Below, one piece after another: positions 1-43,668 of a stretch of DNA of 43,668 bases. How positions within the stretch are numbered: position 1 is the first letter of the stretch; the number at the start of each line of letters is the position of its first letter. The position numbers were made by a program, and so were the translations under genes. The notes beneath the pieces are model-generated. The model made no database searches and was not told where the DNA came from. It saw only the letters and a list, made by a program, of their open reading frames with translations. Origin of the DNA: Lachnospiraceae bacterium (GTDB taxonomy: Bacteria > Bacillota > Clostridia > Lachnospirales > Lachnospiraceae); contig JAFZGJ010000099.1 in assembly GCA_017555455.1 (NCBI GenBank), positions 1-43,668 on the forward strand, written 5' to 3'.

Positions 1-399
1 CAACTTAGTTACCCCATCGACCAACAGGGCAACATCTTCTCCAAAAAGTTCGGTAATTTCTTTATCTGTTAATACAGTATCTTCTACTACATCGTGCAAA
101 ATTCCTGCCACAATTGTTTCTTTATCAAGCTCTAATTCTGCTAAAATCATAGCTACACATAAAGGATGAATAATATATGGTTCCCCTGATTTTCGGAACT
201 GATTTTTATGCGCTTCCCTAGCAATATTGAAAGCCTTCTCAATAAGAGAAATATCCCCGGAAGGATGATATTTTTTTACACGCTGAATCAGACTATGATA
301 TAAATCCATAGGATCACTGAATTCCGCCATAGTATTTATTGAGTCTCGCTCTAACAAATCTGCTTTTACCTTTACAGTATCATCATTAATTCCAGTCAC
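1..399 (-). CDS. relA: RelA/SpoT (p)ppGpp synthetase/hydrolase, N-terminal part
   Basis: This is the first 133 residues of a bifunctional (p)ppGpp synthetase/hydrolase; the rest lies beyond the window edge. The visible part is the HD hydrolase domain: an AREAH...RKSGEPYIIHPL segment is followed by GILHDVVEDT, the metal-binding HD and ED pair, and by a VDGVTKL segment typical of the family. The enzyme makes and degrades the stringent-response alarmone in the cytoplasm. I chose the GTG start at 399: a GGCGGTG ribosome site lies 6 bases upstream, an in-frame TGA directly precedes it, and a promoter is at 438-466. An ATG at 330 is the alternative but has a poor ribosome site. The gene lies downstream of groEL in the same direction, but a strong terminator separates them. 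Confidence 0.88.
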   Translation of the reverse strand, partial: MTGINDDTVKVKADLLERDSINTMAEFSDPMDLYHSLIQRVKKYHPSGDISLIEKAFNIAREAHKNQFRKSGEPYIIHPLCVAMILAELELDKETIVAGILHDVVEDTVLTDKEITELFGEDVALLVDGVTKL

Positions 400-437
400 T
401 CAAATCACCGCCATACATCAAAATATAAATTTCTTAT

Positions 438-466
438 ATTCTATGTCAAAATTTATGGGAAGTCAA
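438..466 (-). promoter_or_regulatory. sigma-A-type promoter of relA
   Basis: On the minus strand TTGACT (461-466) and TAGAAT (438-443) are separated by 17 bases. The pair lies between the groEL terminator and the relA start, so relA appears to be transcribed independently. Confidence 0.65.
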
Positions 467-485
467 CATTTTGTCATACTGTGAT

Positions 486-523
486 AAAAACAAATGCGGT
501 CCATAAGGACCGCATTTGTTTTT
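486..523 (-). terminator. groEL terminator, possibly bidirectional
   Basis: A perfect 17-bp inverted repeat (486-502 with 507-523) has a 4-base loop and ends in runs of T on either strand. It follows the groEL stop codon by about 11 bases on the minus strand and is a textbook Rho-independent terminator. Confidence 0.92.
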
Positions 524-534
524 ATTCGGATGGG

Positions 535-2157
<1,623 letters not shown>

Positions 2158-2221
2158 TCATGACCTCCTGTTTTATTTCTTACTTTTATCTGATTATAAT
2201 TACTATTGCTTTACTTACTGA

Positions 2222-2509
2222 TTAGTCTTCAATTACTGCTACAATATCAGACTGTTTTACAACGATGTATTCTACATCATCTAACTTTACATCTGTTCCG
2301 GAATATTTGGAGTAAATAACTTTATCTCCTACTTTAACTTCCATTTTTACTTCTTTTCCATCTACCATTCCGCCGGGACCTACAGCAACAACTTCTGCCT
2401 GCTGTGGTTTTTCTTTGTTCTGTCCCGGAAGTACAATACCGGATTTTGTAGTTTCTTCAGCTACTAACTGTTTTAATACGACTCTGTCGCCTAAAGGTAC
2501 TAATTTCAT
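2222..2509 (-). CDS. groES: Co-chaperonin GroES
   Basis: This is the 10-kDa lid of the GroEL folding chamber. Its 95 residues match the family length. The start MKLVPLGDRVVLK and the mobile-loop region (EETTKSGIVLPG, about residues 18-29), which docks onto GroEL, are clearly recognisable. A strong AGGAGG site precedes the ATG. It is the first gene of the groES-groEL operon, directly downstream of the CIRCE operator and a near-consensus promoter. Confidence 0.98.
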   Translation of the reverse strand: MKLVPLGDRVVLKQLVAEETTKSGIVLPGQNKEKPQQAEVVAVGPGGMVDGKEVKMEVKVGDKVIYSKYSGTDVKLDDVEYIVVKQSDIVAVIED

Positions 2510-2554
2510 AATATGCCTCCTGAATATAAAAAATTTCTTTACTTTTGTCGTTTA

Positions 2555-2581
2555 TTAGCACTCCTAAGTTTCGAGTGCTAA
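2555..2581. promoter_or_regulatory. CIRCE operator (HrcA binding site)
   Basis: TTAGCACTC, nine bases, then GAGTGCTAA: an exact match to the established CIRCE consensus. It lies 46 bases upstream of groES and just downstream of the promoter -10 box, where HrcA binding blocks transcription until heat shock. Confidence 0.97.
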
Positions 2582-2593
2582 TCTCTATTGCTT

Positions 2594-2622
2594 ATATTAT
2601 GTTTTTCCACAATTTGGTGCAA
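2594..2622 (-). promoter_or_regulatory. groESL promoter
   Basis: On the minus strand TTGCAC (2617-2622) and TAATAT (2594-2599) are 17 bases apart. The predicted transcription start falls at the edge of the CIRCE element, as in other HrcA-controlled operons. Confidence 0.85.
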
Positions 2623-2770
2623 CTTAGATTACAGTTGTATAACTCGTTTTATCTCTTTATTTCTCGTTTTTACTTTATTATACTCTTTTTTTCTAACTTG
2701 CACTTATTTAATATATTTTTTAGAAAGTTTATTGTAGGATTAGATGTTTAATTATTAGAATAAATCGCCC

Positions 2771-2801
2771 AAAAACAACCTGCCCAAAATTGAGCAGGTT
2801 G
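2771..2801 (-). terminator. Terminator of the GGDEF-like gene
   Basis: CAACCTGC (2776-2783) pairs with GCAGGTTG (2794-2801). On the minus strand the hairpin is followed directly by TTTTT, and it lies 25 bases past the stop codon of the gene at 2826. Confidence 0.8.
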
Positions 2802-2825
2802 AAATATACAGACATATAAACGTAT

Positions 2826-3740
2826 TTATAATCCTTTTCTTAATCTTTCCTGATATCCCGGTGCTTTTTTCATGTTCATTTTATTTTCAAACATTTCATA
2901 TTCTGCATCAGAAAATACCTGAGACAAAAATTCTTCTACATTTTCTTTTACTGCAATACCGATAGCTACCGATGGTGCCAAACATTTGTCTACATATTCG
3001 TTACAGGCATTCTGTACAGCTCTTGCATATTCCACAGCTTCTCCATCCTCCGGCATAGGAATCATAACATTAAACACATCGCCGTCTACTCTGCCAATAA
3101 CATATTCCGGTTTTGCCTCTTTCTGAAGAATATTGGCAATAATACGAATCAATCGGTCACTTTCTTCATCACCAAAGTGATCATTGGCAAATTTCCAATC
3201 ATTGATATTAATACAAAGTGCTGCAATCGGAGCCACCTGAGAGCGGTCTAATACTTTCATTCTGCTTCTGAAATATGTATGGGTAAGAACTCCTGTTAAC
3301 GCATCCGTTCTTACACCTTCTGCCTTTCTATTCAATTCCTCTTCCGCTCTAAACTGGACCTCATAAACAAATTGGTCTGTTTCCTTGTAAAGATAAGTCT
3401 GCTCTGCCCAAAGCTTCCAGTTATCCAAAAGAGAAAAAATCATAGTTTCCACCACATCATTCTGCTCTTTCATTTTATAATAAAAATGTCCTATGGTTCT
3501 TCCCGCTACCTGAAACTTGATGCCCGGATCAGCAATTACATCTACTGCATCCGCTCCCCATTCACCAATTAAAATAACAACTTCACCATGGCGTCTTGTA
3601 AACAAAAATTCTGTTCCCGTCAATGTATAAAGACTCTCTAACTCCTTCTGAACTATAGGTAAATCCAATAACTGTCCCAAAGAATAATTTTTCACATTAT
3701 TCTTAATTCTTTTTTCCAATGAAACTGAACCGTAAGCCAT
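2826..3740 (-). CDS. Degenerate GGDEF-domain protein
   Basis: The protein has 304 residues. Residues 1-130 form a domain I do not recognise, possibly sensory. Residues about 141-285 are a diguanylate-cyclase-like GGDEF domain introduced by EGVRTDALTGVLTH. The signature is DGDVF (219-223) instead of GGDEF, with the catalytic Glu position occupied by Val222. The upstream metal-binding Asp pair is replaced by Asn178 and Asn180. Cyclase activity is therefore unlikely; a c-di-GMP or GTP binding or purely structural role is possible. The open frame continues to an ATG at 3809, but the promoter -10 box at 3781-3786 places the transcript start near 3774. An AAAGGGG ribosome site precedes the ATG at 3740, so I use that start. 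The gene is divergent from the ABC-F gene. Confidence 0.8.
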   Translation of the reverse strand: MAYGSVSLEKRIKNNVKNYSLGQLLDLPIVQKELESLYTLTGTEFLFTRRHGEVVILIGEWGADAVDVIADPGIKFQVAGRTIGHFYYKMKEQNDVVETMIFSLLDNWKLWAEQTYLYKETDQFVYEVQFRAEEELNRKAEGVRTDALTGVLTHTYFRSRMKVLDRSQVAPIAALCININDWKFANDHFGDEESDRLIRIIANILQKEAKPEYVIGRVDGDVFNVMIPMPEDGEAVEYARAVQNACNEYVDKCLAPSVAIGIAVKENVEEFLSQVFSDAEYEMFENKMNMKKAPGYQERLRKGL

Positions 3741-3780
3741 AAGTAATACCCCTTTACTTTTCTTTTTCCCAATTAGATAT

Positions 3781-3809
3781 ATTTTATCTTTTTCTATAGT
3801 ATTTGACAA
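3781..3809 (-). promoter_or_regulatory. Promoter of the GGDEF-like gene
   Basis: On the minus strand TTGTCA (3804-3809) and TAAAAT (3781-3786) have a 17-base spacer. This promoter decides the start of the downstream gene, because it overlaps the upstream in-frame ATG. Confidence 0.65.
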
Positions 3810-3831
3810 GTGATTTTGATGTTTTTTCCCC

Positions 3832-3859
3832 TTGAAAAATAAGGCTTTTTATGTATAAT
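3832..3859 (+). promoter_or_regulatory. Promoter of the ABC-F gene
   Basis: TTGAAA (3832-3837) and TATAAT (3854-3859) have a 16-base spacer, 47 bases upstream of the ATG at 3907. It is divergent from the promoter at 3781-3809. Confidence 0.72.
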
Positions 3860-3906
3860 GTAATAGGTATGTAAACAAAAACACATTATTAATAAGAGGA
3901 AACGAA

Positions 3907-5538
3907 ATGATTAGTGCAAACAATGTAACTTACAGAGTGGGCAAAAAAGCCCTTTTTGAAGAAGTAAATATTAAATTTACCGAAGGTAACTGCTATGGTC
4001 TTATCGGTGCTAACGGTGCAGGTAAATCTACATTTTTAAAGATTTTATCCGGTGCTTTGGAAACTACTAACGGAGAAATCGTAATTACTCCGGGCCAAAG
4101 ACTTTCCGTATTAGAACAGGACCACTTTAAATACGATGCTTATACTGTATTAGATGTAGTAATTATGGGTAACCAGCGTCTTTACGATATTATGAAAGAA
4201 AAAGATGCTATCTATGCAAAAGAAGATTTTACAGAAGAAGACGGAATCCGTGCCAGTGAATTAGAAGGTGAATTTGCAGAAATGGATGGTTGGGAAGCTG
4301 AATCCAACGCCGCTTCTCTTTTAAATGGTTTAGGAATTGATACTGAATACCACTACAGCCTTCTTGCAGACTTAGACGGTAACCAGAAAGTTAAGGTTCT
4401 TCTTGCAAAGGCTTTATTTGGTAATCCTGATATCTTACTTTTGGACGAACCTACCAACCACTTAGACTTAGACGCGATTGCATGGTTAGAAGAATTCTTA
4501 ATTGACTTTGAAAATACCGTTATCGTAGTATCCCATGACCGTTATTTCTTAAATAAAGTATGTACTCATACTGCCGATATCGACTATGGTAAAATCCAGC
4601 TTTATGCAGGTAACTATGACTTCTGGTATGAATCCAGCCAGTTATTAATCAAACAGATGAAAGAAGCCAATAAGAAAAAAGAAGAAAAAATCAAAGAATT
4701 ACAGGAATTCATTTCCCGATTCTCTGCTAACGCTTCCAAATCCAAACAGGCTACTTCCAGAAAACGTGCTTTGGAAAAAATCCAGTTGGATGAAATCCGT
4801 CCTTCCAGCCGTAAATATCCTTACATTGATTTCCGTCCCGAACGTGAAATCGGTAATGAAGTATTAACCGTTGAAGGTCTTACAAAAACTATCAACGGTG
4901 AAAAAGTATTAGACAACATTTCCTTCATCGTAGGACACGATGATAAAATTGCCTTCGTTGGAAGTAACGAATTAGCCAAAACTACTCTCTTTAAAATTTT
5001 AATGGGAGAAATGGAACCGGATGCAGGAACTTATAAATGGGGTGTAACTACATCTCAGGCTTACTTCCCTAAAGATAATACGGAAGAATTTGACAATGAT
5101 TATACCATCGTAGAATGGTTAACAGGCTACTCTCCTGTAAAAGACGTAACTTATGTTCGTGGTTTCCTTGGCCGTATGTTATTTGCAGGTGATGACGGTG
5201 TTAAAAAAGTAAAAGTTCTTTCCGGTGGTGAAAAGGTACGTTGTTTACTTTCTAAAATGATGATTAGCGGTGCAAACTGCCTTATCTTAGACGAACCTAC
5301 CAACCACTTAGATATGGAATCCATTACTGCATTAAATAATGGATTAATTAAGTTCTCCGGTGTAGAACTCTTCTCTTGTCATGACCATCAGTTTGTTCAG
5401 ACAACAGCAAACCGTATTATGGAAATCCTCCCTAACGGTACTATGATTGACAAGATTACAACTTACGACGAATATCTTGCAAGCGACGAAATGGCAAGAA
5501 AACGTACTGTATATACTAACACTGAAGCTGACAATTAA
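3907..5538 (+). CDS. ABC-F family ATPase, YbiT-like
   Basis: This is a soluble twin-ATPase protein of 543 residues with no membrane segments. ABC-F proteins act on ribosomes (translation factors or antibiotic target protection). Domain order: ABC1 (1-235) with Walker A GANGAGKS (34-41) and Walker B ILLLDE (176-181); the charged linker typical of the group (about 245-305, with RFSANASKSKQATSR); ABC2 (318-515) with signature LSGGE (438-442) and Walker B LILDE (459-463). The linker and overall sequence resemble E. coli YbiT. Two motifs are abnormal: the first signature is LDGNQ (156-160) and the second Walker A is GSNELAKT (352-359). Both belong to the same composite nucleotide site. It is probably the first gene of a unit with the PHP and HAD genes. 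A resistance role cannot be judged from sequence. Confidence 0.9.
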   Translation: MISANNVTYRVGKKALFEEVNIKFTEGNCYGLIGANGAGKSTFLKILSGALETTNGEIVITPGQRLSVLEQDHFKYDAYTVLDVVIMGNQRLYDIMKEKDAIYAKEDFTEEDGIRASELEGEFAEMDGWEAESNAASLLNGLGIDTEYHYSLLADLDGNQKVKVLLAKALFGNPDILLLDEPTNHLDLDAIAWLEEFLIDFENTVIVVSHDRYFLNKVCTHTADIDYGKIQLYAGNYDFWYESSQLLIKQMKEANKKKEEKIKELQEFISRFSANASKSKQATSRKRALEKIQLDEIRPSSRKYPYIDFRPEREIGNEVLTVEGLTKTINGEKVLDNISFIVGHDDKIAFVGSNELAKTTLFKILMGEMEPDAGTYKWGVTTSQAYFPKDNTEEFDNDYTIVEWLTGYSPVKDVTYVRGFLGRMLFAGDDGVKKVKVLSGGEKVRCLLSKMMISGANCLILDEPTNHLDMESITALNNGLIKFSGVELFSCHDHQFVQTTANRIMEILPNGTMIDKITTYDEYLASDEMARKRTVYTNTEADN

Positions 5539-5547
5539 GGTTTTGAG

Positions 5548-5696
5548 AAGGGAAAGGTTCTATATATCCCTTGTTCGCTTACTGTTCGTTACATTATTTG
5601 TGATTAACGTACAAAAACTGTAAACAGTTTTGTTCGTTTCTCACAAACAATGTCTCACAGATGCGTACAAGTTGGATATATAGAAACCTTTCCCTT
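5548..5696 (+). repeat. Structured intergenic repeat, copy 1 (candidate RNA)
   Basis: This non-coding element folds as one long interrupted hairpin. AAGGGAAAGGTT (5548-5559) pairs with 5685-5696, and CTATATATCC (5560-5569) with 5674-5683. CTTGT (5570-5574) pairs with 5667-5671, CTGT (5582-5585) with 5657-5660, ACATT (5591-5595) with 5649-5653, and TTGTGA (5598-5603) with 5641-5646. The apical stem is ACAAAA/TTTTGT with CTG/CAG closing a TAAA loop at 5621-5624. The second copy is at 36332-36475 on the minus strand. The arms are nearly identical between copies, whereas the basal and apical stems change with pairing kept. It starts 10 bases after the ABC-F stop and ends 27 bases before the PHP start. 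No other terminator is present there. Confidence 0.8.
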
Positions 5697-5723
5697 ATTT
5701 AAATATTAATGGAGGAAATCATA

Positions 5724-6614
5724 GTGAATATTATAGATTTACATGTGCACTCAACCAAATCTGACGGAACTTTAACTCCTACCGAATTGGTAGAATATGC
5801 TATAGAAAAAGGGCTTTCTGCTTTTGCTTTAACCGACCACGATACCACCGAGGGTATTGATGAAGCTATCGAAGCAGGAAACAGACACAACGAAGCCATA
5901 AAAAACGGAGATACTGAAGGACTTCCCTTGGAAGTAATTCCCGGAATTGAATTTTCTACAGAATATATGGGAAAAGATATTCACATTTTAGGACTTTATA
6001 TTGACTACAACTCTTCTGCTTTTAAGGAAAAAATTCAAGAATTTGTAGATTCCCGAATCCTTAGAAATCAGAAAATGTGTGCCAGCCTGGCATCCGACGG
6101 TATTGATATTACTTATGAAAAATTAATCGAAGAAAATCCCTGTGCGGTAATTACCCGTAGCCATTATGCAAAATACCTTTTAAATCACGGATATACCACA
6201 TCCATGAAGGAAGCCTTTGAACGTTACATCGGTGATCATTGCAAACATTTTATACCTAGGGAAAAGATCACACCCATGCAGGCAGTAGAATTAATCAATG
6301 AAGTTGGTGGTCTTGCTTTTCTGGCCCATCCACCACTTTATCATATGAGCGATCGGGTATTGGAAGGTTTAATTAAAGAATTAAAGGAAGCCGGTCTTGC
6401 AGGTATAGAAGCAGTTTATTGCACTTATACCCAGGGAGAAGAAACTCAGATGCGTAAATTTGCTTCCAAGTACGGTTTATTAATTTCCGGAGGTTCTGAT
6501 TTCCACGGAACCATCAAACCCAAATTAGATTTAGCTGTGGGCTATGGGAAATTATTTATACCGGAATCTATATTATGTGATATTAAATCAGCATTAGCTA
6601 ATAAATTACTATGA
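5724..6614 (+). CDS. PHP-domain metal-dependent phosphoesterase (TrpH/RNase AM-like)
   Basis: This 297-residue PHP-family hydrolase resembles YciV/TrpH, a group known to act on nucleoside 3',5'-bisphosphates and 5' ends of short RNAs. Metal-binding motifs are visible in order: DLHVHSTKSDG near the N-terminus, ALTDHDT, PGIEFS, FLAHPP and GGSDFHG near the C-terminus. An upstream in-frame ATG at 5709 overlaps the GGAGG ribosome site (5711-5715), so the GTG at 5724, 8 bases after that site, is the likely start. It follows the ABC-F gene across the structured repeat and precedes the HAD gene by 40 bases, probably in one transcript. The exact substrate is inferred from the family only. Confidence 0.85.
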   Translation: MNIIDLHVHSTKSDGTLTPTELVEYAIEKGLSAFALTDHDTTEGIDEAIEAGNRHNEAIKNGDTEGLPLEVIPGIEFSTEYMGKDIHILGLYIDYNSSAFKEKIQEFVDSRILRNQKMCASLASDGIDITYEKLIEENPCAVITRSHYAKYLLNHGYTTSMKEAFERYIGDHCKHFIPREKITPMQAVELINEVGGLAFLAHPPLYHMSDRVLEGLIKELKEAGLAGIEAVYCTYTQGEETQMRKFASKYGLLISGGSDFHGTIKPKLDLAVGYGKLFIPESILCDIKSALANKLL

Positions 6615-6654
6615 CTAAACCACCCTATGAAACAATTAACAGAAGGAAAACCAT

Positions 6655-7467
6655 ATGAACACAAAAATATTCTTTGCAGACCTTGATGGAACGTTGCTTA
6701 ACAAGCAAAAACAAATCACCCCACTAACCTATGATACTTTAAAAGAATGGACCGACAAAGGACACAAACTGGTTCTTTGTTCCGGCAGAGCCTTGGACAG
6801 TGTAATTCATGTCCGTGAAACCCTTGGTTTAGGTAATTTCCCTAATATGTATCTGATTGGATATAATGGCGGTGAAATTTACGACTGTACCACAAAAACC
6901 TTATTAAACCGTGTAGCACTCTCTTTTGATGCTGCAAAAAAATGTTTTGAAATCGCCAAAAAACATGGTATTCATATTCAAACTTTCAGCGACACACACA
7001 TTATTACAGAAAAAGAAGACGAGGAACTTATTTATTATAAAAAAGCAGTTCATACACCGGTAATCTATGATAGTGATTTTGTAGTTCATTTGGATAAAGA
7101 ACCTTGTAAATGTCTTGCTATTTTTCTTCATAACAAAGAACTTATGGAAACTTTCACCGCTGACATCAAACAAGAGCTTGGAGAAGAAGTAAACGTTATG
7201 ACTTCCACTCCCCACTTTATCGAAATGTTCCCTATTAATTCAGGAAAAGGCTTCAGTGTAAAATGGTTATGCGATTATCTCAACCTTCCATTACAAAGTT
7301 CTCTGGCAGCAGGGGATGAAATGAATGATTTCTCTATGCTTGAAGCTGCAAGCGTTAGTATCGCCATGGCAAACGGACGTGATTTTATCAAAGAAATTGC
7401 TGATGTGGTAACAGAAACAGACCATAATAATGACGGACTGGTTCCGATATTAAAACAATATATGTAA
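6655..7467 (+). CDS. Cof-type HAD-IIB sugar-phosphate/FMN phosphatase
   Basis: This is a 270-residue cytoplasmic phosphatase of the haloacid dehalogenase superfamily, Cof/YidA-like subgroup. All four HAD motifs are present: DLDGTLL (nucleophile and acid/base Asp) at the start, CSGR (motif II), the Lys in NSGKGFSV (motif III), and GDEMNDFSML (motif IV, Mg binding). The C2 cap lies between motifs II and III. Substrates in this subgroup are broad (sugar phosphates, FMN, PLP) and cannot be assigned here. An AGAAGGAAA ribosome site precedes the ATG. It is the last gene of its unit, ending at a shared convergent terminator. Confidence 0.9.
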   Translation: MNTKIFFADLDGTLLNKQKQITPLTYDTLKEWTDKGHKLVLCSGRALDSVIHVRETLGLGNFPNMYLIGYNGGEIYDCTTKTLLNRVALSFDAAKKCFEIAKKHGIHIQTFSDTHIITEKEDEELIYYKKAVHTPVIYDSDFVVHLDKEPCKCLAIFLHNKELMETFTADIKQELGEEVNVMTSTPHFIEMFPINSGKGFSVKWLCDYLNLPLQSSLAAGDEMNDFSMLEAASVSIAMANGRDFIKEIADVVTETDHNNDGLVPILKQYM

Positions 7468-7515
7468 TTTGGTTAACTACTATTATTAACAATCCACATT
7501 TTCATTACACACATC

Positions 7516-7542
7516 AAAAGGAGTGGCTTTACCCACTCCTTT
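7516..7542. terminator. Bidirectional terminator between convergent genes
   Basis: AAAAGGAGTGG (7516-7526) pairs with CCACTCCTTT (7533-7542) around a 6-base loop. It lies between the ends of the HAD gene (plus) and the gene at 7573 (minus), with A/T-rich flanks on both sides. Confidence 0.8.
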
Positions 7543-7572
7543 CAAATTTAACTAATAAAAAATTACATAAAC

Positions 7573-8001
7573 TCAACTTTCTTCCAAAGTTTCTTCCGTT
7601 ATTTCTTTAAACGCTTCCGAAACTTCTTCAGTAGCTTCTGATATCTCATCCACATCATTAGCAATTCCTCGAACTACATTTTGGATTCCATGAGACATTT
7701 CGACAAAGCTAAATAAAAGAGAATTACATTCATCAATCAATTCGCAAATCTCATCTACAATTTCTTCCAGATTATTTTCTCCTGATTTTGCAGCCTCTTT
7801 TAATTTTCCGGCTTTCTCTTTTAAATATATTGTATAATCTGATAAGCTATCTGAAGTATCCGCCATAATGTCAATACTGTCGCTTACCATATGGATATCT
7901 GTATCAACTTGTTGATTAGCCGCGGCAATATCTTCTATTGTCTTGCCAAGTTTAATCATATCATTCGGAAAATGATTTTCATACTTCAGAGAACCTTCCA
8001 T
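7573..8001 (-). CDS. Small acidic helical protein of unknown function
   Basis: I do not recognise a family. The 142 residues are strongly acidic and look almost entirely alpha-helical. Heptad-like patterns run from about residue 15 to the end, and the composition (many E, D, S, A) recalls chemoreceptor signalling helices or a small adaptor coiled coil. There is no signal peptide, no membrane segment, and only one cysteine besides the isolated one in CNS. It starts 16 bases after the gene at 8018-8281 and is therefore probably co-transcribed with it. A ribosome site (GAGGGGAG) precedes the ATG. Confidence 0.7.
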   Translation of the reverse strand: MEGSLKYENHFPNDMIKLGKTIEDIAAANQQVDTDIHMVSDSIDIMADTSDSLSDYTIYLKEKAGKLKEAAKSGENNLEEIVDEICELIDECNSLLFSFVEMSHGIQNVVRGIANDVDEISEATEEVSEAFKEITEETLEES

Positions 8002-8017
8002 ATGTATACTCCCCTCT

Positions 8018-8281
8018 TTATCCTTCCACGATTAAGTATCTGCCATCTCCTATATCGAAAATCTCATCTGCAGTCAGAATTTCTTCTTCATCTGCCCCAT
8101 CAAGATCAATGCCCTGTTCGTCAAAATACTCCCAAACCTCTTTAGGTGAATTTACTACCAGTGCCATAACTTCTTCTAAAAAGGCTTCTGCTTCTTCCAA
8201 AGAACTTGCAACAGGTTCCGGAAATAACTGTTCCTGATTGTCTAAAAAGCACTGTAAAACAACATCATCAAATTCATGCAT
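8018..8281 (-). CDS. Small acidic conserved protein, unknown function
   Basis: This 87-residue acidic protein has a helical first half and a C-terminal IFDIGDGRYLIVEG strand-like ending. It resembles short proteins seen often in Lachnospiraceae genomes, sometimes loosely labelled glyoxalase-related; I cannot confirm any enzymatic motif in it. A GCGAGG ribosome site precedes the ATG. It is the first gene of a two-gene unit with 7573-8001. The 126 bases upstream, to the end of maf, are AT-rich and show no convincing terminator. Confidence 0.65.
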   Translation of the reverse strand: MHEFDDVVLQCFLDNQEQLFPEPVASSLEEAEAFLEEVMALVVNSPKEVWEYFDEQGIDLDGADEEEILTADEIFDIGDGRYLIVEG

Positions 8282-8407
8282 ATTAATTACCTCGCTCCTC
8301 TAGTCTCTCTAAAAGCTAATCCTATCAAATAACGTCCCCTTATTCTATTTAAACCTGATTAGCATTTAAAATATATTTTATATCATAAAGTTACACTATT
8401 TATTATA

Positions 8408-9040
8408 CTATTTCAAGATATTTTTTAGTTCCTGATATACCCTTCCAACAGGTAATCCGACCACATTATTATAATCTCCGCTGATTCCCTGAATATAAGC
8501 AGCAAAGGGTCCCTGAATTCCATAAGCACCGGCTTTATCCTCGCACTCAAAAGGTACACTTGTTTTATCCCACTTGGATATTTTTGCATTATTGGAAGAT
8601 GTTTTCATCTTTAAATAATACCAAATTTCTTCTTCTGTCATGGAATATACCATAACCTCTGTTTCTTCATAAAATACATGAGAAAAAATCTCACCATCTT
8701 CTTTCATATAACTTAATGAAACTCCGGTATACACCTGATGAGTATTATTCTGCAGCTTGGAAATCATGGAAAATGCATCTGCTTCATCCACTGGTTTTCC
8801 CATAACTTCTCCTTTTAATGCCACTATGGTATCTGCGCCTAATACAAGTTTTCCGGGACAATTCAATTGTATTACAATATCTTCTGCTTTTTGTTTTGCC
8901 AGTTCCATAACAATTTCTGAAGGAACTGTACATGTAATTACTTCTTCCACATTACTGGGAATTACTTCATATTCAATTCCTATCTGGCTAAGAAGTTCTC
9001 TTCTACGTGGGGACGCGGAAGCTAATATAATCGAATCCAT
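8408..9040 (-). CDS. maf: Maf/YhdE-family nucleotide pyrophosphatase
   Basis: This is a house-cleaning nucleoside triphosphate pyrophosphatase thought to hydrolyse dTTP, UTP or modified nucleotides. The N-terminal ILASASPRRRELL phosphate loop, the LGADTIV segment with the catalytic Asp, and the C-terminal KAGAYGIQG...GDYNNVVGLP block are diagnostic. At 210 residues it is about 20 longer than usual; the extra residues lie just before KAGAYGIQG. The open frame extends to 9112, but a GGAGAAT ribosome site precedes the ATG at 9040 and the protein then begins MDSIILASASPRR, so I use 9040. It is the last gene of the DUF815-ppx-ppk-maf run, 46 bases after ppk. Confidence 0.9.
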   Translation of the reverse strand: MDSIILASASPRRRELLSQIGIEYEVIPSNVEEVITCTVPSEIVMELAKQKAEDIVIQLNCPGKLVLGADTIVALKGEVMGKPVDEADAFSMISKLQNNTHQVYTGVSLSYMKEDGEIFSHVFYEETEVMVYSMTEEEIWYYLKMKTSSNNAKISKWDKTSVPFECEDKAGAYGIQGPFAAYIQGISGDYNNVVGLPVGRVYQELKNILK

Positions 9041-9086
9041 TTTCTTATTCTCCACTTGTTTCTTTAATTTTCTTTCTAAAATCCTT

Positions 9087-11210
9087 TTATTCCATATGCT
9101 GTGCAGGAACAAATACCCTTTTATTCATTCCCTCTTTACTCTTTTTCGCATCTTCTTTCGCTTCCATAACAAAAGCATCCTGAGATGAATAAGACTCTTT
9201 TCCTCTTCGGTCTACTTTTTCATAAGTGCCATCTGCCAGCATAATACTTGCTTTCATGGTATCTCTCAGTTCACCTTCTAAAATATGAAATGCTTTTTTC
9301 TTCAATTCCTCTTCTTCAATAGGAAATAAAATCTCCACACGTCTTTCTAAATTTCGCGGCATCCAGTCTGCGCTTCCGCAATAAATCTCAGACTTACCAC
9401 CATTTTCAAAATAGAAAATACGGCTGTGTTCCAAAAACTGTCCTACAATAGAGCGAACCCTGATATTTTCACTAATTCCCTCGATTCCTACTTTCAGACA
9501 ACAGATACCACGTACAATCAAATCAATTTGCACACCGGCTTCGCTTGCTTCATAAAGTGCTGCAATAATATCTTTGTCACAAAGCGAATTCATTTTTGCA
9601 ATAATACGTGCAGGTTCTCTGTTTAAAGCATGATTTTTTTCTCTTTCAATCCAATATAAGAATTTATCTTTTAACCACAGCGGTGCCACTGCCAATTTAT
9701 TCCAACTAAGAGGCTCTGAATAACCGGACAACATATTAAATACTGCGGTAGCATCTTCCCCAAAAGATTCCTTACAGGTAAATAAGCCTACATCGGTATA
9801 GAGTTTTGCTGTTGCATCATTATAATTACCGGTTCCAAGATGCACATAGCGGCGGATACCGTCTTCTTCTTTTCTTACTACCAAGGTAATCTTACTATGG
9901 GTTTTAAGTCCCACGAGACCATAAATAACATGACATCCTGCTTTTTCCAGTTTTCTTGCCCAAACAATATTATTTTCTTCATCGAAACGAGCCTTCAACT
10001 CTACCAAAACAGTAACCTGTTTTCCATTTTCGGCCGCCTGTGCCAAAGCTGCAATAATCGGCGAATTACCACTGACACGATACAGTGTCTGCTTAATTGC
10101 CAGTACTTCACTGTCCTTTGCTGCCTGACGGATAAAATCCACTACCGGTGTAAATGTTTGATAAGGATGATGCATAAAAATATCCTGTTTCTGGATTTTT
10201 TCAAAAATATTATCCCCTTCTGCAATTTCCGGTACAGGCTGAGGAATGTGTTTTTCTACCCTGTACTGTTCGAAGCCTTCCAAACCATATATTTTCATTA
10301 AAACCGTTAAATCTAAAGGTCCGTCTATATGATAAATATCTTCCTTTTCTACAGCCAGTTCTTCCTGCAAAATTTTCAAAAGTCTTTTGTCTATTCCGGA
10401 TTCTACTTCCAGACGGATTACCTGTCCCCATTGACGTTTTTTAATCTGTTTTTCAATTTCCTTCAATAAATCTTCTGCTTCATCTTCTTCAATGGAAAGG
10501 TCAGCATTTCTCATAATTCGGAACGGATAAGTACATACAATATCGTAGTTTAAAAAAAGTTTTCCTATATTTCTCTCAATGATCTCTTCCAACAAAATAA
10601 TCGATTTCAGTCCTTCTTTGGAAGGAATTTCAATCACTCGTGAAAGTACACTGGGAACCTGAACCGTAGCAAACTCCAATTCCTTTTTTTCTTTTTTACG
10701 GTTGCTAACCAGAGCTCCGATATTTAAAGATTTATTACGAATCAAAGGAAAAGGTCTGGAGGAATCCACTGCCATTGGTGTTAAAACCGGATACACAGAC
10801 TCTTCAAAGTATTTATCTACATACTCAGCCTGTTCCACGGTTAACTCTTCATGACGGGTAATGAGTTGCAATCCATGTTGCATTAATAACGGATACAGTG
10901 AACGATTATAAGTACTGTATTGCAAATTTACCAGCTCGTGAGTTGCTACATTTAACTTCTCTAACTGCTGTTTAGGTGTAAATCCCGCAATATCTTTTTT
11001 TGTATATTCAGCGTTAACCATATCCTTTAGGGATGCCACCCGAACCATAAAAAATTCATCTAAATTTGATGCTGTAATACTTAAAAACTTTAATCTTTCA
11101 AACAAAAGATTTTGTTTATCCCTTGCCTCATTTAATACTCTTTTATTAAAAAGTAACCAGCTAAGTTCCCGGTTCCAATAATTTTCCGATGCATAAAATT
11201 TACTTTTCAT
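9087..11210 (-). CDS. ppk1: Polyphosphate kinase 1
   Basis: This enzyme reversibly polymerises the ATP gamma-phosphate into inorganic polyphosphate, at or near the membrane. The 707 residues cover all four PPK1 domains: N domain (about 1-105, beginning YWNRELSWLLFNKRVL), head domain (about 106-320), and two phospholipase-D-like C domains. The autophosphorylated histidine corresponds to His438 in GLKTHSK, and the second important histidine to His595 in FLEHSR. An AGGAGG ribosome site lies 6 bases before the ATG. It sits 45 bases after ppx, giving a synthesis/degradation pair. Confidence 0.95.
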   Translation of the reverse strand: MKSKFYASENYWNRELSWLLFNKRVLNEARDKQNLLFERLKFLSITASNLDEFFMVRVASLKDMVNAEYTKKDIAGFTPKQQLEKLNVATHELVNLQYSTYNRSLYPLLMQHGLQLITRHEELTVEQAEYVDKYFEESVYPVLTPMAVDSSRPFPLIRNKSLNIGALVSNRKKEKKELEFATVQVPSVLSRVIEIPSKEGLKSIILLEEIIERNIGKLFLNYDIVCTYPFRIMRNADLSIEEDEAEDLLKEIEKQIKKRQWGQVIRLEVESGIDKRLLKILQEELAVEKEDIYHIDGPLDLTVLMKIYGLEGFEQYRVEKHIPQPVPEIAEGDNIFEKIQKQDIFMHHPYQTFTPVVDFIRQAAKDSEVLAIKQTLYRVSGNSPIIAALAQAAENGKQVTVLVELKARFDEENNIVWARKLEKAGCHVIYGLVGLKTHSKITLVVRKEEDGIRRYVHLGTGNYNDATAKLYTDVGLFTCKESFGEDATAVFNMLSGYSEPLSWNKLAVAPLWLKDKFLYWIEREKNHALNREPARIIAKMNSLCDKDIIAALYEASEAGVQIDLIVRGICCLKVGIEGISENIRVRSIVGQFLEHSRIFYFENGGKSEIYCGSADWMPRNLERRVEILFPIEEEELKKKAFHILEGELRDTMKASIMLADGTYEKVDRRGKESYSSQDAFVMEAKEDAKKSKEGMNKRVFVPAQHME

Positions 11211-11255
11211 ATTTTGCCTCCTAATGCTTTAAACAATGCGTACTTGTTCCTTACG

Positions 11256-12800
11256 TTACACGGTTTTTCTTTGTTTAATCACCGGACGAATACTAAATAC
11301 TTCTTCAAAGAAATCAGAACGGTTTTCCAACATTCCTTTTTCCAAAGTAATATCTTCATTGGTATTTACAGAAATAATAAGATCATGATCCTTCAAGCTT
11401 ATCTTAATATCCTTAAACTTTTGTTTATGGCTTCTGTCAAGACCATTGGCAAGTTTCAAAATAGCGGTTAATTTTGCTATAGTTAAATATGCCTGTTTAT
11501 CCAATTTTGAACTTTGCTCTACAATACCATAATATCCAAATTTCAAATGATTATATTTCACCACATTGGCAACAATTTCTCTTTCAACATGGGATACTCC
11601 GATAATTTCTGTATATAAAATAATATTATAAGAACATTCTCCCAAATTTGACATACTGATATACTTTCCGCAGTCATGCAGCAAAGTTGCCAAACTTAAG
11701 AGCAAACGTTCTCTTTTTCCTAAACCATGAACTTTTTTCATAGCATCAAAAATAGTTAGTGCTATGTTTTCCAAAGTTTCACTTCGTTTCTTATTTCCCA
11801 GATAACGTTTACTTAAATTTAAAGCACAGGCTAATATATCCTGCTCAAAATCATGTTCTTCTTTAATAAGTCCATTTTTCTGGCCAAATTCAAAGCCAAT
11901 CCCGTCGCAAAGAACAACTCCCGGAGACCATACCTGCCCAGCCCCCATTACCTTCATGCAACGTCTGATAATCACAGAAGAGATAAAAGTACGGGTGGCA
12001 TTTTCTTCAGAAATTCCAAACCTGCGCGCCATTTCAAAGGTTCCGCAAGTCTTAGCTTCATTCACGTATTTATGAAATCTGTCATAGGAAAGATGGGCTG
12101 TACCTTTTCCTTCTTTTTCATATTTCTGCATTAAAAAGGAGACATAATCATCTACTACAATAATATTTTCAATTTCTCTGTCTTTCAGATATAATTTTTT
12201 GAATACGGATAACTGGGTATTTATCATTTCCTCCAACAAGCTCTCAAAATTTATATTGTTGCTTGCCAAATGTTTGATACTTTCTTCCAAACGAAGTACT
12301 CCCAGCTTCATATTCTGTGTGGCAATTAATGAATTATTTTCAAACAAAGAAATCTGAATACTTCCTCCTCCAATATCCAGAATTGCAGTTCCCTTTTCAA
12401 TAATTCTATTAAATTCCTCGCCTTTTGATGCAATGGCTTTATAATTTAAAAATCTCTGTTCGGAATTGCTGATTTCTTCTACTCTGATACCGGTTCTTTG
12501 CTGAATATGATCCAACAAAATCATTTTGTTTTCCATTTCACGGATGGCACTGGTTCCATAGGCTTTATATTCTTCCACTTTATAAGTATTCATAACTGTT
12601 TTAAAAGAATTTAAAACATTACATAATTCATCAACCTTTTCCTTGCTGATTTTTTTATTAGCAAAACTTTCACTTCCCAAATCCAGTCGGTAAATTACAG
12701 AATCTATTTCCTTCATACCCGTTTTAGGTGAAAATTGAAAAATTTTACAACTAAGTTCATAAGACCCTACATCAATTGCCGCAAAAAATTTTGTTTTCAT
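11256..12800 (-). CDS. ppx: Ppx/GppA phosphatase with C-terminal HD-like domain
   Basis: This is an exopolyphosphatase or pppGpp phosphatase, 514 residues. The N-terminal half is an actin-like ASKHA fold: phosphate-1 motif AIDVGSYELSCKIF, SAIREMEN, and the phosphate-2 motif AILDIGGGSIQISLF. The C-terminal half has HD-type elements, including ATLLHDCGKYI and a following His (VSHVERE). It releases phosphate from chain ends, opposing the ppk product encoded directly downstream. A GGGGG ribosome site precedes the ATG. Whether it acts on polyphosphate, pppGpp or both cannot be told from sequence. Confidence 0.9.
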   Translation of the reverse strand: MKTKFFAAIDVGSYELSCKIFQFSPKTGMKEIDSVIYRLDLGSESFANKKISKEKVDELCNVLNSFKTVMNTYKVEEYKAYGTSAIREMENKMILLDHIQQRTGIRVEEISNSEQRFLNYKAIASKGEEFNRIIEKGTAILDIGGGSIQISLFENNSLIATQNMKLGVLRLEESIKHLASNNINFESLLEEMINTQLSVFKKLYLKDREIENIIVVDDYVSFLMQKYEKEGKGTAHLSYDRFHKYVNEAKTCGTFEMARRFGISEENATRTFISSVIIRRCMKVMGAGQVWSPGVVLCDGIGFEFGQKNGLIKEEHDFEQDILACALNLSKRYLGNKKRSETLENIALTIFDAMKKVHGLGKRERLLLSLATLLHDCGKYISMSNLGECSYNIILYTEIIGVSHVEREIVANVVKYNHLKFGYYGIVEQSSKLDKQAYLTIAKLTAILKLANGLDRSHKQKFKDIKISLKDHDLIISVNTNEDITLEKGMLENRSDFFEEVFSIRPVIKQRKTV

Positions 12801-12855
12801 GTTACCCCCACTTTATCTGATTTGTAAATTTCTATTACCTTCGTTCGTGATGGAA

Positions 12856-14148
12856 CTATGCCTCCATCCCTAAAACATAGTCAATAAACTGCTGTGCAGT
12901 TCTGCCCGACAATCCCCCATGGGCAAGCTCCCACTTATTAGCCTCTAACAGCAATTCCTGCTCTGACATGGTAATACCATGTCGCGTTGCCAACACTTTT
13001 ACAATATTACCAAATTCTTTTTTGTCCGGCGCGCAGAAGAAAATAGTAACTCCGAATCTGGAAACCAGTGACAATTTCTCCTGTACTGTATCACCGGCAT
13101 GTAAATCATCTCTTCTTTCTTCTTTATCAGAGAATTTCTCCCTTACCAGATGACGTCGGTTGCTGGTTGCGTAAATAAGTACATTCTTAGGCTTTTTCTC
13201 CAAACCACCTTCAATGACAGCTTTTAAATATTTATATTCAATTTCAAATTCTTCAAAACTCAAGTCATCCATATAAATAATAAATTTGTAATTTCTGTTC
13301 TTAATCTGAGAAATTACATCATTTAAATCTTGAAATTGATGCTTGTAGATTTCAATAATTCTAAGTCCGTCATCATAATATTGATTTGCAATAGCTTTAA
13401 TACTGGAAGACTTTCCTGTTCCTGCATCACCAAAAAGGAGACAATTATTGGCTTTTCTGCCATAAACAAAGGCCTCTGTATTATCTATCAGCTTTTTCTT
13501 AGGTATTTCATATCCTACCAAATCATCCAAATGAACATGGGCAATGTTCAAAATGGGAACAATCTGAACTCCTTTGTCCGTATGTTCTACACGAAATGCC
13601 TTATGTAAACCAAACTTCCCTACACCATAATCTTTATAAAATTCTGTCAAAAAACTTTTCATTTCCCGGGGTGAACGGGCTGTACTAAAGCGTTTGGCCA
13701 AGGTACAGATTCTGTCCCTGATACGACTGTTATACACTTTACTTTCCTGAACACTGGCAGTATAATCCAAAACCATGGAAAATCCTTGAACTTTTAATTT
13801 ATCCAGCATATCAGAAAAATCAAAATCAAAAAATTCTTTTATAATAGTTATATCATGTAATACAGCTTCGTTAATGGTTCCCTCAATTTCTCCACGGATT
13901 TCACATGCCTTACTGTAGCTGTTTTCATTATTTACCAACAAATTGGTCAAATAACAGTGCCATAAATTTCCACTAAATCCGTAATGTCCAGCCATTTCCA
14001 ACATACGATGAATATTGGTATAGCAAAGGGCTGACTTATCTTCTATATTGTAAAAATCATCTGCATAATTTTCCATTAACCATACCATATCCTTTAAGAG
14101 TTCCCCCTCTTCAAAGTTACGGTACAACATTAATTCCTGCTCTCTCAT
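12856..14148 (-). CDS. DUF815 family AAA+-like ATPase
   Basis: This is a 430-residue cytoplasmic ATPase. Residues about 1-200 are helical and not diagnostic. An AAA+-type core follows: Walker A LLFGDAGTGKSS, Walker B IIYMDDLSF, a sensor-like YATSNRRHL, and a putative arginine-finger region in VSRFG. The core matches the DUF815 family, whose cellular role is unknown. A GGGAGG site lies 5 bases before the ATG. It is the first gene of the run leading into ppx, ppk and maf, with a 55-base gap to ppx, which suggests but does not prove a link with polyphosphate metabolism. It is divergent from the DUF5050 gene. Confidence 0.85.
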   Translation of the reverse strand: MREQELMLYRNFEEGELLKDMVWLMENYADDFYNIEDKSALCYTNIHRMLEMAGHYGFSGNLWHCYLTNLLVNNENSYSKACEIRGEIEGTINEAVLHDITIIKEFFDFDFSDMLDKLKVQGFSMVLDYTASVQESKVYNSRIRDRICTLAKRFSTARSPREMKSFLTEFYKDYGVGKFGLHKAFRVEHTDKGVQIVPILNIAHVHLDDLVGYEIPKKKLIDNTEAFVYGRKANNCLLFGDAGTGKSSSIKAIANQYYDDGLRIIEIYKHQFQDLNDVISQIKNRNYKFIIYMDDLSFEEFEIEYKYLKAVIEGGLEKKPKNVLIYATSNRRHLVREKFSDKEERRDDLHAGDTVQEKLSLVSRFGVTIFFCAPDKKEFGNIVKVLATRHGITMSEQELLLEANKWELAHGGLSGRTAQQFIDYVLGMEA

Positions 14149-14227
14149 ACCTGCCTCCCAGTAGCTTCACAAATTCTTCAATACTAAGTAAAACAAGATT
14201 GCTTTCTTATAAATAATTCACGTAAAA

Positions 14228-14256
14228 ATTTTACTCCAATTTCTTCTTGATAGCAA
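14228..14256 (-). promoter_or_regulatory. Candidate promoter of DUF815-ppx-ppk-maf
   Basis: On the minus strand TTGCTA (14251-14256) and TAAAAT (14228-14233) have a 17-base spacer. It overlaps the opposing promoter at 14247-14275. Confidence 0.55.
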
Positions 14257-14275
14257 GCAAATATAAGATTATACT
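14247..14275 (+). promoter_or_regulatory. Promoter of the DUF5050 gene
   Basis: TTGATA (14247-14252) and TATACT (14270-14275) have a 17-base spacer, 37 bases before the ATG at 14313. Confidence 0.65.
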
Positions 14276-14312
14276 AAAATTAAGAAAATAAGAAAAAAGG
14301 ATGTGATACTGT

Positions 14313-15317
14313 ATGAAAAACCTCAAATTAATTCTAGTCCTTTTCCTAATCCTGCTACTTGGCGGTGGCATTACTGCTTACACCTATTTCAAAGTACAGG
14401 TTCCCGAAAATCCCGCCGGTACGGTAGGGAATACTCCGGGAAATTTATACAATAAAGGTTTATTTTGCGAAAATGATGGAAAGGTATATTTTTCCAATGC
14501 TTATGATTCTAATACTCTGTATGTTATGAATCCTGAGGAAACCGAAATCGAAAAGATTTCTACTATAGGAGCTGTTTCCATAAATGCTGACGGAAAATAC
14601 GTTTACTTTTACCAAGGCACTTCTGCTGAAGGCTCCGGCCTTGGATACGCTGTAAAAACCACCGGTATGTATCGCATGACCAAAGACGGAAAAGACAGTT
14701 TATGTTTAAAAAGAGGAGCTATAAATGCATTAGCATTAATCGACAACAACATTTATTATCAACACTTTCTTGATACCGGCGGTTTAAATTTGGAACAGAT
14801 TTCTATTGATAAATCCACAGAATCCGTTGTTTTGGAAGGTATTATTTCTCCTTCCTGCGCTGTAAACAGTATTATTTATTACAGCAATCCTACAGAAAAT
14901 TATACTTTATATTCTTACGACACACGCAGTGGTATGAATTCCAATGTCTGGAATCATAGAGTTTGGAATCCTATTTATCATACTGATGGATATATATATT
15001 TTATGGATATTGATACCGAATATGAACTTCACCGCTATCACCCTGTAACCGGCGAACACCAAACTCTGACAACCGACCGTTTGGAACATTTTAATGTTTA
15101 TGATAACTATATTTATTACCAAAAATTTTCTCAGATTGAACCCCAATTAATGCGTATGTACACAGATGGCAGTAATTTGGAAACTGTAGCCTACGGCAAT
15201 TTTGAAAATATTAATATAACTTCCGCTTACGTTTATTACAATGAATATGGTTCTCCTACTCCTGTCTATCATCAGGCACTCTATGGACCTGTAAATCCAA
15301 CCATATTCTCACCTTAA
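14313..15317 (+). CDS. Membrane-anchored DUF5050-type propeller protein
   Basis: The protein has 334 residues. An N-terminal membrane anchor or signal (KNLKLILVLFLILLLGGG, about 2-21) is followed by a large extracytoplasmic part. That part is made of repeated beta-strand blocks of the form GKVYFSNA..LYVMN, GKYVYFYQ, NNIYYQHF, SIIYYSNP, GYIYFMD, NYIYYQKF and AYVYYNEY. Such Y-rich IYY/VYF strands at roughly 45-residue spacing are typical of DUF5050 beta-propellers. Function is unknown; a surface binding or scaffold role is an inference. It has its own promoter and terminator and so is monocistronic. Confidence 0.82.
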   Translation: MKNLKLILVLFLILLLGGGITAYTYFKVQVPENPAGTVGNTPGNLYNKGLFCENDGKVYFSNAYDSNTLYVMNPEETEIEKISTIGAVSINADGKYVYFYQGTSAEGSGLGYAVKTTGMYRMTKDGKDSLCLKRGAINALALIDNNIYYQHFLDTGGLNLEQISIDKSTESVVLEGIISPSCAVNSIIYYSNPTENYTLYSYDTRSGMNSNVWNHRVWNPIYHTDGYIYFMDIDTEYELHRYHPVTGEHQTLTTDRLEHFNVYDNYIYYQKFSQIEPQLMRMYTDGSNLETVAYGNFENINITSAYVYYNEYGSPTPVYHQALYGPVNPTIFSP

Positions 15318-15330
15318 AAGAGTATAAGAA

Positions 15331-15360
15331 AGGCTGTTGCAATTGCAACAGCCTGTTTTT
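15331..15360 (+). terminator. Terminator of the DUF5050 gene
   Basis: AGGCTGTTGC and GCAACAGCCT pair perfectly around AATT (15331-15354), followed by GTTTTT. It is 13 bases past the stop. On the minus strand it also follows folBK, with a weaker T-run, and may serve both genes. Confidence 0.88.
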
Positions 15361-15375
15361 ATGCACAAAACCCTT

Positions 15376-16215
15376 CTATACCTCATGAGTATGAATATAA
15401 CATTCCTTTAAATCTTCTACCAATTCATCCACGGTTTTCTTTAACAACGGATGTCTTTTGTACCCTGCAAGCTGGGCCAAAGGAATTAAAACAAAATCTC
15501 TGTTTATCATATCCTTATGAGGAATCTGAAGTTCCTTTTCATCCAAAACCAAATCATCATAAAATATAATATCCAGGTCCAAAGTTCTCGGTCCCCAATG
15601 CTGAATTCTGATTCTACCTGCTTTTTCCTCAAATTCATGTAAAATCTCTAATAATTCAAATGGTTCAAGCATAGTTTCCATTTCCAAAATTCCATTTACA
15701 AAATCTTCCTGCTCTACTCCTCCATAGGGTTTGGAATAAAAAATATCTGACATTTTTATATTTCTAAAATAGATACTATCTTTAAATTCCTTTACGGCAT
15801 TCTGAATATATGTTTCTTTTTCCCCCATATTTGAACCAAAGGCAACATATACTTTATGCCATCCTCGGGTAAGCTGTACCGAAACAGAGTCAAACTCCAT
15901 AGGAATAGGGGCATTAGGTTTTCTAAGTTCTATGGTTACTTCCTGTATCAATGGAAAATTTATTAAAATATCCTCTATCATTTTTTCCGCTGCCCGTTCA
16001 ATCAAATCATAAGACATCTCAGTCATAGTTTTTTTGATTTGTAAACAAACTTCACCATAATGAGTAGAGTCTGTGAGACAATCCGTTCTTCCTGCTTTTT
16101 TTAAATCTGTTCTTAAAACAGCATTTATATAAAACTGCTGACCCTTCTGCTTCTCTTCCTCAAAAACACCATGATAAGCATATACTTCAAGATTATCTAT
16201 TTTAATACACTCCAT
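15376..16215 (-). CDS. folBK: Bifunctional dihydroneopterin aldolase / HPPK (FolB-FolK fusion)
   Basis: This 279-residue fusion catalyses two consecutive folate steps. Residues about 1-118 are dihydroneopterin aldolase (start MECIKIDNLEVYAYHGVFEEE, with the catalytic-region Lys in LRKPNAPIP). Residues about 121-275 are 6-hydroxymethyl-7,8-dihydropterin pyrophosphokinase (VYVAFGSNMGEKE, then GPRTLDLDIIFYDD with the Mg-binding Asp pair). It is the last gene of the fol operon. Its AAGAGG ribosome site lies inside the end of vanW (gap 9 bases), which suggests translational coupling. Confidence 0.95.
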   Translation of the reverse strand: MECIKIDNLEVYAYHGVFEEEKQKGQQFYINAVLRTDLKKAGRTDCLTDSTHYGEVCLQIKKTMTEMSYDLIERAAEKMIEDILINFPLIQEVTIELRKPNAPIPMEFDSVSVQLTRGWHKVYVAFGSNMGEKETYIQNAVKEFKDSIYFRNIKMSDIFYSKPYGGVEQEDFVNGILEMETMLEPFELLEILHEFEEKAGRIRIQHWGPRTLDLDIIFYDDLVLDEKELQIPHKDMINRDFVLIPLAQLAGYKRHPLLKKTVDELVEDLKECYIHTHEV

Positions 16216-16224
16216 GATACGTCA

Positions 16225-17103
16225 TTAACCTCTTAATAAATTAACCGTAAGTACTCCGTCTTTAGCAACTGCATCAATAATAATATTGTAATTTGTGGTA
16301 TTTTTAAACTTCAAATCTTTAATATTCTTTGCAATTACCGCATCCAGTCCCTTTGGAACATAATCTACCGGTAAACCATGATAATGATGTTCTGTAGGTT
16401 CAATTCCTGCAAGAAGTAAGGATACATAAAGATTAGAAGATACTTGGCAAATTCCTCCCCCAATGGCACTAACTACTTTTCCGCCGGAAAATGCCGGTCC
16501 GGGTACATAGCCATTAGCTCTGGTTCTGTCTCCTACCGTTTTATGATAAGAAAAGCTTTCTCCCGGTGCAATTACCTTACCGTTAATTTTGGAAGCCGCC
16601 ACTTCTACATTGGTCGCACGTTCTTCTGTAGGATCATAATATGTAGTATAGGTGGACAATACATCCTCCGGCAATATCTGTCCTTCTTGATAAGACGCAA
16701 TTCTTCCTTCTTGAAAACCACGTCTGATATAATGCTCATAGTATTCCGACAAATCATCTGCCTTTAACTCTGCTACCAAATCCAGATTGTTCACCATATA
16801 AGCTTTTACATTAAAATTAACATTCCCGAATCTTCCTTCTTTCATACCAAAAGCTTTAAAATGTTGTAATAAAGCTTCTTCATCCATTCCCACATTTATC
16901 TGTAAATCCGGATACATATTATAGTATTCCTGCGCATTAAATACAGCAGAATAATCTGTTATGGGTACTTCTACCTGCTTTTTAGTTTCTTCTTTACTTT
17001 GTTTCTTTTTTGCAGCCTCAGCCTCTAAACTAAAAATGCCCATTCCCACAGAAAAACACATTGCGGTAAGTGCAATTTTTACCATTAATTTATGTAATTT
17101 CAT
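16225..17103 (-). CDS. Secreted VanW-family protein
   Basis: The protein has 292 residues. A signal peptide or anchor (about 1-30, ending near AEAA) is followed by a Lys-rich stretch. Residues about 50-130 hold two related blocks (NAQEYYNMYPDL...GMKEGRFG and NVKAYMVNNLDL...GFQEGRIA). The VanW domain follows (about 150-285: ERATNVEVAASKINGKVI, GESFSYHKTVG, GGGICQVSSNLY). VanW proteins are exported, probably peptidoglycan-associated, and biochemically undefined. The frame extends 8 codons upstream to 17127, but the GGAG ribosome site lies within that extension, so the ATG at 17103 is preferred. Its position inside a folate operon is odd. It has its own promoter at 17140-17168. Confidence 0.88.
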   Translation of the reverse strand: MKLHKLMVKIALTAMCFSVGMGIFSLEAEAAKKKQSKEETKKQVEVPITDYSAVFNAQEYYNMYPDLQINVGMDEEALLQHFKAFGMKEGRFGNVNFNVKAYMVNNLDLVAELKADDLSEYYEHYIRRGFQEGRIASYQEGQILPEDVLSTYTTYYDPTEERATNVEVAASKINGKVIAPGESFSYHKTVGDRTRANGYVPGPAFSGGKVVSAIGGGICQVSSNLYVSLLLAGIEPTEHHYHGLPVDYVPKGLDAVIAKNIKDLKFKNTTNYNIIIDAVAKDGVLTVNLLRG

Positions 17104-17139
17104 ATTATATATTCTCCTTTTTTTCACATCAATACATCA

Positions 17140-17168
17140 ATTATGCCATATCACATTTCCCTTTTCAA
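17140..17168 (-). promoter_or_regulatory. Internal promoter before vanW
   Basis: On the minus strand TTGAAA (17163-17168) and CATAAT (17140-17145) have a 17-base spacer, in the 110-base gap between folP and the vanW start. vanW and folBK may thus be expressed separately from the upstream fol genes. Confidence 0.55.
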
Positions 17169-17213
17169 TATACATTTTCCAACAATTACCAATGGTTATA
17201 ATTCTAATTTTAG

Positions 17214-18026
17214 TCACTTTTGTGAATTTAAAAGTGCCTCTATCATTTTTACCACTTCTTTATTTTGTTTTATGTCATGTACTCTTAAAAAAGAACAACC
17301 TTTTACAACTCCGTAAGCACTGATTGCCAAGGTACCGTTTAATCTATCTTCTACCGGTAAATTTAAAGTCAGTCCGATAACAGATTTCCTGGATGCCCCA
17401 AGCAAAATAGGATATCCCCATGTTTTTAACTCCTCCAAACGACGGATTACTTCCAAATTATTCTCATAACTTTTTCCAAATCCTACGCCCGGATCCAATA
17501 TAATTTTTTCTTCTTTAATCCCTGCCTCTTTTGCAAAGCTTAAAATCCTTCCAAAATCCTCCATTACATCCGAAAAATAATTTTCATAAACAGCTTCCTT
17601 CCGATTATGCATTAAACAACAGGAAACCCCGGAAGAAGCAATCACCTTTGCCATATTTCTGTCATACATTAATCCCCAGATGTCATTTATCATATCTGCT
17701 CCTGCCTGAATACCTGCCAAAGCGACTTTACTTTTATAAGTATCCAAAGATATGGGAATATCAAACCGTTGCTTTATTTTTTCCACAACCGGTGCCACTC
17801 TGCTTATTTCTTCTTCCTCTGATATTTTTTCATATCCTGGTCTGGTAGATTCCCCACCAACGTCCAAAATATCAACACCTTCCCCTATCATTTCTTCTAC
17901 TCTGAAAAGCGCCTTATCCATATGATTATAATTTCCACCGTCAGAAAAGGAATCCGGAGTTACATTCAGGATTCCCATAATATAAGTGTGATTATTTACT
18001 TCAAAATTCTTATTTCCAATAATCAT
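17214..18026 (-). CDS. folP: Dihydropteroate synthase
   Basis: This enzyme joins 6-hydroxymethyl-dihydropterin pyrophosphate to p-aminobenzoate and is the sulfonamide target. Its 270 residues form a TIM barrel with the two family signatures: MGILNVTPDSFSDGG (about 17-31) and ILDVGGESTRPG (about 53-64). The pterin-binding DPGVGFGKS and the C-terminal GASRKS (with the Lys/Arg pair) and LRVHDI segments also appear. It lies in the folate operon between the HD gene and vanW. The residues most often linked to sulfonamide resistance cannot be judged reliably by eye. Confidence 0.96.
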   Translation of the reverse strand: MIIGNKNFEVNNHTYIMGILNVTPDSFSDGGNYNHMDKALFRVEEMIGEGVDILDVGGESTRPGYEKISEEEEISRVAPVVEKIKQRFDIPISLDTYKSKVALAGIQAGADMINDIWGLMYDRNMAKVIASSGVSCCLMHNRKEAVYENYFSDVMEDFGRILSFAKEAGIKEEKIILDPGVGFGKSYENNLEVIRRLEELKTWGYPILLGASRKSVIGLTLNLPVEDRLNGTLAISAYGVVKGCSFLRVHDIKQNKEVVKMIEALLNSQK

Positions 18027-18050
18027 TCTATTCTTATTTCCTTTTTCTTG

Positions 18051-18599
18051 CTAGCTTAACACTAAATTTTTCTTTTCCACAGACCAATCACATTCCGGCT
18101 CTGCCTTACAACTAAAGCATGCTCTGCTTTTTTTATCTGCCCGATAAAGGAATCCTGATAAAGAAATTTCCTCCTTAACAGAACTATTTCTATGATTCCC
18201 AATAGCTTTTATAATTTCTTCTGTTTCCTCCGGATCAAAACCACTGTCTTTCAAAATCTCAGGGGCTAACCGAGCACTTGCAGTTTCATGACGGATTCCC
18301 TTTTCATATTCCTGCCATCTTCCAATATCATGTAACAATCCCGCTGCATAAATAAGCTCTTTGTTCACAAAAATCAACTCACGATTCCTTGGGGCCAATA
18401 AATAATCCTTATTTTCCTGTTGCAATTTTTCCATTTCACAAATACGTAACTGCAGCCATTCTATTTCTGCCAATCGGCACACATCAAGGAAATGAACCAT
18501 ATCATGTTTACAGAAAATTCTTTCCTTCTCCCATTCATTTATTCTCTGTATATATTCCAAATATAATTCATGTCTTAAAATTCTATTGATTCTATCCAA
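18051..18599 (-). CDS. HD-domain protein in the folate operon
   Basis: This 182-residue protein has a metal-dependent phosphohydrolase HD core: a His in CKHDMVHFLDVCRLA, the HD pair in AAGLLHDIGRWQEY, a third His in IRHETASARLA, and a late Asp in YRADKKSR. The C-terminus has a short Cys cluster (ACFSCKAEPECDW), possibly a metal site. It is flanked by folE and folP, 31 and 24 bases away. A role in removing phosphate from dihydroneopterin triphosphate, a step without a dedicated gene here, is a plausible but unproved inference from context. Confidence 0.85.
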   Translation of the reverse strand: MDRINRILRHELYLEYIQRINEWEKERIFCKHDMVHFLDVCRLAEIEWLQLRICEMEKLQQENKDYLLAPRNRELIFVNKELIYAAGLLHDIGRWQEYEKGIRHETASARLAPEILKDSGFDPEETEEIIKAIGNHRNSSVKEEISLSGFLYRADKKSRACFSCKAEPECDWSVEKKNLVLS

Positions 18600-18630
18600 G
18601 ATATTTCTCCGTTTTTAATCCATATATCAA

Positions 18631-19185
18631 TTAGCGTAACCTTCTGTAAAAAGCTTCCTGCATTTTATCTTCTTCAAAGCAACCTCTTGCCACAGTGGTT
18701 ATAGTTTTACTACCGGGCTTTTTTACTCCCCTCATAGTCATGCACATATGCTCATCTGCTTCTATCATCACCATAACTCCCTTAGGATTCAGTTCCTTCA
18801 TAATAGCATCTCCAATTTGTGCCGTCATTCTTTCCTGCAGCTGCGGTCTTTTAGCGAATACTTCCACACATCTTGCCAATTTACTTAACCCCAAGACCTC
18901 TCCATTTGGAACATATGCAATATGTACTCTTCCAAAAAAGGGCAGCAAATGATGCTCACACATGGAATAAAAAGGAATATCTTTTTCTAAAATCATCTCA
19001 TTGTCTTCCACATGAAATCTTTTTTGTAAATGCACAGATACATCTTCATTCATACCTGCAAAAATTTCCTCATACATTCTTGCAATTCTATCCGGTGTTT
19101 CCAACAAACCTTCTCTGGTACAATCTTCTCCGATACCTTCTAATATTAATTTTACACCTTCTTTAATTTTATCTTTATTGACCAT
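18631..19185 (-). CDS. folE: GTP cyclohydrolase I
   Basis: This enzyme converts GTP to 7,8-dihydroneopterin triphosphate, the first committed folate step, as a homodecamer. Its 184 residues carry the family blocks [13 protein letters not shown], the Zn and catalytic segment [31 protein letters not shown], and the C-terminal [24 protein letters not shown]. The start overlaps the end of folC by 11 bases, indicating tight coupling in the operon. Confidence 0.97.
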
Positions 19186-20491
19186 GAGTATCCTTTCCCA
19201 TTTCTTTCCGATGTTTTACTGCGTTAATACAATCTCCCAAATATGCTAAAGAACCAAAAGCAATAATTACAGTATCTTTATCCGCCAATAAATAACTTAA
19301 CTCTACCGCTTCCTCTACACTGTCAGAAGCTGTTACTACCGGATTTATCTTTGCAACCTCCTGTGCCAATTCCAGCGCAGGCAATGCCCGGCTATTTCCT
19401 TTCTTGGCTACTGTAATAATGTGTTCTGCCAAATCACAGGTTTTTTCGATCACCTTTGTATATTCCTTATCTCTAAACACTCCTATTATATAAATAATTC
19501 TCTTATTTGTAAAATAAAACTGAATGGATTTTCTAAGTTCATCCGCGGCTGCCGCATTATGTGCTCCATCAATCAAAAAAAGAGGCTTTCTGTCAAGAAT
19601 CTGAAATCTTCCGTTCCAAACAGTTCCCAAAAATGCTTTTCTGATTTTATCTTCTTTCAATGGATAACCCATTTCCTGCAAATTAAGCATCACTTCCAAT
19701 GCCAGTGCTGCATTTTTTACCTGATAAGTTCCCGGCAAACATATTTCTAATTTTTTGAAGTTTTTATATTGAAAAGAAGTTTTTGCCAAATCAAATTTTT
19801 CTTTGGTAATATCTGCATTGTCCACAAAAACAATCTTTGAAGCCTGTTCCTTTGCAGCCTTCTCTTCCAAAACTCTTTTTACCGCATCTTCCTGACAGGA
19901 AGATATTACTACCGCATTCTTCTTAATAATTCCGGCTTTATGGGATGCAATTTCTTCTATAGACTCCCCTAAAAATCCCATATGGTCTTTACTGATACTT
20001 GTAATCACGGAAACGAGCGTATTTCCGATTACATTGGTAGCATCCAACGTACCTCCCATTCCCGTCTCCAACACTACAAAATCACACTGTTTTTCTGCAA
20101 ACAATAAAAATGCCATAGCAGTTTCAATTTCAAAAGGCGTAGGATGAGAAAAACCATCTTTCTCCATGGTATCTGCATGCGCAGCCACCTTTTCCATTAA
20201 TTTCCCCAACTCAGCTTTAGAAATAGGCTTTCCCTGAATCTGAAAACGTTCCCGGTATTCCATAATCGTAGGAGAAACATATCGTCCGGTTTTATATCCG
20301 TTTTCTGCTAAAGCAGTAGAAATAAAGGCCAAGGTGGAACCTTTTCCGTTGGTTCCTGCTATATGAATAATTTTTAAATTTTTCTGCGGATTCTCCATTC
20401 GTCTTAAAAGTTCCCGTATAGAATCCATGCCCGGAACAATTCCATATTTTGCACAAGACTCAATATAATCCATTGCATCCTGATATTTCAT
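19175..20491 (-). CDS. folC: Folylpolyglutamate / dihydrofolate synthase
   Basis: This is an ATP-dependent Mur-ligase-like enzyme that adds glutamate to dihydropteroate and to folates. The ATP-binding loop [16 protein letters not shown], the [12 protein letters not shown] block and the C-terminal [12 protein letters not shown] segment are characteristic. The open frame starts at 20512, but the ACGAGG ribosome site lies after that ATG and fits the ATG at 20491, giving 438 residues beginning [12 protein letters not shown]. It is the first gene of the fol operon and overlaps folE by 11 bases. Confidence 0.94.
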
Positions 20492-20634
20492 ATCTGTATT
20501 CCTCGTTTCCATTAAATCAAATTATTATCATTATTTATTTCCGCATATTTTTCTCTGTTTCACAAATACTATTTCCATAATTAAATTCATTTTTATTGAA
20601 TAAAATATTTTCTGCAAATGCAAAGGAGTCTGTT

Positions 20635-21039
20635 TTGAAAAAATTAGTTTCTGATTATTTCTTATGTGGAATTATTGGCTGGTGTACCGAAATCATCTTT
20701 ACATCCCTTCAAAGCTTACGAAATAAAGATTTTCGCCTTTTAGGCGTTACCTCCCTATGGATGTTCCCAATCTATGGTCTTGGTTCTTTACTTGTTCTTC
20801 CCTATAGATTCATAAAAAACACTTCTGTTTTTCTTCGTGGAACCATTTATACTATTTGTATTTTCTTAGGTGAATATTTCAGTGGCAGGCTACTTACCAG
20901 ATTCCATGTCTGTCCATGGAATTATGAAAAAGCTAAATTAAACATCCACAAGGTAATTCGTTTGGATTATGCACCCTTATGGTTTATTTTTGGTCTGTTT
21001 CTGGAAAAAATATTAAATAAACCTTCCAAAACAACATAA
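20635..21039 (+). CDS. CmpB-like integral membrane protein
   Basis: This 134-residue membrane protein resembles the family labelled putative ABC-transporter type IV (CmpB). The segments YFLCGIIGWCTEIIFTSL, LWMFPIYGLGSLLVLPYR, GTIYTICIFLGEYFSG and LDYAPLWFIFGLFLEKIL form three to four likely transmembrane helices with conserved W, P and G positions. No ATPase partner is nearby, and transport activity is unproven for the family. The open frame begins at a TTG at 20596, but AAAGGAG (20622-20628) lies 6 bases before the TTG at 20635, which is the better start. It is divergent from folC. Confidence 0.78.
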   Translation: MKKLVSDYFLCGIIGWCTEIIFTSLQSLRNKDFRLLGVTSLWMFPIYGLGSLLVLPYRFIKNTSVFLRGTIYTICIFLGEYFSGRLLTRFHVCPWNYEKAKLNIHKVIRLDYAPLWFIFGLFLEKILNKPSKTT

Positions 21040-21116
21040 AAAAACCATTGTAAAATGTCAGTTACAGTAAAAATCATTTCCATTTTCCTTAAAACCTTAC
21101 ATTGTCCATTTTACAA
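21038..21116 (-). terminator. Possible terminator with a large loop
   Basis: TTGTAAAATG (21048-21057) is the exact complement of CATTTTACAA (21107-21116), with a loop of about 49 bases. On the minus strand, where it follows the PH-domain gene, the stem is succeeded by seven Ts. The long loop makes this less certain than the other terminators. Confidence 0.4.
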
Positions 21117-21126
21117 CAGCTTATTT

Positions 21127-21513
21127 TTACATTATGTCTATATTTTGGATATCATCATCCTCTGCATCACTTGTAATATCCATGGTAGTTAATACTCTTC
21201 TTTTTAATCTGGCTTCTTCCGATGCCTCTAAAATAAAGCCCTTTATTTCTTTTGCATGTTTAATATGCTGTAATTCTAAGGTAGGATTAGTATTATCACC
21301 TGTAAAACAAACTACAGTTCCCAGGCCAAACAATCTCTCTATCAATGTGGATCTTAACTGAACATCCTGTACTTTGTACATATAACAGTCATTTTCTATT
21401 CTGTTAAAAAAACCACTGTCAATGGTAATCATATCTTCTTTAACTTCATATTTTGTAAATGTCCATGGAAGTCCAAAAAATAATAATCTCTTTCTTTCTA
21501 CATATCCGGCCAT
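21127..21513 (-). CDS. Bacterial PH-domain (YdbS/YdbT-like) protein
   Basis: This small protein carries a bPH2/DUF304-type domain: FTKYEVKEDMITIDSGFFNRIENDCYMYKVQDVQL followed by FGLGTVVCFTGD and HIKHAKEIKGFIL. The domain often occurs in short membrane-associated proteins of unknown role; no clear membrane helix is present here. The C-terminus is acidic (DAEDDDIQ). The ATG start is doubtful. An AGGAGG site at 21567-21571 lies 53 bases upstream, and the frame stays open between them after a TAA at 21562-21564 (encoding LYFDTGKGIGAD) without an ATG, GTG or TTG. The true start may be non-standard or mutated. Confidence 0.75.
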   Translation of the reverse strand: MAGYVERKRLLFFGLPWTFTKYEVKEDMITIDSGFFNRIENDCYMYKVQDVQLRSTLIERLFGLGTVVCFTGDNTNPTLELQHIKHAKEIKGFILEASEEARLKRRVLTTMDITSDAEDDDIQNIDIM

Positions 21514-21600
21514 ATCTGCACCAATTCCTTTCCCTGTATCAAAATACAGCTTTCGTTTCTTTTATTCCTCCTACTATCACTAATAGAAAAAACTATTTTC

Positions 21601-21629
21601 ATTTTACTGTAATTTAGTTGTGAATGCAA
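21601..21629 (-). promoter_or_regulatory. Promoter of the PH-domain gene
   Basis: On the minus strand TTGCAT (21624-21629) and TAAAAT (21601-21606) have a 17-base spacer, about 30 bases upstream of the AGGAGG site at 21567-21571. Confidence 0.6.
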
Positions 21630-21652
21630 TCAAATTACTATAACTTTTTTGA

Positions 21653-21681
21653 TTGAATCCATAGGGGGATTATGCTAAAAT
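21653..21681 (+). promoter_or_regulatory. Promoter of the nitroreductase gene
   Basis: TTGAAT (21653-21658) and TAAAAT (21676-21681) have a 17-base spacer, with the ATG at 21755 about 70 bases further on. A GTGGAGGA ribosome site precedes the ATG. Confidence 0.62.
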
Positions 21682-21754
21682 AGATTAAATTTAAGAATAA
21701 AGACTTTTATATCTTAATTCACATTAACCACATTAACACTCGTGGAGGATTTTT

Positions 21755-22297
21755 ATGACAACAAAAGATTGCATTTTAACAAGACGCAGTATTCGAAAAT
21801 TTAAAGATACGCCTGTAGATCATGCACTATTAGAAAATATTATTGAATTGGCATCCTATTCTCCAAGCTGGAAGCATACCCAGATTGTTCGTTATATTGC
21901 TGTAGAAGGTGAATTAAAAGATAAAATTGCAAAGGATTGTTTTAGTACTTATGCCAGAAACGGAGAAATCATTGCTGCAGCCCCTATGTTAATTGCTGTT
22001 ACTGTCATCAAAAACAGATGTGGTTTTGAACGTGATGGTTCTTACTCTACATGGCGCAAAGATGGTTGGCAAATGTTTGATGCCGGTGTGGCATCCCAAA
22101 CTTTTGCACTTGCCTGCCACGAAAATGGTTTAGGTTCTGTAATTATGGGTATTTTTGACCAAGAGCCTGCTTCCGATTATCTTGCAATTCCTGAAGACAG
22201 AGAATTAGTTGCCTTAATTCCAATTGGATATCCTGACGAAGAGCCGGTTACTCCAAGAAGAAAACCTGTCAGTGATCTTGTATCCTATAAAGCTTAA
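21755..22297 (+). CDS. Nitroreductase-family flavoprotein
   Basis: This is a 180-residue FMN-dependent NAD(P)H oxidoreductase. The RRSIRKFKDTPV FMN-phosphate segment (about 10-21), the SPSWKHTQ region (about 36-43) and the C-terminal LGSVIMGIFD and PIGYPDEEP blocks are typical of short nitroreductases. It probably reduces quinone-like or nitro compounds in the cytoplasm; the physiological substrate is unknown. It has its own promoter. A hairpin with a poor T-run separates it from pyrB, so partial read-through into pyrBI is possible. Confidence 0.88.
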   Translation: MTTKDCILTRRSIRKFKDTPVDHALLENIIELASYSPSWKHTQIVRYIAVEGELKDKIAKDCFSTYARNGEIIAAAPMLIAVTVIKNRCGFERDGSYSTWRKDGWQMFDAGVASQTFALACHENGLGSVIMGIFDQEPASDYLAIPEDRELVALIPIGYPDEEPVTPRRKPVSDLVSYKA

Positions 22298-22304
22298 ATT
22301 ATAA

Positions 22305-22334
22305 TAGCTGTCACATTGTTTTTTGTGACAGCTA
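22305..22334 (+). terminator. Hairpin between the nitroreductase gene and pyrB
   Basis: TAGCTGTCACA (22305-22315) pairs perfectly with TGTGACAGCTA (22324-22334). The following bases, CTATTTCG, are a weak T-run, so termination may be partial. It lies 7 bases past the nitroreductase stop. Confidence 0.65.
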
Positions 22335-22375
22335 CTATTTCGCCAAGAATATTTAAATAGAAAGGAAATGAAAAA

Positions 22376-23287
22376 ATGAGACATTTATTGACTCCACTGG
22401 ATTTTACAGTCGAAGAATTAGACAAGCTGTTTGATCTGGCAAATGATATTGAAAAAAACAAAGCAAAATACGCCCATGCCTGTGACGGCAAAATATTGGC
22501 AACCTGTTTCTATGAACCCAGTACCCGTACCCGTTTAAGTTTTGAATCTGCTATGCTTCAGTTAGGCGGACATGTTCTGGGCTTCTCCGATGCCGGCTCC
22601 TCTTCTGCCTCCAAAGGTGAAAGTGTATCCGATACCATTCGCATGATTTCTGCTTACACAGATATCTGTGCTATGCGTCATCCTAAAGAAGGTTCTGCTT
22701 ATGTGGCATCCCAGGTAGCTTCTATTCCTTTAATTAATGCCGGAGACGGTGGACATCAACACCCAACCCAGACCTTAACTGACCTTTTGACCATCCGTTC
22801 TTTAAAAGGACGTTTAAATAATTTCACTATTGGTCTTTGTGGTGATTTAAAATTCGGCCGTACCGTTCATTCATTAATTAAAGCATTAACCAGATATGAT
22901 AATATTAATTTTGTATTTATTTCACCTGAAGAATTAAAGGTACCGGATTATCTCATCGAAATGCTTCGTGAAAAAGAAATTCCTTTTAAAGAAGTTATTC
23001 GTCTGGAAGATGTTATGCCTGAACTTGACTTATTGTATATGACACGTGTTCAAAGAGAACGTTTCTTCAACGAACAGGATTATATCCGCTTAAAAGACTT
23101 CTATATTTTAGACAAAAATAAAATGGCATTAGCAAAAGATGATATGTTGGTTTTACACCCTCTTCCTCGTGTTAATGAAATCTCCGTAGAAGTAGATAAC
23201 GATCCCCGTGCTGCTTATTTCAGACAGGGACAATATGGAGTATATGTAAGAATGGCTCTGATTTTGACACTTTTAGAATTAGCATAA
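22376..23287 (+). CDS. pyrB: Aspartate carbamoyltransferase, catalytic chain
   Basis: This enzyme condenses carbamoyl phosphate with aspartate in pyrimidine synthesis. Its 303 residues show the carbamoyl-phosphate motif [16 protein letters not shown] (about 42-57), the [10 protein letters not shown] loop, the [18 protein letters not shown] segment, and the C-terminal [10 protein letters not shown] with the aspartate-binding residues. The ribosome site is AGAAAGGAA. The regulatory chain gene pyrI follows by 22 bases, so the holoenzyme is expected to be the allosteric 6+6 type. Confidence 0.97.
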
Positions 23288-23309
23288 AATAACTTAGGGA
23301 GGTAATCAA

Positions 23310-23753
23310 ATGTTAAACGTAGGACGTATTGAAGAAGGATTTGTATTAGACCATATTCCTGCCGGAAAAAGCATGGCTATTTACCAGCACCTTCAGTTAG
23401 ACAAATTAGGCTGTACTGTTGCTATGATCATGAATGCCCGCAGTAATAAAATGGGTGCAAAAGATTTATTAAAGGTAGAATGTGATATTGAAAACATTAA
23501 CATGGATGTTTTAGCTGTTATTGACCACAATATTACTGTAAATGTAATTAAAAACGGAGAAATCGTAGAAAAGAAAGAATTGATTCTTCCAAAAGAAGTA
23601 AAAAATGTGTTTAAATGTAAAAACCCACGTTGTATTACTTCAATTGAACAGGAACTTCCTCATATTTTCGTTCTGGCAGACAGCAAAAAAGAAGTTTATC
23701 GCTGCAAGTACTGTGAGGAAAAATTTGATACACGTTCCTTTTCCAAACGCTAA
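23310..23753 (+). CDS. pyrI: Aspartate carbamoyltransferase, regulatory chain
   Basis: This subunit binds CTP/ATP and tunes PyrB. Its 147 residues have an N-terminal allosteric domain (VGRIEEGFVLDHIPAGKS) and a C-terminal zinc domain. Four cysteines occur as two pairs (CKNPRC at about 109-114 and CKYC at about 132-135), the usual structural zinc site that contacts PyrB. A GGGAGG ribosome site precedes the ATG. The gene ends at a strong bidirectional terminator. Confidence 0.97.
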   Translation: MLNVGRIEEGFVLDHIPAGKSMAIYQHLQLDKLGCTVAMIMNARSNKMGAKDLLKVECDIENINMDVLAVIDHNITVNVIKNGEIVEKKELILPKEVKNVFKCKNPRCITSIEQELPHIFVLADSKKEVYRCKYCEEKFDTRSFSKR

Positions 23754-23788
23754 TATGTAATTTATTAATTATTCTGTACAGAAAGTAT

Positions 23789-23827
23789 AAAAAACGCGGA
23801 CACTTTATTAGTTGTCCGCGTTTTTTT
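23789..23827. terminator. Bidirectional terminator after pyrI
   Basis: AAAAAACGCGGACA (23789-23802) pairs with TGTCCGCG plus a T-run (23813-23827). It serves pyrBI on plus and, read from the other side, the small gene ending at 23826. Confidence 0.92.
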
Positions 23828-24116
23828 AATTAATTCCAAAATCTTCCAAGGAGAACTGTTCTCCTACTTCAATTTCTTTTACAATTTCTTCCTGTTTCAT
23901 AACAACATCATTCTTATTCTGAACACTATCGTCTTTTATCTGTTTTACTCCAAAACTGGAATCATAACCGATCTCCAGCAAATAAGATCTTAATTTTTTT
24001 ATTTCCTGCGCAAAATTCTTATTTTTTTCTAAAAGAATCGTTACTACAGAAGAATCAAATTGCACCTGATAGCCGGCTTTTTTTAATTTATTTACTGCCT
24101 CTGTCTTTTCCATCAT
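23826..24116 (-). CDS. Small protein of unknown function next to yajC
   Basis: I do not recognise a family. The 96 residues are Lys/Glu-rich. A short alpha/beta-looking first half (KLKKAGYQVQFDSSVVTILLEKN...EIKKLRSYLLEIGYDSSFGVK) is followed by a Glu/Asp-rich tail that ends EQFSLEDFGIN. No signal or membrane segment is seen. An AGAGG ribosome site precedes the ATG pair; either Met could be used. It is 18 bases after yajC and probably shares its transcript. Confidence 0.65.
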   Translation of the reverse strand: MMEKTEAVNKLKKAGYQVQFDSSVVTILLEKNKNFAQEIKKLRSYLLEIGYDSSFGVKQIKDDSVQNKNDVVMKQEEIVKEIEVGEQFSLEDFGIN

Positions 24117-24134
24117 ATGCCTCTTTTTACTATA

Positions 24135-24449
24135 TTATTCTCCTGCTTTTTCAACCTGAGCAATTGCAGATTTCTGCATTGGAACTCTGCAGTTTTTGTT
24201 GTTACCGAATTCTACAATAACAGTATCGTCAGAAATATCAATAAGAACACCATAAAAACCACTTGTTGTAAGTACACTGTCACCAATTTCCATACTTGCA
24301 AGCATAGCTCCTACTCTCTTCTGTTCTTTTTTCTGTGGACGAATAGATGCGAAATATACGAATCCAAAAATCAAAGCAATATAAATTACCATAACCAATC
24401 CGGCACTCATTCCGCCAAACATTGTTTCTTCTGTTAATAAAATACCCAT
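24135..24449 (-). CDS. yajC: Preprotein translocase subunit YajC
   Basis: This is a small auxiliary membrane subunit of the Sec translocase (SecDF-YajC subcomplex). The 104 residues have a single transmembrane helix near the N-terminus (about 14-34), then the hallmark RPQKKEQKR motif, and a beta-rich cytoplasmic part (IGDSVLTTSGFYGVLIDISDDTVIVEF). An AGGAGG ribosome site precedes the ATG. tgt-yajC adjacency is common in bacteria. A promoter at 24493-24521 gives it its own transcription start. Confidence 0.94.
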   Translation of the reverse strand: MGILLTEETMFGGMSAGLVMVIYIALIFGFVYFASIRPQKKEQKRVGAMLASMEIGDSVLTTSGFYGVLIDISDDTVIVEFGNNKNCRVPMQKSAIAQVEKAGE

Positions 24450-24492
24450 TTTTCTTTCCTCCTAAATTTTATCTCTAAAAACGGTCTTTTCT

Positions 24493-24521
24493 AGCATACA
24501 CAAAAATAGCAAATCTTTCAA
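24493..24521 (-). promoter_or_regulatory. Promoter of yajC
   Basis: On the minus strand TTGAAA (24516-24521) and TATGCT (24493-24498) have a 17-base spacer, in the 124-base gap between tgt and yajC. Confidence 0.6.
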
Positions 24522-24573
24522 GTTTTTTATAAAGATTTCATATTTATCAGAAGTATTTTCGACCTTTAACTTC

Positions 24574-25707
24574 TTATTTTGAACCAGACTCCATTCCTTC
24601 CAGTTTCGCTTTTTTGTAAGCAGCAAAATTTCCCTCATCCAAAGCGTTTCTGATTTCTTCCATCATAGTATTATAGAAATACAGATTATGAAGTACACAA
24701 AGTCTCATTCCCAGCATTTCCTTTGCCTTTAATAAGTGACGGATATAGGCTCTGGAATACTTTTGACATGCAGGACACTGACAGCCTTCTTCAATCGGTC
24801 GCATATCCTTTTCATATTTTGCATTAAATAAGTTAATCTTTCCGTGATTAGTATACAAATGCCCATGACGACCGTTTCTGGTAGGATATACACAATCAAA
24901 GAAATCAATTCCTCTTTCTACACCTTCCAAAATATTGGCAGGTGTACCCACTCCCATCAAATAAGTCGGCTTATCAACCGGCAAATATGGTACAGTTTCC
25001 TCTAATACATAGTACATTTCTTCATGGGTTTCTCCTACAGCCAAACCACCAACCGCGAATCCATCTAAATCCATCTCTCGGATTCTTTTTGCATGTTCAA
25101 TTCGGATATCCGCATAGATAGCTCCCTGATTAATACCAAATAACATTTGATTCTTATTTACTGTATCATCCAAACTATTAAGGCGGTTCATTTCTATACG
25201 GCAACGTTCCAACCAGCGGGTAGTTCTTTCTACGGATGGTATTACATATTCTCTGGATGCCTTTGCCGGAGCACATTCATCGAATGCCATGGCAATGGTA
25301 GAACCGAGATTAGACTGTATTTGCATACTTTCTTCCGGCCCCATGAATATTTTACGTCCATCTATATGGGAATTAAAATAAACACCTTCTTCTTTTATTT
25401 TACGAAGTCCTGCCAGTGAAAACACCTGAAATCCACCTGAGTCTGTAAGAATAGGTTTCTCCCAATTCATAAATTTATGAAGTCCGCCCAATTCTTTAAT
25501 TATCTTATCTCCGGTTCTTACATGAAGATGATAAGTATTGGACAGTTCCACCTGACACTTAATCTGGTTTAAATCTTCTGTGGAAACAGCCCCCTTAATT
25601 GCTGCCACAGTACCGACATTCATAAACACAGGGGTTTGAATTGTCCCATGTACGGTCTGAAATTCTGCTCTTTTTGCTCTGCCTTCCTGTTTTAAAAGTT
25701 TATACAC
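24574..25707 (-). CDS. tgt: tRNA-guanine transglycosylase (queuosine biosynthesis)
   Basis: This enzyme exchanges guanine 34 for the queuine precursor in tRNAs for Asp, Asn, His and Tyr. Its 377 residues form a TIM barrel with the acid/base Asp in LTDSGGFQVFSL, the substrate-recognition LAVGE and GVGTP loops, the nucleophile region FDCVYPTRNGRHG, and a zinc site (CQCPACQ with a later Cys/His). The start is GTG, with a GGAGAAA ribosome site 5 bases upstream. It follows the VanY gene by 49 bases. Confidence 0.96.
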   Translation of the reverse strand: MYKLLKQEGRAKRAEFQTVHGTIQTPVFMNVGTVAAIKGAVSTEDLNQIKCQVELSNTYHLHVRTGDKIIKELGGLHKFMNWEKPILTDSGGFQVFSLAGLRKIKEEGVYFNSHIDGRKIFMGPEESMQIQSNLGSTIAMAFDECAPAKASREYVIPSVERTTRWLERCRIEMNRLNSLDDTVNKNQMLFGINQGAIYADIRIEHAKRIREMDLDGFAVGGLAVGETHEEMYYVLEETVPYLPVDKPTYLMGVGTPANILEGVERGIDFFDCVYPTRNGRHGHLYTNHGKINLFNAKYEKDMRPIEEGCQCPACQKYSRAYIRHLLKAKEMLGMRLCVLHNLYFYNTMMEEIRNALDEGNFAAYKKAKLEGMESGSK

Positions 25708-25756
25708 GTATCTTTCTCCTTTTATTTATGTTTTCATACGCAAGGAAAAGTATTTC

Positions 25757-26761
25757 CTACTCAGAAATACTTTCCACAAATTCTTCTAATGTTATTTCAT
25801 TATCCATAATGATTGTGGCTGCTTCTTTCCCCACATATCTAAAATGCCATGGCTCATAATCAATTCCCGTAATATATTCCTTACCACGGGGATATCTCAA
25901 AATAAACCCATATTCTTTACAATGTTTCTTTAACCATTTTCCTGCAGAAGTCTTTTCAAATCCTTCATTTAATACAGTATAATCATTGGAAATAATATCC
26001 AAAGCCAAGCCAATCTGATGTTCACTGGCTCCCGGAACCGTCACAATCTGCGAAGCTTTCTTATATGCTTCCATATAAGAATATCCATTACTCATATGAG
26101 CCTTAATCTTACGCTCAAACAGCCTTTGTTGTCGTTCGATATCTCTATAAGGAGAACATACTGCCAAATATACCCCCTCATTCCTTGCTGCCTGTAACAT
26201 AGCAAACAATTCCGGTAAGATTCTGGCATCACATTTCATACTTCCGGCAATGGTTCCCAATTCAAAGGTATGACCTTCCGGCACCGGATGCTGTTTATTT
26301 ACCAATAATAAATTCCAATCCTCTTTGGAAAATTTTTTATTTTCTGTAGTCTCATTACTACTCTGTATAATTGTCTGAGACTGGCTGTTTTTCAAAATCT
26401 CATCTACAGAATATTTATTTTCACCCTCTTCTAATACTTCGTCTTCAAAATCTTCTTCCAACAGGATTTCTTCATCCAATTCCTGCACATATTCCGTTTC
26501 CATATTCTCCACGGATTCTGTCATAATTTCCACTACCTGACTTTGAAAAGCAGGTGTTGAAAAACTGTTGCTTACCAAAAATACCAAAAAAGAAACTCCA
26601 ACTCCAAGTAATCTTTTCCGATTGCTCATAAAATAGATTCCGGTACGGTCTATTGCCACTATGAAAACTATAAAAAGCAACATTAATGGCTTTAACCACC
26701 GATGCTTGTTACCGGTTCTTATACATCTCGAAACCTGTATCTCTTTCCATGTTTTTTTCAT
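25757..26761 (-). CDS. Membrane-anchored VanY-type D,D-carboxypeptidase
   Basis: This is a zinc peptidase trimming D-Ala-D-Ala ends of peptidoglycan. The 334 residues have one or two N-terminal membrane segments (about 25-45 and 50-67) and an acidic linker (about 85-130). The VanY domain follows (about 155-320) with SPYRDIERQQ, the zinc ligands in EHQIGLALDI, and EPWHFRYV with the catalytic Glu and third ligand. Ribosome sites are weak at both the ATG at 26761 and the internal ATG at 26626, so the N-terminus and the number of membrane segments are uncertain. It is transcribed towards tgt. Confidence 0.88.
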   Translation of the reverse strand: MKKTWKEIQVSRCIRTGNKHRWLKPLMLLFIVFIVAIDRTGIYFMSNRKRLLGVGVSFLVFLVSNSFSTPAFQSQVVEIMTESVENMETEYVQELDEEILLEEDFEDEVLEEGENKYSVDEILKNSQSQTIIQSSNETTENKKFSKEDWNLLLVNKQHPVPEGHTFELGTIAGSMKCDARILPELFAMLQAARNEGVYLAVCSPYRDIERQQRLFERKIKAHMSNGYSYMEAYKKASQIVTVPGASEHQIGLALDIISNDYTVLNEGFEKTSAGKWLKKHCKEYGFILRYPRGKEYITGIDYEPWHFRYVGKEAATIIMDNEITLEEFVESISE

Positions 26762-26877
26762 ATATACCCAAACTTTCTAAAATACTATAAATCCATTCTT
26801 TCCTAATTTTAATATAACATAGAAGTTCGATTTGTACAGTATTTTTTTATAAATCTTTGTTTTTCATTTCCCAATTC

Positions 26878-26906
26878 TTGAATTTTCTTCCCTTAATGAT
26901 TATACT
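26878..26906 (+). promoter_or_regulatory. Promoter of aroC
   Basis: TTGAAT (26878-26883) and TATACT (26901-26906) have a 17-base spacer. An AGGAGG site and the ATG at 26942 follow. Confidence 0.68.
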
Positions 26907-26941
26907 TAGAAATTATAATAAAAATGTTTTAGGAGGCTTTT

Positions 26942-28048
26942 ATGGCTGGCTCGACATATGGAACAATTTTTAAAATAACTACCTGGGGGGAATCCCATGG
27001 AAAAGCTATCGGTGTCGTTATTGATGGTTGCCCTGCCGGTTTACCCTTATGTGAAAATGACATTCAAAGATTTTTGGACAGGAGAAAACCGGGACAAACT
27101 GCATATAGTACTCCCCGGAAAGAATCTGATGAGGTTCAGATTTTATCCGGTGTATTTGAAGGAAAAACTACAGGCACCCCTATTTCCTTACTGGTAGAGA
27201 ACACTTCCCAGCGTTCTCACGATTATTCACAAATTGCATCCTGCTATCGTCCGGGACATGCCGACTATACTTTTGACAGAAAATATGGTTTCCGGGATTA
27301 TCGTGGTGGTGGACGTTCTTCAGGACGCGAAACTATCGGGAGAGTTGCTGCCGGAGCCGTTGCAACTCTGATTTTAAAAAAAATGGGGATTGAATTTACT
27401 ACTTTTACGCGTTCCATTGGTCCCATCTCTATTCAGGAAGAAAATTTTGATGCTTCTTTCATTTTCCAAACTCCTACTCTTATGCCCGATGCCGTCGCCG
27501 GCAGACAGGCTGAAGAGTATCTGAAAGAATGTATGAAAAACCATGATTCTGCCGGTGGCGTCATTGAATGCCGCGTTACCGGACTTCCAATCGGACTGGG
27601 CGATCCTGTTTTTGAAAAACTGGATGCAAACCTGGCAAAAGCCCTAGTTTCCATTGGTTCCGTCAAAGCCTTTGAAATCGGCGACGGTACCTTAGTTTCT
27701 ACCTTAAAAGGCTCTGAAAACAATGATGAATTTTATATGGATAATGAAAGAATTCAAAAAAGAACCAATCATTCCGGCGGTACCTTAGGAGGTATCAGTG
27801 ATGGCGACACTCTCCTTATGCGGGCTTACATTAAACCTACCCCTTCCATCTTTTCACCACAGCAAACTGTAACCAGTGCCGGTGAAGAAGTTACTATTAA
27901 TATTCAAGGCCGACATGATCCTGTCATTGTTCCTCGTGCAGTTGTGGTGGTCGAAGCCATGGCAGCTCTTACTATCTTAGATTCTTTACTTTTAAATATG
28001 ACTTCAAAGCTGGATTCTGTAGTTAATTTCTATAATAGGAAAGAATAA
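26942..28048 (+). CDS. aroC: Chorismate synthase
   Basis: This FMN-dependent enzyme converts EPSP to chorismate, the last shared step to aromatic amino acids and folate p-aminobenzoate. Its 368 residues show the conserved WGESHG (about 15-20), the RRKPGQ segment, RPGHADYTFDRKYG, GGGRSSGRET and the C-terminal RHDPVIVPRAVVV. The gene stands alone, with its own promoter and a convergent terminator, rather than in an aro cluster. Confidence 0.97.
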   Translation: MAGSTYGTIFKITTWGESHGKAIGVVIDGCPAGLPLCENDIQRFLDRRKPGQTAYSTPRKESDEVQILSGVFEGKTTGTPISLLVENTSQRSHDYSQIASCYRPGHADYTFDRKYGFRDYRGGGRSSGRETIGRVAAGAVATLILKKMGIEFTTFTRSIGPISIQEENFDASFIFQTPTLMPDAVAGRQAEEYLKECMKNHDSAGGVIECRVTGLPIGLGDPVFEKLDANLAKALVSIGSVKAFEIGDGTLVSTLKGSENNDEFYMDNERIQKRTNHSGGTLGGISDGDTLLMRAYIKPTPSIFSPQQTVTSAGEEVTINIQGRHDPVIVPRAVVVVEAMAALTILDSLLLNMTSKLDSVVNFYNRKE

Positions 28049-28053
28049 AAATT

Positions 28054-28078
28054 GGGATGTTGCATTTTGCAACATCCC
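28054..28078. terminator. Terminator between convergent aroC and lactonase-like gene
   Basis: GGGATGTTGCA (28054-28064) and TGCAACATCCC (28068-28078) pair perfectly around TTT. T-rich flanks are better on the minus side. Confidence 0.85.
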
Positions 28079-28085
28079 CTATTAT

Positions 28086-29141
28086 TTACGGAAGTTTGTG
28101 GAAAATAATACAATTTGGTTTGTTTACCTTGATTTCTTTTCCATTCATTACCAATAATCCTTTTTCTAAATCTACGTTAAAAAAAGTCATAGTATCAGTT
28201 TCATGATTTAAGGAAACCAAATGCTTATTATCAGGGAATAAGGAAGCATCCTTTGGATAATCCCCACTTACCGGAAGACAGAATATTTTGGATAAAAGTC
28301 CTGTTTCTTCATCCATATTATATACAATTACACTATTATCTCCGGCATTAGTACTTAAAATATATTTATGATCCACAGATAATTTTAATGCACTTGCTGC
28401 ACTGAGACTGGCGTGATACTCATTCAAAGTAGAAATGGTCTGAATTTTTTCAAATTCCGGATTATTATTCTCGTCTGTATATGCGTATACATCAATGTAA
28501 TTCTTCAATTCATGTACAATATAAAGAAATTTTCCATCCTTACTAAACTTCAAATGTCTGGGAGCCGATTCCTGTTCACTTCGGATAATATCCACCAATT
28601 TTAATTTCCCGGTTACATAATCTACTTTATATACATTTACATGATCCATTCCCAAATCTGCTGCAAACAAATATTTATTATCACGGGACATTTTCACACA
28701 GTTAATATGTGGTCTGAAATTACGCTCTGCAATACTGCCCAATCCTCGATGGTATATTTCATCTGTAATCTCACCTACACCTCCATCTTCTCTAAGACGA
28801 AGGGCTGTAACTTTTCCGTCATGATATCCTGCCACAAACAACATTTTGTCATTATAATCTGTAGAAAGATAGCAGCCTCGCATACCATTAATATTACCCC
28901 GGTTAATTTCAGTAAGACTTCCGTCTGCTTCAATTTTATATGCTTCAACCCCAAAATCAGTAATTGAATATAAATATTCTCTACTGTGAGAAATGGTTAC
29001 GTAAGATGAATTAGTAATTTCTACCTGATCTTTTGGTATAAACCGCCCATTTTCCAAATCCACATCATATATTTTTATTCCATACTGATTTCCACCCATA
29101 GTATAGGTTGAAACATAAGCCACATACTTTTCCTTTTCCAT
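28086..29141 (-). CDS. Lactonase-family seven-bladed propeller protein (Pgl-like)
   Basis: The 351-residue beta-propeller resembles the YbhE-type 6-phosphogluconolactonase family. Repeated strand blocks such as YVAYVSTYT, YLYSITDFGVEAYKI, LFVAGYHDGKVTAL, YLFAADLGMDHVNVYKVD, FLYIVHELKNYIDVY and YILSTNAGDNSVIVYN mark the blades. RPHINCV and PRHLKFS match positions that hold the family active-site residues. The rest of the oxidative pentose pathway is not nearby, so the substrate is unproved. An AAAGGA ribosome site precedes the ATG. Confidence 0.85.
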   Translation of the reverse strand: MEKEKYVAYVSTYTMGGNQYGIKIYDVDLENGRFIPKDQVEITNSSYVTISHSREYLYSITDFGVEAYKIEADGSLTEINRGNINGMRGCYLSTDYNDKMLFVAGYHDGKVTALRLREDGGVGEITDEIYHRGLGSIAERNFRPHINCVKMSRDNKYLFAADLGMDHVNVYKVDYVTGKLKLVDIIRSEQESAPRHLKFSKDGKFLYIVHELKNYIDVYAYTDENNNPEFEKIQTISTLNEYHASLSAASALKLSVDHKYILSTNAGDNSVIVYNMDEETGLLSKIFCLPVSGDYPKDASLFPDNKHLVSLNHETDTMTFFNVDLEKGLLVMNGKEIKVNKPNCIIFHKLP

Positions 29142-29197
29142 GCTGCTATCCTTTCAGTAATATTCTATATTCAGAATTAACATTCTCTCTGCTGTAA

Positions 29198-29226
29198 ATT
29201 TTATCATAAGTCCTAATTTTTGTTAA
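29198..29226 (-). promoter_or_regulatory. Promoter of the lactonase-like gene
   Basis: On the minus strand TTAACA (29221-29226) and TAAAAT (29198-29203) have a 17-base spacer. Confidence 0.6.
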
Positions 29227-29299
29227 TATCTTTTTCCTTTTTTCATGTGGAAACAAATTCATATTTTTATTTATCTATCAATTTCCATAAGAATAATTA

Positions 29300-29328
29300 T
29301 TGACAATCCTTTGCCAATTATTTATCTT
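29300..29328 (+). promoter_or_regulatory. Promoter of the pseudouridine synthase gene
   Basis: A consensus TTGACA (29300-29305) and TATCTT (29323-29328) have a 17-base spacer, about 70 bases before the ATG at 29399. Confidence 0.62.
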
Positions 29329-29398
29329 TAAGAAAAATTCTTTTCATAAACATATGATATTCATAAAATGAAACTACAGTAAACCCAAGGAGCCGGCT

Positions 29399-30292
29399 AT
29401 GGAGCGTAAACTTTTATTTAAGATTTCTCAACAGGATACTAATCATACTATTTACGATTATTTGAAAGCACAAGGATTTTCTTCTCAAAATATTATTGAC
29501 TTAAAAAAAATGAATCGAAGTATCTTAATCAACCAGCAGTGGGTTCATGTAAACTATCGCTTAAATGCAGGTGAAGAACTACTGATTCATATTCAGGAAA
29601 ATTCTTCCAACGATAAAATTATTCCCTCAAACCTGCCTTTCCCTATTATCTATGAGGATGAAGATATTGTAGTCATCAATAAACCTGCTGATATGCCTAT
29701 TCATCCATCCCAAAATAACTATGGAAACACCCTTGCCAATGCAGCCGCCTATTATTATGAAGTAGAAAAAAACACTCCTTTTATCTTCCGCTGTATTAAT
29801 CGTCTGGACCGTAATACTACCGGATTAACTATTTTGGCAAAAAACATGTATTCTGCCGGCGTATTAGCCGGTCAAATGCAACGAAGGGAAATTAAACGTT
29901 TATATCTTGCTGTTATTGATGGGCACTTAGAAAGAAAATATGGAACCATACGCCTTCCCATAGGAAGAAAATCCGGTTCTACCATTGAAAGACAAATCGA
30001 CCTTGAACATGGTGAAAATGCCATTACCCACTACTGCCGCTTGCGGACAATTGGCAACTATACTCTGGCTGCATTCCAACTGGAAACCGGACGGACGCAT
30101 CAAATCCGTGTTCATATGGCTTCTTTGAATACACCTTTAATCGGGGATACTTTATACAACACACTTCCTTCCGCAACAGCTTTACCACGACAGGCACTCC
30201 ACGCATATCGGATTAGTTTTACACATCCTGTCACAAAAGAACATATGAAATTCACCGCACCGATTCCGGAAGATATACTTTCACTTATTTAA
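29399..30292 (+). CDS. RluA/RluD-family pseudouridine synthase
   Basis: This enzyme isomerises uridine in rRNA or tRNA. The 297 residues contain an S4-like RNA-binding region (about 15-70), the entry motif IVVINKPADMPIHPS (about 90-104), the catalytic Asp in INRLDRNTTGL, where the usual His of HRLD is Asn, and the ETGRTHQIRVHMA motif. Family level is certain, but the target uridine and the precise rlu name cannot be assigned. The gene has its own promoter and a strong convergent terminator. Confidence 0.92.
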   Translation: MERKLLFKISQQDTNHTIYDYLKAQGFSSQNIIDLKKMNRSILINQQWVHVNYRLNAGEELLIHIQENSSNDKIIPSNLPFPIIYEDEDIVVINKPADMPIHPSQNNYGNTLANAAAYYYEVEKNTPFIFRCINRLDRNTTGLTILAKNMYSAGVLAGQMQRREIKRLYLAVIDGHLERKYGTIRLPIGRKSGSTIERQIDLEHGENAITHYCRLRTIGNYTLAAFQLETGRTHQIRVHMASLNTPLIGDTLYNTLPSATALPRQALHAYRISFTHPVTKEHMKFTAPIPEDILSLI

Positions 30293-30295
30293 AAT

Positions 30296-30330
30296 GGGTA
30301 TGTTACAAATTTTTGTTTTGTAACATACCC
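30296..30330. terminator. Bidirectional terminator between rlu and trpS
   Basis: A 14-bp stem (30296-30309 with 30317-30330) of GGGTATGTTACAAA type has a T-rich loop and follows the rlu stop by 3 bases. trpS ends at 30342 on the other strand. Confidence 0.87.
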
Positions 30331-30341
30331 TTCTTTAAATC

Positions 30342-31346
30342 TTAACGGATTCTTTCCGGAAATCCTACTTTTTTCTGCACTTTTCTAAGTGTCTTTGTGG
30401 CATAATATCCGGCCTTATCTGCATTTTCTTTGATAACACTATCAATATACGCTTTATCCTTACTTAATCTTGCAAATTCATCCTGTACCGGTTTTAAAAC
30501 ACTTACTACGGATTCCCCAACTGCCAATTTAAAGTCACCATAACCTTTTCCTTCAAATTCTTTCACTGCTTCTTCCGGAGTCTTATTATTACAAGCACAA
30601 TAAATATCCAATAAATTCTTAATTCCGGGCTGTTCATCACGATAACAGATACAAGCCTCCGAATCCGTAACTGCACGTTTAAACTTACGGATAATGGTAT
30701 CCGGATCATCCATAAGAAGAATACTTGCATTAGGATTTTCATCAGATTTACTCATTTTCTTGGTTGGCTCCTGTAAACTCATAATTTTAGCCCCTGCTTT
30801 TCCGATATATGGTTCAGGAATAGTAAATACATCACCATAAACACCATTAAATCTCTGCGCAATATCCCTGGTAATCTCTAAATGCTGAAGTTGATCTTTA
30901 CCAACAGGTACCACGTCTGCCTGGAACAGTAAAATATCTGCCGCCATTAAAACAGGATATGTAAATAATCCCGCATTAATATTATCTGCATGCTTTGCAG
31001 ATTTGTCTTTAAACTGTGTCATACGGTTTAATTCACCCATATAGGTAAAACAATTTAAAATCCAAGATAATTCTGCATGCCCTGATACATGAGACTGATA
31101 ATAAATACAATTTTTCTTAGGATCTAAACCTGCAGCAATATATAAAGTCAACAGATTTCTAGCTCTTTTTCTAAGTTCTGCCGGATCCTGACGGACAGTA
31201 ATGGAATGTAAATCAACTACAGAATAAAAACATTCATATTCATCACTTAATGTAACCCAGTTTTTTAATGCTCCCAAATAATTTCCCAAAGTCAAATTAC
31301 CGGTTGCCTGCATTCCACTAAATAATACTTTCTTTCCATCTATCAT
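30342..31346 (-). CDS. trpS: Tryptophanyl-tRNA synthetase
   Basis: This class I synthetase charges tRNA-Trp. The HIGH-like motif is GNLTLGNYLG and the KMSKS motif is KKMSKSDEN. The family blocks FTYMGELNRMTQFKDK and VPVGKDQLQHLEITRDIAQRFN are also present. The frame opens at an ATG at 31361, but GGAGG overlaps that codon and fits the ATG at 31346, giving 334 residues, the standard length. No T-box leader was found in the 96 bases upstream; a normal promoter lies there instead. Confidence 0.96.
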   Translation of the reverse strand: MIDGKKVLFSGMQATGNLTLGNYLGALKNWVTLSDEYECFYSVVDLHSITVRQDPAELRKRARNLLTLYIAAGLDPKKNCIYYQSHVSGHAELSWILNCFTYMGELNRMTQFKDKSAKHADNINAGLFTYPVLMAADILLFQADVVPVGKDQLQHLEITRDIAQRFNGVYGDVFTIPEPYIGKAGAKIMSLQEPTKKMSKSDENPNASILLMDDPDTIIRKFKRAVTDSEACICYRDEQPGIKNLLDIYCACNNKTPEEAVKEFEGKGYGDFKLAVGESVVSVLKPVQDEFARLSKDKAYIDSVIKENADKAGYYATKTLRKVQKKVGFPERIR

Positions 31347-31389
31347 TTTCTTATCCTCCATTAAGATTTTATCTCAAAAATCTTTAATC

Positions 31390-31418
31390 AGTTTAACATT
31401 CTACACCCTGCAAGTCAA
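31390..31418 (-). promoter_or_regulatory. Promoter of trpS
   Basis: On the minus strand TTGACT (31413-31418) and TAAACT (31390-31395) have a 17-base spacer, 44 bases before the start codon at 31346. Confidence 0.65.
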
Positions 31419-31442
31419 GAAACTATAAACTTCACTTTTCTT

Positions 31443-32234
31443 TTATTGACTTTCCGTATTTTCTTCCTTTTTCCCATATATATTTAAAGTCTGTGATTCT
31501 TCATCAAACCTGTAGAACAAGATATTTTCCTCTAATTCATTTATTTTTTCTTCCCATTGTATTAGTCTATTTTGGAGTTTCTCTATCTCTTCTTTCTGAC
31601 TTACTTCTTTTTCTGATAATTCTTCTTCCAACACTGTAATTTTATCATTCATATTTTTTATTTCATTTTTTAAAGCCAAAATAGATTCTTTATTCTGTAC
31701 TGCTTCATTTTGTAAATTATCCAATATCAGGATTTGATTCTTGATATCTGTAATTTGATTCTGTATACCGGTGATTTTATTTGTTGTATCTATAATTTGA
31801 TTTTGCACGCCCGTAATTTTATTTTCTGTATCTGTAATTTGATTCTGTATGCCGGTGATTTTATCGTTTGCATTTATATTTTGTTTTTGCAATTCCACAA
31901 TTTTTTCCGCAATATTTGTAACATATTTTTCTACAGATGTAATTTCACTTGTCACATTGGAAACATGGTTTTCCATTCTGGCCAAACTACCTTCATAAAT
32001 TAGCCTTTGTTCATTTAAATCATTGATATCTGCTTTTTCCTCCAGCCACAAATCAATATCTTTGCTTAATTCTTTTACCTCTGAATTTTCCTTTTCTGAA
32101 TATGCTTTGATGGCTTTCTCCATGCCTTTCTCTAATTCTACCCTCTGATTTTGATAAAGAGCAAGAAATGATGCTACTAAATACACTATAGTTGCTGTAA
32201 AAAGAACCAGTCCTACTATTTTTCTACGTTTCAT
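31443..32234 (-). CDS. Membrane-anchored long coiled-coil protein with 14-residue repeats
   Basis: I know no named family for it. The 263 residues have a basic start MKRRK, one transmembrane helix (about 6-26), and then an almost continuous coiled coil to residue 240, ending in a short strand-like tail (FYRFDEESQTLNIYGKK). Residues 123-164 are three exact-length 14-residue repeats of the type NKITGIQNQITDT, that is, two heptads each. Topology predicts an extracytoplasmic rod if the helix is an uncleaved anchor. It might be a spacer, a surface stalk or an envelope scaffold; none is proved. An AAAGGAAG ribosome site precedes the ATG. Confidence 0.75.
   Translation of the reverse strand: MKRRKIVGLVLFTATIVYLVASFLALYQNQRVELEKGMEKAIKAYSEKENSEVKELSKDIDLWLEEKADINDLNEQRLIYEGSLARMENHVSNVTSEITSVEKYVTNIAEKIVELQKQNINANDKITGIQNQITDTENKITGVQNQIIDTTNKITGIQNQITDIKNQILILDNLQNEAVQNKESILALKNEIKNMNDKITVLEEELSEKEVSQKEEIEKLQNRLIQWEEKINELEENILFYRFDEESQTLNIYGKKEENTESQ
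31743..31868 (-). repeat. Three 42-bp tandem repeats in coding sequence
   Basis: The three units encode residues 123-136, 137-150 and 151-164 of the coiled-coil protein. Units differ at a few bases, including synonymous ones, so the expansion is not brand new, but the array could still vary in copy number between strains. Confidence 0.85.
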
Positions 32235-32273
32235 AAATATTAACTTCCTTTCTCTCTTGTTTAAAATTATGTA

Positions 32274-32297
32274 TTAAAATAAAAGATGTCTGGACAT
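32274..32297 (-). CDS. Possible 7-residue leader peptide (MSRHLLF)
   Basis: A short reading frame of seven codons plus stop lies in the leader of the coiled-coil gene. Its ATG is preceded by an AAGAAGGTGA ribosome site as good as those of real genes here. GATGT and ACATC flank and include part of the frame and could form a small hairpin. It may be a leader peptide or chance. Confidence 0.25.
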   Translation of the reverse strand: MSRHLLF

Positions 32298-32406
32298 AAC
32301 ATCACCTTCTTTCATTAATTATTTGAAATAAGCTTTTGGAAAAATTTGAATTGTCTAATAAGATTAGAAATTCTGATTTGTAAAAAGATAATTAATTTGT
32401 ATCTAT

Positions 32407-32435
32407 TTTATAGCATAGTCGTATTGCAATTGCAA
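32407..32435 (-). promoter_or_regulatory. Promoter of the coiled-coil gene, with palindrome on -35
   Basis: On the minus strand TTGCAA (32430-32435) and TATAAA (32407-32412) have a 17-base spacer. The -35 box sits within the 14-base palindrome ATTGCAATTGCAAT (32423-32436), a possible operator. The transcript leader before the ATG at 32234 would be about 165 bases. The rest of the 292-base gap is AT-rich with nothing else recognisable. Confidence 0.6.
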
Positions 32436-32480
32436 TATAGTTTATAATTATTTTATATTTTATTCATTCTTATTCTGCGT

Positions 32481-32511
32481 AAAAAAAGAGATAAGAAATT
32501 CTTATCTCTTT
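32481..32511 (-). terminator. Terminator of the Cys-rich protein gene
   Basis: AAAGAGATAAGAA (32485-32497) pairs with TTCTTATCTCTTT (32499-32511). On the minus strand the hairpin runs into seven Ts. Confidence 0.85.
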
Positions 32512-32526
32512 CCAAAACTTATCTTT

Positions 32527-32811
32527 TTAATTGTTCGATTTTTCTTCACAACCACAAGTACGTGGTTCCACATCTAAATACGGAAATTGTGTTCTTGGCA
32601 TTGGAGGCGGTGTATGGGTATTCGCACATGGTGAAACATTACATTCGCAATCACGCCTATTGGTGTTTCGTTCTTCCATGTTACTTCTTCTTGTATTGCA
32701 ACCTCCCATGTTGCCTCTTCCTGTATTGCAACCTCTCATGTTGCAGCTTCCTGTGTTACAGCCATTACCATTACAGCAAAAAAGAATAATAAGTAAAAGT
32801 AAACAGTTCAT
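32527..32811 (-). CDS. Small Cys/Asn/Arg-rich repeat protein with hydrophobic N-terminus
   Basis: Function is not recognised. The 94 residues begin with a hydrophobic segment (MNCLLLLIILFCC) that could be a short membrane anchor or signal. A 10-residue repeat array follows (17-56), starting GCNTGSCNMR, GCNTGRGNMG, GCNTRRSNME and decaying in the fourth unit. The tail has a CECNVSPC cluster, a proline stretch and a CGC pair. There are twelve cysteines in total, which suggests metal binding or disulfide cross-linking. Small proteins of this build occur in Clostridia and might be spore-coat or envelope proteins; that is inference only. An AAGAGG ribosome site precedes the ATG. Confidence 0.65.
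   Translation of the reverse strand: MNCLLLLIILFCCNGNGCNTGSCNMRGCNTGRGNMGGCNTRRSNMEERNTNRRDCECNVSPCANTHTPPPMPRTQFPYLDVEPRTCGCEEKSNN
32674..32763 (-). repeat. 30-bp tandem repeats in coding sequence
   Basis: Three units of 30 bases encode residues 17-46 of the Cys-rich protein. The first two are very similar at DNA level (TTGCAACCTC and CATGTTGC blocks recur on the plus strand) and the third is more diverged. Confidence 0.8.
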
Positions 32812-32882
32812 AATTACCTCTTGGGTTTCTTTATGATACTATATTCCTTTGTTTTATCTTTTGTGCCTATCCACCTATAATA

Positions 32883-33491
32883 TTACATTTTTAACTTATA
32901 ATGATTATTATATTTTTTTACCAATAACTGCCACTTTTCCTTATCGTCCCACATTCTTTGGTTTGGAAGAATCTTTTTCTTAATAAATCGCACCATTTCT
33001 TCTTCCCCATATTTATCTAATATAAGAAGCAGTAATTCTAAAGTTTTTCTGGTTTTTTCATGCAAGGGAGCATAATCTTTTCCTAACTTATAATAATTGA
33101 GCGGATTGTGCTGTGTATATGCCTCTTTAGCATATACCTTACTGGCAGCAATTCTATCCATAACCATCTCAAGAATATATTTCACCGGCATAGGCGCCGG
33201 AGCCATACCGCCTTCAATATCTTTTACACTATAATCAATCCAGTATTCATAATGATGCTTATTGCGTCCCTTATGATGCAACCAGGAAGCAGAATATCCT
33301 TTTTCCTCACGTTCTGCATTATTAGGACTTCTGTTTCCCTGAAAAAATCTGGCACCTACAAAAAATTCCGTAGGACTATATTTGGATAAATCGTGACAAA
33401 TGCCCTGCTTATATAAGCCTATAGAGAAACATCCCTTCATCACAAGCCACTTATGATAAGTAATGGTTTTAAAATGCTGATACACTTTCAT
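32883..33491 (-). CDS. DUF5662 family protein
   Basis: This 202-residue cytoplasmic protein matches the DUF5662 type: HKWLVMKGCFSIGLYKQGICHDLSKYSPTEFF near the start, then ASWLHHKGRNKHHYEYWIDY. The many spaced His and Asp residues (GICHDLSKY, WLHHKGRNKHHYE) look like a metal site related to the HD fold, but no activity is established. The frame opens at an ATG at 33500; the ATG at 33491 is equally possible. The start overlaps the end of the GH13-like gene by 23 bases, so the two are co-transcribed. Confidence 0.75.
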   Translation of the reverse strand: MKVYQHFKTITYHKWLVMKGCFSIGLYKQGICHDLSKYSPTEFFVGARFFQGNRSPNNAEREEKGYSASWLHHKGRNKHHYEYWIDYSVKDIEGGMAPAPMPVKYILEMVMDRIAASKVYAKEAYTQHNPLNYYKLGKDYAPLHEKTRKTLELLLLILDKYGEEEMVRFIKKKILPNQRMWDDKEKWQLLVKKYNNHYKLKM

Positions 33492-35328
33492 CGAAATCAT
33501 CCTTACTTCCCTTCGCTACAATTATCTTAATTGTTCTTGGTGGTATGGAAATTGTTTTTTCAATTTCTCCAATCCATTTTTCTTCCTGTTCTAAGGAAGT
33601 ATCCAATAATACTTCCCATTTATGTCCTCCCGGCACATTTGGCAATGCAAGGATATTTTCCTGCCAATGCATATTAAATCCTATATACATATAAGTATAA
33701 TCGCTATAATACAGGATTCCTCCTGCCTCCTCATTGGCTGCACTCCACTCCAGCTTCCATGCATCTGTTCCATGAAAAGACATATACGGATATTCTTCCC
33801 CATTTCGTCTTACTGTCTGTTCTTTTGACTTCTTTAAGAAAGAATTATCCTTCATAAAAGAAATCATACTCTTAGTAAACCTAAAATGAGCCTGATTTTT
33901 ATTCAAATCCTTCCAATTCAGCCAGCTAACCGTATTATCCTGACAATATGGATTATTATTTCCTCCCTGACTGTTTCCAAATTCATCTCCTGCTACAATA
34001 ACCGGAGTTCCCTTAGATAACATCAAAAAAGCAATTGCATTTCTCATCTGTCTTTCCCGAAGTGCAATAACATTTTTCTTTTTCGTAGGTCCTTCTACTC
34101 CACAATTCCAACTCACATTATGATTATTTCCGTCTCTTCCATTTTCACCATTCTCTTCGTTATGTTTACGATCAAAAGAAACCATATCTTTTAAGGTAAA
34201 GGTATTGTAATTTGTCAGATATACCATATTGGCAAACTGGTTTTGTTCCCGGTTTATAGCATGGAATGCTGCCTGCAGCGAACCAATGTCTCCCTTTAAA
34301 AACCTTCTTACAGCATACAAATACTCATCATTATAAACTGCCAGATTTTTATATGCCGGTGCATACCGGTAATCATAAATCTCATGGATAGGCATATATT
34401 CGTACATAATTTTAGTATTTAACAGTTCCGGTTGGGTAGCAATCACAGATACCGGTATATTAACTCCCAATAATCTTACACCATCAATATGATATTCTTT
34501 CACCCAATACTTAATAACTTCTAAAATATATGACCTCTCCACTGTTTGCGGAAAAAAGAATTGCATCACCACCTCAATATCTGCCTTGTGCAATTCCTTT
34601 ACCATATTTTTAAAAGAATTAATGGGATTTTTCCCTGCACTGTAAGCTGCTTTTGGAGCAAAATAACATGCTTCCTTAAATCCCCAATAATTAATCTTTG
34701 AAACCGGCTTTTCCTCCGGTACTGTCATATAATTTTCTTTTACATAATCCATGGTAAGAACCTTTGGCGGCTCTTTTTCACATTCCATAAATTCATAAGA
34801 TGGCAATAACTCAATGGCGGTAATTCCCAACTCCTTTAAATATGGAATTTTTTCTATAATACCTTCATAGGTACCTTTCTTTTTAACTCCTGAGGAAACA
34901 TGTTTGGTAAATCCTCTGACATGAAGCTGATAAATTACACTGCTTTCATACGGATGCATTAAAATTTTATCATCTTCCCATTTAAAATTTTCTATCCGTA
35001 TACCTGCGGAAATTAACCTCTTTTCCTCCTCTCCCCACACTTCATTACCACAAATAACCTTAGCATAGGGGTCTAAAATTTCCTTTCCGTTTTCCAAATA
35101 ATTATAAGTGTATTTTGACGGTTCTATATCTTCAATCACGATAGAATACATATTTCCTATACGATATTCTTCTGTTAATTTATATTCTTCTTCTTCTCCT
35201 GTAGTCTTTTCATATAATACAAGTGTTGTTTCTTTTTTCCGATTTATTTTCGATACAAATTGTACTGCCTTCTTTCCAACAACTGTTGATCCCATTGGAA
35301 AAGCTTCACCAATTCTGCTATTTCTCAT
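33469..35328 (-). CDS. Catalytically degenerate GH13 debranching-enzyme homologue
   Basis: The 619 residues resemble GlgX/isoamylase-type alpha-glucan debranching enzymes. They comprise an N-terminal CBM48-like domain (about 1-120), a barrel (about 130-480) and a C-terminal beta domain. Non-catalytic family blocks are well kept: SSVIYQLHVRGFT, KHNEENGENGRDG, NVSWNCGVEG, and the KGTPVIVAGDEFGNSQGGNNNPYCQDN region. The active site is lost. Region I reads VVMQFFFPQ (253-261) instead of a DVVxNH type, region II reads DGVRLLG (282-288) with Leu287 at the nucleophile Asp, and region IV reads NYNTFTL (373-379) with Asn375 for the stabilising Asp and Tyr374 for His. Glu310 may be the remaining acid. 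It probably binds glucans without cutting them. Confidence 0.85.
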   Translation of the reverse strand: MRNSRIGEAFPMGSTVVGKKAVQFVSKINRKKETTLVLYEKTTGEEEEYKLTEEYRIGNMYSIVIEDIEPSKYTYNYLENGKEILDPYAKVICGNEVWGEEEKRLISAGIRIENFKWEDDKILMHPYESSVIYQLHVRGFTKHVSSGVKKKGTYEGIIEKIPYLKELGITAIELLPSYEFMECEKEPPKVLTMDYVKENYMTVPEEKPVSKINYWGFKEACYFAPKAAYSAGKNPINSFKNMVKELHKADIEVVMQFFFPQTVERSYILEVIKYWVKEYHIDGVRLLGVNIPVSVIATQPELLNTKIMYEYMPIHEIYDYRYAPAYKNLAVYNDEYLYAVRRFLKGDIGSLQAAFHAINREQNQFANMVYLTNYNTFTLKDMVSFDRKHNEENGENGRDGNNHNVSWNCGVEGPTKKKNVIALRERQMRNAIAFLMLSKGTPVIVAGDEFGNSQGGNNNPYCQDNTVSWLNWKDLNKNQAHFRFTKSMISFMKDNSFLKKSKEQTVRRNGEEYPYMSFHGTDAWKLEWSAANEEAGGILYYSDYTYMYIGFNMHWQENILALPNVPGGHKWEVLLDTSLEQEEKWIGEIEKTISIPPRTIKIIVAKGSKDDFDESVSAF

Positions 35329-35399
35329 CCATTTCTCCCATTCTTCACACTATTTATATAACTATATCATATTTTCAGACTCTTGGGAAATATTTTGTC

Positions 35400-35428
35400 T
35401 TGTAATTGGTACAAATTGTTAGTAGAAT
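35400..35428 (+). promoter_or_regulatory. Promoter of the DUF1292 gene
   Basis: TTGTAA (35400-35405) and TAGAAT (35423-35428) have a 17-base spacer. A strong AGGAGG site precedes the ATG at 35471. Confidence 0.62.
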
Positions 35429-35470
35429 ATATTTATTCAAAGCCAAGTAAATTAAAGGAGGAACCTTATT

Positions 35471-35791
35471 ATGGGCAAAAACGAAAATTTAGATGAAGAA
35501 ATGACTGTAGAATTAAATCTTGAAGATGGTACTACTGTTGTTTGTGCAATCATAACTATTTTAGATGTGGAAGGTCAGGATTACATTGTACTTCTTCCAT
35601 TGGATGAAAACGGAGAAAATGAAGATGGTGAAGTTTGGTTCTATCGCTACAGTGAAAATCCGGATGATCCTAACGAAGAACCTGAACTTGGTTTCATTGA
35701 CAGCGACGAAGAATACGAAGCTGTTGCAGATGCTTTCGATGAATATTTGGATGGCGTTGAATTTGATGAAATTATTGAAGGGGAAGAATAA
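35471..35791 (+). CDS. DUF1292 family acidic protein
   Basis: This 106-residue, very acidic cytoplasmic protein has the DUF1292 pattern: a beta-rich core (VELNLEDGTTVVCAIITILDVEGQDYIVLLPLD, then GEVWFYRYSE) and an acidic C-terminus (DSDEEYEAVADAFDEYLD). The family is widespread in Firmicutes and of unknown function, often found near yrzL/yrrK elsewhere, though not here. It has its own promoter and a bidirectional terminator and stands alone. Confidence 0.88.
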   Translation: MGKNENLDEEMTVELNLEDGTTVVCAIITILDVEGQDYIVLLPLDENGENEDGEVWFYRYSENPDDPNEEPELGFIDSDEEYEAVADAFDEYLDGVEFDEIIEGEE

Positions 35792-35793
35792 AT

Positions 35794-35823
35794 AAAAAAT
35801 GACGGGTTTAACCGTCATTTTTT
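35794..35823. terminator. Bidirectional terminator between convergent genes
   Basis: AAAAAATGACGG (35794-35805) pairs with CCGTCATTTTTT (35812-35823). It lies 3 bases after the DUF1292 stop and touches the stop codon of the minus-strand gene at 35822. Confidence 0.9.
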
Positions 35824-36280
35824 ATTGTCTGTTAAAATAATCCAATCCATCATCAGGATAAAAGAAAGTTCTGATATATCCGTCTACAGATACAATTACA
35901 AAGCTATTTGTTTCTTCGTGATAATATACATCATCACCATCTTCCTCTTCTATTCTATGTAAAGAATCCGGATTATTAATCACTTCACCGGCCGCAGCCT
36001 CATAGCTCTTGGCACTATCAAACCCCATTTCTTTTCCATGTTTTTCGTAATGTTCGTTCAATAATTTTTCATTACGAAAGCTATAAGTTATCTCCTGAAC
36101 ATACTGCTCTTCTACAACAACCTGACTTTCAACCTGTTGCTGTTCTTCTACAATAATTGCGGGTTGTTGTGAAACCGTAGTTTCTACATCCGAAACTGTC
36201 CCTACTACCCCTGTTCCACCAAACAAAATAACTAATATGGCTATTATATAATATAACCATGATTTCTTATTCTTTTTCAT
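35822..36280 (-). CDS. Membrane-anchored protein with CdiA-tRNase/BECR-like C-terminal domain
   Basis: The protein has 152 residues. A basic start and one membrane helix (about 8-28) precede a Gln/Val/Glu-rich linker (about 30-62) and a compact C-terminal domain (about 64-152). The domain has HYEKHGKEMGF (His77, His81), a helix with SYEAAA, then DGDDVYYHEETNSFVIVSVDGYIRTFFYPDDG. This order resembles the C-terminal tRNase domain of CdiA-type toxins and the broader BECR nuclease group; I judge this by pattern only. No immunity gene is adjacent. The open frame runs to 36430, but those 50 extra codons are the structured repeat. GAGAGG at about 36289-36294 fits the ATG at 36280. Confidence 0.65.
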   Translation of the reverse strand: MKKNKKSWLYYIIAILVILFGGTGVVGTVSDVETTVSQQPAIIVEEQQQVESQVVVEEQYVQEITYSFRNEKLLNEHYEKHGKEMGFDSAKSYEAAAGEVINNPDSLHRIEEEDGDDVYYHEETNSFVIVSVDGYIRTFFYPDDGLDYFNRQ

Positions 36281-36331
36281 TTTATTATTACCTCTCAACA
36301 AACAGGAACGGAAAAGTTCTATTATATTATA

Positions 36332-36475
36332 GTTTTTGTTTATACATATCCAACTTGTACACATCTGTGAGACATTGTACGCAAGAAACGGACAATAACA
36401 CTTTATAGTTATTGTCCGTTGATTGAGCACAATGTAACGAGCAGCAAGCGAACAAGGGATATGTATAACAAAAAC
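36332..36475 (-). repeat. Structured intergenic repeat, copy 2 (candidate RNA)
   Basis: This is the reverse-strand partner of the element at 5548-5696. On the minus strand it begins GTTTTTGTTATACATATCC (complement of 36457-36475), which pairs with 36332-36351 with one bulge. The arms match copy 1 nearly base for base (CCCTTGTTCGCTT, TCGTTACATT, AATGTCTCACAGATG, GTACAAGTTGGATAT). ACATTGT (36372-36378) pairs with ACAATGT (36429-36435). The apical stem is a perfect 13 bp (36387-36399 with 36408-36420), different in sequence from copy 1. It lies 33 bases after the ilvC stop and 51 bases before the next start, in the same sense as both genes. An outer GGAACGG/CCGTTCC pair (36305-36311, 36495-36501) may extend it. 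Confidence 0.8.
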
Positions 36476-36508
36476 GCCTTACATAATCTTACTCCCGTTC
36501 CGTCATTA

Positions 36509-37534
<1,026 letters not shown>

Positions 37535-37596
37535 TTATCCTCCATTTTTTAAATGCTTTTATAATTTAAGGTTTTCCCTAAAAATTCAACTATGGA

Positions 37597-38109
37597 TTAC
37601 TCGTTATCTAAATCAAGATAAACGATATCCTCTGTTCCTCGTCTTAAACCGGCAATACCAGTTCTTGCTAATTCTAAGATTTCGTAGCCTTCTAACAAAC
37701 TAAGGAAAGCATCCACCTTATCCTGATTACCGGTAAGTTCAATGATTAATCCTTCCGGCGAAACATCAATGATGTTTGCACGGAAAATATCTGCTACTGC
37801 GATAACACCCTGTCTTTCTTTTGCGCTGACTTTTACTTTGATTAAAGCCAATTCACGATAAACACTGGATTCCGGTTTTAATTCTTTCACATCTCGTACA
37901 TCTTCCAGTTTTGCTACCTGCTTTTCAATCTGTGCAAGAATTTCATCATCACCACTGGCTACAATAGTAATTCGTGTAATTCTTGAATCTGCTGTAGTTC
38001 CCGCTGTAATACTTTCGATATTGTATCCACGTCTGGAGAACAAACCTGAAATTCGGCTTAAAACACCGGAAGTATTATCTACCAATAACTGAAATACTTT
38101 TTTCTTCAT
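37597..38109 (-). CDS. ilvN: Acetolactate synthase small (regulatory) subunit
   Basis: This subunit activates IlvB and confers feedback control by branched-chain amino acids. Its 170 residues have an N-terminal ACT domain (FQLLVDNTSGVLSRISGLFSRRGYNIESITAG) and the C-terminal ALS-small domain (LALIKVKVSAKERQ to DIVYLD). The frame opens at 38118, but AGAGGA then overlaps the start; the ATG at 38109 has correct spacing. A consensus promoter directly upstream separates it from the second small subunit gene at 38226. Confidence 0.95.
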   Translation of the reverse strand: MKKKVFQLLVDNTSGVLSRISGLFSRRGYNIESITAGTTADSRITRITIVASGDDEILAQIEKQVAKLEDVRDVKELKPESSVYRELALIKVKVSAKERQGVIAVADIFRANIIDVSPEGLIIELTGNQDKVDAFLSLLEGYEILELARTGIAGLRRGTEDIVYLDLDNE

Positions 38110-38157
38110 AAAATACATCCTCTTTTTCAGCTCTTGCCGGCTGATTTTTCTTTACTT

Positions 38158-38186
38158 AATATATCAACATAAAAGCATATTGTCAA
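38158..38186 (-). promoter_or_regulatory. Internal promoter before ilvN-ilvC
   Basis: On the minus strand a consensus TTGACA (38181-38186) and TATATT (38158-38163) have a 17-base spacer, in the 116-base gap after the second small-subunit gene. It allows ilvN-ilvC expression apart from ilvB. A palindrome AACTATAAGTT lies just upstream, at about 38211-38221. Confidence 0.7.
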
Positions 38187-38225
38187 ATAATAACTTGTCA
38201 TGCCATCCATAACTATAAGTTATAT

Positions 38226-38711
38226 CTATTTTGTCTCACAACATTTCTTTAATGCTACTGTTCCGGTACGTGCAACTTCCACAATGCTAATTCCCTGTAA
38301 CATTTTAATGAATAACTGGGTTCGTTCCGGTACATCACATACCTGAATAATCATATGTGTTTTGGATATATCCACAATCTGGGCATTCATAATTTCACAA
38401 TTTTCCATAATATCTTTACGATTACCCTTATTATATTTTACCTTTAAAAGCATCAACTCTCTACTGATACTCTGCATTTCTTCAAAGGTATTCACCTTAA
38501 TAATGTCAATTTTCTTATTCAGCTGTTTTTCAATCTGCTCAATGGTTCTCTTATCCCCACTGCTTACAATCGTCATACAGGATACTTCCGGATCATCGGT
38601 TTCACCTACAACAAGAGAATCGATATTAAAATTTCTTCTGGCAAAGAGTCCGGATACTCTGGAAAGTACGCTTGGACGGTTTTCTACCAAAATAGAATAT
38701 ATTCTTTTCAT
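38226..38711 (-). CDS. Second acetolactate synthase small subunit
   Basis: This 161-residue ALS small-subunit paralogue has the same order as its neighbour: an ACT domain (YSILVENRPSVLSRVSGLFARRNFNIDSLVVGETDD) and a C-terminal half that keeps LMLLKVKY, a variant MIIQV strand and EVARTGTVAL. It shares the architecture but is clearly diverged from the ilvN at 37597. It starts 13 bases after the ilvB stop with GGGAGG before its ATG, so it is the small subunit translated together with ilvB. Confidence 0.92.
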   Translation of the reverse strand: MKRIYSILVENRPSVLSRVSGLFARRNFNIDSLVVGETDDPEVSCMTIVSSGDKRTIEQIEKQLNKKIDIIKVNTFEEMQSISRELMLLKVKYNKGNRKDIMENCEIMNAQIVDISKTHMIIQVCDVPERTQLFIKMLQGISIVEVARTGTVALKKCCETK

Positions 38712-38724
38712 ACGCTACCTCCCT

Positions 38725-40338
38725 TTACACTAAATCCATTGGATCTACCAGACATTCCATTAATACAGAACCTTCTGTGTTTAAGAACTTGTCGATTGCC
38801 GTATCTGCTTCAGACATATCTTTCACACGGATAAACGGCATATCGTAGGCTTGTGCAATTTTTTCCAAATCAGGACTTCCTGTCAAATCAATGACAGAGT
38901 AGTTGTCTTTATAAGTAAAATGCTGATACTGTCTTACCATACCAAGAACATTATTCTTTATTACCATAACCTTCACTGCTACACCATGCTGTCTCATGGT
39001 AGCCAGTTCCATCATAGACATCTGGAAAGAACCATCACCACAAACAGCCACAACCTGTCTGTCAGGTGCTCCTACTTTTGCGCCCATAGCAGCCGGAATG
39101 GAATATCCCATGGTTCCCATACCTCCGGAAGTCATAAATCTTCCGTTCTTAACTACATGATAATTACATGACCAAATCTGATTCTGTCCAACATCCGCAA
39201 CATATACCGCATCATCTTCCATTTTGTAAGATAATTTTTTAATAAATTCAGCCGGATCTACGTATTCAGGGTTTGGCGTTCTTTTCTTAGCCATAGTTTC
39301 CTTGTATGAATCCAATGCTTCAATCCAGGCATTATGTTCACATTCAATTTCTTCATTGCATAAATCTTCAAAAATGTGTTTTGCATCTCCAACCAACGGA
39401 ATGGTAGGACCTGCATTTTTCCCAATTTCACAAGGGTCAATATCGATATGTACTAAAACTTTGTTCTTAGTAATCAAATCCGGCTGGCTTACGGCACGGT
39501 CTGCCACTCTGGCACCAACCATAATCAAAAGGTCAGACTCATTCATGGCTCTGTTAGCATAAGCTTTTCCGTTATTACCTACATTACCGTAATACAATGG
39601 ATGTTCTGTAGGCATTACCCCTATTCCCATCATAGTTGTAACCACCGGAATTCTGAATTTTTCTGCAAAAGTTCTCAATTCTTCCTGTGCGTCGGAAAGA
39701 AATACTCCTCCTCCGGCACAAATAATAGGACTTTTTGCTTTTTCCAGTTCTTTTCCTACTTTATGAATCTGAACAATATTACCTTTTACAGTAGGCTTGT
39801 AGGTACGCATTTTGATTTCATCCGGATAACGGAACTTGCTCACCACCTGATTTTGTACATCAATAGGCACATCAATCAAAACAGGTCCTTTTCGACCGGT
39901 GTTGGCAATATAAAAAGCTTCTTTCATAATTCTTGGAATCTCTTCCGCATCTTTTACCAAATAACTGTATTTTACAAAGGATTCGGAAGCTCCTGTAATA
40001 TCTGCTTCTTGAAACACATCACTACCAAGCAGAGAAGAATCTACCTGTCCCGTAATACAAACCAAAGGAATACTATCTGCATAAGCGGTAGCAATCCCGG
40101 TAATCAAATTGGTTGCCCCAGGGCCGCTGGTTACTGCACACACACCAACTTTTCCTGTAACTCTGGCAAGTCCGCTGGCTGCATGAGCTGCATTTTGTTC
40201 TGTACGAATCAATACTGTTTTTACTTCTGAACTTAAAATACTATTATAAAAAGGACAAATTGCAACTCCCGGATAACCGAAAACAACGTCTACTTCTTCT
40301 TTTTCCAGGCATTTTACCAATAAATCTGCACCATTCAT
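38725..40338 (-). CDS. ilvB: Acetolactate synthase large (catalytic) subunit
   Basis: This ThDP/FAD enzyme makes acetolactate and acetohydroxybutyrate, the first step of branched-chain amino-acid synthesis. The 537 residues hold the ThDP catalytic Glu region VLIRTEQNAAHAASG, the GPGATNLITGIATAYADS block, and the ThDP-binding GDGSFQMSMMEL...NNVLGMVRQYQ segment near the C-terminus. GAGGAGG precedes the ATG. Its promoter is at 40369-40397, and no T-box leader is visible. Confidence 0.96.
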   Translation of the reverse strand: MNGADLLVKCLEKEEVDVVFGYPGVAICPFYNSILSSEVKTVLIRTEQNAAHAASGLARVTGKVGVCAVTSGPGATNLITGIATAYADSIPLVCITGQVDSSLLGSDVFQEADITGASESFVKYSYLVKDAEEIPRIMKEAFYIANTGRKGPVLIDVPIDVQNQVVSKFRYPDEIKMRTYKPTVKGNIVQIHKVGKELEKAKSPIICAGGGVFLSDAQEELRTFAEKFRIPVVTTMMGIGVMPTEHPLYYGNVGNNGKAYANRAMNESDLLIMVGARVADRAVSQPDLITKNKVLVHIDIDPCEIGKNAGPTIPLVGDAKHIFEDLCNEEIECEHNAWIEALDSYKETMAKKRTPNPEYVDPAEFIKKLSYKMEDDAVYVADVGQNQIWSCNYHVVKNGRFMTSGGMGTMGYSIPAAMGAKVGAPDRQVVAVCGDGSFQMSMMELATMRQHGVAVKVMVIKNNVLGMVRQYQHFTYKDNYSVIDLTGSPDLEKIAQAYDMPFIRVKDMSEADTAIDKFLNTEGSVLMECLVDPMDLV

Positions 40339-40368
40339 AATTGGTCCTCCTCGACAACATTTTCAAAC

Positions 40369-40397
40369 ATTTTAACACACTAAAGCACGAAACACAA
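40369..40397 (-). promoter_or_regulatory. Promoter of ilvB
   Basis: On the minus strand TTGTGT (40392-40397) and TAAAAT (40369-40374) have a 17-base spacer, in the 66-base gap upstream of ilvB. Confidence 0.6.
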
Positions 40398-40404
40398 CAA
40401 AAAA

Positions 40405-40824
40405 TTATCGAAATCTTCCAAAAAAACTTGATAATGGTGAAATCACTTTGTTAAAATCATCAATAGATTGATTTAATTTCTCAAAATCAATACTATTCAT
40501 ATTTTCCAAAGCCTGGGTTATGCCCTCACCGCTTTCTTCAACCAGTATTTTTGCACTTCCCAGCACCTCATCCACCTTCTCTGCGGTAAACACAATTTGT
40601 TCTGCCATATAAGAAATCTGCTCCAGTGCCACATTGGCATTATCCAAGGTAACAACAAGCTTAGGAACCAAAACACTTACGGAAATCAGTAATACAAGAA
40701 AAATTCCTGCCATGGCAAACATTAATGCTTTCATCATATTTAACTGTTTCTTTAAATAAGTTCTTTCGATTTCATTTTGTTCTCTGATGTCATCAATCAA
40801 TGTTTTTATATTTTTTTCTTCCAT
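40405..40824 (-). CDS. Membrane-anchored helical protein of unknown function
   Basis: The 139 residues comprise an N-terminal charged helix (about 1-30), one strongly hydrophobic membrane helix (about 31-55: ALMFAMAGIFLVLLISVSVLVPKLVVTL) and a helical, mildly acidic C-terminal half with heptad-like spacing (ANVALEQISYMAEQIVFTAEKVDEVLGSAKILVEE). No enzyme motif is present. Similar small anchored proteins are common in Lachnospiraceae. It lies between metH and ilvB on the same strand, 72 bases after metH. An AAAGGGAAG site precedes the ATG. Confidence 0.7.
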   Translation of the reverse strand: MEEKNIKTLIDDIREQNEIERTYLKKQLNMMKALMFAMAGIFLVLLISVSVLVPKLVVTLDNANVALEQISYMAEQIVFTAEKVDEVLGSAKILVEESGEGITQALENMNSIDFEKLNQSIDDFNKVISPLSSFFGRFR

Positions 40825-40896
40825 ATCACTCTTCCCTTTCTCTTTTATTCTGATTTTCTCCTTCTGATTTCTGTTATAGTTTCGCTTCCGGTATTT

Positions 40897-43317
40897 TTAT
40901 GCAAGTAATTTCTGTACTGTTTTTACAGCCTCGGCTGCATCCTTGGCATAACCGTCTGCTCCAATCTGTTCTTTATAATCTTCCGTAATTACAGCACCAC
41001 CAATCATGATTTTAGCTTTGCAGTTTTTTGCTTTTGCATATAATACTACTTCTTTCATTTCCTGCATAGTTGTTGTCATAAGCGCAGAAAGACCGATGAT
41101 TGACGCACCTGTTTCTATTGCTTTTTCCACAATTTCTTCTTTCGATATATCTTTTCCTAAATCAATTACATTATAGCCATAGTTTTGAAGCATTAACACA
41201 ACCAGATTTTTTCCAATATCATGGATATCTCCTTCTACTGTTGCAAATACAATGGTAGGCATATCTCTATTATCATTTTCCTGTAACAATCTTGGCTGCA
41301 AAACTGCAATAGCATTTTTCATAGCTTCCGCACTGGCAATTAATTGCGGAAGGAAATATTTCCCTTTATCAAAAAACTCTCCCACATCATTAATGGCAGG
41401 TAAAAGGTTTTCATTTAACAGCATATTAGCATCTGCCCCTTGATTTAATAACTTATCCGTCTCTTCTGCTATTACATTCTTTTTCCCTTTTAACACCATT
41501 TCATAAAGAACATTTTTATTTTTTACGTTTTCTTTCTTTTCTATAGCTTCTGTTTTGGATGTTGCTGTTGCTGAAATGGAAATGTCCTGCATCTTTTCAA
41601 TATAACGAATGTCACTTCCCTCTTTATTTAATAACAAATCACTTGCAAAAGCTGCCGCTACCAACAAATCCTGATTTGGATTAGCAATTGCCATGGTAAG
41701 CCCTGCTTGAATTGCCATTGTTAGGAATGCTGTATTTACTACAATTCTTTCCGGAAGCCCAAAGGAAATATTGGACAATCCACAGGTAGTTGTTAATCCG
41801 TTTTCTTTACAATATTTAATGGTTTCCAAAGTTTCCAAAGCAGCCATTTTATTAGCTCCTACGGTAGTAACCAACCCATCTACCACGATGTCTTCTTTAG
41901 AAAAACCTAAGGCAAATGCTCTTTCCAAAATGGTATTCAAAATGGAAATCTTTTCTTCCAAACTTTCCGGTAATCCTTTGTCTGATAAAGGAAGTAATAC
42001 AAACATAGCTCCGTATTTCTTTGCAATAGGCAGTAACTTATCTATTTTTTCCTGTTCCAAAGAAATGGAATTTAAAATAGCTCTTCCCGGATATCTTCTA
42101 AGAGCTGCTTCACAAACTTCCACATGGGAAGAATCAATAGACAAAGGTAAATTGGTAGCCATAGATAATTCTTCCACAGCTTTTAACATAAGCTCTTTCT
42201 CATCTACTCCGCTCATGCCCATATTAACATCCAGAATGGTTGCTCCCTTTTCCTCCTGACTCTCTGCAAATTCAAGAACCATTTCCATACTTCCCTTACG
42301 AAGCTCTTCCTGTAATTTTTTCTTTCCGGTAGGATTAATCCGTTCTCCGATAATCATAAAAGGACTGTTAACATCAAAAGTAACGGTCATTCTTTCGCTT
42401 GTAACATGACATTTTCTCTCATAATCTCTTGAAACCGGTTTTTCTCCTTTCATAAGAGCTATCATCGTCTTAATATGTTCCGGTGTGGTTCCGCAACATC
42501 CTCCCAGAATAGATGCTCCCTTTTCCCAAAGCATCCTCACTTCCTTTGCAAAATCCTCACAGCTCAAACCATACACTGTATTTCCTTCTTCATCCAAAGT
42601 AGGCATTCCTGCATTCGGTTTTGCGATTAAAGGAAGCTTTACTACAGACTGTATCTTTTCAAACATAGGAATCATTTGTGCCGGTCCGGTAGAACAGTTA
42701 ATTCCGAAAGCATCTGCTCCCAGACTCTCTAAAGTAATGGCTGCCGTTAATACATCTGTACCATATAAGGCTCTTCCATCGGCCTCAAAGGTCATGGTTA
42801 CCATTACCGGCAACTCACAAACTTCCTTAGCCGCAATCAAGGCTGCTCTGCTTTCCTGCAAACTCATCATGGTTTCCACTACCAATAAATCTACTCCTGC
42901 TTCCACCAAATAAGTAATCTGCTCTTTATATATCTCTACCAATTCCTCGAAATCCAAGGTTCCCATGGGTTTTAACTGTAATCCGGTCATGGTAAGATCA
43001 CCGGCAATCCATGCCTTTCCCTCTGCTGCACGTTTAGACAATGCCACCAGTTTATGATTCATTTCCCGAATCTGTTCTTCTAATCCAAATTCCTGTAATT
43101 TAACTCTATTAGAAGTAAAAGTAGGTGCATACAAAATATTGCTTCCTGCATCTATATATTCTTTTTGAAGTCCTACAAAAATATCTTCATGTTCCAAAAT
43201 CCACGTTTCAGGACAAACACCACTTGGCATTCCTCTTTTTTGCAAATTAGAGCCGGTTGCTCCATCTAAAAAAAGTAACTGTTTTTCTACTAATTCTCTA
43301 AATTGTTGTTTTGTCAT
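40897..43317 (-). CDS. metH: Cobalamin-dependent methionine synthase without reactivation domain
   Basis: This enzyme transfers the methyl group of methyltetrahydrofolate to homocysteine through cobalamin. Order in the 806 residues: homocysteine-binding barrel (about 1-300) with zinc ligands in GINCSTGP and GGCCGTT; pterin-binding barrel (about 315-575: FMIIGERINPTGKKK, DVNMGM, SIDSS); cobalamin cap and Rossmann domain (about 600-806) with the cobalt-ligating His in DIHDIGKN. The C-terminal AdoMet reactivation domain of the 1200-residue E. coli form is missing, as is usual in Clostridia, so a separate reactivation partner is expected. No riboswitch is visible upstream. Confidence 0.96.
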   Translation of the reverse strand: MTKQQFRELVEKQLLFLDGATGSNLQKRGMPSGVCPETWILEHEDIFVGLQKEYIDAGSNILYAPTFTSNRVKLQEFGLEEQIREMNHKLVALSKRAAEGKAWIAGDLTMTGLQLKPMGTLDFEELVEIYKEQITYLVEAGVDLLVVETMMSLQESRAALIAAKEVCELPVMVTMTFEADGRALYGTDVLTAAITLESLGADAFGINCSTGPAQMIPMFEKIQSVVKLPLIAKPNAGMPTLDEEGNTVYGLSCEDFAKEVRMLWEKGASILGGCCGTTPEHIKTMIALMKGEKPVSRDYERKCHVTSERMTVTFDVNSPFMIIGERINPTGKKKLQEELRKGSMEMVLEFAESQEEKGATILDVNMGMSGVDEKELMLKAVEELSMATNLPLSIDSSHVEVCEAALRRYPGRAILNSISLEQEKIDKLLPIAKKYGAMFVLLPLSDKGLPESLEEKISILNTILERAFALGFSKEDIVVDGLVTTVGANKMAALETLETIKYCKENGLTTTCGLSNISFGLPERIVVNTAFLTMAIQAGLTMAIANPNQDLLVAAAFASDLLLNKEGSDIRYIEKMQDISISATATSKTEAIEKKENVKNKNVLYEMVLKGKKNVIAEETDKLLNQGADANMLLNENLLPAINDVGEFFDKGKYFLPQLIASAEAMKNAIAVLQPRLLQENDNRDMPTIVFATVEGDIHDIGKNLVVLMLQNYGYNVIDLGKDISKEEIVEKAIETGASIIGLSALMTTTMQEMKEVVLYAKAKNCKAKIMIGGAVITEDYKEQIGADGYAKDAAEAVKTVQKLLA

Positions 43318-43367
43318 GATTAGTACCTCGTGTTATTTCTTATAATTTGAATAATCTTTTTTATAAT

Positions 43368-43397
43368 ATCATAATTAATCCACTTTTCCCACTACAA
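43368..43397 (-). promoter_or_regulatory. Candidate promoter of metH
   Basis: On the minus strand TTGTAG (43392-43397) and TATGAT (43368-43373) have an 18-base spacer. ACGAGG precedes the ATG at 43317. Confidence 0.45.
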
Positions 43398-43404
43398 ATC
43401 AGGG

Positions 43405-43461
43405 AAAAAAGCGATATCCTAATGCCAGGTTAACATATATAACCATCCGCCGGATATCGCT
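43405..43461 (-). terminator. Terminator of the partial gene at the right end
   Basis: AGCGATATCC (43410-43419) pairs with GGATATCGCT (43452-43461), with an inner GGTTA/TAACC helix (43428-43432 and 43440-43444). On the minus strand the stem ends in TTTTTT (43405-43410). Confidence 0.8.
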
Positions 43462-43477
43462 CCTTAATATTTTATAT

Positions 43478-43668
43478 TTATTCTTCTGTATACGGTTCAA
43501 ATTCCGCGCCATCGCCCTCAACAATGGTAGCACCTTCCGGAATTTCTCCCTGCAGTAATACTGCAATATAGTTTATTCTCTTCATAGCACTGATATAATT
43601 TTCCGCAGCAGCCTGAATCAGTGGATCACTAATATAATCTTCTTCGTAAGCTTCTTCATATAATCTTA
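43478..43668 (-). CDS. C-terminal end of an unidentified protein
   Basis: The frame is open from the window edge to the TAA at 43478, giving 62 C-terminal residues. They are acidic and Tyr/Glu/Ile-rich: a helix-like EEAYEEDYISDPLIQAAAEN stretch is followed by ISAMKRINYIAVLLQGEIPEG and a tail ending in EPYTEE. I do not recognise the family. The frame fits a real gene because a good terminator follows 17 bases after the stop. It lies upstream of metH in the same direction but is separated from it by that terminator. Confidence 0.6.
   Translation of the reverse strand, partial: RLYEEAYEEDYISDPLIQAAAENYISAMKRINYIAVLLQGEIPEGATIVEGDGAEFEPYTEE

Follow-up and report, generated by a model that had tools for sequence, protein, structure and literature searches.

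A covarying hairpin family at predicted transcription terminators of Lachnospiraceae, a candidate mobile element

The window, by which we mean the whole 43,668-nt stretch of Lachnospiraceae DNA that was analyzed, holds two copies of a structured element in which a conserved core lies between arms that pair within each copy and differ wholesale between copies. We favor, at a probability of roughly 0.55, the reading that this is a non-autonomous mobile element which lives in transcription terminators and is moved in trans by a putative enzyme. If its mobility is confirmed, a selfish element can exploit transcription stop signals as safe harbors. The first-pass annotation of the window had described a dispersed, covarying element without a named family, a description that was borne out and is extended here to six genera; the element adds to the covarying structured elements a family spread over six genera of one bacterial family and lacking an Rfam entry.

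The two window copies and the conserved core

The core of copy 1 occupies positions 5567..5676 of the plus strand (TCCCTTGTTCGC ... GTACAAGTTGGA; 157 bits with model R1 and 80 bits with the held-out model R3) and begins 28 nt after the stop of the gene immediately upstream (3907..5538, plus strand), whose product has two ABC_tran stretches and ABC_tran_Xtn and is presumably an ABC-domain protein of the ABC-F type. Its 5' arm (5548..5566, plus) includes GGGAAAGGTT (5550-5559), predicted to be the 5' side of a terminator stem that is found core-less in the related genomes G004 and G005, and its 3' arm, TATATAGAAACCTTTCCC with the T-rich tail TTATTT, extends over 5677..5700 (plus). Copy 2 is on the minus strand, with its core at 36349..36459 (145 bits with R1, 76 bits with the held-out R3), a 5' arm that includes the outer stem GGAACGG at 36460..36506 and a 3' arm that includes CCGTTCC and the T-rich tail TGTTTGTT at 36297..36348; the gene immediately upstream encodes ketol-acid reductoisomerase (36509..37528, minus; KARI_N, KARI_C). 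Both copies were found where the first-pass annotation had placed them, and the features it had described, namely the basal helices CTATATATCC/GGATATATAG versus ATACATATCC/GGATATGTAT, the CGC/GTG wobble and an apical helix that is swapped yet paired, can all be read in the sequence. The interval it had assigned to the element was right in location and too short in extent, as the palindromic arms average about 46 nt per side (mean of 45 copies), from which the second copy spans about 36297-36506. The segments 5548-5700 (plus) and 36297-36506 (minus) are each predicted to fold as a single long hairpin, with energies far below those of shuffled sequences (z of -11.0 and -9.3, respectively; none of 200 shuffles was as good).

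Cores from the same genome align end to end and form two subfamilies, with long and short apical parts. Among 46 copies, 92.9% of 1702 cells are paired and two-sided changes are seen in 24 of the 37 pairs, giving a covariation score of 0.361 against 0.118 for shuffled alignments (sd 0.007) and at most 0.112 for slid versions. The corresponding values for 21 copies from five genera are 0.444, 0.148 (sd 0.014) and at most 0.091, so that covariation among further copies is strong on both sets, as had been anticipated, while the count of further pair types on the 21 copies was not above control (39 versus 35.2, a value reached by 48 of 500 shuffles). A further model, R2, was not used; it had only 12 pairs because the tips of the copies from G331 were misaligned. 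In 32 copies from six genera the 5' side TGT.CGC is invariant and every position of the 3' side ATGCGTACA is at least 90% conserved, with a T-T mismatch kept between the two; the short-type tip CGGAC-loop-GTCCG is common to several genera. Cores at unrelated loci are up to 96% alike (0.964 for L001 and L002), and the copies of G001 share core and inner-arm features that make them a genome-specific subtype. The arms, in turn, pair with their own partners at a mean score of 22.5 relative to 4.8 with swapped partners (45 copies, 881 swaps), the lowest own-arm score being 13.2, slightly below the 95% level of the swaps (13.6). The 3' arm usually has an additional base close to the core, as read by eye.

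Could such covariation have arisen by mutation rather than selection? Hairpin-templated repair (quasi-palindrome correction) would copy changes from arm to arm, and near-perfect palindromic arms that turn over between copies while the cores stay alike are what it would leave behind. The mismatches and bulges of the core are maintained across genera, though, and the excess of G-U over A-C in the arms described below is strand-specific, both of which speak against this explanation, the least probable of those we weighed. Dispersed structured elements with paired changes do have precedent in the bcr1 repeats of the Bacillus cereus group, which are about 150 nt long and have a direct target duplication.

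Copy number and distribution

The assembly to which the window belongs (G000, 3.26 Mb) contains 26 full copies of the element, whose core is about 110 bases long; the suggestion that there would be many per genome, instead of the window's two copies only, was correct. These are what remains of 35 matches after setting apart three opposite-strand re-matches (L019, L026, L029), one remnant (L030) and five short matches (E 0.04 to 5.5), which are outside the full-copy count. Twelve genomes were searched closely, and in nine of them, representing six genera of one family, a hand count of the rows gave 98 sites (E <=0.01, some partial): 26 each in G000 and G001, 14 in G005, 11 in G331, 10 in G173, four each in G127 and G253, two in G004 and one in G319. 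Three of the seven same-genus genomes searched (G002, G003 and G006) had zero sites. Excluded from the counts, besides the re-matches and the remnant, were L110, a chance pattern match in a Flavobacteriales contig which has no such hairpin and no R3 match, and L097, L100, L101, L104-L108, L111 and L112, which repeat elements of G004 and G005 already counted.

A DNA search was positive in four of 61 genomes, every one within the genus, and R1 run over 397 genomes of the family found seven positive, in six of 334 genera, which is a lower bound because the filters were strict and at most eight candidates were scored per genome. Run with strict filters over 391 genomes drawn from the class, R3 recovered the own genome only and none of the 390 others. 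That R3, which was built on short-type copies from five genera, also recovers the long-type copies of the window and the held-out genera of G319 and G331 supports a single family. The named bearers are the Lachnospiraceae MAGs RGIG3179, RGIG6397 and RGIG7478, from goat, sheep and water-buffalo gut; we equate RGIG7478 with G005 and RGIG6397 with G004, on the grounds of identical flanks, and RGIG3179 with G001, which has its elements in the same places.

Neither the window nor 17 further loci gave a match to any Rfam 15 family at the gathering cut-off, in agreement with the first-pass annotation. A permissive scan of six loci gave ten sub-threshold matches, which we took as chance, the best having an E of only 0.036. 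Phage and plasmid records gave no match at distant DNA sensitivity with three different elements as queries, and no viral-contig stretch had the strict pattern; two that had a looser one were rejected, as the hairpin is absent from them and R1 does not recover them. We found no report of the family in the literature on its core sequence, on terminators, on repeats or on structured RNAs of Lachnospiraceae, mostly in open-access papers, and the papers matching words of the core sequence concern, as far as their listing goes, unrelated organisms only. Repeat-like matches at L059:6255-6380 were likewise set aside; no tRNA is present there, and the stretch reads as a chemotaxis-receptor domain, an assignment we assume from its motif. 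Among individual sites, L221 (G331:C47) has two oppositely oriented copies separated by about 200 bp (1508-1649, plus; 1856-1999, minus), and L210 (G127:C2:18847-19025) is a copy with an extra hairpin of about 50 nt inserted close to the conserved core.

Position after genes and strand signatures

The first-pass annotation had not placed the element at a gene's predicted terminator, and it is there that its position puts it: 60 of 66 distinct elements (L034 and L190, present in both lists, are the same and were counted once) are on the sense strand after a gene, and none is between divergent genes among the resolved pairs. In the genus rows, 38 of 40 have a same-strand gene ending just upstream, 37 of them by a simple ORF rule, which is crude and accepts some short upstream ORFs, and L014 by a hand reading that identified a 92-aa gene on the right strand; the other two, L021 and L048, are antisense at the 3' end of a gene. 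The 27 further loci comprise 23 sense elements, two antisense ones at a 3' end (L199 and L203) and two, L205 and L209, for which the adjacent gene was not resolved. Where orientation is informative, that is between tandem genes, 32 of 37 copies are sense (the p of 2.4e-5 was computed for 32/38, before the correction of L014). The 20 upstream genes that were scanned belong to different Pfam families, except for one gene that matches none at 1e-10.

Several properties of the arms would be expected of a terminator. At least five T in some 8-nt window occur on the 3' side of 37 of 45 copies and on the 5' side of 13, and at least five A occur on the 5' side of 33 of 45, as in bidirectional terminators, so that the outer arms have the makeup of an intrinsic terminator, a paired stem and then a T-run on the transcript strand. 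We predict from these features that the outer arms end transcription of the upstream gene. A simple terminator scan of 5400-5900 found none because it allowed loops of 3-8 nt only; a first measure of the tail, taken from the outermost predicted pair, was uninformative (mean of 4.0 T in 10 nt), and beyond the extended arms T shows no peak (0.31-0.37 throughout) since the T-run is itself paired, with the upstream A-run.

The arms and the core differ in which strand they appear to favor. In fixed arm columns G-U exceeds A-C by 34:5 (genome-column events 15:4, p 0.02), and a structure-blind alignment gave 60:28 for the arms (copy-level permutation p 0.003). Fixed core columns have 9:31, with genome-column events of 9:20 in alignment A1 (p 0.06) and 9:17 in alignment A3 (p 0.17), and the structure-blind alignment gave 15:41; this A-C lean rests largely on two columns, which hold 16 of the 31 A-C cells. 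In all these wobble counts, as in those of T-runs, related copies are not independent. With RNA parameters the bottom strand of the core folds more stably in 41 of the 45 copies from the genus and in 15 of the 17 from other genera, and with DNA parameters in 44 of 45 and 13 of 17, respectively, although these counts amount to few independent observations since all cores share one motif. For the arms, neither strand is favored energetically when RNA parameters are used (25:20, p 0.30), and there is a lean to the bottom strand under DNA parameters (13:32, p 0.02), which lends no support to a sense-strand reading of the arms. The excess of G-U over A-C makes the arms look as if they were selected as sense RNA, and the core leans weakly away from that signature. 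The earlier description of the element as a selected RNA structure is accordingly supported for the arms, with their G-U excess, 3' T-run and sense position after genes, and not for the core, with its A-C lean and a better fold on the opposite strand; one hairpin divides into two strand signatures, of which that of the arms is sense-RNA-like and that of the core is not.

A known hairpin class that resembles the core is attC of integrons, imperfect hairpins with the short conserved boxes GTTRRRY/RYYYAAC, kept bulges, a variable tip and a bottom strand that folds better. The core shares the imperfect hairpin, conserved boxes, kept bulges, variable tip and better-folding bottom strand, but its invariant TGTTCGC/GCGTACA, as read from alignments A1 to A3, do not fit GTTRRRY/RYYYAAC.

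Turnover of sites and the case for mobility

Comparison with sister species revealed a turnover that the first-pass annotation had missed: at 14 of the 26 G000 sites compared with G005, nine are without the core, one has a remnant and four have the core. At the site of copy 1, the core is absent from G004 and G005, where GGGAAAGGTT-loop-AACCTTTCCC is present along with a T-run, such that copy 1 sits in the loop of a terminator-like stem found plain in these two relatives; different plain hairpins occupy the site in G001, G002 and G003, and G006 has almost no intergenic space. The sites of L002, L011 and L016 are plain terminators in both G004 and G005, and that of L003 is one in G004, the stems at filled and empty sites being similar for L002 and different for L011 and L016. 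In G005 the L009 site has no obvious hairpin, the L010 site has a hairpin with a long loop and L012 is a remnant of left arm and core edge only. The L006 element is situated past another terminator-like hairpin, and no hairpin occupies its precise position in relatives. Relatives hold other hairpins at the L015 site; these (L129 in G004, L130 in G005 and L137 in G001) are large and nested, perhaps a second hairpin family.

Among the sites with a core in both species, L005/L054 and L023/L136 are in opposite orientation between convergent genes, and L014/L036 share site and orientation with different arms and cores 70.5% alike. L017/L040 are true orthologs with three pairs flipped on both sides, a case in which a copy has long been inherited vertically while undergoing compensatory change. 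Between the convergent genes of the L005 site, G004 carries about 1.2 kb more sequence, which resembles a coding gene (L086, G004:C56:12300-14200). G000 itself has remnants, L077 and L153; the lone right end in L077, considered as the place of an autonomous partner, turned out to be a deleted hairpin. Some empty sites look like losses and not pre-insertion states, such as those of L002 and L012 in G005, the former being so counted because we read the G005 loop as resembling the inner arm of the filled copy. Terminator turnover can be traced at one site in sister species, as plain terminator, terminator with embedded core and deleted remnant.

The main rival to a mobile element, which we consider unlikely although not far-fetched, is a host-owned 3'-UTR RNA whose core would bind a protein or shape mRNA decay and termination, the family having grown because it was useful. 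Sense orientation (60/66), strong covariation with internal-loop motifs kept across genera, arms that behave as sense RNA (G-U over A-C) and the orthologous L017/L040 with its three flipped pairs are all in keeping with such an RNA, which covers orientation and arm selection but not the patchiness and the diversity of genes: no function is common to the 20 upstream genes, nine of 14 compared sites are empty in G005, and three of seven same-genus genomes lack the element. The core, moreover, has more A-C than G-U (9:31 as G-U to A-C cells), and its other strand gives the better fold. The coming and going of copies suggests a mobile element instead of a fixed regulatory RNA, and alike cores at unrelated loci, genome subtypes, patchiness and reused intergenic sites fit a mobile element as well, while the sense bias and the place fit either targeting of terminators or insertion tolerated only there.

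How might such an element spread? Each core is held in a long palindrome, the outer stem of which is predicted to be the transcription terminator of that gene. New copies would insert at terminators that are already present, or into their loops, with the conserved core hairpin as the feature that the mobilizing enzyme recognizes. Insertion there would be safe, since it preserves the stem and disrupts no gene, and copies may be lost when the hairpin is deleted internally and a plain terminator remains. One specific form of this mechanism, which we hold as doubtful, makes the element a parasite of terminators: the core would work as a bottom-strand single-stranded DNA hairpin, and not as sense RNA, which a putative recombinase recognizes and inserts into terminator loops, the host's stem becoming the ends of the element. 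If that were true, the gene's stop signal would survive insertion, decayed copies would leave plain terminators behind, and the element would reshape the terminators of its hosts.

The element has the attributes by which MITEs are recognized, being short, non-coding and multi-copy with terminal inverted repeats. Several observations weigh against mobility. A target-site duplication is not clear, as the TATATA on both sides of copy 1 is itself self-complementary and the edges of other copies are complementary, not repeated; conservation peaks in the innermost motif and not at the ends, which is unusual for a transposon; a symmetric DNA transposon would not be expected to show the sense bias (32/37 tandem pairs); and there are the vertical persistence of L017/L040, the absence of a hairpin at the L006 place in relatives and the empty sites that look like losses. 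MITEs in general, QMITE2 among them (PMC10969869), are similar in being short, non-coding, intergenic, often 3' of genes and present in many copies with a strong hairpin, whereas our element has no clear target duplication and is most conserved in its interior.

A classical MITE of an IS1182-like insertion sequence, with the outer arms (consensus GGGCTGTTGCAAAAT) as terminal inverted repeats and insertion at terminator hairpins in the manner of IS1272, is a more specific proposal and an improbable one. IS1272 (IS1182 family) targets inverted repeats, among them hairpins that lie downstream of genes, without target duplication (PMC5678879), and GGGCTGTTGCAAAAT-like outer arms are present in many G000 copies and in another genus (G173). 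The ends of our element are its least conserved part, however, the outer arms of several copies are unrelated, GGCTGTTGC stems are found as plain terminators too, as well as at the L011 site in relatives, and the orientation is biased. IS1272 codes for a transposase and replaces the target stem-loop (PMC5678879), whereas copy 1 appears to keep around its core a terminator stem common to filled and empty sites.

Our element is closest in kind to known terminator-like repeats such as SPRITE. SPRITE consists of an 18-bp duplex and, after it, a U-rich tract, with one conserved sequence (PMC3049150), a combination that our element does not have. Similarities to that description are a small, non-coding interspersed repeat with a terminator-like hairpin and T-rich tract, enriched at gene 3' ends, considered parasitic and without a matching insertion sequence; in contrast to it, the paired arms of our element are unconserved and enclose a conserved core of 110 nt in which mismatches are kept, and the family is spread over six genera.

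Stems resembling the outer arms also occur outside the element. While there are no exact short GGCTGTTGCA hairpins in G000, stems like GGCTGTTGCAAAAT, allowing up to two mismatches, are over-represented there (57+59 matches versus 10+3 in the control), and some of the 30 loci read from a search for the GGCTGTTGCA-type stem are, among the matches listed, plain terminators. The idea that this stem is a property of the element alone was dropped, since plain terminators carry it too. In the window, a plain hairpin of the GGCTGTTGCA kind with a T-rich tail and no core, GGGATGTTGCA-AAA-TGCAACATCCC, lies at 28054-28079 on the minus strand. L143, L150, L156, L159 and L160 of G000 have GGCTGTTGCAAAAT-like stems, several of them core-less, and such core-less hairpins are perhaps decayed elements or a favored terminator stem.
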